The position numbers and the translations under genes were made by a program. A DNA stretch of 64,000 bases from Halomarina litorea (GTDB lineage: Archaea > Halobacteriota > Halobacteria > Halobacteriales > Haloarculaceae), in the NCBI RefSeq assembly GCF_024227715.1, contig NZ_CP100448.1, positions 744,001 to 808,000 on the forward strand. The letters run 5' to 3'. Each line of letters opens with the position of its first letter. Position 1 is the first letter of the stretch. The notes below the pieces were generated by a model. It was not told the DNA's origin and searched no databases. It was given only the letters and a program-made list of their open reading frames with translations. This document shows positions 1 to 64,000 of this stretch, piece after piece.

Positions 1-1518
1 GCTTCTGACGCACCGTTCCCCGACGCCTCGCCCCCCGACGTGCAGTTCCTCGACACGACGCTCCGCGACGGCGAGCAAGCGCCGGGTGTCTCGCTCTCGC
101 CCGAGGAGAAGGCGGACGTCGCCCGACTGCTCGACCGGGCGGGCGTCGCCTACGTCGAGGCAGGGAGCGCCTGTACGGGTCCCGGCGAGCGCGAGACCAT
201 CTCGCGGGTCACCGACCTGGACCTCGACGCGACGGTGACGAGTTTCTGTCGCGGCGTCCGGAACGACGTGGACCTCGCCCTCGACTGCGGCGTCGACGGC
301 GTCAACCTCGTCGTCCCGGCGAGCGACCGCCACGTCGAGACGAAGGTGGGCACCACCCGCGAAGACGTCGTCGCGGACACGGTCGAACTCGTCGAGTACG
401 CCCGCGACCACGGCCTCTGGGTGGAGGTGCTCGGCGAGGACGGCTCGCGGGCCGACGTGGACTTCCTCGAACGCCTGATGGGCGCGGCACTCGACGCCGG
501 CGCCGACCGGGTGTGCTACTGCGACACCGTCGGGCACGCGACGCCCGACCACACCTACGAGGTGGTTTCGCGACTCGCGGACCTCGGCCCGACGAGCACC
601 CACACGCACGACGACCTCGGCCTCGCCGTCACGAACGCCCTCGTCAGCGTCGCGGCGGGTGCGGACCTCGTCCACGCCACCGTCAACGGCATCGGCGAGC
701 GTGCGGGCAACGTCGCTCTGGAGGAGGTCGCCATCGCCCTCCAGCACGGCTACGGCGTCGAGACGGTCGACTCGACCCAACTGTACGCGCTCGCCCGACG
801 CGTCGCCGAGGCGACGGGCGTCCCCCTCGCGCCGAACAAGGCCGTCGTGGGCGAGAACGCCTTCGCCCACGAGTCGGGCATCCACACCGACGGCACGCTG
901 AAGGACGACCGGATGTACGAACCCTACCCGCCCGAGACGGTGGGCCGGGACCGCAGGCTCGTCCTCGGGAAGCACGCGGGCCGGGCGGGCGTCGAGGCGG
1001 CCCTCGCCGAACACGGCCTGCACCTCACCGACGAGGCACTCGGGACGGTCGTCGAGCGCGTGAAGGAACTGGGCGACCGGGGGAAACGCGTCACCGACAC
1101 CGACCTGCTCGCAATCGCCGAGGACGTGCGCGGACAGGGCCGCGAGCGCCGCCTCCGACTGCTCGACCTGACGGCGACGAGCGGGAACGCCACGCCCACC
1201 GCGAGCGTCCGACTGGCACTCGACGGCGGGGTGCGCGTCGCCTCCGGCACCGGGAGCGGCCCGGTCGACGCCGCGATGCAGGCGGTGCGGGCCGCGCTGG
1301 GCGACGTGGCCGCCGTCACGCTCGATTCGTACCACGTCGACGCCGTCACGGGCGGGACGGACGCCGTCGTCTCCGTCGAGGTGGAACTCTCGCGCGGCGA
1401 CAGCGCGGTGAGCGCGACGGCCAGCGACGCCGACATCACGCGGGCGAGCGTCGTCGCCATCGTGGACGCGGTCGACCGCCTGCTCGTGACGGGTCGACCG
1501 GCGGCGAGCGCCGACTGA
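1..1518 (+). CDS. 2-isopropylmalate / (R)-citramalate synthase family protein (5' end uncertain)
   Basis: A DRE-TIM metallolyase that condenses acetyl-CoA with a 2-oxo acid, in leucine or isoleucine precursor synthesis. Visible motifs are DTTLRDGEQAPG near the N-terminus, the metal-binding HTHDDLG, NGIGERAGN and HESGIH, followed from about residue 370 by an allosteric LeuA dimerisation domain. A GTG codon at 40 could start the protein, but the frame is open to base 1 and the barrel motif would then begin only about four residues in. Family members usually have some 30 more residues, so the true start is probably upstream of the window. Substrate choice (oxoisovalerate or pyruvate) cannot be read from sequence alone. 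Confidence 0.9.
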   Translation, partial: ASDAPFPDASPPDVQFLDTTLRDGEQAPGVSLSPEEKADVARLLDRAGVAYVEAGSACTGPGERETISRVTDLDLDATVTSFCRGVRNDVDLALDCGVDGVNLVVPASDRHVETKVGTTREDVVADTVELVEYARDHGLWVEVLGEDGSRADVDFLERLMGAALDAGADRVCYCDTVGHATPDHTYEVVSRLADLGPTSTHTHDDLGLAVTNALVSVAAGADLVHATVNGIGERAGNVALEEVAIALQHGYGVETVDSTQLYALARRVAEATGVPLAPNKAVVGENAFAHESGIHTDGTLKDDRMYEPYPPETVGRDRRLVLGKHAGRAGVEAALAEHGLHLTDEALGTVVERVKELGDRGKRVTDTDLLAIAEDVRGQGRERRLRLLDLTATSGNATPTASVRLALDGGVRVASGTGSGPVDAAMQAVRAALGDVAAVTLDSYHVDAVTGGTDAVVSVEVELSRGDSAVSATASDADITRASVVAIVDAVDRLLVTGRPAASAD

Positions 1519-1579
1519 CCCTGGAGCCGTCGCTCGTCGGGTGATAAACGCAGGAAACCGCAGTCTCGGTCGGTATCGT

Positions 1580-1870
1580 TCAGTCGTCGCCGACGGCGGG
1601 CGTCGCCTCCTCCGCGTCGGACTCCGTGTCCACGGACGGCCCGTCGACGATCTCGTAGAGGTTCTGGCGGGCGTCCGCGAAGTAGACGTCCTCGTCCACG
1701 ACCGCTATCGCCTCGAGGCGTTCGAGCGCGTAGCGGACCGTGCGCGCCGAGAGCATCGACTCCTCGACGATGCCCTTCTGGGTGAGGGGCCCGTTGTACT
1801 CGAGCACCTTGTAGACGAGCTTCGCGCTCGGCGGGAGGTCCGCGATCCCCTCGGCGGTTGAGTCGCTCAT
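1580..1870 (-). CDS. Small winged helix-turn-helix transcriptional regulator (MarR-like)
   Basis: A 96-residue protein whose first 70 residues read as a winged helix: LPPSAKLVYKVLEYNG, then a recognition-helix region around SMLSARTVRYALERLE, then a short wing. This is the MarR/TrmB-like single-domain form common in haloarchaea. The acidic tail from about residue 78 is typical halophile sequence. It is convergent with the LeuA-family gene and divergent from the EMC6-like gene. A TTTAAG-type TATA element lies upstream of the ATG on the minus strand near 1900-1906. The target genes are unknown. Confidence 0.75.
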   Translation of the reverse strand: MSDSTAEGIADLPPSAKLVYKVLEYNGPLTQKGIVEESMLSARTVRYALERLEAIAVVDEDVYFADARQNLYEIVDGPSVDTESDAEEATPAVGDD

Positions 1871-1985
1871 TGGTGTATTTAATCACTCACCCACGTCGCT
1901 TAAACCTTGACCCGGCGGTCGGAAGCCGGACACGTCCGCGAATCGGACCGAACGGCTTTTGCGGCCGCACGGCCGACTCGGGCGT

Positions 1986-2285
1986 ATGGCTACCGACACG
2001 GTCGACAGCCGACGTGCCCATCTGCGGGGGATCACCGTCACCGCAGTGTCCGCCCTCCTCGGTATCGCCGCCTCGTTCGGGTCGTTCGTCCTCGCGAGCG
2101 GACCGACGGACTCCTCGGGGGTATTCGTCCTCGCGGCGGCCATCCTGATCCAGATACCCGTCCTGCAGGCGACGGGCATCAAGCGGGAGTTCTCCGGGAA
2201 GGACTACGCCTACGTCGCCTTCATGACCTTCGCCCTGTGGTTCGTCTCGCTGACCATCCTCTACACCGCCAACGTCTCCCTCTGA
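1986..2285 (+). CDS. EMC6-like membrane protein
   Basis: A 99-residue integral membrane protein with three predicted helices (about residues 15-35, 45-63 and 70-92) and a conserved DYAYVAFMTFALWFVS stretch in the last helix. It resembles the archaeal EMC6 family, the proposed counterpart of a subunit of the eukaryotic ER membrane complex that helps insert membrane proteins. The ATG at 1986 was chosen because a GCTTTTG promoter element lies about 30 bases before it. Its stop shares the A of the next gene's ATG (TGATG), so it is translationally linked to ABCE1, a ribosome-recycling factor. Function is inferred from family and context. Confidence 0.75.
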   Translation: MATDTVDSRRAHLRGITVTAVSALLGIAASFGSFVLASGPTDSSGVFVLAAAILIQIPVLQATGIKREFSGKDYAYVAFMTFALWFVSLTILYTANVSL

Positions 2286-4117
2286 TGGCAGAAGACAGCA
2301 TCGCCGTCGTCGACCTCGACAGGTGTTCGCCCGACCGCTGTAACTACGAGTGCGCCAACTTCTGCCCGCCCAACCGGACGGGCAAGGAGTGCATCACCCA
2401 GCGTGGCGAAGACGCCGTGGACGGCGACCCCGACCAGATCCGCATCAGCGAGGACATCTGCCTCGGCGAGTCCTGTGGCATCTGCGTCGTCAAGTGTCCC
2501 TTCGACGCCATCGAGATCATCAACCTCCCGCAGGAACTCGACGAGTCGCCCGTCCACCGCTACGGCGAGAACGCCTTCGCCCTCTACGGCCTGCCCGCCC
2601 CGCAGGAGGGGCAGGTGACGGGCATCCTCGGTCCGAACGGTATCGGGAAGACCACCGCCGTCCGCATCCTCGCCGACGAGATCACGCCGAACCTCGGCGA
2701 CTACACGGCGACCCCCGACTGGGAGGCCGTCATCGACGAGTACCGCGGCACCGAACTCCAGAACTTCCTCGAGGACGTGCAGGCCGGCGACGTCACGGTG
2801 GCGCGCAAACCCCAGTACGTCGATAAGATACCGAGCCGGTTCGACGGCAACACCCGCCAGTTGCTCGAATCCACCGACGAACGCGGCGTGATGGAGGAGT
2901 TGGTCGAGCGACTCTCCATCGGGCCGGTCGTCGACCAGCCCATCGACACACTCTCCGGCGGGGAACTCCAGCGGGTCGCACTCGCCGCGACGCTGGCCCG
3001 CGACGCCGACTTCTACTTCCTCGACGAGGTGACGCCGTACCTCGACATCGGCCAGCGGGTGACCGCCGCGCGCCTCGTCCGCGAACTCGCCGAGGAGGGC
3101 GACCGCTCGATGCTCGTCGTCGAACACGACCTCGCGGTCCTCGACCTGCTCGCCGACTCGGTCCACCTCGCGTACGGTGAACCCGGGGCGTACGGCGTCA
3201 TCACGCCCCCGAAATCCACGCGGCAGGGCATCAACCAGTACCTCTCGGGCTACCTCGAGGCCCAGAACATGCGCATCCGCCCGGAGGCCATCGAGTTCGA
3301 GCGCCACGCCCCGCGGACGGCCAGTCGCGGCGAGACGCTCGTCGAGTACCCGGACCTCGTCCACTCCTACGGCGAGGGGGAGTTCACCCTCGAGGTCGAA
3401 GCCGGCGAGATTCGCAAGAACGAGGTGCTCGGCATCGTCGGGCCGAACGGTATCGGGAAGTCGACGTTCGCCAAACTGCTCACCGGAAAGCTCGAAGCGA
3501 CGGAGGGCGACCTCGACACGAACCTCGACATCGCCTACAAGCCCCAGTACGTCGACATCGACCAGCCGATGCGCGTCGACGCCTTTTTGGCATCGATCAC
3601 CGACCAGTTCGGCTCCTCGTACTGGGAGACCGAAATCGCCCAGCCGCTCCAGCTAGAGCGCATCATGGAGCAGAACCTCACCGACCTCTCGGGCGGGGAG
3701 CGCCAGCGCGTCGCCATCGCGGCCTGTCTCTCGAAGGACGCCGACCTCTACCTGCTCGACGAACCCTCCGCACATCTGGACGTCGAACAGCGGGTGCTCG
3801 CCACCCGCGCCATCCGTCGCTACACGGAGAACCACGACGCGACGGCGATGGTCATCGACCACGACATCTACATGATCGACCTGCTGTCGGACCGCCTGAT
3901 GGTGTTCGACGGCGAACCCGCTGTGCGCGGCGAGACGTCGCCCCCCGTCGGGATGCGCGAGGGGATGAACCGGTTCCTCGCGAACCTCGACATCACCTTC
4001 CGGCGCGACCAGCGGACGAGTCGCCCGCGCATCAACAAGCCCGGGTCGCAACTCGACCGCGAGCAGAAGAACGCGGGCGAGTACTACTACGCGCCGGACA
4101 GCGACGACGAGGAGTAG
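2285..4117 (+). CDS. rli: Ribosome recycling ATPase ABCE1 (RLI)
   Basis: A 610-residue soluble twin-ABC ATPase with two N-terminal 4Fe-4S clusters. It splits archaeal ribosomes after termination. Cysteines at about 14, 19, 23 and 27 (CSPDRC..C..C) and the later CLGESCGICVVKCPF form the ferredoxin-like domain. Then come two nucleotide-binding domains, each with a Walker A (GPNGIGKTT, GPNGIGKST) and a signature (LSGGELQR, LSGGERQR), with Walker B before DE or DEP. The ATG at 2285 overlaps the stop of the EMC6-like gene; an open frame extends upstream to 1907 but is out of register with the family N-terminus. Length and domain order are complete. Confidence 0.98.
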   Translation: MAEDSIAVVDLDRCSPDRCNYECANFCPPNRTGKECITQRGEDAVDGDPDQIRISEDICLGESCGICVVKCPFDAIEIINLPQELDESPVHRYGENAFALYGLPAPQEGQVTGILGPNGIGKTTAVRILADEITPNLGDYTATPDWEAVIDEYRGTELQNFLEDVQAGDVTVARKPQYVDKIPSRFDGNTRQLLESTDERGVMEELVERLSIGPVVDQPIDTLSGGELQRVALAATLARDADFYFLDEVTPYLDIGQRVTAARLVRELAEEGDRSMLVVEHDLAVLDLLADSVHLAYGEPGAYGVITPPKSTRQGINQYLSGYLEAQNMRIRPEAIEFERHAPRTASRGETLVEYPDLVHSYGEGEFTLEVEAGEIRKNEVLGIVGPNGIGKSTFAKLLTGKLEATEGDLDTNLDIAYKPQYVDIDQPMRVDAFLASITDQFGSSYWETEIAQPLQLERIMEQNLTDLSGGERQRVAIAACLSKDADLYLLDEPSAHLDVEQRVLATRAIRRYTENHDATAMVIDHDIYMIDLLSDRLMVFDGEPAVRGETSPPVGMREGMNRFLANLDITFRRDQRTSRPRINKPGSQLDREQKNAGEYYYAPDSDDEE

Positions 4118-4263
4118 GGAGGTTCAGAGCGTCCGGATGACGCGAGAACCTCCGAAGTACGAGCGGGGAGCGATAGCGACCCGCGAGTAGCGCGGTTCGG
4201 AGGATTCGAGAGCCCGAGAACCGCGGAAACCGAGCGGGGAGCGATAGCGACCCGCGAGGAGTA
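4118..4263. repeat. Two tandem units of a hairpin-bearing dispersed repeat, 3' of ABCE1
   Basis: Two units of about 71 bases follow the ABCE1 stop. Each has an outer inverted repeat (AGGTTC 4120-4125 with GAACCT 4146-4151; CGGTTC 4193-4198 with GAACCG 4218-4223), then an identical 27-base core at 4161-4187 and 4232-4258 that begins GAGCGGGGAGCGATAGCG. The outer stems differ in sequence but keep pairing, which suggests selection or mutation by whole units. A related unit lies at 14911-14965 and a copy of the core lies inside pdxT. No open frame is supported here. Confidence 0.8.
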
Positions 4264-4333
4264 GACGCTGGGCGGCACAGCGAGTGCTCCAACTGGGCAC
4301 ACGATTTTTCCCACGCCGGAGCACACCCCCGCT

Positions 4334-5110
4334 ATGTACGACTACCACGTCCACTCCAACTACTCGGACGGGTCGTTCCTCTACTGGATGCTCTCGGCCG
4401 CCGAGGACGCCGGACTGGACGGCGTGGGCTTCGCGGACCACTGCAACGTCTCGGCCCGCGAGGCACAACAGCGCGAGAAGTTCCTCTTCGGGTTCACCCT
4501 CGATGCGACCTACGACCGCAGGCGGGCGGGTATCGAGGCGGTCCGCGACCGCTTCGACCTCCGGGTGTACGACGCCGTCGAGATGGACTACGTCGCGGGC
4601 GAGGAGGACCGTATCGCGGACTTCCTCGACGAGGCGGGCTTCGACTACGCCATCGGGAGCGTCCACTCCCTCGACGACCGGAACGTCCAGACCAACGGGC
4701 CGTTCCGCGACCTCTCGCCCGACGACCGGCGGGCGGTGGTCGACGATTACTACGAAACGCTGGCAGGGATGGTCGAGTCCGAACTGTTCGCCGTCGCGGC
4801 CCACCCCGACCTGCTCGAACGAAACGAACACCTCCGGGGGCTGGCCACCGAGGACCACTACGACCGGGTCGCGCGGGCGTTCGCCGACTCGCGAACCGTC
4901 CCCGAGGTCAACGCCGGGCGCGTCCTCTCGGAGTACGGCGAGTTCCACCCCGCACCCGCCTTCTTCGAGGCCTTCCGCGAGTACGACGTGGGCTTCACGC
5001 TCGGGACGGACTCCCACCGGCCCGACGAAATCGCCCCCCGTACCGAGGAACTCGACCGCTTCTGTTCGGAGACGGGCCTCGAACCCGTCGAACTCGACGT
5101 CCCGACGTGA
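4334..5110 (+). CDS. PHP-domain phosphoesterase (histidinol-phosphatase-like)
   Basis: A 258-residue PHP-family metal-dependent phosphoesterase. The N-terminal DYHVHSNYSDGS carries the HxH metal site; FADHCN, EMDYV, IGSVHS, AAHPDL and a C-terminal GTDSHRPDEI supply further His/Asp/Glu ligands in the usual order. The family includes HisK-type histidinol-phosphatase, a plausible role, but no other his gene is adjacent. A clear paralogue with the same motif order lies at 59741-60511. The start ATG at 4334 places the HxH motif at residues 5-7, as expected. Confidence 0.85.
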   Translation: MYDYHVHSNYSDGSFLYWMLSAAEDAGLDGVGFADHCNVSAREAQQREKFLFGFTLDATYDRRRAGIEAVRDRFDLRVYDAVEMDYVAGEEDRIADFLDEAGFDYAIGSVHSLDDRNVQTNGPFRDLSPDDRRAVVDDYYETLAGMVESELFAVAAHPDLLERNEHLRGLATEDHYDRVARAFADSRTVPEVNAGRVLSEYGEFHPAPAFFEAFREYDVGFTLGTDSHRPDEIAPRTEELDRFCSETGLEPVELDVPT

Positions 5111-5215
5111 CCGCCCGTACTACGGACGAAGCTATCGGGTTCCTTCCATCGGTTTCGTGCGAACGCGACACACGACCGGAGCAGCTACTTTTCCGGTCCG
5201 CGGTTCCGTGGAACC

Positions 5216-5698
5216 ATGTCGACGGAAACCACGACGGCGACGACGCGTGAAACGGCCGAGAACGGACTGCTCGTCGGGGGCATCGCCGGCCTCGTCGGGA
5301 CCATCGCCTTCGGTGCGCTGCAGATGGTGATGGGCATGGAGGGCGTCATCGCGGGGGCGATACCCGCGCTGTACACCCTCGGCCCCTCGCTGACGCTCGG
5401 GTGGGTCATCCACCTGTTCCACGGGGCGGTCCTCGGCGTCTCCTTCGCGGCCCTCGTCTCCGCGACGGGCCTCCGCCGGTACGCCGACAGCACCCTGGCG
5501 ATGCTCGGACTCGGGGCGGTCTACGGCGTCGTGACGACCATCGCGCTGGCGTGGCTCCTCATGCCCGTCTGGTTGCAGGCGGTCGGCTTCCCGATGGCCC
5601 CGCCGTTCCCCAACGTCGGGATGGCGAGTCTGGTCGGCCACCTCGTCTACGGCGTCGTCCTCGCGGCGGCGTACGTCGTCCTGCGGCCCCGGCTCTGA
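5216..5698 (+). CDS. Uncharacterised haloarchaeal membrane protein
   Basis: A 160-residue protein with a short polar N-terminus rich in threonine and about four hydrophobic helices (roughly residues 18-40, 56-80, 88-115 and 130-157). Glycine-rich helix motifs such as GGIAGLVGTIAFG fit a compact transporter-like or scaffold fold. I do not recognise a catalytic motif. It stands alone between a PHP phosphoesterase and an intergenic repeat tract. Function unknown. Confidence 0.7.
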   Translation: MSTETTTATTRETAENGLLVGGIAGLVGTIAFGALQMVMGMEGVIAGAIPALYTLGPSLTLGWVIHLFHGAVLGVSFAALVSATGLRRYADSTLAMLGLGAVYGVVTTIALAWLLMPVWLQAVGFPMAPPFPNVGMASLVGHLVYGVVLAAAYVVLRPRL

Positions 5699-5985
5699 AC
5701 TCCCCCGACGTGCGAGCGGAATTTTTCCGAGGATACCGACACCCGAGCGACAGCGAGCAGTCGCGGCGCTGTGCTGTACGGTGCGGTGCTGTCGTGCCAG
5801 CAGTCCTCCCGCGAGTGAGACGCGAAGCGTCGAACGAGCGGGCCGACGACCGAACGGAGCCGCGCGGAGCGCGGCGAAGTGAGGGAGGAGCGTTTTTGGT
5901 CCAGATTTTGCCAGCGAGCCACGGACGACCGCCGAGCGATAGCGAGGCGTGTCGTCCGAACGCGAGCGCAGCAAAAGGTGGGGGA
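5699..5985. repeat. Intergenic tract with repeat-type sequence and the TTTTTGGTCCAGATTTTG element
   Basis: A 287-base gap with no supported gene. The first half holds CGAGCGACAGCGAGC and overlapping GCTGTG/GGTGCGGTGCTG words. At 5893-5912 is a T-rich element, TTTTTGGTCCAGATTTTGCC, bounded by GGAGGAGCG and CAGCGAGCC. A degenerate copy in the opposite orientation lies at 9145-9164. Small frames predicted across the tract have no typical haloarchaeal codon pattern. Confidence 0.55.
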
Positions 5986-6507
5986 CTAATGGACGAGCCG
6001 CGAACAGGAGCCACAGAGGTTCTGCTCTTTGACGTCGACCTCGCGGACGGTCGGCGAGAAGTTCATCACGCAGCGCTTGTTGTCGCAGTGTTCCAGGCCG
6101 AGCGTGTGGCCGATCTCGTGGACGACTTCCTTGCGCACGCGGTCGGCGAACACCTCGCTCGCGGGCTTCGAGGCGATGCCGCCGTCGGAGGAGGTCTGGA
6201 GGCGATAGGTGGAGATGACCGACCCGTTGCCGTCGAGGTAGGCGAGGCCGAAGACGTAGTTTCGGCGGCGGTAGAAGAGGTCGTTGGGCGTGATGGCGAT
6301 GTTCTTGCTCCCGTCGCCGATGCGACTCGCGAGTTCGATGAACTCCTCGGCGCGGTACTGGTCGCGGCTACTGTCGTACGCGCCATCGGGAATCGGCTCC
6401 GTGGCGTGGATAGTGACATCGCAGTCGTAGACCGCGCGTAATCCGGCCGAGGCTTCCCGCTTGACGACGGCAGGGACGTCGCCGACCGGCACGATGTCAA
6501 CGTGCAT
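5986..6507 (-). CDS. amzA: Archaemetzincin, zinc metalloprotease
   Basis: A 173-residue metalloprotease of the archaemetzincin family. The zinc site HEIGHTLGLEHC follows the family pattern HExxHxxxxxHC, and the next residues keep the extra structural cysteines (CDNKRC, then NLCGSC near the C-terminus) and the Met-turn (VMNF). The ATG at 6507 gives the normal short N-terminus MHVDIVPVGDV; the frame stays open to 6753 but that extension looks like noise. It ends at the border of the repeat tract. The physiological substrate of archaeal members is not known. Confidence 0.92.
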   Translation of the reverse strand: MHVDIVPVGDVPAVVKREASAGLRAVYDCDVTIHATEPIPDGAYDSSRDQYRAEEFIELASRIGDGSKNIAITPNDLFYRRRNYVFGLAYLDGNGSVISTYRLQTSSDGGIASKPASEVFADRVRKEVVHEIGHTLGLEHCDNKRCVMNFSPTVREVDVKEQNLCGSCSRLVH

Positions 6508-6638
6508 GAAGACTGGTATGGCGCGACTCGGTATAAGTCTCCCGTCGTAACTGCCCTCCCGGGGCCGATTGGCTCGCCTCGGGGACGACACGTTCGAGCG
6601 GGTCGGCAGGGTCGGCACCATCCGAGTGATAGAAGTAG

Positions 6639-7079
6639 GTGGCCGACGGCGATACCGACGTGAATCCGGCGACCCGCGAGGCCCTCGTCTCCCGCCTCGC
6701 CCGGCACGACCGACTCGTCGAGGTGGGCGTGGGCAACCGCCCGGACGTCGCACGCGCCCTCGCGGCCGGCGGGGCCGAGGTGACCGCCACGGACGTCCAC
6801 GACCGGCCGGTTCCCGATGGGGTCCGGTTCGTCCGCGACGACGTGACCGCCCCCGACGACTCGGTGTACGCCGACGCGGACGCCCTCTACGCGCTCAACC
6901 TCCCGCCCGACCTCCACGGCCCGACGTGGGCGCTCGCCCGCCGCCACGACGCCGCCTTCCTGTTCACCACACTGGGCGGCGACCCGGCGGCGGTCCGCGC
7001 CGACCCGGAGACGCTCCCCGGCGAGACGCTGTTCACCGCACGACCGGCACCCGGCGACCGAGTGGGGGGTCGCTCGTGA
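6639..7079 (+). CDS. UPF0146 family protein
   Basis: A 146-residue protein of the UPF0146 family, which has a Rossmann-like core related to class I methyltransferases. [20 protein letters not shown] is the nucleotide-binding-like loop and [12 protein letters not shown] the acidic strand that follows. A catalytic role has not been established for the family, and it is shorter than true methyltransferases. The GTG at 6639 is the likely start. Its stop overlaps the GTG start of the HAD gene (GTGA), indicating an operon. Confidence 0.8.
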
Positions 7080-7984
7080 CCGACGGTCCGGACGCCGAGT
7101 CCGGTGCGGACGCGACACTCGCCGTCGACGCCGTCGTCCTCGACATCGACGGCGTCCTCGTGAACGTCGAGCACTCCTACCGGCGGGCGGTCGTGGAGTC
7201 CCTCGACCGCGTCTACGGCGAGACCATCGACGCCGACGGCGTGCAGGCGTTCAAGGAGGCCGGCGGCTTCAACGACGACTGGGACCTCACCCACGCCGCG
7301 GCACTGTTCCTCCTCGCCCGCCGCGAGGGCCTCGACAGGGACGTCCAGTCGTTCACCGACGCCGTCTCGGCCAGCGGCGGCGGCCTCGACGGCGCACACG
7401 CCGTCGTCGCGGACGCCCTCGACCCGGACGAGCGCGAACGCGTCCTCGCCGCGTGGGACCCCGAGCGTCTCACCGACACGTTCCAGCAACTGTACCTCGG
7501 GAGCGAGCGCTACCGGGAACTGGAGGGCGGCGAACCCACCCTCGACGAACCGGGGTTCATCGAGGACGAGACGGTGCTCGTCGACCGGGCGACCCTCGCC
7601 ACGTTGACCGAGCGCTACCGCGTCGGCATCGTCACGGGGCGGCCGGCCGCCGAGGCCGCCATCGCCCTCGAACGCGTCGGACTGGAGGTGCCCGAGGACC
7701 ACCGCTTCACGATGGACAGCGACCTGCCGGGGAAGCCGGACCCCGACGCGCTGGTCGAACTCGCCGAGCGCCTCGGCGCGACCCGCCTCGCCTTCGCGGG
7801 CGACACGCTGGACGACGTGCGCTGTGCGGTCAACGCGGGCGAGGCCGACCCCGAGCGGACCTACTACGGCGTCGGCGTGCTGACCGGCGGGCTCTCCGGC
7901 GAGGAGGGTCGCCGCAAGTTCGCGGACGCGGGTGCGGACGCCGTCGTGGAGACGGTCGACGACCTACCCGACCGCCTCGGATGA
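7076..7984 (+). CDS. HAD-superfamily hydrolase (TIGR01548-like)
   Basis: A 302-residue HAD hydrolase. Motif I is [10 protein letters not shown] (nucleophile and acid Asp), motif II the TGRP threonine, motif III the lysine in GKPDPDAL and motif [12 protein letters not shown]. It fits the subfamily often found with histidine or amino-acid genes in archaea and cyanobacteria. The GTG at 7076 overlaps the UPF0146 stop and gives a short acidic N-terminus. The substrate is unknown; a small phosphorylated metabolite is likely. Confidence 0.85.
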
Positions 7985-8049
7985 ACCGCGGGCGGCCGAC
8001 CCGCCGTCGCTTCACTTAGACGCTCTCCGGACTGGTCGTCCTCGCGCGT

Positions 8050-8385
8050 GGCTGTCGAGTCTCCTCTCGCCGCCCGACCCGTTCTCGCGACTCCTGTTTC
8101 TCGCGCCGGGACTCCTGTTCGGCCCCCGTCGTCGCCTACTGGCTGATCTACCGCGACGGGTGGCGAACGCTCGGGGTGCAGTCGTCGGAAGAGGTACCGT
8201 TCAACCGCCTGCTGGTGTTCTTCGCCGCGCTCTTCCTCGCGGTGGTCGTCGTCAATCGGGCCGTGGGACTCGTCCTCCCGTGGGGTGAGAACACCGTCGC
8301 CGCCGCTGTGGGGGTGGCGTTCGCGTCGTGGGTCGCGTACTTCGGCGGGTACGAGCGGCTTCCACGACTGCGCCCCGAGGAGTAA
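8050..8385 (+). pseudogene. Small membrane protein gene with an apparent frameshift
   Basis: Two frames together read as one small membrane protein. Up to about 8125 one frame gives PDPFSRLLFLAPGLLFG; from about 8125 the next gives PVVAYWLIYRDGWRTLGVQ and runs to the stop at 8385 with two further hydrophobic segments. The junction is a run of five C at 8123-8127; four C would join the frames as GPVVAYW. This is either a sequencing or assembly error in a homopolymer or a real one-base insertion. The 5' start is not clear. A GTG at 8176 could still make a 69-residue product. Confidence 0.6.
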
Positions 8386-8400
8386 CCTGCCGGTCACACA

Positions 8401-8410
8401 ACCCTTAATC
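8401..8410 (+). promoter_or_regulatory. TATA-like promoter of npdG
   Basis: ACCCTTAATC lies about 28 bases before the ATG at 8433, the spacing expected of a leaderless haloarchaeal transcript. Confidence 0.6.
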
Positions 8411-8432
8411 CGGCCGCTTCCGACGACGGGGT

Positions 8433-9101
8433 ATGCGAATCGCACTCTGCGGCGGGACCGGCGACATCGGCGAGGCACTCGCGCTCCGGTGGGCGTACCA
8501 TACCGACCACGAGGTGCTCGTCGGGTCGCGCGACCCCGACCGCGCCCGTGAGAAGGCCGAGGAGTACGAGACGGAACTCGACAGCCGCGGCGTCGAGGCG
8601 ACGGTCAAGGGCTTCGCCAACGAGATGGCCGCCGACCGCGCGGATGTCGTCGTCCTCGCCGTCCCGGCCTACCACCTCGTCGACACCGTCGAGGCCGTCG
8701 CGGAGAGCCTCGACGAGGGGAACGTCCTCGTCACGCCCGCCGTCGGCATGAAACGCGACGACGACGGCTTCCACTACAACGCCCCCGGCGCGGGGAGCGT
8801 CGCCGCCCTCGCCGCCGAGGCCGCACCCGACGACGTCTCCGTCGTCGGCGCGTTCCACAACCTCGCTGCTGGCCGCCTCGCCAACCTCGACGCCGACGTC
8901 GACTGGGACACCCTCGTCTTCGGCGACGACCCCGACGCGAAGGACATCGTCTCGATGCTCGCCGAGGAGATCGACGGCCTCCGCGCCCTCGACGTCGGCG
9001 GCCTCGCCAACGCCAGCGAGGTGGAGGCGCTGACGCCACTGCTCATCAACGTTGCCATGAACAACGAGGGGATGCACGATCTGGGCGTGAAGTTCCACTA
9101 G
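8433..9101 (+). CDS. npdG: F420-dependent NADP reductase
   Basis: A 222-residue cytoplasmic oxidoreductase that moves hydride between coenzyme F420 and NADP. The N-terminal MRIALCGGTGDIGEALA is the dinucleotide-binding loop typical of NpdG, followed by SRDPDRA for the NADP phosphate and VVVLAVPAYH. The C-terminal NASEVEALTPLLINVAMNN is a family signature near the F420 site. Length matches the family. It is preceded by a good promoter and followed by a T-rich stretch and a repeat tract. Confidence 0.93.
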   Translation: MRIALCGGTGDIGEALALRWAYHTDHEVLVGSRDPDRAREKAEEYETELDSRGVEATVKGFANEMAADRADVVVLAVPAYHLVDTVEAVAESLDEGNVLVTPAVGMKRDDDGFHYNAPGAGSVAALAAEAAPDDVSVVGAFHNLAAGRLANLDADVDWDTLVFGDDPDAKDIVSMLAEEIDGLRALDVGGLANASEVEALTPLLINVAMNNEGMHDLGVKFH

Positions 9102-9103
9102 CC

Positions 9104-9115
9104 CACGTTTTTCTT
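9104..9115 (+). terminator. Possible T-rich terminator after npdG
   Basis: CCACGTTTTTCT begins three bases after the npdG stop. A run of five T in a high-GC genome is a common archaeal termination signal; no strong stem precedes it. Confidence 0.35.
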
Positions 9116-9240
9116 CGTCGGGGTCGCTCCGCGACCCACTCCTCGAAAAACCTGGACTAAAAGGACCGGCTCCTCGCGCTTCGCGCTCGGAACCGGAGAA
9201 CCGCGCTCGTTTCACTCGCGCGGACGCTTGGCTACCGGTG
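9116..9240. repeat. Intergenic repeat tract with inverted copy of the T-rich element
   Basis: GGGTCGCTCCGCGACCC forms a small hairpin at 9121-9137. GAAAAACCTGGACTAAAAGG at 9145-9164 is the reverse-orientation, degenerate counterpart of the element at 5893-5912. It is followed by GCGCTTCGCGC and GGAACCGGAGAACC, again palindromic. No gene is supported. Confidence 0.55.
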
Positions 9241-9290
9241 TCTGTGCCTCACTGCCGCGAAAACGGGAAGATGCGTGGCCGGGTGCCGTC

Positions 9291-9560
9291 TTACGCGCCG
9301 GCGGATTCGAGGGCCGTCTCGATGTCCTCGCGCTGGGTGACACCGACGAACCGCTCGACGACGCCGTCGTCGTTCTCGATGATGAGCGTCGGCAGGGAGC
9401 GGACCTGGTACTCGTTGGCGACGTCCTGTTCCTCGTCGACGTTCACCTTCTCCACCTCGAAGCGGTCGCCCCAGTCGTCCTTGAGTTCGTCGAGGATGGG
9501 GTCCTGAGTCTTGCACGGGCCACACCAGTCTGCGTAGAAGTCCTTGAGCGTAACTGTCAT
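9291..9560 (-). CDS. Thioredoxin family protein
   Basis: An 89-residue thioredoxin with the redox motif WCGPC at residues 12-16, the cis-proline loop RSLPTLII and a terminal helix. The N-terminal strand is shorter than in typical 105-residue thioredoxins, as in many haloarchaeal members. The ATG at 9560 is set by a TATA-like box on the minus strand at 9588-9600. It acts in cytoplasmic disulfide reduction; the partner reductase is not in the window. Confidence 0.9.
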   Translation of the reverse strand: MTVTLKDFYADWCGPCKTQDPILDELKDDWGDRFEVEKVNVDEEQDVANEYQVRSLPTLIIENDDGVVERFVGVTQREDIETALESAGA

Positions 9561-9587
9561 CGGTACCCCGACGCTTACCGTCGGTTC

Positions 9588-9600
9588 GGAATAAGGGTTT
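9588..9600 (-). promoter_or_regulatory. Promoter of the thioredoxin gene
   Basis: On the minus strand AAACCCTTATTCC lies about 30 bases upstream of the ATG at 9560, a BRE/TATA arrangement that supports a leaderless start. Confidence 0.6.
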
Positions 9601-9670
9601 CCACTGTGTGCAGGTGTGGCGCCGAACCCGCCCCTCGCGTCGCCGTCCCGCCGTCCGTGGGAGATAGACG

Positions 9671-9680
9671 AAACGCTTAG
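9671..9680 (+). promoter_or_regulatory. Promoter of secG
   Basis: AAACGCTTAG lies about 30 bases before the ATG at 9706, selecting that start over the longer open frame from 9616. Confidence 0.55.
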
Positions 9681-9705
9681 GAGTGCCCGCTTCCGAGTCG
9701 GGCGC

Positions 9706-9867
9706 ATGAGCAAAGGACAGAACTCCGGCGGCCTGATGTCGAGTGCCGGTCTCGTCCGGTACTTCGACTCCGAGGACCACAACGCGCCCAAAATCAGCCC
9801 CAAGACCGTCGTCGCCTTCGGCGTGCTGTTCGGCCTGCTGATTCAGGTGCTGAACGCCGCCTTCTGA
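9706..9867 (+). CDS. secG: Preprotein translocase subunit SecG (Sec61 beta)
   Basis: A 53-residue tail-anchored protein: a flexible N-terminus ([20 protein letters not shown]), the [10 protein letters not shown] motif typical of archaeal Sec-beta, and one C-terminal membrane helix. It is the non-essential beta subunit of the SecYE-beta channel in the cytoplasmic membrane. Its size is normal for archaeal Sec-beta. The gene is divergent from thioredoxin and monocistronic here. Confidence 0.93.
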
Positions 9868-9981
9868 CGCGCCGAAAAACCCGATAACCGACGCTGCACT
9901 TCTCTCTCACCACCCGATTACTCGACGGGCTACCGGCCCGCGAACGCCGACTCGCGGACCGGGACTGTCAGTCCCGTCTGT

Positions 9982-10824
9982 TTAGTGCCCCCGCGGCCCC
10001 GAACCGAAGCGCCGTTCGAACTCCGGGTCGCTGTCGGCGTCCTCCGTGGCGTCGACACCGCCGTCGGTGGTGCCGGGGCCCATCGTCGGGCCGCGCGGGT
10101 CGGAGGTCCCGGCCACCGACCCGGCCCGGCCCATCCAGCGCGAGATGTTGTTCGCGACGTAGTCCTTGCCACCCCACCCGAGGGCGACGCCGACACCGAT
10201 TGCGAGGGCAGCACCCGCACCGTAGGCGGCGGCCTGGGCGAACACGTAGAGGATGGCCGTGTCGATACCCATCGTGTCCAGACCGATGACGACGGCCATG
10301 AAGTAGAGGAACAGCTTGGTGCCCGAGGCGAAGTACTTCGTCGCGCGGGAGTTCGTCGCCTCGCGCGTGCGAGCGATAGTGTCACCGATGAAGTCGGCGA
10401 CGACGAACCCGAGGACGATGACCAGCAGGCCCGCGACGAACGAGGGCAGGTACGCCATCGCCGTCGACACCCACTCCGAGAGCAGGTCTATGGCGAGGAC
10501 GTCAGCCGCGGCGACGAGCGCCAGTGCGTAGACGAAGTAGCGCGCTATCGCGCCGAACGCGCTTGAGACGGCTTTCTCCGTCCCGCCCATGATTCTCCCC
10601 AGCGGGGTCTTCAGGACCGCGCGGTCGACTTCCGCCCGGTCGGCCACCTCTCGAATCGCCCGCCCCACGATACGGCCGACGACCCAGCCCACGAGGAGGA
10701 CGAGTATCGCGCCGATGAGGTTGGGCAGGAACGCCACGACGCTGGTGAGCAACTGGTTGAGGTAGGTGCTCACGTCTCCGACCTGGAGGAGGAAGACACT
10801 GCTCGTATGGACTGTGTGTACCAT
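9982..10824 (-). CDS. Membrane protein with conserved TM-helix repeats (MscS-related)
   Basis: A 280-residue membrane protein with two similar helices of the conserved TM-helix type found before MscS channel cores: VAFLPNLIGAILVLLVGWVV at about 31-50 and MAYLPSFVAGLLVIVLGFVV at about 123-142. A further hydrophobic stretch at 160-215 ends in GWGGKDYVANN, resembling the start of an MscS pore region, but the beta domain is absent. The tail from 230 is polar and disordered. It may be a stand-alone relative of small mechanosensitive channels. The ATG at 10824 is set by the promoter at 10848-10860. Confidence 0.75.
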   Translation of the reverse strand: MVHTVHTSSVFLLQVGDVSTYLNQLLTSVVAFLPNLIGAILVLLVGWVVGRIVGRAIREVADRAEVDRAVLKTPLGRIMGGTEKAVSSAFGAIARYFVYALALVAAADVLAIDLLSEWVSTAMAYLPSFVAGLLVIVLGFVVADFIGDTIARTREATNSRATKYFASGTKLFLYFMAVVIGLDTMGIDTAILYVFAQAAAYGAGAALAIGVGVALGWGGKDYVANNISRWMGRAGSVAGTSDPRGPTMGPGTTDGGVDATEDADSDPEFERRFGSGPRGH

Positions 10825-10847
10825 GGCTGAGCGTGCGCCACGAGCGG

Positions 10848-10860
10848 GTTTAGTTAATCT
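10848..10860 (-). promoter_or_regulatory. Promoter of the MscS-related gene
   Basis: On the minus strand AGATTAACTAAAC is centred about 30 bases before the ATG at 10824. This is one of the few AT-rich islands in this gap. The rest of 10861-11070 holds no gene that I can support. Confidence 0.6.
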
Positions 10861-11102
10861 GCAGCGTTCCGTGAGGAAACCTGTCAGGTCCGCCTCCGGG
10901 GGTGGCGGGGGCCGGTCGAGTGTGCGCGTCGTCGACCCACGCGCCCGGGTGCGGGGTAACGGTTGCACGGCCCGTCTCCGGGAAATCGGGCCGTAACCCG
11001 ACCTGACACGTCCGTGCGAGTTCGCCCCGGGATATCGCGGGGTGGTACGGGCGCGTACCGGCAGGTCGCGGGGTTTTTCTCGGCTATCGCCCTATCTTGG
11101 AT

Positions 11103-11750
11103 ATGACCATCACGGCCGGCGTCGTCGCGGTCCAGGGCGACGTCTCGGAGCACGTCGCGGCCATCGAGGCGGCCGCCGAGGCCAACGGGGCAGGCGAGGC
11201 ACACAGTGCCTCGAAGCGGAGCGGGGAGCACGGCGACCCGCGAGGCGGTGTCGAGGTGCGGGAGGTCAGGACGGCGGGGGTCGTCCCCGAATGCGACGTC
11301 CTCCTCCTGCCCGGCGGGGAGTCGACGACCATCTCGCGACTCCTCCACGGTCAGGGCATCGACGAGGAGATTCGCGACCACGTCGCCGCCGGCAAACCTC
11401 TGCTCGCGACGTGTGCGGGTCTCATCGTCGTCAGCCGCGACGCCAAAGACGACCGGGTGCGCGTCCTCGACTTGCTGGACGTGAGCGTCGACCGCAACGC
11501 CTTCGGGCGGCAGGTGGACAGTTTCGAGGCACCGCTGGACGTCACGGGCCTCGACGACCCGTTCCCGGCGGTGTTCATCCGCGCGCCCCTCATCGACGAG
11601 GTGGGCGACGGGGTCGAGGTCCTCGCCGAGTGGGAGGGGCGGCCCGTCGCCGTCCGGCAGGGGTCGGTCGTCGCCACCTCCTTCCACCCCGAACTGACGG
11701 ACGACGACCGCATCCACCGGCTGGCGTTCTTCGAGCGCGCGCTCGCCTGA
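11103..11750 (+). CDS. pdxT: Pyridoxal 5'-phosphate synthase glutaminase subunit PdxT, with an in-frame insertion
   Basis: A 215-residue class I glutaminase that hands ammonia to PdxS for vitamin B6 synthesis. The active-site Cys is C104 in ATCAGL; GGESTT binds substrate, and the His/Glu pair lies in SFHPE near the C-terminus. The family regions GVVAVQGDVSEH, ERNSFG-like DRNAFGRQVDSF and VFIRAP are all present. Residues about 31-49 (GEAHSASKRSGEHGDPRGG) are extra relative to the expected short loop and are encoded by the dispersed repeat core at 11219-11244. The rest of the enzyme looks intact. It leads a cluster with the DUF151 and hisE genes. Confidence 0.93.
   Translation: MTITAGVVAVQGDVSEHVAAIEAAAEANGAGEAHSASKRSGEHGDPRGGVEVREVRTAGVVPECDVLLLPGGESTTISRLLHGQGIDEEIRDHVAAGKPLLATCAGLIVVSRDAKDDRVRVLDLLDVSVDRNAFGRQVDSFEAPLDVTGLDDPFPAVFIRAPLIDEVGDGVEVLAEWEGRPVAVRQGSVVATSFHPELTDDDRIHRLAFFERALA
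11195..11248 (+). repeat. Dispersed repeat core inside the pdxT coding sequence
   Basis: Bases 11219-11244 match the 27-base core found twice at 4161-4258 except for a few bases in the middle (CACGGCG instead of CGATAGCG). It sits in a loop-encoding region of pdxT and keeps the frame. Confidence 0.75.
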
Positions 11751-11834
11751 ACCGGGGTCGGCCGCGCCCCGCGACACCCGCCCGCTCGCTGAGGAATCGC
11801 TAGACGTTTTCCGTGGAGCCACCCTGTGAGGGGT

Positions 11835-12314
11835 ATGGACGCAACTATCGACGCGGTCCGGGTGGCGGGGACGCCCAACGGGCCCACCCCCATCGTCGTC
11901 CTCGCCGTCGACGACGAGGAGGACATCCTTCCCATCTTCATCGGCTTCGAGGAGGCCACCAGTATCGCCCGCGGCGTCGACGCGACGGACCTCGGTCGCC
12001 CGCTCACCCACGACCTGTTGCTCGACGTCATCGAGGAACTGGGCGGCCGCGTCGACCGCGTCCACGTCGCCAGCATCGACGACGGCACCTACATCGGCGA
12101 GATACACCTCAACACGCCCCGGCAGGACACCGTCGTCGACGCCCGCCCGAGCGACGCGCTGGCGCTCGCGGCCCGGACGGACTGTCCCATCACGGTCGCC
12201 GAAGCGGTGTTCGAGGCCGGACGGGAGGCTCCGGAGCGCTTCGCCGAACTCGACGACATCCGCGACGTGGTCCAGACCGTCGCCATGGGCGAGTCGGAGG
12301 GGTTCTATGAGTGA
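11835..12314 (+). CDS. Bifunctional nuclease family protein (DUF151)
   Basis: A 159-residue protein of the BFN/DUF151 family. VVLAVDDEEDILPIFIGFEEATSI, RPLTHDLLLDVIEELGG and the later DARPSDALALAAR are the family's three conserved blocks. Plant and Thermotoga members bind or cut nucleic acid; the archaeal role is not proven. The ATG at 11835 was preferred to an upstream codon at 11826. It overlaps hisE by eight bases, so the two are probably translated together. Confidence 0.88.
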   Translation: MDATIDAVRVAGTPNGPTPIVVLAVDDEEDILPIFIGFEEATSIARGVDATDLGRPLTHDLLLDVIEELGGRVDRVHVASIDDGTYIGEIHLNTPRQDTVVDARPSDALALAARTDCPITVAEAVFEAGREAPERFAELDDIRDVVQTVAMGESEGFYE

Positions 12315-12639
12315 GGAGCGAGCGGGCGGCGCGAACGACGGGGCCGACGCGGTCGACCCGTCGGTCCTCGCCGACCTGTTCGCCGTCATCGAGGACCGAA
12401 AGGAGACGCTCCCGGAGGGGTCGTACACCGCCTCGCTGTTCACCCACGAGAAAGGCGAGAACGCGGTGCTGGAGAAACTGGGAGAGGAGGCGACGGAGGT
12501 GCTCCTCGCCGCGAAGGACGACGACCACGCGGAACTGGCCCACGAGTCCGCGGACCTCGTCTACCACCTGCTGGTCCTGCTGTCGATGAAGGGGATGGAC
12601 CTCGACGACCTGCTCGCGGAACTCGCCGACCGGCGCTGA
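12307..12639 (+). CDS. hisE: Phosphoribosyl-ATP pyrophosphatase
   Basis: A 110-residue MazG-like all-alpha enzyme that hydrolyses phosphoribosyl-ATP to phosphoribosyl-AMP in step two of histidine synthesis. Family motifs are GSYTASLF, EKLGEEATEVLLAAK (the EExxE metal ligands) and HESADLVYHLLVLL. The first 15 residues are an acidic, poorly conserved halophilic extension. It overlaps the DUF151 gene and is the only clear histidine gene in the window. Confidence 0.93.
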   Translation: MSEERAGGANDGADAVDPSVLADLFAVIEDRKETLPEGSYTASLFTHEKGENAVLEKLGEEATEVLLAAKDDDHAELAHESADLVYHLLVLLSMKGMDLDDLLAELADRR

Positions 12640-12650
12640 GTTCCCGCGTC

Positions 12651-12968
12651 CTACTCGACCCGCTCGAACCGGTGGCGGACCACGTCCGCGTCGTCGTCCC
12701 ACTCGAACCCGTCGCTGTGGGCGTGTTCGAGGCGCTTCCTGTACGCGTCGAGGTCCTCCGAGCCCTCCGCTCGCGCGTCCTCGTCGGTGAGGTCGCCGAG
12801 CGTGCGGTGGGTCACGTCGGTCACCTCGAAGGTGGTCCCGTCCACGGCGAAGGTGTCGCCGACCTCGGCGTAGGGGTTGCCGCGGTGAATCTGCGTGATG
12901 TCGCCGTCCAGGGCGAGCTGTTTGACGTGGTCGTTCGGGAGGAGCGTGTCCGCGTCGAGTTCGGCCAT
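12651..12968 (-). CDS. ASCH-domain protein
   Basis: A 105-residue protein with the PUA-like ASCH fold: an N-terminal LLPNDHVKQLALDGDITQIHRGN block, VGDTFAVDGTTFEVTDVTHRT in the middle strands and a C-terminal DVVRHRFERV strand. ASCH proteins are thought to bind RNA or modified nucleotides. The ATG at 12968 follows directly from the conserved N-terminus. It is convergent with hisE, leaving 11 bases between them. Confidence 0.8.
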   Translation of the reverse strand: MAELDADTLLPNDHVKQLALDGDITQIHRGNPYAEVGDTFAVDGTTFEVTDVTHRTLGDLTDEDARAEGSEDLDAYRKRLEHAHSDGFEWDDDADVVRHRFERVE

Positions 12969-13034
12969 GACGGGCCTACGCGCGCCAGCCACAAAACAGT
13001 ACGAGCGGGGGCGGTCCCCGCCGGTTCACCCCGC

Positions 13035-13394
13035 TCAGGCCAGTGCCGCGCCGAGCGCGCCGCCGACCGCACTCGGCAGTGACATGAGGAACCAGACGAC
13101 GACGAGGAAGGCCGTCAGGCCGAGACCGAAGGCGGCGCCGCCGGGGCCGCCGCCGACGCCGAGGGCCGTCGTCGCGAGGAGGCCGATGACGAGGACGACG
13201 GCGACGCCGCCGATGGCCCCCGCGAGCAGGCCGTGCCACGCGCCGTTGCCGATGCTCCCCTTCGCGATGATGCCCGCGACGAACCCGCCGACGACCGCCG
13301 CACCGAGTTGGCCGACGCCCGGGAGGAGGATGCCGATGGAGCCGAGGACCAGTTCCACCGCGAAGCCGACGAGGACCGCACGCCAGTTGACCAT
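13035..13394 (-). CDS. DUF5518 family membrane protein (copy 1)
   Basis: A 119-residue four-helix glycine-rich membrane protein starting MVNWRAVLVGF. It is closely similar in layout to the genes at 13475-13834 and 19008-19412, including the VGGFVAG motif after the first helix and the final PSAVGGALGA. The family is widespread in haloarchaea and has no known function. It is followed by its paralogue upstream, 80 bases away, on the same strand. Confidence 0.78.
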   Translation of the reverse strand: MVNWRAVLVGFAVELVLGSIGILLPGVGQLGAAVVGGFVAGIIAKGSIGNGAWHGLLAGAIGGVAVVLVIGLLATTALGVGGGPGGAAFGLGLTAFLVVVWFLMSLPSAVGGALGAALA

Positions 13395-13474
13395 GGGTCA
13401 CGTAGCCGACTCGACGCCAAAACCCTGCCGCCGGGCGTGACTGTCGAACGCGCGGGAGGGTGCGGGGGTGCGGG

Positions 13475-13834
13475 TCAGCGCACGAGGCCGCCGACCGCCC
13501 CGCCGACGGCGCTGGGGAGGGCGAGGAGCGCGGCGACGGCGAGGACGACGACGGCGAGGCCCGCGCTCCCGACGACGGCCTCGACGGAGCCGGTCAGACC
13601 GCCGAATATCGACCCCGCGAGGACGAGGAGGACGGCGAAGACGACGCCGCCCAGCGCCCCCGCGAGCAGGCCGTGCCACGCGCCGCCGAACAGCGAGCGA
13701 CTCCCGAGGTAGCCGGCGACGAACCCGCCGACGAGGCCCGCGCCGACCTGTCCGACGAGGGGGACGGTGATACCGAGCAGTCCGAGGGTGAACGCGACGA
13801 GAAAGCCGAGGACGACGGCCCGCCAGTTGGTCAT
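13475..13834 (-). CDS. DUF5518 family membrane protein (copy 2)
   Basis: A 119-residue paralogue of copy 1 with the same start (MTNWRAVVLGF), VGGFVAGYLGS, GAWHGLLAGALGG and the same PSAVGG end. Identity is high in the helices and at both ends, and both are exactly 119 residues, so a tandem duplication is likely. It was started at 13834 because the frame to 13930 overlaps the promoter of the next divergent gene. Confidence 0.78.
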   Translation of the reverse strand: MTNWRAVVLGFLVAFTLGLLGITVPLVGQVGAGLVGGFVAGYLGSRSLFGGAWHGLLAGALGGVVFAVLLVLAGSIFGGLTGSVEAVVGSAGLAVVVLAVAALLALPSAVGGAVGGLVR

Positions 13835-13923
13835 ACGTGTGATACGTTCCCGGTCGACAAATCGGTACCGCCGCGCTGGACCCCAAGGAACGGGCTTTTC
13901 ACCGCTGGCACGGTACGAGTGGT

Positions 13924-14910
13924 ATGACATTCGAGAACCTCCAGACGGTACCGCGGTCGGAGGAACTCATCGACCAGGCGTTCTCGCGTGCGGCGCGGGC
14001 GGGGCGGGCCAAGACGGGACTCGAGGCCCAGCAGTCGATGCTCCAGACGGCGGCCAACGTCATCTCCGACAATCTCCAGAACGTGACCACGTCGTGGCCC
14101 GACTTCGACACCGTCGACCCGTTCTACTACGAACTGGCCGACGCCGTCGTCCCGGCCCACGGCGACTGCCCCGGCGGCGTCGACGGCCTCCGCAAGCACC
14201 TCTCGGAGGTCATGTGGGCGGGCCGGCAGGCCGGTCACATCCGCGACGAGTACCAGCCGAAACTCCGCAACGTGGACGTCGACCTCGCGCGCAAGCACCG
14301 AAAGCAGGCGTTCGCCCGCCTCGCATCGGTCGCCGAGGAGGTCGGGGACGACCTGCTCGCACTCGGGGAGGCGCGCGACACCCTCCGCCAACTGCCCGAC
14401 ATCCGCCCCGACGAACCGGCCGTCGTCATCGCGGGCTACCCCAACGTCGGCAAGTCCACGTTCGTCAACGCGGTGACGAACGCGCGCAACGAGATCGCCT
14501 CCTACCCGTTCACGACGCGGCAGATTCGCGTCGGGCACGTCGAGCGCAACCGCATCCGCCACCAGCTCATCGACACGCCGGGGCTGCTCGACCGGCCCGC
14601 CGAGGAGCGAAACGGCATCGAACAGCAGGCCGTCAGCGCCCTCGAACACCTCGCTGACTGCATCCTCGTGTTCGTGGACGCGAGCGCCGAGTGTGGCTAC
14701 CCCGTCGAGACGCAACTCCACCTCCGGGACGAACTGAAAGAGCGCTTCACCGACATCCCCGTCCTGACGGTGTGTACGAAGGCCGACCGCTCGCGTGACC
14801 TCGACGCCGACCACTACCTGAGCGTCGAGACGGGCGAGGGGGTCGACGAACTGGTCGATCTGGCGGTGGAAGCGGTCGACTGGGAGATAGAACTGCCGTA
14901 CGAGGGGTAG
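13924..14910 (+). CDS. Nog1-family GTP-binding protein (ribosome assembly)
   Basis: A 328-residue GTPase. The N-terminal 150 residues form the helical NOG1N domain; the G domain follows with G1 GYPNVGKST, G3 DTPG, G4 TKAD (VCTKADRS) and the NOG1 motif YPFTTRQIRVGHV. NOG1 proteins act in large-subunit assembly in eukaryotes, and archaeal members are assumed to do the same. A promoter-like GGGCTTTTCACC precedes the start by about 30 bases. A repeat unit begins one base after the stop. Confidence 0.92.
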   Translation: MTFENLQTVPRSEELIDQAFSRAARAGRAKTGLEAQQSMLQTAANVISDNLQNVTTSWPDFDTVDPFYYELADAVVPAHGDCPGGVDGLRKHLSEVMWAGRQAGHIRDEYQPKLRNVDVDLARKHRKQAFARLASVAEEVGDDLLALGEARDTLRQLPDIRPDEPAVVIAGYPNVGKSTFVNAVTNARNEIASYPFTTRQIRVGHVERNRIRHQLIDTPGLLDRPAEERNGIEQQAVSALEHLADCILVFVDASAECGYPVETQLHLRDELKERFTDIPVLTVCTKADRSRDLDADHYLSVETGEGVDELVDLAVEAVDWEIELPYEG

Positions 14911-14965
14911 CGAGGTTCGGAGGGCTCGAAGAGCCCGAGAACCTCGAAAGGCGAGCGGGGAGGAA
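14911..14965. repeat. Single unit of the dispersed hairpin repeat, 3' of the Nog1 gene
   Basis: AGGTTC at 14913-14918 pairs with GAACCT at 14939-14944, and the loop holds a second stem, GGGCTCGAAGAGCCC. GAGCGGGGAG at 14953-14962 is the start of the core found after ABCE1. The last part of the core is missing. Confidence 0.7.
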
Positions 14966-14998
14966 CGGTGCGGTCCGGTGACCGTCACCTCGGTTCGT

Positions 14999-15730
14999 TC
15001 AGGCCGCCGTAGCGTTGTAGGTCACGACGACGTTCGCGGTGACGGTCACCGTTCCGGCGTCGAGTCGCGTCGGCGCGCCGCCCGCCGAGTCCGCCGACGC
15101 GTAGGCGACTCGCTCGCGGACGACGGGGTCGGCGCTCAGCGAGACGGTCGAGACGGAACTGACGCCGGTGATGCTGAGGTCGCCGCTCGTGGCGACCGTC
15201 TCGGCTTTCGTCTCGGCGTTGGTCATCGCCTCGGTCAGCGCGTCGTTGCGGAGGGACCGACGGGTCTCCTCGCTGACGCCGAACGTGACCTGCTCGACGC
15301 GCGCGGCACCACTCTCGACGGCGGTGACGATGGCGTCACCCGCCGCGTCCGGGTCGTCGACGCGGACCACGAACGAGTGGCGACCGACGAACTCGGCGGC
15401 CGTCGGGTCGCGTTCGCTCCGGTAGTTGCGGTCGATATCGTAGCGAGCGCTGGTGACGTCGTGTCCGGCCGATTCGAGCGCCTCGCGCACCTCCGTACTG
15501 TTGGCGGCCAGTCGCTCGCGGACGTCCCCGACGGCGTCGCCCTCCTCGACAACGCTCACGCGGACCGTCGCGCGGTCGGGGGCGACCTCGACGCTTCCGT
15601 CGGCGGCGACCTGTACCGTTCGGTCGCCGGTGGGGGCGTCTGCCCCCGAAACGGCGCTTCCCGTACAGCCAGCGAGGACCAGGAGCGCCGCGACCGCGAT
15701 GGCCGCGACGAACTGTCGTTGTAATCGCAT
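14999..15730 (-). CDS. SIMPL-domain lipoprotein (copy 1)
   Basis: A 243-residue exported protein. The signal peptide ends in a lipobox, LVLAGC, with Cys at about 22. The rest is a SIMPL/DUF541 domain: VQVAADGSVEVAPDRATVRVSV opens it and TVTVTANVVVTY closes it. Bacterial homologues form large oligomers of unknown function in the envelope. It is followed on the same strand by a second SIMPL gene 86 bases upstream. Confidence 0.85.
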   Translation of the reverse strand: MRLQRQFVAAIAVAALLVLAGCTGSAVSGADAPTGDRTVQVAADGSVEVAPDRATVRVSVVEEGDAVGDVRERLAANSTEVREALESAGHDVTSARYDIDRNYRSERDPTAAEFVGRHSFVVRVDDPDAAGDAIVTAVESGAARVEQVTFGVSEETRRSLRNDALTEAMTNAETKAETVATSGDLSITGVSSVSTVSLSADPVVRERVAYASADSAGGAPTRLDAGTVTVTANVVVTYNATAA

Positions 15731-15816
15731 GACAATCGATGTCGTTCCACCTCGGTGAAAAGTACGGTCCAGTATCAAACGGGGATTTGAGCGTCCCGAC
15801 GCCCGCCCCAGGCCGA

Positions 15817-16563
15817 TCAGGCGAGTTCGTAGACGGCGGTCACCGTCGCGGTGATCGTCACGTCGCCGGGTTCGAGGACGGTCCCCGCGTCGTCGCGGGC
15901 GGCACTCTCGGCGTAGTAGGGCATCGGGCCGTAGCTCACGTCGCCGGTGCTGGCGGAGACGAGGCCGCCGAGGGTCACGTCGCCGGCCGTCGCGATGGTC
16001 TCGGCGTCGGCGCGGCCGTTCTCCACGGCGCGCGCGAGAGCCTCACCGCGCACCTCCTGTCGGCGCTCGTCCGAGAGGGTGAACTGCACCGAGTCGACGG
16101 TGTCCGCGCCGTTCTCGACGGCGGTGTCGACGACTTCGCCGGCGCGGGTCACGTCGTCCAGTTCTATCTGGTAGGTGTGGACGGCGCGGTACCCGAGAAG
16201 TTCGCGGCCCTCCTGCCGGTAGTCGTACTCGGGGTGGAGGACGAAGCCGGTGGTGCGCACCCGGTCGTCGGCGATGCCGGCGTCACGGAGCGCGCTCCGC
16301 ATCCGTTCGGCGTCCGCGGCGGCGGCGTTGCGGGCCTCGTCGGCCGTCGCCGCCTGCCCGACGACCGAGAGGTGGACGAGCGCCTGGTCGGGGGTGCCGA
16401 CGGCGCTCCCGGTCGCGGTCACGCTGACCGTCGCCTCCTGCTGTGGCGGGGTCGTGGTCGGCTGTGCCGCGCCGAGACACCCGGCGAGGACGACCAGTGC
16501 GCCCACGAGGAGGGGCGCGAGCGCTCGGGTCAGTCGGCGGCGGTGTCGGTGTTCGGGGTCCAT
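15817..16563 (-). CDS. SIMPL-domain lipoprotein (copy 2)
   Basis: A 248-residue lipoprotein with a basic N-terminus and lipobox VVLAGC (Cys at about 29), then a SIMPL domain (VSVTATGSAVGTPDQALVHLSV to VTITATVTAVYEL). It shares layout with copy 1 but is diverged in the middle, so the duplication is not recent. The start at 16563 gives a proper signal peptide; an ATG at 16608 only adds residues before it. Confidence 0.85.
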   Translation of the reverse strand: MDPEHRHRRRLTRALAPLLVGALVVLAGCLGAAQPTTTPPQQEATVSVTATGSAVGTPDQALVHLSVVGQAATADEARNAAAADAERMRSALRDAGIADDRVRTTGFVLHPEYDYRQEGRELLGYRAVHTYQIELDDVTRAGEVVDTAVENGADTVDSVQFTLSDERRQEVRGEALARAVENGRADAETIATAGDVTLGGLVSASTGDVSYGPMPYYAESAARDDAGTVLEPGDVTITATVTAVYELA

Positions 16564-16680
16564 GAGATACAGTGGCTCGGTAACGGAATGAACCTCTCGG
16601 AGCCTCAAACGGCGGTTTGACGCTGTCCGGCTGGACGTCGCCCGCCTCCACCGTCGTCTCGCTATCCTCCGCGAGGGACG

Positions 16681-18057
16681 TCACCCCCCGCGTACGGGCC
16701 GGGCGACGACCGGTTCCATCGGTCCCGACAACCCCGCCCCGGCGGACGACCGGCCGGGGTCGGCGTGCGACGACACGGTCCGGACCTCGACGTACCGGAC
16801 CTGAACCGCCACGTCGCTGCCGACGGCCTCGTCTATCCGCTCGTCGAGCAACCGGGCGACATCCTCGGGGGACGTCCCCGGCGGCGAGCCGACGGTGACG
16901 ACGACGCGGCTCGGCTCGCTGAACAGCATGTACTCGTTCGTCCGCTCGATGCTCACCTCGATGAGCGTCGCGTCCTCGCGGCCCTCGAGGGTGTCCTCGA
17001 CGGCCCCTCTGATGTTCTGTTCGGTGGTCGCCGTCGTGTAGCTGCTGTAGGTGACGGCCCCGAGGAACAGCGAGAGGACGGCGACGGCGACGACCAGCAC
17101 CGCGAGGCGCTTGAGGGTCGCGCTTCGGGCCTCTCGCCAGCGGAAGAACGGCTCGGGTCGGTAGCCGAGGTACCACAGCACCACCAGCGCGGCGAGGTTG
17201 ATCGACAGCAGGTTGACGAGCGTGAGAACCGCCGCGCCGACCGCCGCGCCCGGCAGCCCCCAGGCGAGAGCGATGCCGACCGTCGCCGCCGGCGGGATGA
17301 GCGCGACGGCGATCATCACGCCGACGAGCGCCGTCGAGACGCCCGCGGTGAGGCTCACGATGCCGGCGACCCCCGCTCCCAGCGCGACGGCGAGCGAGAG
17401 CACGTCCGGCGCGAGTCGCTCGCTGACCTCGCCGAGCGTCGTCGGGTCGAGCGTCGGCGGCACCACGCCGACGGTCCGCACGAACACCGAGAACAGGGTG
17501 GCGGCGACGACGGTCAACGCGACCCCGAGCGCCTGCAGTTGGACCCCGCGGACGAATAGCTCCTGGTCGTCGATGACCGTGCCCACCGCGGCCGACAGCG
17601 CGGGGCCGATGAGCGGGGCGATGACCATCGACCCGACCACCGTCGCCGGGGAGTCGAGCAACAGGCCGGCGGTGCCGACGATGGCGCTGACGAGGGTCAT
17701 CGTCACGTACGTCCAGAAGGAATCGGAGAACCCCTCGGCCTTGGCTCTGAGTTCTTCGCGGGCGATGCGCTCCTCGCTCGTCTCCTCGGCGTACTCGTCA
17801 ACGAGGTCCTGAAAGCGCTCGGAGACGACCGTCTCGGCCTCCGTGACAACCGTGTAGGCGTTCTCGCCGACGCCGACGTCCCGCAGGTCGTCGAGGACGT
17901 CCTCGACGGCGCTCGTCGGGACGGGGAAGGCGACGGTCGCCTCGTACTCGCGTTTGCTCGTCTCGTCGCTGACCACGTAGTCGATACCGGCGTCGTCGAG
18001 GACCTCTTGAACGACGCCGCGTTTCCCCTCCGGGATACCGACCTGTACGAGTCGCAC
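16681..18057 (-). CDS. DUF389 / TIGR00341 family membrane protein
   Basis: A 458-residue membrane protein. The first 100 residues form a soluble two-fold domain starting MRLVQVGIPEGKRGVVQEVL. Then comes the DUF389 membrane core with SPATVVGSMVIAPLIGPAL and VGVMIAVALIPPAATVGIAL, and a soluble C-terminal domain. The first start at 18057 is well placed. The last 30 residues (HADPGRSSAGAGL and on) are low in conservation and may be an extension. The family has no agreed function; transport or sensing is likely. Confidence 0.85.
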   Translation of the reverse strand: MRLVQVGIPEGKRGVVQEVLDDAGIDYVVSDETSKREYEATVAFPVPTSAVEDVLDDLRDVGVGENAYTVVTEAETVVSERFQDLVDEYAEETSEERIAREELRAKAEGFSDSFWTYVTMTLVSAIVGTAGLLLDSPATVVGSMVIAPLIGPALSAAVGTVIDDQELFVRGVQLQALGVALTVVAATLFSVFVRTVGVVPPTLDPTTLGEVSERLAPDVLSLAVALGAGVAGIVSLTAGVSTALVGVMIAVALIPPAATVGIALAWGLPGAAVGAAVLTLVNLLSINLAALVVLWYLGYRPEPFFRWREARSATLKRLAVLVVAVAVLSLFLGAVTYSSYTTATTEQNIRGAVEDTLEGREDATLIEVSIERTNEYMLFSEPSRVVVTVGSPPGTSPEDVARLLDERIDEAVGSDVAVQVRYVEVRTVSSHADPGRSSAGAGLSGPMEPVVARPVRGG

Positions 18058-18246
18058 GGTGCCTCAACTCCGCGCCGGGAAAAATAGCTGCGGGTCGCCG
18101 ACGCCGTCGTCCGCCTCCGACGTCCGTCCCCCAGACGTCGCTGTAGTGCCCTGCATCGCGGCATCGCGTTCGCTTCGGTCGGTGTGGCTACGCCACGGCC
18201 CCGAAGAGGCGGCTCCGACGCGAGGTGGGTCCCGATCCCTCACCGG

Positions 18247-18948
18247 TCACTCCCGCAGTCGGTCGAGGACCGGAATCTCGGCGATGCGTTCCTCCGAGAG
18301 CAGGTCCCAGTCGATGCCTGCGGGACGGCCCGTCGCGCCCGTCCGAATCACGCGCTCGGGGGTCACGACGACGTCCATCGGCACGTCGTGGCTCCCCACC
18401 TCGACGGCGTCGTCGACGACCTGTCGCTCGTGGACCGTCGTGACCACCGGCGTCGAGTCGTCCACCAGGTCGAGGTCGGTCAGGACGGCGAACTCGAGGT
18501 CCGAGTAGCCCTCGCCCTTCCCGATGCGCGCCCCGTCCTCGGTGACGGCGACGCTCCCCGAGAGGACGAGGTCCACGTGTGGCATCTCGTCGGGGCCGAC
18601 GCGGACGCCCGCCTCGTCCATCCCGCTGACCGTCGCCGCCGCGTCGGTGTCGTCCAGTTCGTCCGGATCGAGTTCGACGAAGCAGTCGGCGTCCCTGAGT
18701 CTGGGTACGGCCATGTAGACGGTCTTGCCCTCCCGGAGCGCCCGTCGCCGGGCGGGGAGTTGCGGTGCGTCCGGGTTGGCCTTGATTGCCGCCGCGTCCT
18801 CCCACTCGGGGAGTCCGGCCAGTCGGTCGGCGGCCTCGCTCGCACCCTCGAAGTTCGGGATGCGGCCGTGAGGCGGGAAGGGGAAGCGGGCGATGCCCTC
18901 CGCATCCAGCGCGTCCCAGATGCGCTCGCGGACGGCCTGTTTGTTCAT
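18247..18948 (-). CDS. 5-formyltetrahydrofolate cyclo-ligase family protein
   Basis: A 233-residue protein of the 5-FCL-like family. The N-terminus MNKQAVRERIWDALDAEG and FPPHGRIPNF, a central GKTVYMAVPRL, and RIGKGEGYSDLEFAVL (the nucleotide-phosphate loop) match the archaeal branch. It may make methenyl-tetrahydrofolate or a related pterin, but archaeal substrates differ and activity is not certain. The ATG at 18948 gives the conserved N-terminus; the open frame runs far upstream but looks like noise. Confidence 0.83.
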   Translation of the reverse strand: MNKQAVRERIWDALDAEGIARFPFPPHGRIPNFEGASEAADRLAGLPEWEDAAAIKANPDAPQLPARRRALREGKTVYMAVPRLRDADCFVELDPDELDDTDAAATVSGMDEAGVRVGPDEMPHVDLVLSGSVAVTEDGARIGKGEGYSDLEFAVLTDLDLVDDSTPVVTTVHERQVVDDAVEVGSHDVPMDVVVTPERVIRTGATGRPAGIDWDLLSEERIAEIPVLDRLRE

Positions 18949-19007
18949 GGGTTCTGGTCGGACGGTCGAGAGAAAAGTTCGGTGTTCAGCGGCCGGGTCC
19001 GGCGGGG

Positions 19008-19412
19008 TTATCGGCCCGCGGGTCGGCCGGCGGGCGAGACGACACGGCGCCCCTTCGCCCACGCGCCGAGTGCGCCGCCGATGACGCCCGGGATGGCCGC
19101 GAGGACGACGAACAGGGCGCCGACCAGCAGGACGCCGAGGCCGAGGACGCCGCCGACGAGGGTGCCCAGCACCGACAGGAGGGCCACTACGAGGATGACA
19201 CCGAGCGAGGTGGCGACGCCGCCGTTGAGCGCCCCGTTGCCGACGGTGCCGCCCGCGACGTAGCCGGCGACGAGGCCCGCGACGAGTCCGGTCAGGCCAA
19301 ACCCGAGGGAGGGGAGCGTCGCGTCGCTGAACGGCACGGTCATCCCGCTGACGATACCGACGACGATGGCTGCACCGACGCCGTAGAGAACCGCACGAGT
19401 GTTGATGCTCAT
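19008..19412 (-). CDS. DUF5518 family membrane protein (copy 3)
   Basis: A 134-residue member of the same family as the pair at 13.0-13.8 kb, with MSINTRAVLYGVGAAIVVG, GLVAGYVAGGTVGNGALNGG and a C-terminal VIGGALGAWAKG. It is longer at both ends and more diverged, so it is an older paralogue. It lies alone between the cyclo-ligase and engB. Confidence 0.72.
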   Translation of the reverse strand: MSINTRAVLYGVGAAIVVGIVSGMTVPFSDATLPSLGFGLTGLVAGLVAGYVAGGTVGNGALNGGVATSLGVILVVALLSVLGTLVGGVLGLGVLLVGALFVVLAAIPGVIGGALGAWAKGRRVVSPAGRPAGR

Positions 19413-19510
19413 ACTGAACACCGATGAAGACTCGTGAGGAGATAACCACGTGACCACGGTTCCGCGGACGGTCCGGGATTCCGGTCGGTCCCCCGACCGG
19501 TGAGAACGCG

Positions 19511-19520
19511 GCGCTTATCC
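19511..19520 (+). promoter_or_regulatory. Promoter of engB
   Basis: GCGCTTATCC is centred about 28 bases before the ATG at 19543. Confidence 0.55.
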
Positions 19521-19542
19521 GCCGGCGCGGGGTAGCCGGGGT

Positions 19543-20160
19543 ATGTTCGACTCTCGTCCGGACCGCGACGCGGAGGTGGTGCTCCTCGGGCGCTCGAACG
19601 TCGGGAAGTCGACGTTGATGCGCCAACTGACGGGCCACACGTTCAACACGGGCAAGAAACCCGGCGTGACCCGACAGCCGAACCACTACGACTGGGCGCC
19701 GGAGAGCTTCGTGCTGACCGACCTGCCCGGCTTCGGGTTCATGGAGGGCGTCCCCGCCGAGCACCGCGAGGCCATCAAGACCGACATCGTGCGCTACCTG
19801 GAGGAGTACGCCGACAACATCCTCGTGGGCGTCCTCGTCGTGGACGGCAAGAGCGCCGTCGACATCATCGACCGCCACACGAACGAGGATGAGATACCCC
19901 ACGACGTGGAGCTGTTCTACCTGCTGGAGGACCTCGGCATCCCCGCGGTCGTCGCCGTCAACAAGATGGACAAAGTCGACGACGAGGACGAGCGTCTGAA
20001 CGAGATCTGTGACCGTCTCGGACTCCTCCCGCCGTGGAAGCAGTGGCAGGACACCATCGCGCCCATCGCCGCCAAACGCGGGAACGTCGACGCTCTGGAA
20101 GAGGCGGTCCGCGAACACCTCCACGCTGCGAAGCGCGACGACCTGTTCAAGTTCTTCTGA
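19543..20160 (+). CDS. engB: GTP-binding protein EngB
   Basis: A 205-residue TrmE-Era-EngA-YihA class GTPase used in ribosome assembly. G1 is GRSNVGKST at about 16-24, the switch has [10 protein letters not shown]3 is DLPGFGF, G4 NKMD, and the C-terminal IAAKRGN is the G5-like motif. It lacks any added domain, as expected for EngB/YihA. Confidence 0.93.
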
Positions 20161-20440
20161 CCCCGACGCGGGCGAGGGTTCACGTACGACGACGGGACCA
20201 CTCACGGCCGTGTCCTGAGTAACGCCGCGGGGTGCGCCGTGGAGCAATCCACACGGCGGTAGCGCGACAGCGCGTCCCGTGCGGTCCCGTCGCCTGTTCG
20301 CCCCACGCGCCGGCCCGATTCTCACGCGCCGTCGACGGTCCCGACGCGCACCGCTCCAACCCCATCCAGTCTCGCCGGCGTGGGCGATCGCGTCCCGGAA
20401 CTCGTTCACGTCCGTGACGCTGTCCCAGCGGCGCGCCCCG
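20161..20440. other. Gap with no supported gene
   Basis: A 280-base GC-rich stretch. The minus strand at about 20345-20420 reads VTDVNEFRDAIAHAGETGW, which looks like the start of a halophilic protein, but the frame then turns into arginine-rich noise with no stop where expected. It may be a relic. Small palindromes such as GCGCGACAGCGCG occur, but no known RNA fold was recognised. Confidence 0.4.
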
Positions 20441-21313
20441 TCAGGCGAGCCTCGTCGCGTTCCCGGACGCGTTCGACGCGCCCGTCCCGAGGGGGACGGC
20501 GGTCGCCGCCTCCTCGGGGAGCGTCACCGTCACCGGCGTGCCGTAGCCGCCGAAGTCGAGGTCGATTCGCTGCTGGATACGGACGGTCCGCCGGTTGTCG
20601 CCCGCCTGCACCGTCGTCCGGCCGGTCAGGTTCGTCACCGACCGGACGGGCCGGTTCGTCTCCGTGCTGACGTAGAACGTCGCGTTGAGGCTCGTCACGT
20701 TCAGGCCGCCCTGCTCGATGGGCCCGGCGGTGAAGCCGAGTTCGTCGAGACGCGACCGGTCGACCTGCGCTCGAAGGACGTACACCTCGGTCCCGTTGAC
20801 GGTCCGGGTCCCGTCGAGGGTCACGTTCGAGGCGTTCAGCAGCGCCCGCTGGCGGGTGAGCGTGTCGAAGCGCGACCACTGCTCGCTGGCGTTCTCGGCG
20901 GCCGGGAGGCGGATCCACTCGGAGTCGTACTGGAGCACGTAGCTCTCGCTTCGCTGGTAGACGGTGTCGTTCACGTAGTACGTCTCGACGACGTACGACT
21001 GGCCGAGCGCCGACTGCGTCTGGTTGAGGTACGCCACGCGAGCGGTGCGGTCGAACCGCCCCTCGGAGGTGCCCGAGACGGTCTGGTCGAGCGTCCCGGA
21101 GTAGCGGGTGCTGACGTTCGCCTCGACGCGGTACGTCTCGACGGCGTCCATCGCGGCGAGCGTGTCGGCTCGCAGTTCGCTACCGTCCGTCGGCGTCCCG
21201 GTCCCGGTCGCCGTTCCGTTCGTCGGCGGGCCGTCGGACCCGCCGGGGAGGAGCCCGCTGCACCCTGCGGTGAGGACCAGCAGCGCGACGAGGGCGGGGA
21301 GGAGGCGGCGCAT
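20441..21313 (-). CDS. Haloarchaeal lipoprotein, LolA-like
   Basis: A 290-residue exported lipoprotein. The signal peptide ends at LTAGC (Cys at about 18), followed by a Gly/Thr-rich linker that could be glycosylated. The body (about 50-270) has repeated beta strands with patterns such as YRVEANVSTRYSG, TYYVNDTVYQR and ATFYVSTETNRPVRSV, a layout like outer-membrane lipoprotein carrier folds. Haloarchaea carry many such proteins with no assigned function. The start at 21313 gives the proper signal peptide. Confidence 0.75.
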   Translation of the reverse strand: MRRLLPALVALLVLTAGCSGLLPGGSDGPPTNGTATGTGTPTDGSELRADTLAAMDAVETYRVEANVSTRYSGTLDQTVSGTSEGRFDRTARVAYLNQTQSALGQSYVVETYYVNDTVYQRSESYVLQYDSEWIRLPAAENASEQWSRFDTLTRQRALLNASNVTLDGTRTVNGTEVYVLRAQVDRSRLDELGFTAGPIEQGGLNVTSLNATFYVSTETNRPVRSVTNLTGRTTVQAGDNRRTVRIQQRIDLDFGGYGTPVTVTLPEEAATAVPLGTGASNASGNATRLA

Positions 21314-21364
21314 ACCGGACGGTCGGGGAGACGGCACAAAACGTTGTCCGATGACGTTCCCGGA

Positions 21365-22039
21365 CTACCGGGGCCGCCCGCTGACAACGCTGACGAACCC
21401 CAGCGCGTGCTCGTCGTAGCGGCGGTCCACGCACTCAGAGGCGAGGGTCGCCCGCGCCGTCCCGACGCGCTCGTCGAGTCCCTCGCGGGCCGCCCGGGTC
21501 TGCAGGGCCTGCCGGACGGACGCCGAGAGTCCATCGGCCGGCGCACCGCCGCCGACGAACGCCCCGAACAGCGGGTTCGCGAGCGCCCCGACCGGGTGGT
21601 CGCTGCTCGTCCCGTCGAGCAGCGCGACCCGGCCGTCCGCCAGCGCACACCAGTCGCGCACCGCCTCGGCGGGGTCGGGGAGCATCCCGACGACGAACGA
21701 CCCGAGGACGGCGTCGGCGCAGGCGACCGGCGGCCGCGTCGCGTCGGCCTGCACGACGGCCACGTTCTCCCACCCGGCCCGGTCGACGCGCTCCTGTGCC
21801 CGTTCGAGGAGCGGGCGGGTCAGGTCCACGCCGAGGACGGTCCCCCGCGAACCGACGCGTTCGCGCAGGAACGGGAGGTTCGCTCCGGTCCCACAGCCCA
21901 TCTCCACCACCGTGTCGCCCGGCGAGAGGTCCAGCGCGTCGGCCGCCGTCCGGCGCCAGCGCGCCACGCCCGGCGCGGTGGCGATGGCGTCGTAGAGGTC
22001 GGCGTACCGGCCGTAGAACGACTGGATGGGGTCGCTCAC
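21365..22039 (-). CDS. Class I SAM-dependent methyltransferase
   Basis: A 224-residue methyltransferase. VVEMGCGTGANLPFLRERV is motif I, GVDLTRPLLERAQ the acidic strand and VVQADATRPPV motif II. The GTG at 22039 gives the N-terminus [17 protein letters not shown], and its first bases overlap the stop of thiR (GTGA), so it is the last gene of dcd-thiR-methyltransferase. The substrate is unknown; UbiE-like quinone or small-molecule methylation is possible. Confidence 0.83.
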   Translation of the reverse strand: MSDPIQSFYGRYADLYDAIATAPGVARWRRTAADALDLSPGDTVVEMGCGTGANLPFLRERVGSRGTVLGVDLTRPLLERAQERVDRAGWENVAVVQADATRPPVACADAVLGSFVVGMLPDPAEAVRDWCALADGRVALLDGTSSDHPVGALANPLFGAFVGGGAPADGLSASVRQALQTRAAREGLDERVGTARATLASECVDRRYDEHALGFVSVVSGRPR

Positions 22040-22932
22040 AACAACCCTCGGACGACTTCGGCCGCGCTCGCGGCGTCGTCCGCAAGGACGTACACGACCG
22101 GTTCGATGCCGAACCCGCCGGTCTGGTAGAGCACGTCGGCCGACGGGTTCGACTCGACCGCCGCCCGCACGCTCGCGTCCACCTCGTCCTCGGGGTCGAA
22201 CGCGACGGCAGTGAGTCCCTGCTCCGTCAGACCGGCGATGACCGTCTCGTCGTACCGGACGTTCACGGCGGCGCGGGCGTCGCTCCCGCCGGCGCGTGCC
22301 GCGAGGAGGACGCGGGCGACGTGCTCGCTCACCCCGAACTCGGGCGCGCCGGGGACGGTGGCTCGCCCCTTCACGTCGAGGATTCGCCCGGGGACGCCCG
22401 CCACGTCGTCGATCCCCGCCGCGTCGGGCAGGCACTCCACGAGGTTCGACCCGACGGCGGGGATGAGCGCGGCGAACCCGCTCGCGTTCTCGAGGATGCG
22501 CAGGCCGCGACGGACGGACGCCAGCGCACGTTCGGCGGCCCGGACGCCGCTGTCCGCGTCGTGGACCGAGAAGTCCCCGTCGTACTCCGCGAGGCCGGGC
22601 ATTGCCCGTTCGTGCATCGTCGCCAGCAGGTCGCCGCGTTCGAGTTGCCGGACGAGCACCTCCGCCTCGACGAGCGCCTGCACTCGGCTCATCTCGCCGG
22701 ACGCGAGACCCTCGCCCAGTCGCGCGACGAGGTCGATGACGCGTTCGTCCTGCAGGACCTCCTCTCGCCGTTCCACGTCGCCGTGGGCGTACTTCGAGAC
22801 GGCGCTCTGGGAGATGCCGAGCAGTTCCGCCACCTCGTTCTGCGTGAGGCCGCGCGCTCTGAGGTCCTCCGCGAGCATCGACCGGAACGTCGGGAGGAAC
22901 TCGTCGACGACCACCTCCTCGATGAACCTCAC
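22036..22932 (-). CDS. thiR: ThiR-like regulator: HTH plus ThiN domain
   Basis: A 298-residue protein. Residues about 10-60 are an XRE-type helix-turn-helix ([20 protein letters not shown]). From about 125 to the end is a ThiN (thiamine-phosphate synthase-like) domain, with [18 protein letters not shown] and [20 protein letters not shown] as its phosphate-binding regions. In archaea this fusion is the thiamine-pathway repressor ThiR, in which ThiN senses thiamine phosphate. Whether the domain also keeps catalytic activity is unclear. The ATG overlaps the dcd stop (ATGA). Confidence 0.82.
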
Positions 22933-23516
22933 TGGTCGCCTCCGAACTCTACGTCACCACGGATGCGCGAGGCCTGCGGCCCGCGCTGGTCCTGATACTT
23001 CGACCCGCGACCGCTCCCGTAGGGGCGCTCTGCGGGGGTGGTGAGTTCCGTGAAGACGAGTTGCGAGATACGCATCCCCGGCGAGAGTGCGACGGGGGCG
23101 GTCCCGAGGTTGGAGAGTTCGAGTGTGACGTGTCCGCGGAAACCGGGGTCGATGAAGCCCGCAGTCGCGTGCACCACGACGGCGAGTCGACCGAGCGACG
23201 AGCGTCCCTCGACCTGTGCGACGAGGTCCGACGGTACTTCGACCCGCTCGTGGGTCGTCCCGAGGACGAAGTCGCCGGGGTGGAGGATGAACTCGTCGCC
23301 GTCCTCGATGGTCGTCTCGGTGACGTAGTCTTCCACCTCCGTCTCGCGGTTCGGGTGGATACAGGGGATGTTCGCGCGCTGGAACTCGAGGAACTCGCGG
23401 CCGAGACGGACGTCCACGCTCGCGGGTTGCACCTGCAGGTCAATGTCGTCCAGCGGTTCGACGACGAGGTCGCCCACCTCCAGACGCCGCAGGATGTCCG
23501 CGTCCGACAGTATCAT
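22929..23516 (-). CDS. dcd: dCTP deaminase
   Basis: A 195-residue trimeric nucleotide deaminase. [12 protein letters not shown] opens the protein, [25 protein letters not shown] holds the substrate loop and the catalytic glutamate lies in VTLELSNLG. The C-terminus [20 protein letters not shown] is the nucleotide lid. It makes dUTP for thymidylate synthesis. It leads an operon with thiR and the methyltransferase, each joined by four-base overlaps. Confidence 0.94.
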
Positions 23517-23540
23517 ACTGTGGAGAGGCGGCGACGGGAC

Positions 23541-23550
23541 CCTAAACCTT
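23541..23550 (-). promoter_or_regulatory. Promoter of the dcd-thiR-methyltransferase operon
   Basis: AAGGTTTAGG on the minus strand lies about 28 bases before the ATG at 23516. No other promoter-like site is obvious within the operon. Confidence 0.55.
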
Positions 23551-23565
23551 CGTCTCCTCGTCGGT

Positions 23566-24291
23566 TCAGGACAACTGGGTGACGAGAACGGCGGCGCCGC
23601 TGACGAGCGCGATCAGGAGGGCGGCGTCGCGGGTCACGTTCCGCGCGTGGCGCATCCCGTGGTAGTAGACGTAGCCCTGCCAGACCGTCGTGACCGTCGC
23701 CCCGAGGACGACGACGGGACTCCGGAGGTCGCTCCGGAACGTCGCAACCTGCGAGCGGAGGGCCGCCTCGCTCGCGGTGGGGTCGAACCCACCCGCGAAC
23801 GTCAGGAACACCCCTGTCACGACGACCAGTTGGGGCAGGGTCGCGGCCTGCGCCCACCCGGCGACGGCCAGCGAGTCGCCGAACGACCCCTCGCCGCCCG
23901 CGAGGGCGGTCAGGCCGTGCATCCCGACGGCGCCGACGAGCCACCCCGCGAGCGACCCGCCGAACGCGACGGGGAGTTGCCCGGAGACGGCGTTCCAGAC
24001 GAGTGAACTCGCCGCCACCTCGCGGGTCGCCGGTTCGTCACACCCGTCGTAGCGCGGTGACTCGGGGTCGTCGCTCCGGTCGTCGCAGACCCAGTCGGGC
24101 GGCCGGTTCTCGTTGTCGACGGTGACAGTCGTCTCCGCGGCCTGTTCGGCCAGCGCGTAGCCCAGAACGCCGATACTGGCCGTGACGGCGAGGGCGACGA
24201 GGAGGGCGACGGCGCCCGCCCGTGCCAGCGAGAGGCCGGGTGCGTGGCGCTCGAAGTACCGGTCCGGTCGGAGGAGGGGGCCGAGGACCAT
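23566..24291 (-). CDS. Yip1-domain membrane protein
   Basis: A 241-residue protein with a short amphipathic N-terminus ([20 protein letters not shown]) and about five membrane helices, matching the archaeal Yip1 group. A soluble acidic loop (about 57-90) sits after the first helix and contains two paired cysteines, [16 protein letters not shown], that could form a disulfide outside the cell. Function is unknown. It is divergent from pth2. Confidence 0.75.
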
Positions 24292-24378
24292 GCCCGGACG
24301 TTCTCACCTGCCGACAAGTACTTTCCCCTGCCCGTCTCCGTCCGCCAGCGCTTTCACCCTCGTTTGCCGAGTCGTGGT

Positions 24379-24717
24379 ATGAAACAGGCCATCGCCGCCC
24401 GGACGGACATCGGGATGGGCACCGGCAAACTCGCCGCGCAGGTCGCCCACGCGTCGCTGAAGGCGTACGAGAACGCCGGTCCGGACGCCCAGCGGGAGTG
24501 GAAGGCGGGCGGACAGAAGAAGGTCGTCCTGAAGGTGAAAAGCGAGAACGATCTGTTCGAACTGGCAGAGCAGGCCCGGCGCGAGGGCCTCCCGCACGCG
24601 GTCATCCGGGACGCGGGCCACACCCAGTTGGACCCCGGGACGGTGACGGCACTCGCGGTCGGCCCCGCCCGCGACAACCTCGTCGACCGGGTGACGGGCG
24701 ACCTCTCGCTGTTCTGA
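24379..24717 (+). CDS. pth2: Peptidyl-tRNA hydrolase, archaeal type
   Basis: A 112-residue Pth2. [26 protein letters not shown] carries the conserved GKxxAQ/H site, then [37 protein letters not shown] and the closing [12 protein letters not shown]. It frees peptides from stalled peptidyl-tRNA. The ATG at 24379 matches the family start. Confidence 0.95.
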
Positions 24718-24738
24718 CTCCCCGTCGGAACCGCCGAC

Positions 24739-25830
24739 TCAGAACGCCCGGTGGTACTGGACGGGGACGTCCACGTCGTCCATCCGGTCGAATTCGTCGG
24801 CGGCGTGGAGCGTGAAGTACGGGTCGCGCAGGTGTTCGCGCCCGAGGATGGCGAGGTCGGCGTGGCCATCGCTCACTACGTCGTTCGCCCCCTCGGCGGT
24901 GGTAATCTTGCCGACCGCACCCACCCGGATGTCCTCGCCGTGTTCCTCGCGGACCGCCTCGGCGTAGGGCACCTGATAGTGGGGATCGGGGTCGGGCACC
25001 TGCTGGTCGGGGTGGATGCCGCCCGCGCTCACGTCGACGAGGTCCGCGCCGACGTCGGCGAGGTCGCCGGCCAGTCGGACGGTGTCCTCGACGGTCCACG
25101 ACTCCCGGTCGGGGAGCCAGTCCGTCGCGGAGACGCGCACGAACACGGGCTTGTCGTCGGGCCACACCTCCCGTACGGCCCCGGTGACTTCCCTGACCAG
25201 ACGGGTGCGCCCCTCGAAGTCGCCGCCGTAGTCGTCCTCGCGGGTGTTGGTCACCGGCGAGCAGAACTCGTGGAGGAGGTAGCCGTGGGCGGCGTGGACC
25301 TCCGCGACTTCGAAGCCCGCATCGAGCGACAACTGGGCGCTGCGCGCGAAGGCGTCGATTACCTCCTCGATGTCCTCCCGGTCGAGCGCTTCGGTCTCCA
25401 GTGGCTCGTCGCGGGGGAACGGCGTGTCGGTGGGGCCGCGGGGCGTCCACCCGCCCTCGCTCTCGTCGTGGACGGGGTGGCCGCCGTCGGCGGGCGGCGC
25501 GGTGGAGGCCTTCCGCCCGGCGTGGGCGAGTTGGATGGCCGGCACCGACCCCTGCCCCCGGATGAACTGCGCGACGGGGGCGAGGGCGTCGGCGTGTTCG
25601 CGGTGCCAGATGCCGAGGTCCTGCGGCGAGATGCGTCCCCGCGGTTCGACGGCCGCCGCCTCGGTCATGACGATACCAGCGCCGCCGACGGCCCGCGACC
25701 CGAGGTGGACCTGGTGCCAGTCGGTGGCGACGCCGTCACCAGCACAGGAGTACTGGCACATCGGTGAGACCATCACGCGGTTCGGCACCTCGGTCCCCCG
25801 GAGCGTGAGGGGGCTGAAGAGGTCTGTCAT
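24739..25830 (-). CDS. NADH:flavin oxidoreductase, YqjM-like ene-reductase
   Basis: A 363-residue FMN TIM barrel. MVSPMCQYSC has the redox-tuning Cys near residue 25 typical of YqjM, IQLAHAGRKAS and EVHAAHGYLLHEFCSP contain the substrate-binding His pairs, and the C-terminal DLAILGREHLRDPYF binds the FMN phosphate. It reduces activated C=C bonds; the natural substrate is unknown. The start at 25830 gives the usual MTDLFSPLTLRG. It ends 21 bases from pth2 in convergent orientation. Confidence 0.9.
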   Translation of the reverse strand: MTDLFSPLTLRGTEVPNRVMVSPMCQYSCAGDGVATDWHQVHLGSRAVGGAGIVMTEAAAVEPRGRISPQDLGIWHREHADALAPVAQFIRGQGSVPAIQLAHAGRKASTAPPADGGHPVHDESEGGWTPRGPTDTPFPRDEPLETEALDREDIEEVIDAFARSAQLSLDAGFEVAEVHAAHGYLLHEFCSPVTNTREDDYGGDFEGRTRLVREVTGAVREVWPDDKPVFVRVSATDWLPDRESWTVEDTVRLAGDLADVGADLVDVSAGGIHPDQQVPDPDPHYQVPYAEAVREEHGEDIRVGAVGKITTAEGANDVVSDGHADLAILGREHLRDPYFTLHAADEFDRMDDVDVPVQYHRAF

Positions 25831-25980
25831 CGACCGTCGTTCGCGGGGCCCCTCGAAAGGCCCGTCGAAGTCGGCAGCGTTCGACGGGGTCCCGTATCCG
25901 CAGGTCCTTACGGGACGGCCGTGTAGGGTGGCCATGCGCGTGGGCACGACGGGCGAGACGACGGACGCGGGGGACGAGTG

Positions 25981-27342
25981 ATGCGACCGGCCCACCCCTT
26001 CGAACGGGCCGTCGGTATCGACCACTACGTGAGCGACGCCGACGGCGTCGGCGGCCGCCTCCGCAGTCGCCCCGAGGACTTCCGGGTGCGAGAGCGCGAG
26101 GCCGTCTCCGTCCAGCCGACCGACGCCGACCCGGGGTCGTACCCGGACCTCGTCTTCCGGGCGACGCTCCGCAACTGGGACACGAACGACTTCGCCTCCG
26201 CCCTCGCCGACCGACTCGGCATCAGCCGCGAACGCGTCTCGTGGGCCGGGACGAAGGACAAACACGCCATCACGACGCAGTTGTTCTCGGTGCGGGGCGT
26301 CGAGGGCGAGGACCTCCCCGACGTTCGCGGCGCGGACGTCGAGGTGCTCGGGCGGGCGGGCCGTCCCGTCCTCTTCGGCGACCTGCGGGGCAACCACTTC
26401 GAACTCACCGTCCGGGACGTCGAGGCACCCGGGAACGCCTCCCTCGTGACCGACCAGTTGCGCGAGTTCTGTGGCGGGGGCGCGGGCAAGTCCGACGGCG
26501 ACGGGGGCGAGGGGACCACCGTCTGCGTCCCCAACTTCTTCGGCCAGCAGCGCTTCGGCGCGATGCGGCCCGTCACCCACGAGGTCGGACTGGCTATCGT
26601 CCGAGACGACTACGAGGGGGCCGTGATGGCCTACGTCGGCAGTCCCGACGAACGCGAACCCGAGGCGACCCGCGAGGCGCGCGCGTTCGTCGAGGAGACG
26701 CGCGACTGGAAGGCGGCGCTCGACCGCCTGCCGACCCAGTTGGGCTACGAGCGCTCGATGGTCCACCGCCTCGTCGAGAACGGGGCGGAGAGTCAGGAGG
26801 ACTTCCACGAGGCGCTCCGCGCCGTCCCGACGAACGTCCAGCGTCTGTTCGTCAACGCCGCCCAGTCGTCCCTCTACAACCGGATGCTCTCGGAACGACT
26901 GGCGCGGGGCCTCCCGTTCGGCCGCCCCGTCGCCGGCGACGTGGTCTGTTTCACCGACGAACACGGCGACCCGGACACCGACCGCCTCCAGCGAGTCGAC
27001 GAGGGTCGGGTCGACACGGTGACGAGACACTGCGAGCGCGGGCGAGCGTTCGTCACCGCGCCGCTGGTGGGCACGGAGACGGAACTCGCCGACGGCGAAC
27101 AGGGCGACATCGAACGCGCGGTGCTCGACGAGGCGGGCCTCGCGCCCGGCGACTTCGAGCGGACGGGGGAGTTCGACTCGACGGGGACGCGCCGGGCGAT
27201 ACAGGTCCGGACCGACCTGACCGTCGAGGCGGGCGAGGACGACGAGGACGACACGCTCACGTTCGGGTTCGCCCTCCCGGCGGGGTCGTACGCGACGGTC
27301 CTCATGCGCGAGTTCCTGAAGGCGGACCCGGTGGACCTGTAG
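25981..27342 (+). CDS. truD: tRNA pseudouridine(13) synthase
   Basis: A 453-residue TruD. The catalytic Asp is in AGTKDKHA (about residue 93). [14 protein letters not shown] and the later [19 protein letters not shown] are further family blocks. Residues about 160-177 hold an acidic-glycine loop ([14 protein letters not shown]) extending the family insertion. The preceding GTG at 25978 is an alternative start adding one residue. It is followed by DUF2103 on the same strand. Confidence 0.93.
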
Positions 27343-27369
27343 CGTTCCCGTCGGGAGCCGTAACGCACC

Positions 27370-27379
27370 GCTTATCCAC
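27370..27379 (+). promoter_or_regulatory. Promoter of the DUF2103 gene
   Basis: GCTTATCCAC lies about 27 bases before the ATG at 27400, indicating a transcript separate from truD. Confidence 0.55.
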
Positions 27380-27399
27380 GCGAGTTCCCTCCTCCCGGT

Positions 27400-28122
27400 A
27401 TGGAGTGTCGGCAGTGTGCGAGCGCGCTCGAACGACCGGGCGACTTCTGTCTGGTCTGCCGGACCACCAACGCCGACACCGTGGTTCTCGACCTCTCGCG
27501 GGAGCGGGCAGCCGTCACCGCCCTCCTCGACGAGTCGGTCGTGGCCCGCCGCGAGGTGACGACCACGCCCGAGTCCGACGGGGAGACCGAACCCGTCGAA
27601 CTGCGGAACTTCGCGGGCCTCGTCGCCGACGAAATCCATCGAAAGCGGCCCGAGGAGGTGTACGCGACGGGCGACCGGGCGGTCCTCCGGGCGGTCCGCG
27701 TGCAGGCGCACTACCCCTTCTACCGCGTCGAGGGCGAGGACCCCGTCGAGACGGTGCTCGAACGCCGCGGCGAACCCTCGCTGGAGGTCGTCGACGAACC
27801 GCCCGCGAAGAAACTCGGCGGGTCGCACTCGACGCTCATCGGCGAACGCGACGGTCAGCGGGCGGTCCAGACCGTCGCGAGTCACCCGCACGTGAAGAAG
27901 CTCATCCCCGGCCCCATCGAGGCGGGCGGGTCGGGGTCCCGCTCCGGGGTCCGGGCGAAGGCGACCCGCGCCGACGCCAACGGGAACGTCCGCATGCTCA
28001 TCCGCGACGGGTCGAGCGTGCAGGAGAACCGGGTCGTCACGACGGCCCACGACCGCGAGACGGGCGAGCGCATCCGGGCGGACCTGAACGACGCCCTGCG
28101 CGAGGAGGATCTCCAGAACTGA
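27400..28122 (+). CDS. DUF2103 domain protein with N-terminal zinc ribbon
   Basis: A 240-residue archaeal protein. The N-terminus has two CxxC pairs (CRQC and CLVC) that form a small zinc ribbon. The C-terminal 100 residues are DUF2103: KLGGSHSTLIG, SHPHVKKLIPGPIEAGG and VRMLIRDGSSVQENRVVT. The middle has no clear fold. Its place ahead of L37Ae and rpoP suggests a role with RNA or translation, by context only. Confidence 0.8.
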   Translation: MECRQCASALERPGDFCLVCRTTNADTVVLDLSRERAAVTALLDESVVARREVTTTPESDGETEPVELRNFAGLVADEIHRKRPEEVYATGDRAVLRAVRVQAHYPFYRVEGEDPVETVLERRGEPSLEVVDEPPAKKLGGSHSTLIGERDGQRAVQTVASHPHVKKLIPGPIEAGGSGSRSGVRAKATRADANGNVRMLIRDGSSVQENRVVTTAHDRETGERIRADLNDALREEDLQN

Positions 28123-28148
28123 CTCGGACGGCGCACCGGACTCAACGG

Positions 28149-28157
28149 ATTTATACC
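28149..28157 (+). promoter_or_regulatory. Promoter of the L37Ae-rpoP-pcc1 cluster
   Basis: ATTTATACC is centred about 30 bases before the ATG at 28183. It is one of the best TATA boxes in the window, fitting a highly expressed ribosomal gene. Confidence 0.7.
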
Positions 28158-28182
28158 TCCGTTGGCGGTAGAGGACGATACC

Positions 28183-28455
28183 ATGGCCAAGAAGCAAGGA
28201 ACCGTGGGGAGCGCGGGTCGCTTCGGCGCTCGCTACGGCCGCGTCGCTCGCCGCCGCGTCGCCGAGATCGAGGACGACACGAACAACGCGAAGAAGGACG
28301 GCAACAAGGTCAAGCGCCTCGGGACGGGCATCTGGGTCGACACCGAGACCGGCGAGAAGTTCGCCGGCGGTGCCTACCGCCCCGAGACGCCCGGTGGCCG
28401 TACCGTCCGTCGTTCCATCCGCGCCGCCCTCGACGAAGACGGCGACGACGAGTAA
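28183..28455 (+). CDS. rpl37ae: Ribosomal protein L37Ae without zinc-binding cysteines
   Basis: A 90-residue large-subunit protein. [25 protein letters not shown] and [20 protein letters not shown] are clear family blocks. The family normally folds around a zinc held by two CxxC pairs, one before GTGIW and one just after. Here the first region reads [12 protein letters not shown] and the second VDTETGEKF, so all four cysteines are absent and a few residues are lost. The protein has no Cys at all. This is a cysteine-minus form; a zinc-binding copy may exist elsewhere in the genome. It is followed 29 bases later by rpoP. Confidence 0.9.
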
Positions 28456-28484
28456 CGTAAGCGTCCCCCACCCCACACACCACT

Positions 28485-28619
28485 ATGAGTTACAAGTGCT
28501 CCCGCTGTAAGCGCGACGTCGAACTCGACGAGTACGGCGGCGTCCGCTGTCCGTACTGCGGCCACCGTGTGCTCCTCAAGGAGCGCAGCCGCGACGTCAA
28601 GGAAGTACCCGTCGAGTAG
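28485..28619 (+). CDS. rpoP: DNA-directed RNA polymerase subunit P
   Basis: A 44-residue protein, [19 protein letters not shown] and on, with CSRC and CPYC pairs forming the single zinc ribbon of RpoP/Rpb12. It ends in the conserved [17 protein letters not shown]. It is a subunit of archaeal RNA polymerase. It follows L37Ae and is five bases ahead of pcc1. Confidence 0.93.
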
Positions 28620-28624
28620 CCGAC

Positions 28625-28891
28625 GTGCCAGACGCGCCCGGCGCACCGCACGGCGTTCTCCTCGAGTTCGCGTACAACGACGCCGACTTCGCCAGCCGCG
28701 TCGAGCGGAGCGTCCGTCAGGAGGTCGGCGAAATCGAGGGCGACCGGACCATCGCCACCGTCTCGCGTGACGGGTCGGTCCTCCGCGTCGACGTGGTGGC
28801 CGACGACCTCGTCGCCCTCCGGGCCGGCCTGAACACGTGGTGCTCGCTGGTGGAGGTAGCGGAGCGATGCTCCGCTGCCAGTGAACCGTAG
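28625..28891 (+). CDS. pcc1: KEOPS complex subunit Pcc1
   Basis: An 88-residue protein. FEFAY-like LLEFAYNDADFASRVERSVRQE and RVDVVADDLVALRAGLNTWCSLVEVAE are the Pcc1 blocks. It is the dimerising subunit of KEOPS, which makes t6A on tRNA. The GTG at 28625 is the only reasonable start. The last ten residues (ERCSAASEP) are encoded by a perfect inverted repeat at 28858-28876 and may be an acquired tail. Confidence 0.85.
   Translation: MPDAPGAPHGVLLEFAYNDADFASRVERSVRQEVGEIEGDRTIATVSRDGSVLRVDVVADDLVALRAGLNTWCSLVEVAERCSAASEP
28858..28876. repeat. Inverted repeat in the 3' end of pcc1
   Basis: AGCGGAGC at 28858-28865 and GCTCCGCT at 28869-28876 are exact complements with a three-base loop. It may serve as a transcript-end hairpin or be a small palindromic insertion. 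Confidence 0.6.
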
Positions 28892-29101
28892 TCTCGCGCT
28901 GTCACCGCACGTCGTCCGGTTGCTCGCGGACCGCAGGTCCGACCGTGTCGGGGCCCCGTCTCACGAAACTCTCGAATCGACTTCCGTGAGCCGTGGTACC
29001 ACATGATTCGGGCAGTGGTATCACCGGACTAGTGGACTTGAAGAACCTGATATAGCAAAGCGACAGGATTCACGAGGTCACTCGTAACCGAGGCTACTCC
29101 C
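28892..29101. other. Gap upstream of the Bat-type regulator
   Basis: A 210-base region, less GC-rich than its surroundings toward the 3' end. TGATATAGC at about 29049-29057 may be a TATA element, but it is 50 bases from the ATG, implying a short leader. GCGGACCGCAGGTCCG at about 28936-28951 is palindromic. No gene is supported. Confidence 0.4.
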
Positions 29102-29794
29102 ATGATCATCGTCGAGGTCCGAATCAGACACGGCATCCTGCTCGCGGCGCTCTCGGGCACGCCCGAGGCGACACTGCACTGGGAACAGACGGACCTGACA
29201 GGTGACGGCCGAGAGACGGTACTGGGGTGGCTGGAGGGTGAATCCTCGGAGGCGTTCGAGGAGGCGGCCGCCGCCGACCCGTCCGTGAGCGAGTTCTCCC
29301 GGCTCGCCTCGACGGGGAACCGTCACCTCTACCAGTTCTGGCTCAGCGAGGAAGCGGGCGAGCGGAGCATCTACCGGGGGCTGGTCGAGACGGGGAGCGT
29401 CATCAAGCGGGCGACGGCGACGACCGACGGCTGGGAGTTCGACATCGCCTTCCCCGACCAGGCGGCCCTCGACGAGTTCCGGACGTTCTGTGACGATTCG
29501 GGTCTCGACTACACGGTCCACCGCGTGTTCACCGAAGACACGATGCTCTCGGAGGCCCCGGCCGGCGGATTGACCGACAAGCAGTTCGAACTGCTCCGGA
29601 TGGCGACCGAGCGGGGCTACTTCTCGGTGCCGCGCGAGACGAACCTCGGCGACCTCGCCGACGCCCTCGGCATCTCCCATCAGGCGGCCTCCGAACGACT
29701 TCGCAGGGCGCAGGAACTGGTGAACCAGCGGACGCTCGGCGTCCGCGGGGAGGAGGGGGCGGACGTGGCGCTCTCGGCCGGGGACGACGACTGA
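29102..29794 (+). CDS. Bat-type helix-turn-helix regulator (copy 1)
   Basis: A 230-residue haloarchaeal regulator. The C-terminal domain from about 160 has [49 protein letters not shown], the HTH_10 motif of the bacterio-opsin activator family, and the first 150 residues form the family sensor-like domain ([19 protein letters not shown]). Targets are unknown. It lies between pcc1 and prefoldin beta. ATG at 29102 fits the conserved N-terminus. Confidence 0.85.
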
Positions 29795-29912
29795 CCGCGA
29801 CGCCCGACTGGGCGCTGTGGCTCGCTCTCGCGGGGTTTCGGTCGCTTCGACGGGCGTGGGTCGCTCTCTCGAAATACGGGCCTTTTTCACGCTCGCTCCC
29901 GTCGGTCCGCCC

Positions 29913-30317
29913 ATGCAGGGTAATCTGCCGCCCGAGGCACAGGAGAAGATCGAGGAGCTACAGGACCTCCAGGAGACCGCACAGCAGGTCGCCATGCAGA
30001 AACAGCAGGCCGAGACGACGCTCTCGGAGTCCCGTGCGGCCCTCGACCAGCTCGAGGACATCGACGAGGACACCACGATGTACCAGGAGGTCGGCGAACT
30101 CCTCGTCCAGACCGAGTACGCGACGGCGACCGAGGAACTCGAAGAGAAGGTCGAGAGCCTCGAGATTCGCGTCGAGACGCTCGACAAGCAAGAAGAGCGC
30201 GTGCAGGAGCAGTTCGAGTCGCTCCAGCAGGAACTCCAGCAGATGCTGCAGGGCGGCGGCGCGGGCGGTCCGCAGGGTCCCGGCGGCCCCGGCATGGGCG
30301 GTCCCGGCGGCGACTGA
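29913..30317 (+). CDS. pfdB: Prefoldin subunit beta
   Basis: A 134-residue chaperone subunit. Two long coiled-coil helices (about 5-45 and 70-110) flank a beta hairpin that includes [16 protein letters not shown]. The glycine-proline tail ([12 protein letters not shown] and on) is a common halophile addition. It hands unfolded proteins to the thermosome; the alpha subunit is not here. The ATG at 29913 is supported by GCCTTTTTCACG about 28 bases upstream. Confidence 0.93.
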
Positions 30318-30320
30318 GAC

Positions 30321-30569
30321 GTGTCCTCCCCGACCGACGAGGAGGTCGTACAGGCCGCGAGCGACGCCGCGGAGGGCGTCGTCCTCTCGCGGTACAAGCA
30401 ATCCGAACTCCGTGACTTCGACGTCACGGTCACGTTCGAGGACGGCGTCCTCGACGTGGACGTCTACGTGAACGCCCCGGACCACGCCGAGGACGCCGAA
30501 CAGGTGGCCGACGACGCCGCCCTCGCCGCGCAGGCGGCCGTCGACGACCTGTTCGCCGAAGCGGAGTAG
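30321..30569 (+). CDS. DUF3194 domain protein
   Basis: An 82-residue acidic protein of the archaeal DUF3194 family, with VTVTFEDGVLDVDVYVNAP as the conserved sheet and flanking helices. It usually follows prefoldin beta, as here, with only three bases between. The GTG at 30321 is the start. Function is unknown; a role with prefoldin is a guess from context. Confidence 0.8.
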   Translation: MSSPTDEEVVQAASDAAEGVVLSRYKQSELRDFDVTVTFEDGVLDVDVYVNAPDHAEDAEQVADDAALAAQAAVDDLFAEAE

Positions 30570-30626
30570 GGCGTTCCCGTTCCCCTTCCGTTCGCTACCT
30601 GACGAGCGACGGCTTCGCCTCCCCGC

Positions 30627-31550
30627 TCAGTCGTCGGCGGGCGCGGGCGTCACCTGCACCGGGTCGGCGTCGACGCCGAGTTCGTCGATGGCGGCCTGTG
30701 CGGCCACCTTCCCCGAGAGGAGCATCGCGCCGAAGGTGGGACCCATCCGGGGCAGGCCGAAGGTGGTGGCGACGGCCATCCCGGCGACGACCAGACCGTC
30801 GTGGACGACGCCGGTGTGTTCGACGACGGCGTCCTCGCTCTCGCCGACCCACATGGAGTCGTGGCCCGGCGAGTCGTGGCCGGGTGCGCCGTAGGCGTCC
30901 TCGTCCGTCGCGTCCATCACCTGCCCCCGCTCGCGGGCCTCCCCCACGCCCGGCGCGTCGAGGACGCCGCGTTCGTCGAGTTTCGAGACGGCCATCGCGT
31001 CGTGGCCCGTCGCGTCGATGACGACGTCGGACTCGACGGCGATGGGGTCCACACAGGTAATCTCGCGGGGGAGGGCGTGGACCGGCGTCCAGTTCATCAC
31101 GACGCCGCCGACGCGGTGGTCCTCGCGGACGACGATGTCGGTGAACTCGGTCATGTTCTGCATCTTCGCGCCCGCGTCGCAGGCGGCCTTGATGAGACCG
31201 GAACACGCCTCCGGGCCGTTGGCGACCGAGAGACCCTCCGTGTCCCTCGCCGAGTCGTAGTCCACGTCGAGTTCGTCGAGGACCGTCTCGGCGGGCGACC
31301 GAACGGTCACCTTGTTCATCAGGAACCCGCCGAGCCAGAACCCGCCGCCGAGGTAGTTGTTCTTCTCGACGACCATCGTCTTCACCCCCCGCTCGGAGAG
31401 TTCCTTCGCCGCCATCAGCCCCGAGGGGCCGCCCCCGAGGACGATGACGTCGGACTCGGTGAACTCGAGGAACTCGTCGGTCCACTCCTGTCCGATGGCT
31501 CTGGTCACGTCCGCCTCGCTCGCCTCGCTGAATTGCTGGTACTGAGTCAT
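30627..31550 (-). CDS. thi4: Thiamine thiazole synthase Thi4
   Basis: A 307-residue flavo-type enzyme that makes the ADP-thiazole moiety of thiamine from NAD and glycine. [18 protein letters not shown] is the dinucleotide loop, followed by [19 protein letters not shown]. Cysteine 166 in ITCVDPI aligns with the sulfur-donating, single-use Cys of yeast Thi4; sulfide-using archaeal enzymes carry His there. So this enzyme probably uses its own Cys. The start at 31550 excludes a longer frame to 31766. It is divergent from an aminotransferase. Confidence 0.92.
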
Positions 31551-31629
31551 ACCATCTAGTGATAATCCTCGGTAGTAATCAGCCTTGGGAGTGGGGAACA
31601 CGTTTGGAGCGCCCCACCACAGGTCTCCC

Positions 31630-32766
31630 ATGGAACCCACCGACAGAGTACGGGCGTGTACCCGGTCGCGCATCCGGGTGATGTTCGACCTCGCGCAGGC
31701 GACGGACGCCGACCTCGTCCGCCTCGAAGTCGGCGAACCGGACTTCGACACCCCCGACCACGTCACGGCGGCCGCCGTCGCGGCCGTCGAACGCGGCGAG
31801 ACCCACTACACCTCGAACGCGGGCCTGCCCGAACTCCGCGCGGCCATCTGCGAGACGCTCGACCGCGAGTACGGCGTCCGGCACACGCCCGACGAGGTGG
31901 TCGTCACGACGGGCGGGATGGAGGCGCTCCACCTCGCGGCGCTCTGTACGCTCTCGCCCGGAAGCGAGTGCGTCGTCCCGACGCCGGGGTGGCCCAACCA
32001 TCTCACGCAGGCCCGCCTCGCCGACGCCCGGCCCGTGGAGGTGCCCCTCGACTACCCCTTCGACCTCGACGCGGACCGCGTCGTCGAGGCCATGAGCGAC
32101 GACACCGACGCCGTCGTCCTCTGTACCCCCTCGAACCCGACGGGTCGGGTGTTCGACCCCGACGCGATTCGGGCCGTCGTGGAGGCGGCCGCGGACCACG
32201 ACGCCTACGTCGTCGCAGACGAGGTGTACGCCGCGCTCACCTACGACCGCGACCCGACCGGTATCGCCGCGCTCTGCGGCCACCCGGACCACGTCCTCAC
32301 CGTCGGGTCCTGTTCGAAGTCCCACGCAATGACCGGGTGGCGGGTGGGGTGGCTCGCCGGCCCCTCGGAAATCGTGGACGAGGCGACGAAGATACGCGAG
32401 TCCACGACGGCCTGCACGGGCAGCGTCGCCCAGCACGCCGCGCTCGCCGCCCTCACCGGGCCACAGGACCCCGTCGCGGCGATGCACGACGCCTTCCGCG
32501 AGCGTCGGGACTACGTCGCCGACCGACTGGACGACATGTCGGGCGTACGGGCCCCCCGCCCCGAGGGAGCGTTCTACGCGTTCCTCGAACCCGACACCGA
32601 CGAGAAGAGCCTCCCGCTGGCGAAGCGATTGCTGAAGGAAACGGGCGTCGTCCTCGCGCCCGGTGAGGGGTTCGGCGCGGCCGGCGAGGGACGCCTCAGG
32701 TTGAGTTTCGCCAACAGCATGGACCGACTGGAGGAGGGGTTAGACCGGCTGGAGCGAGGGCTCTGA
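31630..32766 (+). CDS. PLP-dependent aminotransferase, class I/II
   Basis: A 378-residue fold-type I aminotransferase. The PLP lysine lies in [39 protein letters not shown] and [11 protein letters not shown] are the other cofactor-site motifs. It resembles aspartate or aromatic aminotransferases but the substrate cannot be set from motifs. The start at 31630 gives the standard N-terminus, and 79 bases separate it from thi4. Confidence 0.9.
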
Positions 32767-32850
32767 CCCGGTCCCGCGACACCTCCGTCGGCGGACGGAG
32801 CGCCCGTGTACCGGTGGTGTTGATAGGGCGGGAGACGAACCGCCGGGCAC

Positions 32851-33492
32851 ATGGGGTTCAGGGAGGACTTCGTCAACGCCGTCCGACGGCGCGTGCTACC
32901 GCGACTGCACTACCTCTTCGAGGGCACCTTCGGCGGCTACGCCGTCTCGCCGACCACCGAGGGCGAGTACGCGCTGACGGCCCACTGCTCTGAGGAAGAA
33001 CTCGAAGCCGCCCTGCGGGACATCGGTTTCTCGCGCAACCCCGTCGCGGCGTTGAAGGTTCGCGTGGACGGCAACACCTCCGAGGGGTCGTGGGTGTGGC
33101 GCAGGTCCCTCCTCGCGGACTGGCAACTTCACGTCGTCCTCCACGCCACCGACGAGGGACACGTCGACGTCTACGCCCACTGGGAACTCTCGTGGGTGCG
33201 CCACCCCTACGCGCACTACGCCGCCCGCGCGTACGACGCCGAACGGGGCGTCCGCCTCGCTCGGACGTGGCTGGGTGCCTACGAGAGCGGGCTCTTCCCC
33301 GACGGCCTCCCCTACGACGTCGAGGCCGCCCACCGCCGGGAACGGCGCGAACGCCACTACCGCCTCCTCCACCGCGTCGCCGACACGCTCTCGGACTCGG
33401 CCCTGCCGGCCGACCCGTTCGAGGACGCCGAAGACGACGGGAACGGGGAGGGCCGCCCCGACGTCTCGCCCCGCATCCTCCCGTGGCGGTAG
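32851..33492 (+). CDS. Uncharacterised haloarchaeal protein
   Basis: A 213-residue soluble protein rich in Arg, His and Trp. Notable parts are SWVWRRSLLADWQLHVVLHATDEGHVDVYAHWELSWVRHPYAH in the middle, an ordered-looking beta region, and an acidic low-complexity tail after 185. I do not recognise the family. A weak GTTGATAGG promoter lies about 28 bases before the ATG. It ends seven bases from the convergent phosphopantothenate synthetase gene. Confidence 0.68.
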   Translation: MGFREDFVNAVRRRVLPRLHYLFEGTFGGYAVSPTTEGEYALTAHCSEEELEAALRDIGFSRNPVAALKVRVDGNTSEGSWVWRRSLLADWQLHVVLHATDEGHVDVYAHWELSWVRHPYAHYAARAYDAERGVRLARTWLGAYESGLFPDGLPYDVEAAHRRERRERHYRLLHRVADTLSDSALPADPFEDAEDDGNGEGRPDVSPRILPWR

Positions 33493-33498
33493 TCGGAA

Positions 33499-34284
33499 CT
33501 ACTTCTCGCGCCCGCCCTCCCGAATTCGTCGCTCCGCCTCTTCCAGTGCGGCCTCCCGGTCGAACTCTTCTACGACGGCTTCCAGTTCCTCGCGGGTCGC
33601 CTCCCGGAGTTCGCGTGCGTGGCGCGTGATGTTCGGGATGGCCCGAAGAACGTTGTCCACGATGGGCACCGCCGCCATCTGCGGGGAGCGAGAGAGCGGG
33701 TTGAGGTCGACGACGATTTCCGTCTTGCCCATCTCACCGAGTGCCTCCGCCCGGTCGCCGTCCTCGAGGGGGACGACCACCACGTCGGCGTCGTAGATGC
33801 CGTCGGCGTCCACCTTCGCCCGCGCGTGGTCGAGTCCGGGGATGCGGGCGTCCGCGGTGAGGCCCTTCACGTCGGTCGCGCCGTGTTCCCGGAGGTGCTC
33901 GGCGATGGCCTCGATGCGCGCTTCCGTGTGGTTGAACAGGTTGACTTCGAGGTCGGCGTCCACCACCTCGGCGAGTTCGACGAGTTCGCCGGGGCAGAGG
34001 GCCGCGACGTTCCCGTTGACCGAGAGCACGGGGTGGCGCGCGAGGAGGAGGTGCGCGGCGGCGGCGCGGGCGGCGGCGTCGGCGCTCTCGGTGGTCTCCT
34101 CGCCGAGCAGGTAGTCGAACGCCTCGCCGCGACCCTCAGCGATGAGGCCCTGCAGGCTGGTGATGTCCTTCTCGACGCCTCGCTCGATGCGGTGGCGCGT
34201 CAGGAGCGAGACGTACCGCGGGTGCGACTCGGGAATCTCCGTCTCGTCCTCCGGGGCGACTGGAACCTGCGGGTCGTCGGTCAT
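33499..34284 (-). CDS. 4-phosphopantoate--beta-alanine ligase (phosphopantothenate synthetase)
   Basis: A 261-residue archaeal enzyme that joins 4-phosphopantoate and beta-alanine in CoA synthesis. SHPRYVSLLTRHRIERGVEKDITS, VLSVNGNVAALCPGELV, LFNHTEARIEAIAEHLREHG and VDLNPLSRSPQMA are strong family blocks. It lies 66 bases downstream of pantoate kinase, the preceding step, on the same strand. Confidence 0.94.
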   Translation of the reverse strand: MTDDPQVPVAPEDETEIPESHPRYVSLLTRHRIERGVEKDITSLQGLIAEGRGEAFDYLLGEETTESADAAARAAAAHLLLARHPVLSVNGNVAALCPGELVELAEVVDADLEVNLFNHTEARIEAIAEHLREHGATDVKGLTADARIPGLDHARAKVDADGIYDADVVVVPLEDGDRAEALGEMGKTEIVVDLNPLSRSPQMAAVPIVDNVLRAIPNITRHARELREATREELEAVVEEFDREAALEEAERRIREGGREK

Positions 34285-34350
34285 GCCCGGGGTTTCGCCC
34301 TAGCGAGTAAAAGTGCGGTGGGTCCGGGTGACACACACGGTGTGGTCGGG

Positions 34351-35208
34351 CTATCGGTCCCGCCCGAGCGTCCGTCCCGATCCGGGGGCGTACTCGACCA
34401 CCGACGCGCCCTCCGTGACGCGACACGACCGGGCGTCGTAGCCCGCGTCGGAGAGCCCCGAGTCGAGGGCGAAGACGGTCTGGCCGAGCATCGCCATCGC
34501 CGCCTCGCCGCCTTCCTCCTGTACATCCTCGATGGTGCGTTCGACGCGGTCGGTCGGCAGGCCGGCCTCGCGCGCGAACGTCCGCGAGGCATCCATGAAC
34601 GTGGCGAGCGTCGGGGAGTCGAGCAGTGCCTCCATCGCCCGCTCGCCGGCCCGCGAGAGCGTCTCGGTGTCGCCGCCGATGACCTCTGCGGTGTCGAGAC
34701 CGCCGTAGGTGAGGTACTCCACCTCGGGGCGGGCCGCGAGACCGTCCATCCGCCCGTGGGGCGGCGCGCCCGGTTCGAGGCGAATCGGCATTCCGCCGCG
34801 GGCCTGTCCGACCACGTCCCCGAGGCCGGTTCCCGCCTCCACTTCGGCGGCGTGAGCGAGGGCGACGAGTTCGTTCTCCGTGTGTCCCGGCGACAGCGAG
34901 TCCGATGCGAGGGCGGTCCCGAGCGCGCACGCCCCGGAGACGCCGAAGCCGGCGCTCACGGGGAGCGGCGTCTCGCAGGTGACGCGGGCAGTCGTATCGA
35001 GGCGGGAGAGGACGCCCTCGACGGCGTCCATCGGGGCGTGCTGGCCGTTCAGGGTGACTGTCGTCTCCTCTCCCTCCTCGACGGTGACGGTGACGCCGTC
35101 CGAGAGGGCGAGGCCCGCGCCGCGCGACCCGGCGACCCGCGGGTCGTCGTCGGGGTGGACGCTGAACAGGCCGGTGACGTGGCCGGGGACGAACGCGCGT
35201 GCGGGCAT
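34351..35208 (-). CDS. Pantoate kinase
   Basis: A 285-residue GHMP kinase that phosphorylates pantoate in the archaeal CoA route. ARAFVPGHVTGLFSVH opens the protein, PVSAGFGVSGACALG is the phosphate-binding loop and GTGLGDVVGQARGGMPIRL the next conserved block. It works directly with the downstream phosphopantothenate synthetase. The start at 35208 matches the family. Confidence 0.94.
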   Translation of the reverse strand: MPARAFVPGHVTGLFSVHPDDDPRVAGSRGAGLALSDGVTVTVEEGEETTVTLNGQHAPMDAVEGVLSRLDTTARVTCETPLPVSAGFGVSGACALGTALASDSLSPGHTENELVALAHAAEVEAGTGLGDVVGQARGGMPIRLEPGAPPHGRMDGLAARPEVEYLTYGGLDTAEVIGGDTETLSRAGERAMEALLDSPTLATFMDASRTFAREAGLPTDRVERTIEDVQEEGGEAAMAMLGQTVFALDSGLSDAGYDARSCRVTEGASVVEYAPGSGRTLGRDR

Positions 35209-35241
35209 CTGCCCCGACTGGGGCGCTTCGGGCCTTGAATC

Positions 35242-35687
35242 TTACAGTTCGCGTCCGTCGTCCGCGGGAACGACGCTCCCGTCGTCAGCGCGCTCGAAGA
35301 ACGAACGTCTCGGGCCGCCCGAACCGTACCAGTGTGTCGTAGAGCCACGCGCTGTCGTTGCCCGTCCGGAACGTCTGGGCGACGCCCCACGCCACGTAGA
35401 CGACGAGGACCGCGCCGTAGGACTCCACGAGACCGAACGCGATGGCCGACGGCGACCGAACTGACCGCCAGCGCGTTGCGCCGCCCGATGCGGTCCCCGA
35501 CGTAGCCCGTTGAGGATTCGGTGAGCAGGATGGTGACGAAGAAGGCGGTGTCGAGGACCGTTATCTGCGTGTAGCTGAACCCCCGCGCCTGGTCGAGCAG
35601 GACCACCCAGACGGGGATGAGGAAGCCGAGCGTCGACGTCACCATGAACAGGTAGTATCGGACGACGATGCTCGACTGGTCGTCCAT
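35242..35687 (-). pseudogene. Degraded MFS transporter fragment
   Basis: The frame from 35687 gives an intact first part of a major-facilitator protein: MDDQSSIVVRYYLFMVTSTL, helix 1, then FVTILLTESSTGYVGDRIGRRNAL, the loop 2-3 motif. Near 35455 the frame shifts and continues as IAFGLVESYGAVLVVYVAWGVAQ and a GNDSAWLYDTLV motif. A second shift near 35305 leads to the last stop at 35242. Only about a third of a normal transporter remains and both shifts are internal, so it is a relic. Confidence 0.75.
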
Positions 35688-35762
35688 ACACCCGTCCGTT
35701 TGGGTGGGGTTCGGACCTCGTCCGTAGGCTCAAGTACGATTACGCTGTAGTACTGTGTATAC

Positions 35763-36065
35763 ATGCCGTCCATCAGTGCCCGAATCCCCGATGAGGAGGC
35801 CGACGCGCTGGACGACGTCGCCGAACTCCTCGGTATGGACCGGAGTAGCGTCATCCGGCGAGCGCTGGACGAGGGTCTGCGCGAACTCAGGGTTCGGGCC
35901 GCCGTCGAGCGATACCAGTCCGGGGACGTGTCGGTCAACGAGGCGGCCCGTCTCGCCGGGATGAGTCTCGGCGAGTGGCTCGAAGTCGCCCGCGAGCGGA
36001 ACCTGACGACCCAGCTGACGCCCGAGGACCTCGCTGACGACGCCGCGGCTGCCCGCGACCTGTGA
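35763..36065 (+). CDS. UPF0175-like antitoxin, ribbon-helix-helix N-terminus
   Basis: A 100-residue protein. The first 45 residues read as a ribbon-helix-helix DNA-binding domain (SISARIPDEEADALDDVAELLGMDRSSVIRRALDEG). The rest is UPF0175-like: YQSGDVSVNEAARLAGMSLGEWLEVARERNL. Such proteins act as antitoxins to PIN-type partners. GATTACG at about 35738-35744 may be its promoter. The stop overlaps the next gene's GTG (GTGA), the usual arrangement of a type II toxin-antitoxin pair. Confidence 0.8.
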   Translation: MPSISARIPDEEADALDDVAELLGMDRSSVIRRALDEGLRELRVRAAVERYQSGDVSVNEAARLAGMSLGEWLEVARERNLTTQLTPEDLADDAAAARDL

Positions 36066-36589
36066 GGGTTCTCCTCGACGCGACGACGCTCATCGCACTC
36101 GGGGCCGTCGGCGAACTCGACCTGCTGACGAACTTCGACGGGGAGATCGAGATTCCACATCTGGTGTACGAGGAAGTCACGACTGAACCCGCGCGGTCGG
36201 CTCTCGACCGGTTTACTCGTCCCCGCTACGAGAGCGGGGAGGTTCGTATACTCCAACCGACGGCCGCAGTCGAACGTGGCTGCAAGATACTCGGTGACGA
36301 GGAACCCTCGGGAGATGCACAGATCGTCGGTCGCGTAGCCACAGCAGTCGAGGAGGACGTCCCCGTTGCTGTCGTCTCTGACGACCGGCGCGTCAGAACC
36401 GTCACTCGCGGCCTCGACGCGACGGTGACGGGCACCATCGGCGTCGTGACGCGCGCCGTCGAGGAGGGAATGGACCCGAAGGAAGCGAAGGACCTGGTAC
36501 GACGGCTGGACGGTCACGGACTGCACACGACCGGCGAACTGCGCGAGGTGGCCGATTCGCTCATCGACGGCGCGGCGGACGGTCGATAG
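36062..36589 (+). CDS. PIN-like putative toxin (DUF3368-like)
   Basis: A 175-residue protein. MRVLLDATTLIALGAVGELDLL has the first acidic residue of the PIN site, VYEEVTTEP the second, and EPSGDAQIVGRVATAVEEDVPVAVVSDDRRVR the last two, in the order seen in PIN nucleases. It pairs with a UPF0175-type protein, as DUF3368 proteins often do. VapC-like RNA cleavage is the likely activity, by family only. Together they sit between an MFS relic and a repeat array. Confidence 0.75.
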   Translation: MRVLLDATTLIALGAVGELDLLTNFDGEIEIPHLVYEEVTTEPARSALDRFTRPRYESGEVRILQPTAAVERGCKILGDEEPSGDAQIVGRVATAVEEDVPVAVVSDDRRVRTVTRGLDATVTGTIGVVTRAVEEGMDPKEAKDLVRRLDGHGLHTTGELREVADSLIDGAADGR

Positions 36590-36595
36590 AAGGAT

Positions 36596-36885
36596 CGGTG
36601 CTGCCGGTCTCTCGGGAACTGAGTCGTTCCGCTTCGCTCCACTCCTCGTTCCCGAGGGACAGACAGCGACTGAGCCCATAGGGCGAGGGAGTCCTATCCC
36701 CCGGGAACTGGCTCGCTCCCTGCGGTCGCTCGCCGTTTCTGCTCGACAGTCGCGCCGTCGCCTTACGGCGACAGGCGCTGCCGGTCTCGCGGGAACTCGG
36801 TCGCAGCAGGGCTGCTCCCGGTTCCCACGCTCGAACAGCGGCCTCGCCCTACGGCGAGAGCCGCTGGCGGTCGCGTGGGAACAGC
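36596..36885. repeat. Tandem array of about 88 bp, overlapping the 3' end of aspS
   Basis: Four units share GGGAACT(G/C) or a near variant at 36614, 36703, 36791 and 36877, giving spacings of 89, 88 and 86. Units also share (C)GCTGCCGGTCT just before that word and, in the last two, TACGGCGA(C/G)AG further left. The fourth unit forms the last codons of aspS. Internal hairpins such as CAGCAGGGCTGCTC occur. No gene is supported in the array. Confidence 0.75.
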
Positions 36886-38153
36886 ACAGCCTCGCGGATG
36901 TTCCCCAGCCCGAGCATCGTCATGATGAGGCGCTCGGCACCGAGACCGAACCCGGCGTGGGGCGGCATGCCGTAACGGAACATCTTCGTGTAGTACTCGA
37001 AGGCGTCGGGGTCGAGTCCCTGCTGTTCGAACCCGGCGACGAGCTGGTCGAAGCGGTGCTCACGCTGGCCGCCCGAGACGAGTTCCATGTCCGGGTGCAT
37101 CATGTCGAAGCCAGTCGAGAGGTCCTCGTCGTCGTCGTGGTCCTTGATGTAGAACGGCTTGACCTCGCTCGGCCAGTCGGTGATGAAGTAGTGGCCGCCG
37201 ACGTCGTCGCCCAGCGCGCGCTCTGCTTCGGTCGAGAGGTCGTCGCCCCAGACGAGCTGGGTTTCCAGTTCGCCCGTCGCGTTGACGCGCTCGATGGCCT
37301 CGTCGTACGAGAGGCGGGGGAACGCCTCGTCGGGCACCTCGAACTCCTCGGCGAGGTCGAGCAGTTCGAGCTGGCGCTGGCAGTTCTCGCCGACGGCCTC
37401 GTAGGCGGCCTTGACGGCACCCTCACAGACGTCCATCGCGCCCTGGTGGTCGATGAAGGCGCTCTCGAAGTCGATGGAGGTGGCCTCGTTGAGGTGACGG
37501 GGCGTGTTGTGCTCCTCGGCGCGGAAGATGGGGCCGATCTCGAAGACCCGCTCCAGCCCGGAGCCGACCATCAGCTGCTTGAACAGCTGTGGCGACTGGT
37601 TCATGAACGCCTCCTCGCCGAAGTACGTGATGGGGAACAGCTCCGTGCCGCCCTCGGTGCCCGTCGCCACGATCTTCGGCGTGTTGATCTCCGTGCAGTC
37701 GATGGAGCGGAAGAACTCGCGGACGGCATGCTGGACCTCGGCGCGAATCTCGAAGATTGCCTTGGCCTCGTCGCGCCGCAGGTCGAGGGTGCGGTTGTCC
37801 AGTCGGGTCGGGAGTTCGGCGTCCACCTTGCCCGAGGGGTCGAGGGGGAGTTCGGGGTCCGCGGGGGCGATGACCTCGACGGACTCGGGGACGATTTCGA
37901 CGCCCGTGGGGGCGCGTTCCTCCTCTTCGACCTGCCCGGTCACCTGCACGACGGACTCGCGCGAGACCTTCGTGCCCGTCTCGACGAGGTCGTCGTCCAT
38001 CTCGTCTTTCGCGAACTTGACCTGAATCTTCCCGGTCCGGTCCCGGACGATGAGGAAGGCGATGCCGCCCAGGTCGCGGATCTCGTGCGCCCAGCCGGCG
38101 ACCGTGACGTGGTCGCCCGCTTCGGCGTCCGCTGTGTAGGTTCGGTCGTCCAT
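36849..38153 (-). CDS. aspS: Aspartyl-tRNA synthetase, archaeal type (probably non-discriminating)
   Basis: A 434-residue class IIb synthetase. The OB-fold anticodon domain spans about 1-110 ([21 protein letters not shown]). Motif 2 is in [22 protein letters not shown] and motif 3 in [18 protein letters not shown]. With gatB in the same region, it probably charges both tRNAAsp and tRNAAsn, the latter then amidated. The start at 38153 is favoured by a TAAAAT box at 38178-38183. The last ten codons fall in the tandem array. Confidence 0.93.
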
Positions 38154-38175
38154 ACGTCGTCTGTTCGGTGCGTCG

Positions 38176-38185
38176 TCTAAAATGG
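38176..38185 (-). promoter_or_regulatory. Promoter of aspS
   Basis: CATTTTAGA on the minus strand is centred about 27 bases before the ATG at 38153, partly within the gap after the Bat gene. Confidence 0.55.
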
Positions 38186-38191
38186 GTCGAT

Positions 38192-38836
38192 TTAGTCGAC
38201 CACCGCCGCCTCCACCAGTCGAGCGTACGCCCGGCGGAGTCGCTGGCTGATGGCCTGTTCGCTCACGTCGAACGCGGTCGCGAGGTCGCCCATCGTGACG
38301 TGTCTCGGAATCTCGAAGAACCCCTCCGCGTACGCCAGTTCGAGCGTCTCGCGCTGGCGTTTCGTCAGTTTCGGCTCCGCCGGCCGTCGCTCGTCGGGGC
38401 GTTCGCGGGCGTCGTACACCGACTGTACGTCCACCGTCACGCCACGCTCGACGAGGTGGTCGTAGAACGCGTCGAGGGCGTCGGCGGTCGGGAACCGGGT
38501 CTCGGCGTGCCACCACCCGTCGGCGAACCGGGCGGCCAGCGCCGTTCCCTCGCCCGTCCCGGTCGGGGTCAGTTCCGCCGCCTCGTCGCCGACCTTCCCC
38601 CGGTAGAGGCGTGCAGTACCGTTCCGGTACAGGGGTTCCACACCGGAGACCGACCGGTCGTCCGCCATCGCCGTCTCGAACCCGTCGAGGTCGCCTCCCG
38701 TCGCCCAGAACCGGAGCGACCGGTCCCCGGACGCGCCGCGTCCCCCGTCGACGGCGAGGTTCACGTCCGTCGCCGCGAGCGACTCGGCCAGCATCAGGTC
38801 GGGCGACGTCGCCCGATACGCGGCGATGACTCTCAT
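38192..38836 (-). CDS. Bat-type helix-turn-helix regulator (copy 2)
   Basis: A 214-residue regulator with an N-terminal sensor-like domain ([19 protein letters not shown]) and a C-terminal HTH_10 domain: [48 protein letters not shown]. It is the second of this family in the window and only distantly similar to the one at 29.1 kb outside the HTH. Targets are unknown. Confidence 0.85.
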
Positions 38837-38931
38837 GCTAGTCCGTCACGTTTCCGAGAGCATAACCGTTTGTTCCACCGAAGCGACGCGTGCCGGTCGC
38901 GTCCGCCCTCTTCGTGCCCGCGTGGTGGTCC

Positions 38932-39648
38932 TCAGCTCCGGGCGTCCTTCGCGCCCTCGACGGTGGCGCGGACGGCCTCGCAGCCCTCGTCGTGGACGAG
39001 GTCACCGACGACGACGACGTCGCTGTGCTGGCCCATCTGGTAGGCCGAGTCGTAGTCGTGGACGCCGCCGCCGTAGAACAGGGTGGCGTCGTCGAGGGCG
39101 TCGTGGGCCGCCCGGACGACGTCGGGGTCGCCGAGCGTCCCGGAGTACTCGACGTAGACGATGTCCTGTCCGAACATCTGCTCCGCCACCTCGGCGTAGG
39201 CCGCCACGTCCTCCGGCGAGAGGTCGCAGTCCGCGTCGGTGTAGGAGGCGACCGACGCCTCGTCGTTCATGACGATGTACGCCTCCGTGTGCGTGATGTC
39301 CCAGTCGATGTTCCGGTCGATGCGGACCCACTCCTTGTGTGCGCCCGTCACCCAGGCGATGTCGCCTGCGTTGAAGACGATGGGGACGAGGTAGCCGTCG
39401 AGGCCGTCGGGGTGGACGACGACGCCCGCGCTACTCGGTTCGATGTACACCGCGACGTCGTGTTCGCGCGCCCCCTCGATGCACCCCTCGACGTACTCGG
39501 CCATCTTCTCCTCGGTCATCCCGAGGGTCCCCCCGACCTCGATGGCGTCGGTCCCGGTCGCACAGACGTCCGCGAACGTCTCGTCCTCGAAGAGCGTCTT
39601 GTCCGGGTCGACCTTCACGATGTGGTCCCACTCTGCCCACGCGTTCAT
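38932..39648 (-). CDS. Geranylgeranylglyceryl phosphate synthase
   Basis: A 238-residue TIM-barrel prenyltransferase that makes the first ether bond of archaeal lipids. [15 protein letters not shown] opens the protein, [15 protein letters not shown] binds the glycerol phosphate, [11 protein letters not shown] and [31 protein letters not shown] are the diphosphate-site blocks. It belongs to the haloarchaeal group I. The start at 39648 gives the standard N-terminus. Confidence 0.93.
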
Positions 39649-39810
39649 ACGTGCCCCTCCAGACGCCCGGACAAAACGGCTTCGGAACCCCGTCTCCCGG
39701 CCCCACCGCCCCCGATTTCCGTCGAGGGCTACACTCGTAGCCCGCCGGTGGTGGGGGGCTATACCTGTTGTCCCCTCGACTTTGCCCGTCGTGGGCGTCG
39801 CGCTGAACTG

Positions 39811-40269
39811 ATGACACGACGGCCCGACCTGGAGCGGGTGAGTCGCCGCGACTTCGACGAAGTGTGGCACGGCCGGAACCCGACGGCCATCGCCGACATC
39901 TACCGGACGGACTACCGGGGCAACGGGTTCCCCCTCGTCGGGAGCGTCGGGCGACGGGGCTACCGGCTGGTCGCCCGACAGTTCCTCCGTGCGTTCCCCG
40001 ACATCGAGTTCACCGTCCACGAACTCGACTCGGCCGACCGGTTCGTCTACGCCCGGTGGACGTTCACGGGCACGCACACGGGTCGCGTCTTCGGGCTTCC
40101 CGCAAGCGGCGCCCGCGTCGAGGTGGACGGGAAGGGCCTCCATCGCTATCTGGACGGGCGCGTCGACGAGACGTGGCTCACGATGGACTGGTGGGGACTC
40201 TTCGGGCAACTCGGGCGCGGCTACCGGGAGCGACTGAAGCGGGCGGTCGGCGGACTGTTCTCGCGGTAG
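39811..40269 (+). CDS. SnoaL-like ester cyclase family protein
   Basis: A 152-residue NTF2-fold protein. [58 protein letters not shown] and [14 protein letters not shown] match the SnoaL-like polyketide cyclase group. Many members are uncharacterised and unrelated to polyketides, so the function is open. A GGCTATACC motif lies about 50 bases upstream. It is convergent with topA. Confidence 0.8.
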
Positions 40270-40280
40270 GTCGGGTCGGG

Positions 40281-42758
40281 CTACGCCTTCGCCTGCGTCT
40301 GCCACTCGCGGATACGGTCGGCGCTGACGCCCTGCACCTCCGCGGCCACGTCGTCGGCGATGGCCTCCCGCAGGTCGTCGAGGCTCTCGATGCCCGCCGC
40401 CGCCAACTTCTCGGCGGTCTTCGCCCCGATACCGTCGAGATCCTCGATGGCCGTCGCGGCCTGCCGCTCGCGGTACTCCGCGTAGTTGCAGATGGGACAG
40501 CCCAGTTCCCACGGCTCGTCGCCGTTGTGGACGACCAGTTCCGGCAGGTCGTGTTCCGCACAGCGCTCGTCGCGCACCTCGATGTCCCCGTTGCGCGGCA
40601 GGGGCAGGGAGTACTCGCAGTCGGGGTAGCGCGTACAGCCCACCAACCGGGACCCCGACCGGAGGGTCTTGATGGCGAGTTCGCCGCCCTCCTCCGAACC
40701 ACACTCGGGGCACGTGCCTATCACCTCGTCCTCGGCGTCGTCGGCCTCCTCCGCCCGGCAGAGCGGACAGCCGTGGGTGAACGTGTCCTTGCCCGCGAGC
40801 ATCTTCACTTCGCGCAGGTCGTGGTCCTCGCAGACGTCGTCGAGCACCATCGGCTCCCCGCGGTTCGGGAGCGGGAGGGTGTACTCGCAGTCGGGGTAGC
40901 CGTCGCAGCCGACGAAGTACGACCCCCAGCGCGACCGGCGCACCAGCAGGTCGTGCCCGCTCTCGGGACACGGCCCGAGTATCTTGTCGGCCTTCAGCGA
41001 CTCGCGGAGGTGCCGACCGACCTCCTCGCGGGACTCGTGGAGCGCCTCGAACACCCGCCGGAGGATGTCCCGCGACTCGTCGGTGACGTCGTCCAGCGTC
41101 GCCTCGCCGTTGGCGATGGCCGTCATGTCCTGTTCCAGTTGCGCGGTCATCTCCTCGCTGACGATGAGGTCCGCGAAGCGCTCTGCGGCCTCCACGACGC
41201 CCATCGCCAGCTTGGTCGGCCGGGGCGGGTCGCCCTCGACGTACCCCCGGTCGTACAGCTTCTGGAGGGTGCCGTGGCGGGTGGCCTTCGTCCCGATGCC
41301 CATCGACTCCATCGTCTCGATGAGGCGCGACTGGCCCCGACGGCGGGGTGGCTGGGTCTGTTTGGCCTCCAGTCGCACGTCGCTGACCGCGAGCGAGTCG
41401 CCTTCCTCCACCTCGGGGACGTGGTTCTCGCTGGTCGAGAGGTACGGATAGACGGCGTGGTAGCCCGGTTCGACGAGGCGCTTGCCGTTGGCCTTCAGCG
41501 AACAGCCGTTGGCCTCGGCGACCACGCGCAGGTGCGCCCACTTCGCGGGTTCCGCGCAGGTGGCGAAAAAGCGGCGCACGACGAGGTCGTACACCTTCCA
41601 CTCGTCGTCGCTCAGGTCCTCGGGAAACTCCCCGGTCGGATGGATGGGCGGGTGGTCGGTCGTCTCCTTGTCGCCGCTGGTCGGCGTGATGTCCTCGCGT
41701 TCGAGCAGCGATTCGGCGTCCTCCCCGAACCGCGGGTGGGTGGCGAACCGTTCGAGCAACTCGCGTTCGTCCAAGTCCTCGGGGTAGACGGTGTTGTCCG
41801 TCCGCGGGTAGGTGAGGTAGCCCGCCGTGTAGAGGTCCTCGGCGATGCTCATGGCGCGCTGGGCGGAGTAGCCGAGACTGCTCGCCGCGCGGATGTACTG
41901 CGTGGTGTTGAACGGCGCGGGCGGGTCGTCCGTGCGGGTGCGCCGCCGGACCGACTCGACGGTGGCGTCGCTGGCTTCCAGCAACCGCTCGTGGGCGGCG
42001 TCCGCGCTCCCCTCGTCCCAGACCCGTTCGTTCTCGGTGCCGTCCTCGCCCTCGAAGAAGTACTGCGCCTCGAACGCCTCCTCGTCCTTGGCGAGGTTCG
42101 CGAACAGTTCCCAGTAGTCCTCGGGGTCGAACGCCGCTATCTCGCGTTCGCGGTCGACGATGAGCTTCAGCGTCGGCGACTGCACCCGACCCACCGAGAT
42201 GAAGTCGTCGCCCAGTTGCTTCGCCGACAGCGAGAGGAACCGGGTGAGCGCCGCCCCCCACATCAGGTCGATGATCTGTCGGGCCTCGCCCGCCGCCGCG
42301 AGGTCGAAGTCCAGTTCCTCCGGGTTGTCGAAGGCCGTCGTCACCTCGCGGTCCGTGATGGACGAGAAGCGCACACGATTGATGGGGACGTCCGTCTCGC
42401 CCCGGACGAGTTCGTAGGCCTCCTTCCCGATGAGTTCGCCCTCGCGGTCGTAGTCCGTCGCGATGACGGCGCTGTCGGCCTCGCGGGCCAGCGACCGCAA
42501 CGCCGCGACGATGTTGCCCTGTGTCTCGGTCTTCACGACCTGCGCGTCGACGAGTTCGACCGGTTCCACGTCGCGCCAGTCGGCGTACTCCGGCGGGAAG
42601 TCGACGCCGACGACGTGGCCCGACAGGCCGATACAGCGCCGACCGCCCCACTCGTAGACGGGGACGCCGTTGCGCCGGCCCGACTCGGCGGACCCGCCGC
42701 TCAGAATCTCGGCGATTCGCCGGGCGGCGTTGTCCTTCTCCGTGACTATCAGTTCCAC
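40281..42758 (-). CDS. topA: DNA topoisomerase I (type IA)
   Basis: An 825-residue type IA topoisomerase. The Toprim acidic residues are in ATDYDREGE (D102, D104), the active Tyr is Y317 in [10 protein letters not shown], and [29 protein letters not shown]-type motifs follow. C-terminal zinc ribbons come next; the first (CPES.. with CDGYPDC) has lost one Cys, the others (CPLC, CPEC, CPIC with partners) look intact. The end has a helix-hairpin-helix ([17 protein letters not shown]). The GTG start at 42758 gives [10 protein letters not shown], as in the family. Confidence 0.95.
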
Positions 42759-42937
42759 GGTCGGCCACCTCGTGTGCTCATTGGCTCCCGCTAGGCCAAC
42801 CCACAACCTAACCCTTTCGACGGCGAAAACCACACCACTGCGCGCGTCTGCGGGCGGTCGCGCGCCGCCCGGTCGCCCTCGCGTCGTGCCCGCGCGAGGA
42901 TGAAACACCCTATGTCCGTCCGGCGGCGAGTGGGGAC

Positions 42938-43408
42938 ATGGACGACGACATCGTTCGCGGTCTGCACGTCATGTTCCTGCAGGTCCTCCTCGTCGACGCC
43001 GTCATCCACCTCACGGTGGTCGTCCCCCGCCTGCAGGCGGTGCTGTCCAGCGGGGTGTTCCCGCCCCGAATCGTCACCACGCTGATGACGCTCTCGATAC
43101 TCGCCATCGTCCTCGGCGTGGCCGCGGCGGCACTCGGTGTCCTCCCGCGCCGCCCGCTCTACCTCCTCGCGGCGGCGCTGATGGTCGCCCAGATACTGGC
43201 GTGGCTCACGTTCCACAACACGGGCGTCGCCGGCGGCCACACGCACGACACCGGCCTGCTGACGAGTGTCCTCCAGCACCTCGACGCCGACCCCATCGAG
43301 GGGGCGGCGAAGGCAGTCGAGGGTATCGCGCTGGTCCTCTCGCTCCTCCTCTACCGCGTCGAGGGGCAGACGCGCCGGGCCACGAGCGCCGACCCGACCG
43401 AGGCGTGA
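42938..43408 (+). CDS. Uncharacterised haloarchaeal membrane protein
   Basis: A 156-residue protein with four hydrophobic segments (about 7-28, 45-66, 72-95 and 120-140). The loop before the last helix has HNTGVAGGHTHDTGLL, a His-rich stretch that could bind metal. A TATA-like ACCCTATGTCC is about 27 bases before the ATG. It is convergent with the subtilase. I do not recognise the family. Confidence 0.68.
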   Translation: MDDDIVRGLHVMFLQVLLVDAVIHLTVVVPRLQAVLSSGVFPPRIVTTLMTLSILAIVLGVAAAALGVLPRRPLYLLAAALMVAQILAWLTFHNTGVAGGHTHDTGLLTSVLQHLDADPIEGAAKAVEGIALVLSLLLYRVEGQTRRATSADPTEA

Positions 43409-43412
43409 CGGC

Positions 43413-44954
43413 TCACCCCGCCTCCTCGGGACCGGGCGGCGCCGGGTCGCCCCCGGCGGGCAGAGGCCCCGACACGGCCCCTGTGGCGTTGACGCGACCG
43501 TAGCCGGAGGCGTCGTCGAGGCCGGTCGGTCCCACGTCGACTGCGGTCGCGAGCAGTCGCGTGCGGACGTCATCGGGGCTGTACTCGGGGTGCTCGGAGA
43601 CGACGAGGGCGGCGACGCCCGCGACGTACGGGGCCGCAAAGGAGGTCCCCCCGTCGACGCTCACGCCCTCGGCGGCCACGTCGTCCGGCGCGACGAGGTC
43701 GACGCCCCCGCGGGCGCTGAACGCCTCGACGGTCCCGTTCTGGCTCGCTCCGACGGCAAGGACGCCCTCCGCAGTCGCGGGAGCGCTCGACCCGCCCGTC
43801 GACCGGTGGGTCAGGTCGTGGCTGGCGAAGACCTCGATGCGTTCACCCGGCGTCCCGTCGACGGCCCGGACGGCGACGTAGTACTCGCCTTCGCGCACCG
43901 TCGTGTCGAGGTACTCGACGGGTCGCCCGTCGTGGCCCGTCGCCTTCGCGACGACGATGTCCTTCCCACTGGTGTTGCGCAACAGGTAGACGTCGTAGTT
44001 CGAGTCTGTCTCGGGCCACCCCTCCCAGCGCACGGTCACCCGCACGCGCCCGCTGAACGCCTCGCCGCCGTTGAGGACGTTCCCCTCCGTCGTCTCGGTG
44101 ACGTCGACGTACTCCCCGCCGGTGTAGTTGCCCGCCCAGTACGACTGGCCGTGGTTACCCGCGCTCGTGACGAACACCGTCTCCGTCGCCGCCTCGGCGG
44201 CCACCTGTGCGAGTTCGCCCGACCCGTCGCCCGGCTGGCTGTAGTAGCTCCCCGCGTCGACGACGACGTCCGCGCCGTTGTCGAGGAGGAACTGGACGGC
44301 CTCGCGGTACTCCTCGGGCGTGGTCGACGAACCGATGGCCGCGAGGTGGAGGTCGGCGTCGGGGGCGGTGTCGGCGACGACGCTCGCCACGGCGGTGCCG
44401 TGGTGCCACTCGTCGGGGGCCACGTCGCCGAACTGCCGGTAGTAGGTCGCGCTGCTCGCGATGGCGGGGTGGCTCATCCGGAAGTCCGCGTCGATGATTC
44501 CCACGGTGACGTTCTCGCCGGTGACGTTCGCGGCGTGGAGGCGGTCCGCGCCGACGACGGCGACGCCCGCCGCGACCCGCCCGTCACCCGTCCGGTCGCC
44601 CGACGAGATGCGGACGCCCTGGATGCGCGGGTCCTCCGAGAGGCGGTGGACCTGCGCCATCGAGACGGACCCCTCGACGAGTCGCTCGCCGTGTTCCGTG
44701 TACACTCGTTCGACCTCGAACCCCTCGGCCCGCGGGACGGTGGTGTCGTGGCTCTGCAGTTTCAGGACGACCCTGACCTGCGCGTCGACCGTCGGCGGGT
44801 CGGCGCGCTGGCGGTCGAGTCGTTCGCGGAGGGCGTCGACGATGTCCACGTCGCTCACGGCGTGATCGCCCCCGTCCGTCGAGAGGGGGACGGGCGGGAC
44901 GACGAGCAAGGCACAGACGAGCGCCACCGTGAGGACTCGACGCGGGTAGTCCAT
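43413..44954 (-). CDS. Secreted subtilisin-like serine protease (S8)
   Basis: A 513-residue exported protease. A signal peptide (about 1-24) is followed by an I9-like propeptide region (40-120) and the catalytic domain: D155 in GIIDADFR, H185 in HHGTAVAS, oxyanion N267 in TSAGNHG and S438 in GGTSFAAPYVAG. Residues about 280-385 are an inserted beta domain between N267 and S438. The Gly/Pro tail may lie in the cell wall. Its start is three bases after the stop of a membrane-anchored winged-helix gene, so the two are one transcript. Confidence 0.93.
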   Translation of the reverse strand: MDYPRRVLTVALVCALLVVPPVPLSTDGGDHAVSDVDIVDALRERLDRQRADPPTVDAQVRVVLKLQSHDTTVPRAEGFEVERVYTEHGERLVEGSVSMAQVHRLSEDPRIQGVRISSGDRTGDGRVAAGVAVVGADRLHAANVTGENVTVGIIDADFRMSHPAIASSATYYRQFGDVAPDEWHHGTAVASVVADTAPDADLHLAAIGSSTTPEEYREAVQFLLDNGADVVVDAGSYYSQPGDGSGELAQVAAEAATETVFVTSAGNHGQSYWAGNYTGGEYVDVTETTEGNVLNGGEAFSGRVRVTVRWEGWPETDSNYDVYLLRNTSGKDIVVAKATGHDGRPVEYLDTTVREGEYYVAVRAVDGTPGERIEVFASHDLTHRSTGGSSAPATAEGVLAVGASQNGTVEAFSARGGVDLVAPDDVAAEGVSVDGGTSFAAPYVAGVAALVVSEHPEYSPDDVRTRLLATAVDVGPTGLDDASGYGRVNATGAVSGPLPAGGDPAPPGPEEAG

Positions 44955-44957
44955 CGC

Positions 44958-45566
44958 CTAGACCGCCGGCCCGCCGACGCGTTGCCAGCGCCGCCAGGCG
45001 AGGACCACCCCGAGGACGAGGAGGCCGCCGGCGAAGAACACCAGCCCCGGCGGGGCGGCCAGCGGTGCGCCGCCGGCCGCGCCCGCGCCGTCGGCCATGC
45101 GGGGGAGGACGTCCGCGGCGACGGCGTCGGTGACGACCAGTCGCTGGACCAGCAGGCTCACGAACCCGAGCAGGCCCAGCGCGGCGACCAGCCCCTTCAG
45201 CGAGTCGAAGAAGGAGTTCTTGCCCTTCTCGTTGCCGACGAAGACGACCATCGGCTCCTCGCTGGGGGCGTAGACGTTCATCTCGCGACCCTTCTGTGAG
45301 TAGCGGGTGTCCGCGATGCGGACCAACCCGGCGTCGGTGAGGTTCGTGAGGTGGTGGCGGGCGTTCTGCAGCGAGGTGTCCACGCGGCCGGCCACCTCCG
45401 ACGCCGTCGCGGGTTCCTCGTGCAGGGACGTGAGAATCGAACGGGCCGTCTCGGAGGAGAGCGAGGAGAGGAGCTCCCCGGCGTCGTCGCTGTCGAGCCA
45501 CAGCGCCTGGAGGTCCCCCTCCTGCTCAGAGCTGACGTCCGTGGTAGTAGGCAACAGCCCTGACAT
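44958..45566 (-). CDS. Membrane-anchored winged-helix transcriptional regulator
   Basis: A 202-residue protein. Residues about 30-100 are an ArsR-like winged helix (SLSSETARSILTSLHEEPATASEVAGRVDTSLQNARHHLTNLTDAGL). Two hydrophobic helices follow at about 124-142 and 173-191, joined by an Ala/Gly-rich loop that would be outside the cell. The DNA-binding part therefore stays at the inner membrane face. It lies directly ahead of a secreted subtilase gene in one transcript. Confidence 0.85.
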   Translation of the reverse strand: MSGLLPTTTDVSSEQEGDLQALWLDSDDAGELLSSLSSETARSILTSLHEEPATASEVAGRVDTSLQNARHHLTNLTDAGLVRIADTRYSQKGREMNVYAPSEEPMVVFVGNEKGKNSFFDSLKGLVAALGLLGFVSLLVQRLVVTDAVAADVLPRMADGAGAAGGAPLAAPPGLVFFAGGLLVLGVVLAWRRWQRVGGPAV

Positions 45567-45590
45567 TGGAACGCTCTAATCCCCCACGGT

Positions 45591-45602
45591 ACAAATATTT
45601 GC
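45591..45602 (-). promoter_or_regulatory. Promoter of the regulator-subtilase operon
   Basis: GCAAATATTTGT is centred about 30 bases before the ATG at 45566. It is AT-rich and palindromic (CAAATATTTG), so it could also be an operator for the regulator it precedes. Confidence 0.65.
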
Positions 45603-45790
45603 GGTAATACTCCCCACACAGTTTCATACGTCAGTGTCTATCTGTGACTACTTGGTGTCCAGAAATAAACCTGAAATACTGTGAATACTGCCTTTCGAGG
45701 GGGCGGGACGTCCGAATTCAGCGCTTCAGTGTAATCGTGGTCACCAGTCGACCGCCCGTTCGACGGTCCCAACCGGCTATGGCCGGCTGG
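45603..45790. other. AT-richer gap between the regulator operon and gatB
   Basis: About 190 bases, lower in GC than its flanks (AATAAACCTGAAATACTGTGAATACTG). It holds no supported gene. The sequence may carry control sites of the regulator operon. Confidence 0.4.
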
Positions 45791-47272
45791 TCAGTCGTCC
45801 AGTTTCTCGCGAAGTATCTGGTTGACCTCGCCGGGGTCGGCGCTCCCCCCCGTCGCGGCCATCACCTGCCCGACGAGGAAGTTGAGTGCGCCGTCCTCGC
45901 CGGCGTGGTAGTCCTCGACGGCGTCGGGGTTCTCGTCGATGGCCTCGCTGACGGCCTCGACCACCTCGTCGCCGCCCGTCTTGCCCAGCCCCTCGCGTTC
46001 GACGACGGTGTCCGGGTCCGCGCCCTCGTCGAGCATCGCCCGGAGGACGACCTCCTCGGCGTTCTTGACCGTTATCTCGTCCTCGTCGACCAGCGAGAGC
46101 AGCCGGACGAACGCCTCGCGGTCGACGGCGTCGAGGGGCATGTCGCGGTAGTTGAGTTCCCCGAGCAGGCGGTCGGCGACCCACGCCGCGGCGAGTGCGG
46201 GGTCGAACTCCGCGGTGAGGTCCTCGTAGAAGTCCGCCACCTGCTTCGTTGAGGTGAGCTTCGACGCCTCCTCCGCCGAGAGGCCGTACTCCTCGCGGAA
46301 TCGCTTCCGGCGGGCGTCGGGGAGTTCGGGGATGGGTATCTCCTCCTTCCAGCCCGAGACGCGGAGCGGCGGGAGATCGGCCTCCCGGAAGTAGCGGTAG
46401 TCCTTCTCTTCTTCCTTCGAGCGCATCGAGACGGTGACGCCGCGGCCCTCGTCCCAGTGGCGCGTCTCCTGTTCGATCTCGCGCCCGCGCTGGACGGCGT
46501 TGCGCTGGCGAGTCACCTCGTAGGCGAGGGCCTTCTCCGCGCCCTTGTGACTGGAGATGTTCTTTACTTCTGTACGATTGGCCGCGGCGAGGGCGTCCGC
46601 GCCGATGGAACCGTCCTCGCCCACCTCCTCTGCGGGGACCAGCGAGATGTTCGCGTCCACGCGCAGCGAGCCGTCGCGCTCGGCGTCGAACACGCCGAGG
46701 TACTCCAGCACTTCCTCCAGTTTGGCGAGGAACGCCCGCACCTCGCCCGGTCCCCGGAAGTCGGGCTCGGTGACGATCTCCATCAGGGGCATCCCGGCGC
46801 GGTTGTAGTCGACCATCGTGTACTCCGCGCGGTCGATGGCCCCGCCCTCGTGTTTCAGCGATCCGGGGTCCTCCTCCAAATGGGCGCGTTCGATGTCGAT
46901 GGTCCGCCGGTTCCCCTCGACACGAATCTCCAGCGAGCCGTCCTGACAGATGGGCTCGTCGTACTGCGTTATCTGGAAGTTCTTCGGCAGGTCGGGGTAG
47001 TAGTAGTTCTTCCGGTGAAAGCGGGTCTCCTCGGGGATGTCGGCGTCCAGCGCCTTGCCGACCTTCACGGCGGCCTCGACGGCCGCCTCGTTGACGACGG
47101 GCAGGGCGCCGGGCAGGCCGAGACAGACCGGACAGGTGTGGGTGTTCGGCGCGTCGTCGGCCGTGTCGGTCGAACAGCCACAGAAGAGCTTCGTGGCCGT
47201 CTCGAGCTGGACGTGCACCTCCAGCCCGATGACGACGGCGTGGTCGCGCGTCTGCGTCGCTTGCGCGGTCAT
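45791..47272 (-). CDS. gatB: Asp-tRNAAsn/Glu-tRNAGln amidotransferase subunit B
   Basis: A 493-residue subunit that phosphorylates the mischarged tRNA and accepts ammonia. VIGLEVHVQL, CPVCLGLPGALPVVN, FHRKNYYYPDLPKNFQITQYDEPI and PLMEIVTEPDFR are the kinase core. The C-terminal YqeY-like region from about 345 ends in the QILREKLDD helix. It works with GatA/C, absent here, and with a non-discriminating AspRS. The zinc cysteines (CGCS, CPVC) are present. Confidence 0.95.
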   Translation of the reverse strand: MTAQATQTRDHAVVIGLEVHVQLETATKLFCGCSTDTADDAPNTHTCPVCLGLPGALPVVNEAAVEAAVKVGKALDADIPEETRFHRKNYYYPDLPKNFQITQYDEPICQDGSLEIRVEGNRRTIDIERAHLEEDPGSLKHEGGAIDRAEYTMVDYNRAGMPLMEIVTEPDFRGPGEVRAFLAKLEEVLEYLGVFDAERDGSLRVDANISLVPAEEVGEDGSIGADALAAANRTEVKNISSHKGAEKALAYEVTRQRNAVQRGREIEQETRHWDEGRGVTVSMRSKEEEKDYRYFREADLPPLRVSGWKEEIPIPELPDARRKRFREEYGLSAEEASKLTSTKQVADFYEDLTAEFDPALAAAWVADRLLGELNYRDMPLDAVDREAFVRLLSLVDEDEITVKNAEEVVLRAMLDEGADPDTVVEREGLGKTGGDEVVEAVSEAIDENPDAVEDYHAGEDGALNFLVGQVMAATGGSADPGEVNQILREKLDD

Positions 47273-47294
47273 TACTGGACTGTCCCGGCGGGGG

Positions 47295-47305
47295 CGCTAA
47301 AGGGT
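47295..47305 (-). promoter_or_regulatory. Promoter of gatB
   Basis: CCCTTTAGC on the minus strand lies about 27 bases before the ATG at 47272. Confidence 0.55.
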
Positions 47306-47329
47306 GTCGGGTACGTGTCGCCGTACCCG

Positions 47330-48208
47330 CTACCCCTCGCCGAGGAACTCGACCAGTCGGTCGCTCACCGCCGCCGCCTCCTCGTGCTGGAGCCAGTGGG
47401 TTGCCCGCTCGAACACCTCCAGCTCACCGCGCTCGCAGTACGCGAGGCTCCGCTCGGCGTTCTCGCGGACGAGGGCGTCGTCGCGCGCGCCCCAGAGGAC
47501 GAGCGTCTCGGGTTCGACTCGCCCTGTGCGCGAGAACAGCCCGCTCCGGAGGCCGTTGGCACGATACCAGTTCAGCATCGCCGTGAGCGCACCCTCGCGG
47601 CCCCACGCCGTCTGGTAGCGGTCGAGGTCACGGTCGGTGAACGTTCCCGGGCGACTGGACCCGCGGAGCATCCCGGTCATGAGGCGGAAGTCGCCGGCAC
47701 GCAGGGCGCGCTCGGGGACCCGGGGAAACTGGAAGAACCCGGCGTAGGTGCTCCGAAACCGCTGTGCCCACGACTCGCGGAGCGTCTCGCCGAACGCGCC
47801 CGGGTGGGGGACGTTGAGGATTCCGAGGCGGTCGACCCGGTCCGGGTGGTCCTGTGCGAGACACCACGCGACCATCGCGCCCCAGTCGTGGCCGACGACG
47901 CTGGCGCTGTCGCGGCCCGTCGCCTCGACGAGGCCGAGGGCGTCGTCGACGAGGGCCGCGACGCGGTAGGCGCGCTTGCCGTCGGGCCGGTCGCTCAGGT
48001 TGTACCCTCGCTGGTCGGGGACGACGACGCGGAAACCCGCCTCGGCGAGCGGTTGGATCTGCCGCCGCCAGCCGTACCAGAACTCGGGGAAGCCGTGGAG
48101 GAGGAGGACGAGCGGACCGTCCTCGGGCCCGGCGACGCGGGCGTGCAGGGTGACGTTCCCCGTCTCGACGTACGTGGACTCGCCCGGGGCATCGGCCGTC
48201 CGTTGCAT
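47330..48208 (-). CDS. Alpha/beta hydrolase (epoxide hydrolase-like)
   Basis: A 292-residue hydrolase. LLLHGFPEFWYGWRRQIQPLA holds the HGxP oxyanion motif, SVVGHDWGAMVAW the Asp nucleophile typical of epoxide hydrolases and dehalogenases, and ATHWLQHEE the catalytic His. The cap region is in the middle. The substrate is unknown. The ATG at 48208 gives the family N-terminus; a longer frame to 48322 was rejected. Confidence 0.88.
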   Translation of the reverse strand: MQRTADAPGESTYVETGNVTLHARVAGPEDGPLVLLLHGFPEFWYGWRRQIQPLAEAGFRVVVPDQRGYNLSDRPDGKRAYRVAALVDDALGLVEATGRDSASVVGHDWGAMVAWCLAQDHPDRVDRLGILNVPHPGAFGETLRESWAQRFRSTYAGFFQFPRVPERALRAGDFRLMTGMLRGSSRPGTFTDRDLDRYQTAWGREGALTAMLNWYRANGLRSGLFSRTGRVEPETLVLWGARDDALVRENAERSLAYCERGELEVFERATHWLQHEEAAAVSDRLVEFLGEG

Positions 48209-48353
48209 GGTCGGAGGTGGGACCGACGGGGTGAATCGCTTGTCCTCGCGGCGACCCGCGGGGGGTGTCGAGGGGCCTCGACGGTCCCCGTCCGGGCGTC
48301 GGACCGCACGCTGGCGGCTCATCTATCAGCCCCGATGTCATTGTCTGACGCAG

Positions 48354-48361
48354 GTTTATAC
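48354..48361 (+). promoter_or_regulatory. Promoter of the coiled-coil/smc/scpA operon
   Basis: GTTTATAC lies about 28 bases before the ATG at 48385. It overlaps or nearly touches the GTG at 48364, so the shorter start is favoured for a leaderless transcript. Confidence 0.65.
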
Positions 48362-48384
48362 GCGTGGAGCGGTGGGTATGTCAC

Positions 48385-48654
48385 ATGGCTAGCGGGAACC
48401 GCGTCGAGGAACTCGAGGCACGGGTCAATCAACTGGAGGCGTCGGTGACGGGACTGACCGACGAACTGGTCGAGTGTAAGGAACGACTGCGGGCGTTGGA
48501 GGAGGCAGTCGAACCGGACGTCGACGACATCATCGAGGGGCAGACCACCCGTTCCGCCGACGCGTCCGCGACCGAATCCGAAGCGGACAAATCCTCCCAG
48601 GAGAAGGGTGAGGAGAGCACGGACTCCGGCAGCGACGAGATCATCGTCGCGTAA
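48385..48654 (+). CDS. Small coiled-coil protein upstream of Smc
   Basis: An 89-residue acidic protein. The first 45 residues form a heptad-type coiled coil (NRVEELEARVNQLEASVTGLTDELVECKERLRALEE); the rest is Ser/Glu-rich and probably disordered, with a hydrophobic end, DEIIVA. It is often labelled as a bZIP-like protein in haloarchaea. It is followed 24 bases later by smc, which suggests a role with condensin, by context only. A GTG at 48364 is an alternative start. Confidence 0.75.
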   Translation: MASGNRVEELEARVNQLEASVTGLTDELVECKERLRALEEAVEPDVDDIIEGQTTRSADASATESEADKSSQEKGEESTDSGSDEIIVA

Positions 48655-48678
48655 GGGGGCCGTCACACGAGCGACCCC

Positions 48679-51600
48679 ATGCACATCAAAGAGCTCGTCC
48701 TCGATGACTTCAAGAGTTTCGGCCGGAAGACCCGCATTCCGTTCTACGAGGACTTTACGACCATCAGCGGCCCGAACGGTTCGGGCAAGTCCAACATCAT
48801 CGACTCCGTCCTGTTCGCGCTGGGACTGGCGCGAACCTCCGGCATCCGCGCCGAGAAGCTGACGGACCTCATCTACAACCCCGACGACGACGGGGCGGAC
48901 TTCGCGGGCGAACGCGAGGCATCCGTCGAGGTGGTCCTCGACAACTCCGACGCGACGCTCTCCCGGTCGCAGGTGACGAACGCGGCCGGCACGGACAACG
49001 TCGGCGACGTCGACGAGATCAGTATTCGGAGACGCGTCAAACAGACCGAGGACAACTACTACTCGTACTACTACCTGAACGGCCGGTCGGTGAACCTCTC
49101 GGACATCCAGGACCTGCTGGCGCAGGCGGGTGTCGCCCCGGAGGGGTACAACGTCGTGATGCAGGGCGACGTCACCGAGATAATCAACATGACGCCCGGC
49201 TCCCGTCGCGAGATAATCGACGAGATAGCGGGCGTCGCGGAGTTCGACGCGCGCAAGGCCGACGCGATGGACGAACTCGAAGTCGTGGAAGAACGCGTCG
49301 ACGAGGCCGACCTCCGCATCGAGGAGAAAGAGGACCGCCTCGAACAACTGAAAGACGAACGCGAGACGGCACTGGAGTACCAGTCGCTGAAGGAGGAACG
49401 CGAGGAGTACGAGGGCTACCTCAAGGCCGCCGAACTGGAGGACAAGCGCGCCGCCCTCGACGCGACCGAGTCGAAGGTCGAGCGCACCGAGTCGAAACTG
49501 GAAGAGCGCCAGCGCACCTTAGACGAACGACAGGGAGCCGTCCTCCGGCAGGAGGAGGACTTAGAGGACCTCAACGCCGAAATCGAGCGCACCGGCGAGG
49601 ACGAACAGCTCCGGGTCAAACGGGAGATGGAGGAGGTCAAAGGCGAGATATCCCGCCTCGAGGACGCCATCGAGAGCGCCCGCGAGCGGGTGGAGGACGC
49701 CGAGAACAGGCGCCGGCAGGCGTTCGTGAAGGTCGACCGCAAACAGGAACAGGTCGACGACCTGCACGCGAAGGTCCGCAACGTCAAGGTCGAGAAGGCC
49801 TCGCTGAAGGCCGACATCGAGGAGAGACGCGAGGAACTCGCCGACGTGGAGGCGGACATCGAGGCCGTCGACGACGAGTACGAGCAGTTGAAGGAGGACC
49901 TCGCCGAGGCGCGCGAGGAGCTGGAGGACGCGAAATCCGAGAAGAACGAACTCCAGCGCGAGCAGGACCGCCTGCTGGACGAGGCGCGCCGTCGCTCGAA
50001 CGAGCAACGGGAGGTCCGAGAGGACATCGAGGACCTGCAAGACGAGGTGCCGGACCTCGAAGCCGACCTCGCGGACCTCGAAGCCGAACTGGAGAAAGTC
50101 GAGAAGAACAAGACGACCATCGAGTCGGTCGTCGACGACCTCCGAGGCGAGAAGTACGATCTGCAGGACGAACTGGACGCGATAGAGGACAAGGTCAGCG
50201 CGGCCCAGCAGGAGTACGCCGAACTGGAGGCGAAAGCCGGCCAGAGCGGGGACTCCTCGTTCGGGCGGGCGGTCACCACCGTCCTGAACGGCGACATCGA
50301 CGGCGTCCACGGCGCGGTCGGGCAACTGGGCGGCGTCTCCAGCCAGTACGCGACGGCCTGTGAAACCGCGGCGGGCGGCCGACTCGCCAACGTCGTCGTG
50401 GAGGACGACGGAGTCGGCCAGCGCGGTATCGAGTACCTCAAGTCGCGCAACGCAGGTCGGGCGACGTTCCTCCCGATGAACAAGATGCGTCAGCGCTCGC
50501 TACCCTCGCTCCCGAACGAGTCGGGCGTGGTGGACTTCGCGTACAACCTCGTGGACTTCGACCCGCAGTACGCGGGCATCTTCTCGTACGTTCTCGGGGA
50601 CACGCTGGTCGTCGAGGACGTCGAGACCGCCCGCGACCTGATGGGGTCGTTCCGGATGGTGACGCTGGACGGCGAACTCGTCGAGAAGAGCGGGGCGATG
50701 ACCGGGGGGTCCCGGTCGGGGTCCCGGTACTCGTTCGCCGGCGGCGAGGGGCAACTCGAACGGGTCGCGACGCGCATCAACGAACTGGAGGAGAAACGAC
50801 AGTCGGTTCGCGAGGAACTGCGTGACGTCGAATCGAGGTTGGACGACGCCCGCGACCGGCAGGCGAACGTCGCCGACAAGGTGCGAGAGGTCGAGAGCGA
50901 CGTGGAGTCCACCGAGGACCGCATCGCGTCCATCGACGAGGAGGTCGAACGCAAGGAGGCCCGCCTCGACGAACTGGAGGACGAACGCGAGGAGGTCACC
51001 GAGCGCATGGAGGCCATCGAGGCCGACATCGCCGCGAAGGACGAGGAGATAGCGGCCATCGAGGAGCGCATCGCCGACCGCGAGGCCGACCTGCGCGACT
51101 CGGAAGTGGCCGAACTCACCGAACGCGCCGAGGAGATTCGCGCCGACATCGCGGACCTCGAAGCGGAGATGGACGACCTCGACGGCACGCTCAACGAACT
51201 CCAACTGGAGAAGCAGTACGCCGAGGAGGCCATCGAGGACCTCCACGACGACATCGAGAGCGCCCAGAACCGCAAGGCCGAGGCCGAAGAGCGCATCGTC
51301 GAACTGGAGGACGAAATCGAGGAGAAGGAGGCCGTCCTCGAGGAGAAACGCGAGCAGGTCGCGGAGCTGGAGGACGAACTCGCCGAGTTGAAAGAGGAAC
51401 GCGAGGCGCTGAAGGCCGACCTGCGCGAGGCGAAGGAGGCCCGCGACGAGGCCAAGGAGGCGGTCGGGAAACTCGCCTCCCGGTTGGAGACGCTGACCGA
51501 CAAGCGCGACCGACTGGAGTGGGAGGTCGACGAACTCGCCGCGCAGGTCGGCGAGTACGACCCCGAGTCCATCCCCGACCACGACGAGGTGGAGTCCGAG

Positions 51601-52245
51601 ATCGCCCGCCTCGACGGGGAGATGACGGCGCTCGAACCGGTGAACATGCTCGCCATCGACGAGTACGACGCCGTCGCCGAGGACCTCGCGGACCTGCAGG
51701 ACAAGCGGGCCACGCTGGTCGAGGAGCGCGACGGCATCGTCGAGCGCATCGAGGGGTACGAGGCGAAGAAGAAGGCGACGTTCATGGAGTCCTACGAGGC
51801 CATCAACGGGCACTTCGAGGACATCTTCGGCCGCCTCTCCAGCGGGAGCGGCACCCTCGTACTGGAAGACGAGGACGACCCGTTCGAGGGTGGCCTGACG
51901 ATGAAGGCGAAACCGGGCGACAAGCCCGTCCAGCGCCTCGACGCCATGTCCGGCGGCGAGAAGTCGCTGACGGCACTCGCGTTCATCTTCGCCATTCAAC
52001 GCCACAACCCGGCCCCGTTCTACGCGCTGGACGAGGTGGACGCCTTCCTCGACGCGGCCAACGCGGAGGCGGTCGGCGAGATGGTCGACGCCCTCGCGGA
52101 CGACGCGCAGTTCGTCGTCGTCTCCCATCGCTCGGCGCTGCTGGAACGCTCCGAGCGCGCCATCGGCGTGACGATGATGGACGACAACGTCTCGGCGGTG
52201 ACTGGTATCGACCTGAGCGGGCAGGGGGTGCCGGCGGATGACTAG
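48679..52245 (+). CDS. smc: Chromosome segregation protein Smc
   Basis: A 1188-residue condensin ATPase. Walker A is GPNGSGKSN at residues 31-39; two long acidic coiled-coil arms run about 170-510 and 680-1020; the hinge is at about 530-670 (DIDGVHGAVGQLGG to GAMTGGSRSG). The C-terminal head has MSGGEKSLTALAFIFAIQ (signature) and FYALDEVDAFLD (Walker B). It overlaps scpA by eight bases. Length and order are complete for an archaeal Smc. Confidence 0.97.
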   Translation: MHIKELVLDDFKSFGRKTRIPFYEDFTTISGPNGSGKSNIIDSVLFALGLARTSGIRAEKLTDLIYNPDDDGADFAGEREASVEVVLDNSDATLSRSQVTNAAGTDNVGDVDEISIRRRVKQTEDNYYSYYYLNGRSVNLSDIQDLLAQAGVAPEGYNVVMQGDVTEIINMTPGSRREIIDEIAGVAEFDARKADAMDELEVVEERVDEADLRIEEKEDRLEQLKDERETALEYQSLKEEREEYEGYLKAAELEDKRAALDATESKVERTESKLEERQRTLDERQGAVLRQEEDLEDLNAEIERTGEDEQLRVKREMEEVKGEISRLEDAIESARERVEDAENRRRQAFVKVDRKQEQVDDLHAKVRNVKVEKASLKADIEERREELADVEADIEAVDDEYEQLKEDLAEAREELEDAKSEKNELQREQDRLLDEARRRSNEQREVREDIEDLQDEVPDLEADLADLEAELEKVEKNKTTIESVVDDLRGEKYDLQDELDAIEDKVSAAQQEYAELEAKAGQSGDSSFGRAVTTVLNGDIDGVHGAVGQLGGVSSQYATACETAAGGRLANVVVEDDGVGQRGIEYLKSRNAGRATFLPMNKMRQRSLPSLPNESGVVDFAYNLVDFDPQYAGIFSYVLGDTLVVEDVETARDLMGSFRMVTLDGELVEKSGAMTGGSRSGSRYSFAGGEGQLERVATRINELEEKRQSVREELRDVESRLDDARDRQANVADKVREVESDVESTEDRIASIDEEVERKEARLDELEDEREEVTERMEAIEADIAAKDEEIAAIEERIADREADLRDSEVAELTERAEEIRADIADLEAEMDDLDGTLNELQLEKQYAEEAIEDLHDDIESAQNRKAEAEERIVELEDEIEEKEAVLEEKREQVAELEDELAELKEEREALKADLREAKEARDEAKEAVGKLASRLETLTDKRDRLEWEVDELAAQVGEYDPESIPDHDEVESEIARLDGEMTALEPVNMLAIDEYDAVAEDLADLQDKRATLVEERDGIVERIEGYEAKKKATFMESYEAINGHFEDIFGRLSSGSGTLVLEDEDDPFEGGLTMKAKPGDKPVQRLDAMSGGEKSLTALAFIFAIQRHNPAPFYALDEVDAFLDAANAEAVGEMVDALADDAQFVVVSHRSALLERSERAIGVTMMDDNVSAVTGIDLSGQGVPADD

Positions 52246-53482
52246 CGCGGACGGAGACCCGCCGAAGGCGGGTCGAGAGTCCGCGAACGAGTCGAGCGAG
52301 GAGCAACGCGACTCGCGAGACAGCGCGGACGGAGAGGGAGACGCGACCAGCGCGGGGTCGGAGACCCCGCGAGAAACCGGCGACGATGTCGCCGGTGACG
52401 AAGGGAGCGTCTCCGAGACGCGAGCGGAGAGCGAAGCGAGCCGCGAGCAAGGCCCGCCGAAGGCGGATCGCGAGTCCGCGGAGCAGTCGAGCGACTCGGA
52501 GGAACCGCGAGACAGCCCGGCCGGGAACGAACACACGAACGGTCACGACGCCCACGAGGGGCAGGACGTCGCGGACGGCGTCTCGCTGAACATCGCGGGT
52601 CACGAGGACCGCGAGGACCCCTCGGCGGACGTCTCGGACCTGCTGGGCGGTGACGAAGCGGAGGCCCCCGACGCGGACGACGGCGAGGATGGTGTCGAAC
52701 CCGTCGAACTCCTCGTCCAGTTGGCCGACCGGGGCGAGATCGCCCCGTGGGACATCGACATCGTCGCGGTGACGGACAAGTTCCTCGCGGCGCTGGACGA
52801 CGGCGACCTGCGGACCGGCGGGCGGGCGCTGTTCTACGCGAGCGTCCTCCTGCGGATGAAGAGCGACGCGCTGATGGAACCCGACGAGCCGGAGGAACCG
52901 GAGCTCGAACCGTGGGAGGAGCCGTGGGACGCCCCCGGTGCGCCGGAGGACGACGAGTGGGGAGGGCCGGACCCCTTCGACGCCCTCGACCGGGAGATGG
53001 ACCGCCGCCTCGAACGCAAGCGCGCCCGCGGGATGCCCGAGACGCTCGACGAACTCGTCCGCGAGTTGCGGGAGGCAGAGCGCGGGTCGTGGTGGAAGGA
53101 GTCCCGGACCTACGACACCAGCGACTCGCCGAAGGGGTTCCGCCGGGGCACCCAGACCCTCGACTACCGGTCTGGCGACGACTTCCGGGTGGACGACGAA
53201 CCGACCGCGGGCGACGTGACCGGGACGGCCCACCAGGAGGACATCGAGACGACCATCCGGCACGTCAACCGCGCCCTTCGAGAGCAGTACGACGCCGGGC
53301 GCGAGGAGGTGCTCTACGCCGAGATTCAGGAAGCCGGCGGGTCGCGCGTCGAGACGTTCCTCGCGCTCCTCTTTCTGGCCCACCGCGGGCAGGTCCGCCT
53401 CCAGCAGGACGACCTGTTCGGCGACCTGTGGGTGCAGGACCCCGCCGCGACGGAGACGGCCGCGGAGGCCGTCGCGGACTGA
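52238..53482 (+). CDS. scpA: Segregation and condensation protein ScpA with a long acidic N-terminus
   Basis: A 414-residue kleisin. The core starts at about 150 (EPVELLVQLADRGEIAPWDIDIVAVTDKFLAAL), with GRALFYASVLLRMKSDALM and a C-terminal winged helix (EVLYAEIQEAGGSRVETFLALLFLAHRGQVRLQQDDLFGDLWV). Residues 1-110 are low-complexity, Glu/Ser/Asp-rich and contain a repeated segment. ScpA bridges the two Smc heads. No scpB follows. The ATG overlaps smc. Confidence 0.92.
   Translation: MTSADGDPPKAGRESANESSEEQRDSRDSADGEGDATSAGSETPRETGDDVAGDEGSVSETRAESEASREQGPPKADRESAEQSSDSEEPRDSPAGNEHTNGHDAHEGQDVADGVSLNIAGHEDREDPSADVSDLLGGDEAEAPDADDGEDGVEPVELLVQLADRGEIAPWDIDIVAVTDKFLAALDDGDLRTGGRALFYASVLLRMKSDALMEPDEPEEPELEPWEEPWDAPGAPEDDEWGGPDPFDALDREMDRRLERKRARGMPETLDELVRELREAERGSWWKESRTYDTSDSPKGFRRGTQTLDYRSGDDFRVDDEPTAGDVTGTAHQEDIETTIRHVNRALREQYDAGREEVLYAEIQEAGGSRVETFLALLFLAHRGQVRLQQDDLFGDLWVQDPAATETAAEAVAD
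52258..52500 (+). repeat. In-frame direct repeat in the scpA N-terminal region
   Basis: About 48 bases at 52258-52305 recur, with a few changes, at 52453-52500. The offset is exactly 195 bases, or 65 codons, so PPKAGRESANESSEEQRD recurs as PPKADRESAEQSSDSEEPRD. Each copy holds the palindrome CCGCCGAAGGCGG. Several other small palindromes lie between them. Confidence 0.75.
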
Positions 53483-53659
53483 TATTTGCAGAATTCCGAT
53501 ACGTTCTCGAACGGCGACTCGGGAGCCGGTGCTCGATTCGGCGTAAAATCGAGAATGGGCGTATCACGGACCGTGGCGCCCACGAACGCGAGGTCGTGCT
53601 AGCACGGGTGCGGGAACGCTTATTACGGTCCACGTCCATTCTGATGTCTGTTGATTAAC
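53483..53659. other. Gap with the doxX-like promoter
   Basis: A 177-base region, AT-richer at both ends. CTTATTACGG at 53619-53628 is a probable TATA element, leaving a leader of about ten bases before the ATG at 53660. Nothing else is supported. Confidence 0.45.
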
Positions 53660-54148
53660 ATGCAATCAGAGATTACGACCAGCAGGTGGTCCGGCTGGAG
53701 CCCCGTCTTCATGCGCGCGGCCCTCGGGACGGTCTTCGTCGTCAGCGGCCTCGGGAAGTTCGGCGTCGGTCCCAAGTCCGTCGGCGGTATCGGGAACTTC
53801 GGCGGCTACCTCGCCTCGCTGGGCGTCCCCCTGCCCGAGGTGTTCGCCTGGATCGTGGGCCTCGTCGAACTGTTCGGCGGCCTCCTGCTCCTGGTGGGCC
53901 TGTTCACCCGCTACGCGGCGGCGTTCATCGCCATCGACATGCTCGCGGCGCTGTGGCTCGTCCACATCCCGAACGGCTTCCCCGTCAGCGAGGGTGGCAT
54001 CGAGTTCGCCTTCACGCTGATGATGGTCTCCATCGCCGTGGTCCTCAGCGGCCCCGGCCGCCTCGCGCTGGAGTACGCCATCTTCGGCCGTGAACTCCTG
54101 CCCCGTGCGCGCAGCGACGACGCCGTCGAGACGCCCATCCGGACGTAA
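53660..54148 (+). CDS. DoxX family membrane protein
   Basis: A 162-residue protein with four membrane helices. FMRAALGTVFVVSGLGKFG, IVGLVELFGGLLLLVGLFTRYAA and FAFTLMMVSIAVVLSGPGRLALE match the DoxX group. Family members have been linked to quinone or thiosulfate redox in the membrane, but many have no known role. The ATG at 53660 is the first good start after the promoter; TTG at 53651 is possible. Confidence 0.85.
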   Translation: MQSEITTSRWSGWSPVFMRAALGTVFVVSGLGKFGVGPKSVGGIGNFGGYLASLGVPLPEVFAWIVGLVELFGGLLLLVGLFTRYAAAFIAIDMLAALWLVHIPNGFPVSEGGIEFAFTLMMVSIAVVLSGPGRLALEYAIFGRELLPRARSDDAVETPIRT

Positions 54149-54253
54149 GCCCGACGACCCACGTCGAACCGCCCTCTCTGTTCTCCGAGCCGTTCCAGTC
54201 ACGCGACGCCGGCCGTCGCTACCGCCGGGTGCCGACTGCGTCGGGGGTCCCCC

Positions 54254-55102
54254 TCAGAGGTACTCGCCGGCCAACAGGTCCACTCGTTCCTTGGTCTCCT
54301 CGGGGATGGCCTCGCTCGGCGTGTTGATGGTGCCCTCCAGCGCGTGGCCGCAGTCACAGTCGCGTTCGTCGGGCAGGTGCTCGATGGCGTGTTCGACCAC
54401 CTGCTTGATGGCCGTCTCGTTGGCGGCGGCGTTCTCCAGTACCTCCTCGAGGGTGACCTCGGCGTCCTGCTTCCAGACGTCGTAGTCCGTCACGCCCGTC
54501 ACGGTGGCGTAGCACATCTCGGCCTCGCGGGCGAGTTTCGCCTCCGGAATGGCCGTCATGCCGACGACGTCCCAGCCCTGCCCGCGGAAGAACTCGCTCT
54601 CGGCGCGCGTGGAGTACTGCGGCCCCTCGACGCAGACGTAGGTGCCGCCGTCCTCGGCGTCCCTCCCTACCGCGTCCGCCGACTCCACGAGGTGCGTGGC
54701 CATGTGCGGACAGTAGGGGTCCGCAAAGCCCATGTGGGCGACCATCCCCTCGCCGAAGAAGGAGTGCGTGCGGTGGCTCGTCCGGTCGAAAATCTGGTCG
54801 GGGACGAGCAGCGACTGCGGGGGCAGGTCCTCGCGCAGGGAGCCCACGGCGTTGCTGGCGAGGATGCGTTCGACGCCCACCTGCTTCAGCGCGTGGACGT
54901 TCGCGCGGTAGGGCGCGGTGGTCGGCGAGAACTGGTGGTCCCGGCCGTGACGCGGGAGGAAGGCGACGTCGGTGCCCGCCATCTCCCCGATAGTGATGGG
55001 CGCGCTGGGGTCGCCGAAGGGCGTCGTCACGTCCTCCTCGCGGACGTTCTCAAGGTCGAGCGCCTCGTAGATGCCGCTGCCGCCGATGAAGCCGACTGTC
55101 AT
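54254..55102 (-). CDS. mtnP: S-methyl-5'-thioadenosine phosphorylase
   Basis: A 282-residue purine nucleoside phosphorylase family II enzyme that splits MTA into adenine and methylthioribose-1-phosphate. TVGFIGGSGIYEAL, LPRHGRDHQFSPTTAPYRANV, LASNAVGSLREDLPP, CVEGPQYSTRAESEFFRGQG and GMTAIPEAKLAREAEMCYATV are diagnostic. The C-terminal extension (CDCGHALEGT and on) is common in halophiles. It lies just downstream of a phosphoribosyltransferase on the same strand. Confidence 0.93.
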   Translation of the reverse strand: MTVGFIGGSGIYEALDLENVREEDVTTPFGDPSAPITIGEMAGTDVAFLPRHGRDHQFSPTTAPYRANVHALKQVGVERILASNAVGSLREDLPPQSLLVPDQIFDRTSHRTHSFFGEGMVAHMGFADPYCPHMATHLVESADAVGRDAEDGGTYVCVEGPQYSTRAESEFFRGQGWDVVGMTAIPEAKLAREAEMCYATVTGVTDYDVWKQDAEVTLEEVLENAAANETAIKQVVEHAIEHLPDERDCDCGHALEGTINTPSEAIPEETKERVDLLAGEYL

Positions 55103-55167
55103 GCCCGACTCTCGCGTGTGCGGCGGGTAAAACGCTCCGGAACCGCGGCGGCCCGGCGGGGCCCGCG

Positions 55168-55875
55168 CTACGCGTCGCCGCGGTTCTCGACGAGTCGCCA
55201 GCGGTCGCCGACGGACTCGATGACCCCCCGGCGCTCCATCTCGTCGACGACCTCGCCCATCCGTCCGGGCTGGGCGATCTCCATCTCGATGCGTTCGACC
55301 TCGTGGTACTCCCCGAGGAGGCCCCGGAGTTCGTCGGTCGTGTAGGGGCCCTCGGCGTCCTTGGCCATGACGCCGCTGACGAGGTCGACCATGTCCTCGA
55401 TGAAGTTCCACGGGTAGACGACCCACGCCCACTCGTCGAGGCGTTCGCCGACGTAGTCCGGTTCGAACTCGCTGGTCCCGAGAAGCTGGAGGGTACCCGT
55501 GCGCACGTCGTTGGGGTTTCGCTCCTCGACGTACTCGTGGGCGCGCTTGATGGACCCGCCCGTGTCCGCGATGTCGTCGATGATGAGGACGTCCTTGCCC
55601 TCGACGCTCCCCTCGGGCATGGGGTAGCGCACCTGCGGTTCGCCCGCCTTCTGGGCGGTGCCGACGTAGTGTTCCATCTTCAGGCTCGTCAGGTCGTCCA
55701 GCCCGAGGAAGTCGCAGATACAGCGGCCCGCGAACCAGCCTCCGCGGGCGAGCGCCACCACAACATCGGGTTCGAACTCGGCGTCCTTGACCTGGTCGCT
55801 CACCTCGCGACAGAGGTCGTAGATGTACTCCCAGTTGGTGATGGTGCACTTGAAGTCGTCCGGGAGGTCGCTCAT
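55168..55875 (-). CDS. Phosphoribosyltransferase with a C-terminal extension
   Basis: A 235-residue type I phosphoribosyltransferase. VVVALARGGWFAGRCICDFL and VLIIDDIADTGGSIKRA (the PRPP-binding loop) define it. The C-terminal 70 residues (ELRGLLGEYHEVERIEMEIAQPGRMGEVVDEMERRGVIESVGDRWRL) look like a winged helix and are not part of the usual fold. It may salvage purines, and its neighbour, MTA phosphorylase, makes free adenine. The start at 55875 is set by the promoter at 55901-55910. Confidence 0.85.
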   Translation of the reverse strand: MSDLPDDFKCTITNWEYIYDLCREVSDQVKDAEFEPDVVVALARGGWFAGRCICDFLGLDDLTSLKMEHYVGTAQKAGEPQVRYPMPEGSVEGKDVLIIDDIADTGGSIKRAHEYVEERNPNDVRTGTLQLLGTSEFEPDYVGERLDEWAWVVYPWNFIEDMVDLVSGVMAKDAEGPYTTDELRGLLGEYHEVERIEMEIAQPGRMGEVVDEMERRGVIESVGDRWRLVENRGDA

Positions 55876-55900
55876 GTCGGCTATCACTCGCCGTGGGCCG

Positions 55901-55910
55901 CACATAAGGG
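55901..55910 (-). promoter_or_regulatory. Promoter of the phosphoribosyltransferase-mtnP pair
   Basis: CCCTTATGTG on the minus strand is centred about 30 bases before the ATG at 55875, which rules out the longer frame to 55905. Confidence 0.6.
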
Positions 55911-55959
55911 TTTACAGGCGGCACGCGGGCGGCGCTTCGTCGCTCCGGCGTCCGGTCGC

Positions 55960-56349
55960 TCAGTACGTCCTGACCGACGCAGACCCCACCGCCACTCGAA
56001 CGAGCGTGTTCTCGCCCGCCCACGCCTCGTCTTCGACCCCGTACTTCCGGTTGATGCGCCGGTTCGCCTCGCGGGTGGCGTCCTCGTCGTCCACCACCGT
56101 CGCCGTCCCGAGGACCGTCACGGTCCACTCGGGGATGCCCTCACCCGCCGCCTGCACCGCTAGCGAGACGCGCGGGTTCGCGCGGAGGTTGGCGAGTTTG
56201 CGCCCCGTCGTGACGAGTTCCACGACGCCGTCCTCGTAGCGATACCACACGGGCGCGACGTGCGGCTTGCCCTCGGAACACGTCGCGAGGAAGGCCGTCT
56301 CGCGGCTCTCGGTGAGGAGCGACTCGGCTTCGTCGGGGATGTCCGCCAT
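55960..56349 (-). CDS. Pyridoxamine 5'-phosphate oxidase family protein
   Basis: A 129-residue FMN-binding split-barrel protein. ETAFLATCSEGKPHVAPVWYRYEDGVVELVTTGRKLANLRANPRVSLAV is the family core. It could bind FMN or F420; small haloarchaeal members have no firm substrate. It is divergent from the lipoprotein hydrolase. The start at 56349 matches the family. Confidence 0.85.
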   Translation of the reverse strand: MADIPDEAESLLTESRETAFLATCSEGKPHVAPVWYRYEDGVVELVTTGRKLANLRANPRVSLAVQAAGEGIPEWTVTVLGTATVVDDEDATREANRRINRKYGVEDEAWAGENTLVRVAVGSASVRTY

Positions 56350-56457
56350 GCCCGGAGGAGGGGCGCGACCGGGAAAACCGCTCGCGCCGCTCGCGTCCTC
56401 GCCCCTCGACCCGTCGCGGGCGCGAGGGTTTTCCCCCCGCGAGCCTCACGTACCCCC

Positions 56458-57840
56458 ATGCAGCCCTCCAGACGGCGATTCCTGCGGACCGCGGGACTCG
56501 CGGGCGCGACGCTCCTCGCAGGGTGCGGGTCCGACGGCGGGGACGGACCCGCCGCGAACGGAACCACGGAGACGGCGACCGGTTCTCCCACGCGAACGCC
56601 GGACGCGGCCCTCGACGCCGCGGCCCGGCAGTTCGTCGAACGCCTCGCGGCGGGGGAGTACGAGGCCGCCCGTGAGCAGTTCGCGCCGGGGTTGGCCTCG
56701 CAGGTGAGCGCGGACCGGCTAGACCAACTGTGGGCCGGACTGGTCGACGAGCGCGGCCCGTTCGTCGAGATAGCGAGTGCGGAGACGACGACGGTACAGG
56801 GGTTCGACGCCGTCCTCGTCACCGCGCAGTTCAGTCGCGCCCGGCAGGTCATCCGGGTCGTCTTCGACGGCGAGGGGCGCGTGGCGGGTCTCCAGTTCCT
56901 GCAGACCGACCAGGGGACGTACGCGCCGCCGGAGTACGCGGACCGGTCGGCGTTCACCGAGGTGTCCCGGACCATCGAGGCGACCGAGGCGTGTTCGCTC
57001 CCGGCGACGCTCTCGCTCCCGACCGGCGAGGGGGAGGTTCCGGCCGTCGTGGTCGTCCACGGGTCGGGGCCGGTCGACCGCGACGGCACCGTCGGCGCGA
57101 CCAAGCCCTACCGGGACCTCGCGTGGGGGCTGGCCACCCGCGGCGTGGCCGTCCTGCGCTACGAGAAGCGCACCGCGGCCTGCGAGGTGGACCTGGGGAA
57201 CCTGACAGTCGACGACGAGGTGACCGACGACGCGGTGGCCGCCGTCGACCTCCTTCGGGGCGAAGAGCGCGTCGACTCGGGGCGAATCGCCGTCGTCGGG
57301 CACAGCCTCGGCGGGATGCTCGCCCCGCGCATCGTCGCGCAGTCCCGCGCCGCGGGGATGGTGGCGCTCGCGGCCCCCGCGCGTCCGCTCGTGGACCTGC
57401 TGGTCGAACAGGTGCGCTACCTCGCGGAACTGGACGGATCGGTGAGCGACGCCGAACGCGAACGAATCGAGGCGGTCGAGGCGGCCGCCGAACGCGTCCG
57501 GACGCTCGACGTCGGCGACGGGGAACTCGTCCTCGGCGCGCCGCGGTCGTACTGGGAGAGTCTCCGGACCTACGACCCCGTGGCGACCGCCGCGGACCTC
57601 GACGTGCCCCGCGCGTTCCTGCAGGGCGGGCGGGACTACCAGGTGACCGTCGAGGGCGACTTCGAGCGCTGGCGGGAGGCGCTGGGCGGGCAGGCGAACG
57701 TCGCGTTCACGCGCTACCCCGAGTTGAACCACCTCTTCGTGGCCGGCGAGGGACCGCCGCGTCCGGCAGAGTACTACGACCCCGGCAACGTCGACGAACG
57801 GGTCGTCGTCGACGTCGCGGAGCGCGTCTCGGCGCTGTAG
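56458..57840 (+). CDS. Exported lipoprotein hydrolase (DUF3887 plus alpha/beta hydrolase)
   Basis: A 460-residue lipoprotein. RRRFLRTAGLAGATLLAGC joins a Tat motif to a lipobox (Cys at about 23). Residues about 50-160 are DUF3887-like (FVERLAAGEYEAAREQF). The rest is a serine hydrolase: HGSGPVDRDG, the nucleophile S283 in VVGHSLGGMLAP and the His in ELNHLFVAG. It acts outside the cell on an unknown ester or peptide. Its last 67 bases overlap the 3' end of the convergent ATP-grasp gene. Confidence 0.88.
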   Translation: MQPSRRRFLRTAGLAGATLLAGCGSDGGDGPAANGTTETATGSPTRTPDAALDAAARQFVERLAAGEYEAAREQFAPGLASQVSADRLDQLWAGLVDERGPFVEIASAETTTVQGFDAVLVTAQFSRARQVIRVVFDGEGRVAGLQFLQTDQGTYAPPEYADRSAFTEVSRTIEATEACSLPATLSLPTGEGEVPAVVVVHGSGPVDRDGTVGATKPYRDLAWGLATRGVAVLRYEKRTAACEVDLGNLTVDDEVTDDAVAAVDLLRGEERVDSGRIAVVGHSLGGMLAPRIVAQSRAAGMVALAAPARPLVDLLVEQVRYLAELDGSVSDAERERIEAVEAAAERVRTLDVGDGELVLGAPRSYWESLRTYDPVATAADLDVPRAFLQGGRDYQVTVEGDFERWREALGGQANVAFTRYPELNHLFVAGEGPPRPAEYYDPGNVDERVVVDVAERVSAL

Positions 57841-58634
57841 CCCCCGCAGGTGCGGACGGTCGCGTCGGCGTCCCCGTCTGGTACGACGGCGTCCGTCGCG
57901 GGGAGGCGGGCGAGTACCGACTCGACGAGGTCCTCGTCCATCCCCACCCCCCGGAAGCTCATGGCGGGGTTCACGTCGACGGCGTAGGCCACCCCGTCGG
58001 CGTGGACCACGTCCACGCCGAGGGCCTGCGCGCCGACGGCCCGGAGGAGCGCCCGCGTCTTCGCGGCGAGGGCCGGGTCGGGGTCGACCGTGCCGAGGAG
58101 GGCCTTCTCGCCGTAGAGCTTCGAGCGCGCACGGACGGCCCGGACGCGAACCTCCCCGCCGACGTCCACGGCGTAGTACTTGTCGTCGATGGGGTCGGCG
58201 GGGACGTACTTCTGGTACACCTCGCCGTCTCCCCCCAAGTGCGGGTTACCGTCGCCGTACCAGTCCACGAGCGACTTGACGACGTACTCGCAGTCCGGTT
58301 TCGTGGTGCTCGCGGGCGGGACCCGGAACCCGACGGCTTCGAGCGCCCGGAGTCCGACGAACCGCGCTCCGAGGAGGACGGCGTAGTAGCCGTTCCAGGT
58401 CCGCACGCCGGTTCGCTCTGCGTACTGGAGTGCCTCGACTGCGGCCCGGCTCACCTTCTTGTTCGCGAGCAGGTCGAGGCGGTCGATGTCCCGCTCCGGC
58501 ACCGGTCGGCCCGGGTGGAAGAAGGTCACCTCGTGGCCGTGGTCGCGCAGGCCGTCGGCCACGGCGCGAAACACGTCGTGGTCGGCGTTGCAGACGATGC
58601 CGATTCGCCGCCCCCCGGTCGCAGGTCGTCGCAT
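57774..58634 (-). CDS. ATP-grasp ligase, RimK-like
   Basis: A 286-residue protein. The first 90 residues form a Rossmann-like pre-ATP-grasp domain (RRIGIVCNADHDVFRAVADGL). The ATP-grasp domain follows with VYQKYVPADPIDDKYYAVDVGGEVRVRAV and the metal-site end VDVNPAMSFRGVG. RimK-like enzymes join an amino acid to a carboxylate; the substrate is unknown. The last 20 residues (SAETRSATSTTTRSSTLPG) lie over the convergent hydrolase gene and are probably not part of the ancestral protein. Confidence 0.82.
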   Translation of the reverse strand: MRRPATGGRRIGIVCNADHDVFRAVADGLRDHGHEVTFFHPGRPVPERDIDRLDLLANKKVSRAAVEALQYAERTGVRTWNGYYAVLLGARFVGLRALEAVGFRVPPASTTKPDCEYVVKSLVDWYGDGNPHLGGDGEVYQKYVPADPIDDKYYAVDVGGEVRVRAVRARSKLYGEKALLGTVDPDPALAAKTRALLRAVGAQALGVDVVHADGVAYAVDVNPAMSFRGVGMDEDLVESVLARLPATDAVVPDGDADATVRTCGGYSAETRSATSTTTRSSTLPGS

Positions 58635-58921
58635 GAGTGTCCCAATCGGTACCCCTACGTCGCGGACGGGGATGACTATTCGCGACTCCCGACGGCTGGC
58701 GTACCGACCCCCCGTAACTGTCTGCCACGGTATCGATATATAGATAAACGATTTCAGCGCCGTATCGGCCGCGTGTAGTCGAGACGGGCGATTTGGGCGC
58801 GTCGTCCCCGCCGATATGGAGCGGGTCGGACGCCGCACGTGTCGTCGCGTATATATCAACGCTGAAGAGGCAATAGATTCGCTTTTGTTCACGTAGGATG
58901 TGCGAAGGGGTAGGACAGCCA
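58635..58921. other. Divergent promoter region between the ATP-grasp and comB-like genes
   Basis: An AT-richer region. GTATCGATATATAG (58734-58747) may drive the minus-strand gene with a long leader; GTATATATCAA (58848-58858) and GATTCGCTTTTG (58874-58885) may drive the plus-strand gene. Nothing else is supported. Confidence 0.45.
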
Positions 58922-59683
58922 ATGACCAGTTCGAACACCGAGGCGCGGCGACCCGAACTCGACGCTGCGCTCATCGAACACCGCGAGCGACTCCCCGAGG
59001 ACCCGGCCCCGGGGAACTACGTCGTCGTCGACGTGATGCACTTCTCTTCCACCGTCGTCGAACTGTTCGCGGGCGGCGCGGAGTACGTCCACATCACCGA
59101 GAAGCGCGGCGACGAGTTCGGGTTCCGCGATGACACCCCCGAGGCGGTCATCGGCGGGGGGAAGACCGACGACTACGAACCGGCCGAGGGGTACGACTTC
59201 TTCAACTCCCCGAGCTACGTCCAGTCGGTCGACGTCGCCGGCAAGCCGGTGAGCATGACCTCGACGAACGGCGGGCAGGCCGTGACGGACCTCCGTCTCT
59301 CGGACACCGAGGACGTCGCCGTGTACGTCGGCGGGACGACGAACGCGCGGGCCGTCGCCAACCACCTCGCGGGCGAGGACCGGCCGACGTACCTCGTCAG
59401 CGCCGGGGCTGGCGACGGCACCGTCGCCACCGAGGACCACATCGGCGCGACGCTCGTCGGTCGCTACCTCCGGGGCGACTCGGTCGCCGACGTGGAACGT
59501 GACCTCTATCGCGAACTGCTGGAGGTGGCGAAGGGGGCGAACTACACCGACAAGCACGAGACGCGCCGCCGCGACGTCCGGGAGTTCAGCAAGGCAATCG
59601 ACAGTCGCAGCGTCGTCCCTCGACTCGAGGGCGACACGCTCTACGACGTGAGCGAGGCGACGGTCGGCGTCGCCGCCGACTGA
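58922..59683 (+). CDS. comB: 2-phosphosulfolactate phosphatase family protein
   Basis: A 253-residue ComB-like phosphatase. VVDVMHFSSTVVELFAGGAEYVHI, IGGGKTDDYEPAEGYDFFNSPSYV, MTSTNGGQAV and VSAGAGDGTVATEDHIGA match the family. In methanogens ComB makes sulfolactate for coenzyme M. Haloarchaea are not known to make coenzyme M, so the role is uncertain. The ATG at 58898 is an alternative start. No other com gene is next to it. Confidence 0.82.
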   Translation: MTSSNTEARRPELDAALIEHRERLPEDPAPGNYVVVDVMHFSSTVVELFAGGAEYVHITEKRGDEFGFRDDTPEAVIGGGKTDDYEPAEGYDFFNSPSYVQSVDVAGKPVSMTSTNGGQAVTDLRLSDTEDVAVYVGGTTNARAVANHLAGEDRPTYLVSAGAGDGTVATEDHIGATLVGRYLRGDSVADVERDLYRELLEVAKGANYTDKHETRRRDVREFSKAIDSRSVVPRLEGDTLYDVSEATVGVAAD

Positions 59684-59740
59684 GCGGCCGGAACGCGACT
59701 GGCTGAAGTACCCCGCGGACCTACCACCTCCACCCACCCG

Positions 59741-60511
59741 ATGGCGACACACGACCTGCACACGCACACGACGTACTCCGACGGGTCAGACATGCGCGCG
59801 ATGGTCGCGGCCGCGGAGCGTGCCGGCCACGACAGTATCGGCCTCACAGACCACTGCATCCTCTGGGACGACCCGTTCGGCCGTCGCGCCCGCTTCGACT
59901 TCCTCGACACCTTCGGTGAGCGGCGGGCGGACATCGCGGCCCTGCGCCGCGAGACCGACATCGCGGTCCACGACGCCGTCGAGATGACCTACGCGCCCGA
60001 GATGGAGGACGACATCGCCGACTTTCTCGACGAGGCGGCGTTCGACTACGCCATCGGGAGCGTCCACGTCCTCCCCGACTACGACGTCACGAAACCGGGC
60101 CCGTTCGTCGACCTCCCACCCGACGAGAAACGGCGCGTGGTCGAGGAGTACTTCGACTGGCAGGTGGCCCTCGTGGAGTCCGAACTGTTCGACGTCATGG
60201 GCCACCTCGACCTGCCCGAACGCGCCCCGGCCCTGCAGGGGGTCGCCACCCGCGCGGACTACGAACGCGTGGCGGCGGCGCTGGCGGACTCCCGTACCCT
60301 CCCCGAACTCAACGCGGGGCGGTCGCTCCGCCTCGACGTGTTCCACCCCAACCCGACGTACCTCGACGCCTTCCGCGAGGCGGGGGTCAAGTTCGTCCTC
60401 GGGACCGACTCGCATCGCCCCCACGAAGTCGGGAGGCGCTACGACGCCATCCGGGCGCTCTGCCGGCAGTACGACCTCGAGGTGACGGACCTCCCCGCAC
60501 TGGCGGAGTGA
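59741..60511 (+). CDS. PHP-domain phosphoesterase (paralogue of the 4.3 kb gene)
   Basis: A 256-residue PHP protein. THDLHTHTTYSDGSDM, LTDHCILW, EMTYAPEMEDDIADFLDEAAFDYAIGSVHVLPD, VMGHLDLPE and the C-terminal GTDSHRPHEV follow the same order and spacing as the gene at 4334-5110. The metal ligands are all kept. Histidinol-phosphatase or a sugar phosphatase role is possible. The two are probably not interchangeable, since sequences outside motifs differ. Confidence 0.87.
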   Translation: MATHDLHTHTTYSDGSDMRAMVAAAERAGHDSIGLTDHCILWDDPFGRRARFDFLDTFGERRADIAALRRETDIAVHDAVEMTYAPEMEDDIADFLDEAAFDYAIGSVHVLPDYDVTKPGPFVDLPPDEKRRVVEEYFDWQVALVESELFDVMGHLDLPERAPALQGVATRADYERVAAALADSRTLPELNAGRSLRLDVFHPNPTYLDAFREAGVKFVLGTDSHRPHEVGRRYDAIRALCRQYDLEVTDLPALAE

Positions 60512-60520
60512 ATCGGGGAG

Positions 60521-61225
60521 TCAGGGCGTGTAGGTCAGCAGGTCCGTGAGCAGTGCGTCGAGACCGGGGTCGCCGATTCCCGGCGGGCGCTCCACGTCCG
60601 TCGTCCCCACGTCGGCGAACTCGTAGACGACCACCGCCTCGAACTCGGGCGACCGCTGGACCGCGCGCCGGAGGACCCCGCGCTCGCGTTCGACGACGAG
60701 GTCCGTGTGGCCCTCGGTGACCGCCGAGAAGACGGGCGCGTCGACCCGGAGGACGAGCGTGCTCGCGTTCGCCTCGACGACGGTGACGTTCGTCCCGCCC
60801 AGCCGGCCCGCGTCGACGGGCACGACGTCGCCCGGGAACGGCGCCTCCGGACGAATCCCCCCGTCCGCCATCGGTCGCCACGACCCGTCGGCGGGCCGGT
60901 GCCACGCTTCGCGCTCGTCGACATACACCAGCGAGACGTTCTTGTCCGGGTCCATGTGGCTAATCACCAGTGCTTGCTGGTCGGTGTTGTCGACCATGCC
61001 CCTGACGAGGAGGCGCCGTTCGCCGTCGACCCGCATCGACCACTCGTAGGTGTAGTCGACGTGGTCGTACTGCGCGATGGCCTGTGCGGCGAGTTCGTCG
61101 GGCGGTGCGTCGGTGTCCACGGTCGGAGTCTCGTCCGGCGTGACAGGGAGGTCGGCGAGGAGGAACGTCCCGAGGGCGGCGGCGGTGAGGACCAACACCA
61201 GGACGGGGGCGAATCGTCGGTTCAC
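60521..61225 (-). CDS. Exported or membrane-anchored haloarchaeal protein
   Basis: A 234-residue protein with one N-terminal hydrophobic segment (about 6-24) and no lipobox, so it is either anchored or secreted. The rest is a beta-rich domain with VDYTYEWSMRVDGERRLLVRGMVDN and DLVVERERGVLRRAVQRSPEFEAVVVYEF. It resembles other haloarchaeal LolA-like exported proteins. The GTG at 61225 follows a TATA box. Function unknown. Confidence 0.72.
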   Translation of the reverse strand: MNRRFAPVLVLVLTAAALGTFLLADLPVTPDETPTVDTDAPPDELAAQAIAQYDHVDYTYEWSMRVDGERRLLVRGMVDNTDQQALVISHMDPDKNVSLVYVDEREAWHRPADGSWRPMADGGIRPEAPFPGDVVPVDAGRLGGTNVTVVEANASTLVLRVDAPVFSAVTEGHTDLVVERERGVLRRAVQRSPEFEAVVVYEFADVGTTDVERPPGIGDPGLDALLTDLLTYTP

Positions 61226-61240
61226 GTGCGAAAAGTCAAA

Positions 61241-61254
61241 AAGATATACTTTAT
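61241..61254 (-). promoter_or_regulatory. Promoter of the exported protein gene
   Basis: AAATAAAGTATATC-type sequence on the minus strand lies about 22-28 bases before the GTG at 61225. It is one of the most AT-rich sites in the window. Confidence 0.65.
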
Positions 61255-61378
61255 TTCTTGCGGTAATGTATGTGGGGTGTGAGTGTATCGGGTGGGCGAG
61301 TCGACTAGCCGATGGGGGGACCACTCGGCTACAGGTGTAGACACGAGGGACATGCGCACGGGTCGTCCCCATCGAAGT

Positions 61379-61612
61379 ATGCGAACTGATACCAGCGAAC
61401 AGGAGTCGGTCGGGTCGGAGCGGCGGCGGGCGTGGGTGTACTGCGAGACGTGCGAGTGGTCGCGGACGGTCCGGTCGGCGTCGGGTGCCTCGGCGTTCGC
61501 GCTGGCCGAGGAGGACGCGCGGGTCCACGCCGCCGTCACGGAGTACGAGGACGACCCCCACCGCGTCCACGCCGTCAGCGGCGCGTCCGGCGAAGTCGTC
61601 GTCCACGAGTGA
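61379..61612 (+). CDS. Small haloarchaeal protein with a CxxC motif
   Basis: A 77-residue protein with one Cys pair (VYCETCEWS) near residue 22 and a following helix-strand part (ALAEEDARVHAAVTEYEDDPHRVHAV). A single CxxC could bind zinc as a dimer or with His residues nearby. The ATG at 61379 was chosen over 61283 and 61352 because the upstream part is not typical coding sequence. Function unknown. Confidence 0.6.
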   Translation: MRTDTSEQESVGSERRRAWVYCETCEWSRTVRSASGASAFALAEEDARVHAAVTEYEDDPHRVHAVSGASGEVVVHE

Positions 61613-61615
61613 CCG

Positions 61616-62737
61616 TCACGCGAAGACGTACTGCTCGCGACAGCGCTCGACGGGTTCGTCGAACGGGACGGCCGTCAGCGACGCCACGTCCGCGCGGAGT
61701 CGCTCCGCGTACTCCAGTCGAATCTTCCGGGCCTCCGACTCGCGGAGGCGGCCAGGGCCCTGCAACTGGCCCGATATCGGCCGGTAGTCGGCGACGTCGA
61801 AGCCGAACCGGTCGAGGTACCCCCGTACGCGCCCGGCGTCGAGGCCCCACCGGATAGCCTCCCCGCTCACGTCGCGCAGGTCGCCGAAGTCGGGGACGCG
61901 GAGGCAGTCGGCGGCGACGCCCTCGCGGCCCGGGTCGGCCAGTTCGATGCGCTTCGAGTCCGTCTGCTCGACGAGACGGCCCACGTCCGTCGCCAGCCTG
62001 ACCACCTGACTCGGGAGCGTCGAGTCCGGCGCGCGCCACTCCACCGTGGGCTGGCACTCCCGGAGTCGCACCGGGTTCAGGACGGCGTCCTCCGCCACGA
62101 AGTGCTCGCGGACCGTCTCGGACGGGACGCCCCGGTCGGCCGCGAGCGACTCGAAGCGCTCGAAGGCGTCCTCGACGCGGCGCTCCCACTCCGCGACGCT
62201 CTCCGGGTACGACCAGAGGCCGCAGTACTCCTCGAAGTCGGCCCCACACTCGGTCCGGTAGGCGTGTGCGCGCGAGGAGTCCATCTCGCGTCGGCCGCAG
62301 TAGTACGGCGAGGAGCTCAGCAGGGCGAGCGCCGGGTCGAGCGCTGTCAACAGGGTGAGCTGTCGCCGGACGTTCCCCCGCTCGAAGTGGACGTGCGTCC
62401 CCGCGCAGTTCTTCGCGCTCTCGATGCCGTCGCCGTATATCTCCTCGAACAGCCTGCCGCGCTCGCCGGTCGCGGGCGGGTCCGCACGCGTGAGGGGCGT
62501 CCCGAGAGGGACGAGGCGCTTGCCGACCCGGTCGGCCCGCCGGAGGGCCGCCCGTAGGGTCTCTTGCAGGTCTCGGCGGAGCGCGTACTCGGTCTCGCAG
62601 GGCTCCGTCCGCACCTCCAGGAGCGGCCCGACGAACTCGGGGTCGATGCGCTCGTGTGCGTCGACGAGGTCCCGACCGTCGCACAGTCGGCCACGGTCGT
62701 CGACGACCCAGAACTCCACTTCGATTCCTGTTCTCAT
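61616..62737 (-). CDS. gshA: Glutamate--cysteine ligase family protein
   Basis: A 373-residue carboxylate-amine ligase. MRTGIEVEFWVVDDRGRL is the GIEVE family start, ESAKNCAGTHVHFERGNV the central block and PYYCGRREMDSSRAHAYRTECGADFEEY the next. It makes gamma-glutamylcysteine, the main thiol of haloarchaea, and belongs to the bacterial-type GCS2-like group. The ATG at 62737 begins directly with the ATP-site strand. It is four bases from the convergent small CxxC gene. Confidence 0.88.
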   Translation of the reverse strand: MRTGIEVEFWVVDDRGRLCDGRDLVDAHERIDPEFVGPLLEVRTEPCETEYALRRDLQETLRAALRRADRVGKRLVPLGTPLTRADPPATGERGRLFEEIYGDGIESAKNCAGTHVHFERGNVRRQLTLLTALDPALALLSSSPYYCGRREMDSSRAHAYRTECGADFEEYCGLWSYPESVAEWERRVEDAFERFESLAADRGVPSETVREHFVAEDAVLNPVRLRECQPTVEWRAPDSTLPSQVVRLATDVGRLVEQTDSKRIELADPGREGVAADCLRVPDFGDLRDVSGEAIRWGLDAGRVRGYLDRFGFDVADYRPISGQLQGPGRLRESEARKIRLEYAERLRADVASLTAVPFDEPVERCREQYVFA

Positions 62738-62942
62738 GGTTCACGCCCGGCGGGGGGTGTCCTGTCGTCCCACGGGCGTCTCGGGTTTCGCCGGAGCCGA
62801 CACTAAGTTCGCGGCTTGCGCACCCCTGATTCGAGCCGCAGTCGTGCGGTTTTCCGGGCGCTTGGTGGGCGGTCGGTCGCTCACACGGGTTCACAGGGTG
62901 GCACCACGCCTATACCGGGGCCGCCCGTCGCCGGAGACACCC

Positions 62943-63857
62943 ATGGTCGACGACTCCGAGACGCGTGTCGCCCTCGTGGACGCGTTCACCGACGAACCGC
63001 TGGCAGGCAACGTCGCCGGACTCGTCCCCGACGCGGGGGGACTCGACGCCGGACAGATGCAGGCGGTCGCCCGCGAACTCAACGCCAGCGAGACGGCGTT
63101 CCTCACCGACAGCGAGGAGGCGGACCGTCGCATCCGCTACTTCACCCCCACCACGGAGGTGGACCTCTGCGGGCACGCCACGATAGCCGCCCACGCCTAC
63201 CTCCACCAGCGAGGTGACATCGAGGCGGGCACCCACTCGCTCGCGACGAACGTCGGTGTCCTCGACGTCGACGTGGCCGACGACGGGACGGTGTGGATGA
63301 CGCAGGCCCCGCCCGAACTCCACGAGGCCGACGTGACCCACGAGGACGTCGCCGCCGCACTGGGCATCGACCTCGACGCACTGGAGGACGTCGGCGAGGA
63401 CCTCCCCCTCGCGTGGTCCTCGACGGGCTTCCCCTTCCTCGTCGTCCCGGTCGGTTTCCTCGAACCGCTGGGAGCGGCCGACCCGGACATGGCCGCCGTC
63501 GAGTCGCTGTGCGAGGAGGTGGACGCGATGGGCGTCTACGCGTTCACCTTCGACGCCATCGACCCCGAGGCGACCCTCCACGGGCGGATGTTCGCCCCCG
63601 GCGCGGGCGTCCCCGAGGACCCCGTGACGGGCACCGCCAGCGGTGCCGTGGGCGCGTACCTCCGCGAATACGACGCCTTCGGAGACGACGGGGTCCCCGC
63701 GGAGATGACCTTCGAGCAGGGGCACTTCGTGGACCGGCCCGGGCGGGTGCGCGTGCGAGCAGGAGACGAAATCGAAGTCGGCGGGCGCGCCGTCGTCTCC
63801 CTCGACGGTCGACTCGCGATTCCCGCGAGCGACGACGACGAGATACTGGAGCCATGA
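62943..63857 (+). CDS. PhzF family isomerase
   Basis: A 304-residue protein with the diaminopimelate epimerase-like double fold. LVDAFTDEPLAGNVAGLV, ELNASETAFL, IRYFTPTTEVDLCGHATIAAHAYL and EDPVTGTASGAVGAYL are PhzF blocks; the catalytic Glu is in SETAFL. Family members isomerise varied small molecules; no phenazine genes are here. The start at 62943 is the family N-terminus. Confidence 0.9.
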   Translation: MVDDSETRVALVDAFTDEPLAGNVAGLVPDAGGLDAGQMQAVARELNASETAFLTDSEEADRRIRYFTPTTEVDLCGHATIAAHAYLHQRGDIEAGTHSLATNVGVLDVDVADDGTVWMTQAPPELHEADVTHEDVAAALGIDLDALEDVGEDLPLAWSSTGFPFLVVPVGFLEPLGAADPDMAAVESLCEEVDAMGVYAFTFDAIDPEATLHGRMFAPGAGVPEDPVTGTASGAVGAYLREYDAFGDDGVPAEMTFEQGHFVDRPGRVRVRAGDEIEVGGRAVVSLDGRLAIPASDDDEILEP

Positions 63858-64000
63858 GCCTGCAAGTCCCTCGCGCCTGACCGTCCGAGCGTCCGCTGCA
63901 CGGCCTCGTGAGTGGTTCTATGGCGTGGTCGCCTGTGGTGCAGGCGATGAACGGTTAGGAAAGTTCTTTAGCGAGGTCCGTATTCAGTTCCGGTACGAAT
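63858..64000. other. End of window, no supported gene
   Basis: A 143-base stretch with no open frame that I can support. GGAAAGTTCTTTAGCG near 63959 looks like a promoter for a gene beyond the window. Confidence 0.4.

Follow-up and report, generated by a model that had tools for sequence, protein, structure and literature searches.

The window analysed here, a 64,000-nucleotide stretch of the Halomarina litorea genome (contig NZ_CP100448.1, positions 744,001 to 808,000), contains a pdxT gene with an in-frame insert, together with further copies of a short core sequence that lies within the insert (Table 1). Identification of the gene product is secure, with matches to the PdxT profile TIGR03800 (E = 2.1e-59) and to the SNO profile PF01174 (E = 9.4e-56), and the catalytic Cys-His-Glu residues (C104, H195 and E197) are invariant among 42 PdxT proteins, so that membership in the PdxT/SNO glutamine amidotransferases is met. 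A first-pass annotation of the sequence had claimed that the reading frame is kept and that the active-site cysteine and other motifs remain, and this held.

Table 1. Positions of pdxT, the parts of its insert, and other core copies in the window.
Feature	Coordinates	Strand	Description
pdxT	11103..11750	+	215 aa, glutaminase subunit of pyridoxal 5'-phosphate synthase; insert-bearing
In-frame insert in pdxT	11195..11248	+	54 nt, 18 codons, about residues 31-48, GEAHSASKRSGEHGDPRG; identified as 18 aa longer than orthologues
Hairpin module in pdxT	11195..11213	+	CGAGGCAC-ACA-GTGCCTCG; perfect 8-bp stem, 3-nt loop
Linker in pdxT	11214..11218	+	AAGCG; one codon less than the usual 8-nt linker
Core in pdxT	11219..11244	+	26 nt, GAGCGGGGAGC-ACG-GCGACCCGCGAG; exact pattern match
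Intergenic core copy 1	4161..4187	+	27 nt; between an ORF end at 4117 and an ORF start near 4334
Intergenic core copy 2	4232..4258	+	27 nt; 71 nt from copy 1
Variant core	52294..52319	+	GAGCGAGGAGCAACGCGACTCGCGAG; same-frame peptide SSEEQRDSRD, within the N-terminal tail of a ScpA-like protein

The spacing between the QGDVxEH and PGGEST motifs is 52 residues in the PdxT of the window and 34 in all 52 orthologous loci read (a few genomes are counted twice), a difference of 18. When the N-terminal 102 residues were compared with 391 Halobacteria genomes, the full-span matches listed were all shorter by 18 codons, and the E-value fell from 3e-61 to 1.5e-29 for the best match other than self; both family profiles and solved structures pick up the alignment again beyond the loop. 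The 18-codon insert was not found in any other PdxT read, whether from Halobacteria, bacteria or methanogens, and its ends are uncertain by a few nucleotides. The first-pass annotation had described an extra loop at 11195-11248 (about residues 31-49), and this held, the interval being exactly one 54-nt unit and an 18-codon insert; its further statement that the enzyme is otherwise short at this position failed, as the corresponding position in other PdxT proteins is a tight turn. An AlphaFold model shows a confident fold (mean pLDDT 90) in which the insert is a loop of low confidence (pLDDT 55-59 in blocks) that lies between a helix at residues 15-27 and a strand at residues 50-55, and the loop is thus predicted to be disordered. 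That it is translated is inferred from the sequence alone, without protein-level expression data.

A loop of the same length is not present in distant haloarchaeal PdxT proteins, with one partial exception: genome G057, of the same genus as the host (G000), carries 12 inserted residues here (GRSGTGSGEPRE) that resemble a worn core, with no intact hairpin at the site. A loop-free PdxT tree places G000 and G057 in one group, with their sister relation unresolved (0.45), and it is possible, although not proven, that the two inserts have a common origin. The longer G057 loop could also suggest that PdxT had the loop ancestrally and that other lineages lost it, or that the repeat family was born in pdxT. 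This interpretation is all but excluded, because dozens of Halobacteria orthologues, as well as the bacterial and methanogen proteins, lack the loop, and the element is common in genomes with a normal pdxT.

The pdxT core has the same base at 23 of 23 fixed positions as the intergenic copies at 4161-4187 and 4232-4258 (GAGCGGGGAGC-GATA-GCGACCCGCGAG), and the sole difference is the internal spacer, which is ACG in pdxT and GATA in the other two. Of the 158 copies that we read, 126 have a 26-nt core with a 3-nt spacer and 30 have a 27-nt core with a 4-nt spacer. A spacer of either 3 or 4 nt is normal throughout the family, which we define as GAGCGGGGAGC-N3/4-GCGACCCGCGAG, and the pdxT core is therefore an exact member; a near match with a deleted base is ruled out. 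The claim that 11219-11244 nearly matches a 27-base core found twice in the window thus held, and was understated.

Under an independent-base model, the 23 fixed bases would be expected by chance about 3e-7 times in the window and about 2e-5 times in the genome. The host genome contains nine copies by a looser pattern (GAGCGNGGAGC-N(2-7)-GCGAC[C/T]CGCGAG), which is present at least once in 79 of the 146 genomes of the host's family; 149 of 391 Halobacteria genomes, representing 46 of 86 genera, carry the strict core. As a control, the core pattern read backwards gave no matches in any of the 391 Halobacteria genomes. The copies are thus far beyond chance, an outcome that does not refute the earlier inference of a dispersed repeat. 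The core also has variant forms (AACGGCGACAGCCGTGAG and GAGCGGCGACGAGCCGCGAG) that occupy the same sites in LysX (L192 and L206) and in an ArgB-type kinase (L379 and L380), and the family therefore exceeds the exact-core counts and some loops have seemingly been reused. Separately, three incomplete genomes from the genus of G122 (G124, G125 and G126) have 13, 28 and 22 cores respectively, and such high copy numbers suggest a recent expansion in this group.

Copies aligned with 75 nt of flanking sequence show that a hairpin, a short linker and then the core form a single recurrent element. The first-pass annotation had missed both this arrangement and the perfect 8-bp hairpin at the start of the pdxT insert. 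Just 5' of the core, 39/43 copies within genes and 62/115 other copies have a perfect stem 7 bp or longer, compared with 4-7 of 158 in shuffled sequences. The arm sequences vary among copies and yet they pair: in 25 copies with an 8-3-8-8-26 layout, from which known orthologues were excluded, 97.5% of arm positions are paired, whereas permuting the right arms among the same 25 copies gives 75% on average and 83% at most. We propose that the element has three parts: a hairpin of 8 bp whose arms vary and whose loop is 3 nt, a linker of 5-8 nt, and a 26-nt core, GAGCGGGGAGC-NNN-GCGACCCGCGAG. The hairpin loop is 3 nt in 30/43 genic copies; among the 115 non-genic copies it is 11 nt in 48 and 3 nt in 10, some of these being coding-like. 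The excess of 3-nt loops in genes could reflect either a gene-to-gene lineage or the loss of all copies that are not a whole number of codons long.

An alternative explanation for the similarity among these loops is convergence, in which surface loops with a high content of S, G, E, D and R look alike by chance as a result of GC-rich codons. Acidic, hydrophilic loops are usual in haloarchaea, and the GC content is high (69%). Convergence is nonetheless virtually excluded, because all 23 fixed bases are exact, including those at synonymous positions, against an expectation of about 2e-5 per genome, the reversed control is empty, and the perfect hairpin is present at a fixed distance.

We scored copies as genic by ORF continuity and by GC3-GC2 on both flanks, and 43 of the 158 were placed inside coding sequence. 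This number is inflated by orthologues, and about 20 unrelated genes or sites remain. The targets include MenB (in one group of genomes and separately in G122), LysX, acetylglutamate/acetylaminoadipate (ArgB-type) kinase, PurK, dihydroorotase (PyrC), CobN (at several sites), alanyl-tRNA synthetase, a Dna2-like helicase, MoeA, a phosphorylase, an M50-CBS protein, an MMPL transporter, SfsA and a cupin. The MenB-filled group other than G122 is what we take to be the Haloarcula group, the genus names being inferred.

At two of these targets, filled and empty sites can be compared directly. In the ArgB-type kinase most relatives have the empty site PPMAG-DDDGEVIPVN, and G029 has the filled site PPMAG-SEARSASKTSSEEQSDSRDS-DDGEIIPVN; for MenB the empty site in G028 is YEYEADAD-IGDPDAPENV and the filled site in G008 is YEYEADED-SESARDSERASGEQRDPRD-IGDPDAPENV. 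In both cases the filled site is 19 aa longer (34 versus 15 aa), corresponding to an additional 57 nt, and there is no unambiguous target duplication. A further clean in-frame copy is in the AhpC/TSA (peroxiredoxin) gene of the host genome (L098, G000:C1:22731-22756), where 29 aa replace the 11 aa found in relatives (+18). G057 has 6 additional aa at this AhpC/TSA position.

We conclude that the pdxT loop is very likely a translated copy of a short, dispersed haloarchaeal palindromic element that inserted in frame. That the element moved into genes, rather than the reverse, was put forward as inference in the first-pass annotation and is now strongly supported by its presence in about 20 unrelated genes and by the clean empty sites of ArgB and MenB. 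In the mechanism that we propose, a hairpin-linker-core element would have entered pdxT sense to the gene and without a frameshift, lengthening by 54 nt the stretch that encodes the turn from helix 1 to strand 2, and the inserted peptide would form a hydrophilic, disordered surface loop distant from the catalytic triad. The enzyme would remain intact because the loop sits away from the triad, and we infer that the insert is neutral or nearly so.

The possibility was considered that the insert is retained for a useful role of the loop or hairpin, either in PdxT or in its mRNA, through exaptation or regulation. The hairpin and core are intact in G000, and among Haloarcula-group orthologues 15 of 23 long-loop MenB alleles retain a perfect hairpin. 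However, the core is altered in most of these MenB orthologues, where erosion after insertion is evident and selection on the hairpin is at most weak; other PdxT proteins lack the insert, the G057 site has no intact hairpin, the PdxT loop is predicted to be disordered, and the unit is also present in unrelated proteins. A useful role is therefore very unlikely.

Two candidate signatures of the insertion process were also rejected. A direct repeat of GCGAGGC (11194-11200 and 11240-11246) was dropped as a target-site duplication, its 46-nt spacing being a misfit to the 54-nt insert. Copying of the left hairpin arm from the target is hinted at by LysX, with GGG shared, and is unsupported in MenB and ArgB because their empty sites do not contain the arm sequences.

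The copies within genes are strongly biased in both orientation and frame. Forty-one of the 43 are sense, and 35 of the 43 are in frame such that they read SGExxDPR; the antisense calls (L116 and L271) are probably false positives of the ORF and GC3 scoring, and L116 has the intergenic layout following a TAG. Stop codons are ruled out as the source of the frame bias: among 40 units with a 3-nt loop, any given frame of the six lacks a stop in 35-39 and contains one in 1-5, so that all six are mostly stop-free. The frames differ in the peptides they encode, with the SGExxDPR frame having a mean charge of -0.45 and being the most hydrophilic, and the other five being basic (+1.5 to +3.5). We infer that purifying selection against the other frames suffices to explain the bias, given the acidic proteome of a halophile; insertions in those frames would be removed because the encoded peptides are basic or hydrophobic.

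Outside genes the element has a different setting. A TAG and a CGAG-like arm are located 5' of the core in 42/115 non-genic copies, compared with 1-4 in shuffles, and in 5/43 genic copies. In Haloarcula-group genomes many species have an intergenic copy at a conserved place about 4-4.6 kb from pdxT (e.g. L042, L044, L047, L051, L058 and L064); it lies directly at a stop codon and is sometimes tandem, in units of about 62-83 nt.

These features raise the alternative of an archaeal REP/REPIN whose mobility depends on a Y1 (RAYT/IS200-type) transposase able to recognise its hairpin and TAG tag, with pdxT being an accidental landing site. In its favour, the hairpin adjoins a tag in the manner of GTAG/CGTC-tagged REPs and REPINs, the non-genic TAG association is well above that in shuffles, and intergenic copies are often directly at a TAG stop with some copies within ORFs, resembling the GTAG REPs that supply stop codons and at times lie in ORFs (PMC3733652). 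Against it, the Y1 transposase profile PF01797 has no match in five copy-bearing genomes (G000, G029, G053, G055 and G065), whereas Y1 genes are present in three genomes without core copies (G043, G044 and G068), although it is difficult to exclude an enzyme that has been lost or is very divergent. The element also differs from REPs in its large genic share and in having a conserved 26-nt core outside the hairpin. REP membership fails because the cognate RAYT is missing, and we regard this alternative as unlikely. Little else informs how the dispersed palindromic element moves: there are no core copies in viral contigs, no target-site duplication is clear, with junctions blurred by a few nucleotides, and the 3-nt-loop genic type is nearly restricted to genes, so that no source pool of mobile copies is seen.

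Of the systems described previously, the closest in behaviour are the Rickettsia palindromic elements (RPEs), short palindromes located in frame within housekeeping genes (PMC10969869; PMC3733652). The haloarchaeal element is likewise an in-frame palindromic repeat in unrelated housekeeping genes, tolerated as an extra peptide and absent from orthologues, and this criterion is met. However, RPEs are about 150 bp and the haloarchaeal element about 50-57 nt, so that the length criterion is not met; the host is archaeal rather than alpha-proteobacterial; the layout is hairpin-linker-core with free arm sequence; and the element uses nearly one orientation and frame, its genic and intergenic forms being distinct, with loops of 3 and 11 nt respectively. 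We therefore describe it, by analogy and without sequence comparison, as RPE-like, and do not class it as an RPE because length and host differ. Haloarchaeal MITEs of Halobacterium and Haloquadratum are also short, non-autonomous repeats (reviewed in PMC10969869), but neither IS-like terminal repeats nor a parent IS has so far been recognised for this element, and in-frame coding copies are its hallmark. The coding palindromes of Nematomorpha mitochondria (PMC6649704) are similarly inverted repeats within protein genes; they differ in being mitochondrial and longer. The peptide SGERSDPR had no match in the open-access literature searched, and no description of comparable in-frame repeats in archaea or haloarchaea was found in the literature searched, which did not cover subscription journals.

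To our knowledge, in-frame coding palindromes have been treated as peculiar to Rickettsia and some REP-rich bacteria, and we found no archaeal report in the literature searched. The element described here thus appears to be a new, archaeal counterpart of the Rickettsia protein-coding palindromes, with pdxT one of many cases across Halobacteria. The core spans at least 46 Halobacteria genera and includes filled and empty orthologue pairs in culturable, genetically tractable groups, and movement, single-frame survival and the seeding of loops in essential enzymes are therefore testable.

A bolder interpretation is that most spread of the genic subtype (an 8-3-8 hairpin, an 8-nt linker and a 26-nt core) is from one gene to another, with orientation and frame kept the same. 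The usual genic insert is 57 nt, a multiple of three. We lean slightly against this interpretation at present; if true, the subtype would be a selfish or semi-domesticated element adapted to translation that repeatedly supplies archaeal enzymes with new disordered loops.

For annotation, caution is warranted with variable loops containing SERSSGERSDPRD, which are repeat-derived. At another locus of the host genome (L005, G000:C1:969966-969992), an ABC-ATPase ORF has a hairpin-less core after its LSGG...MDP region, at the place expected for Walker B, and the gene is possibly disrupted. Within the window, the ScpA-like ORF that follows SMC (52238-52520) has an N-terminal tail made of translated repeat modules (MTSADGDPPKAGRESANESSEEQRDSRD...), and the terminating TAG of SMC is itself the start of the first repeat module (ATGACTAG overlap).
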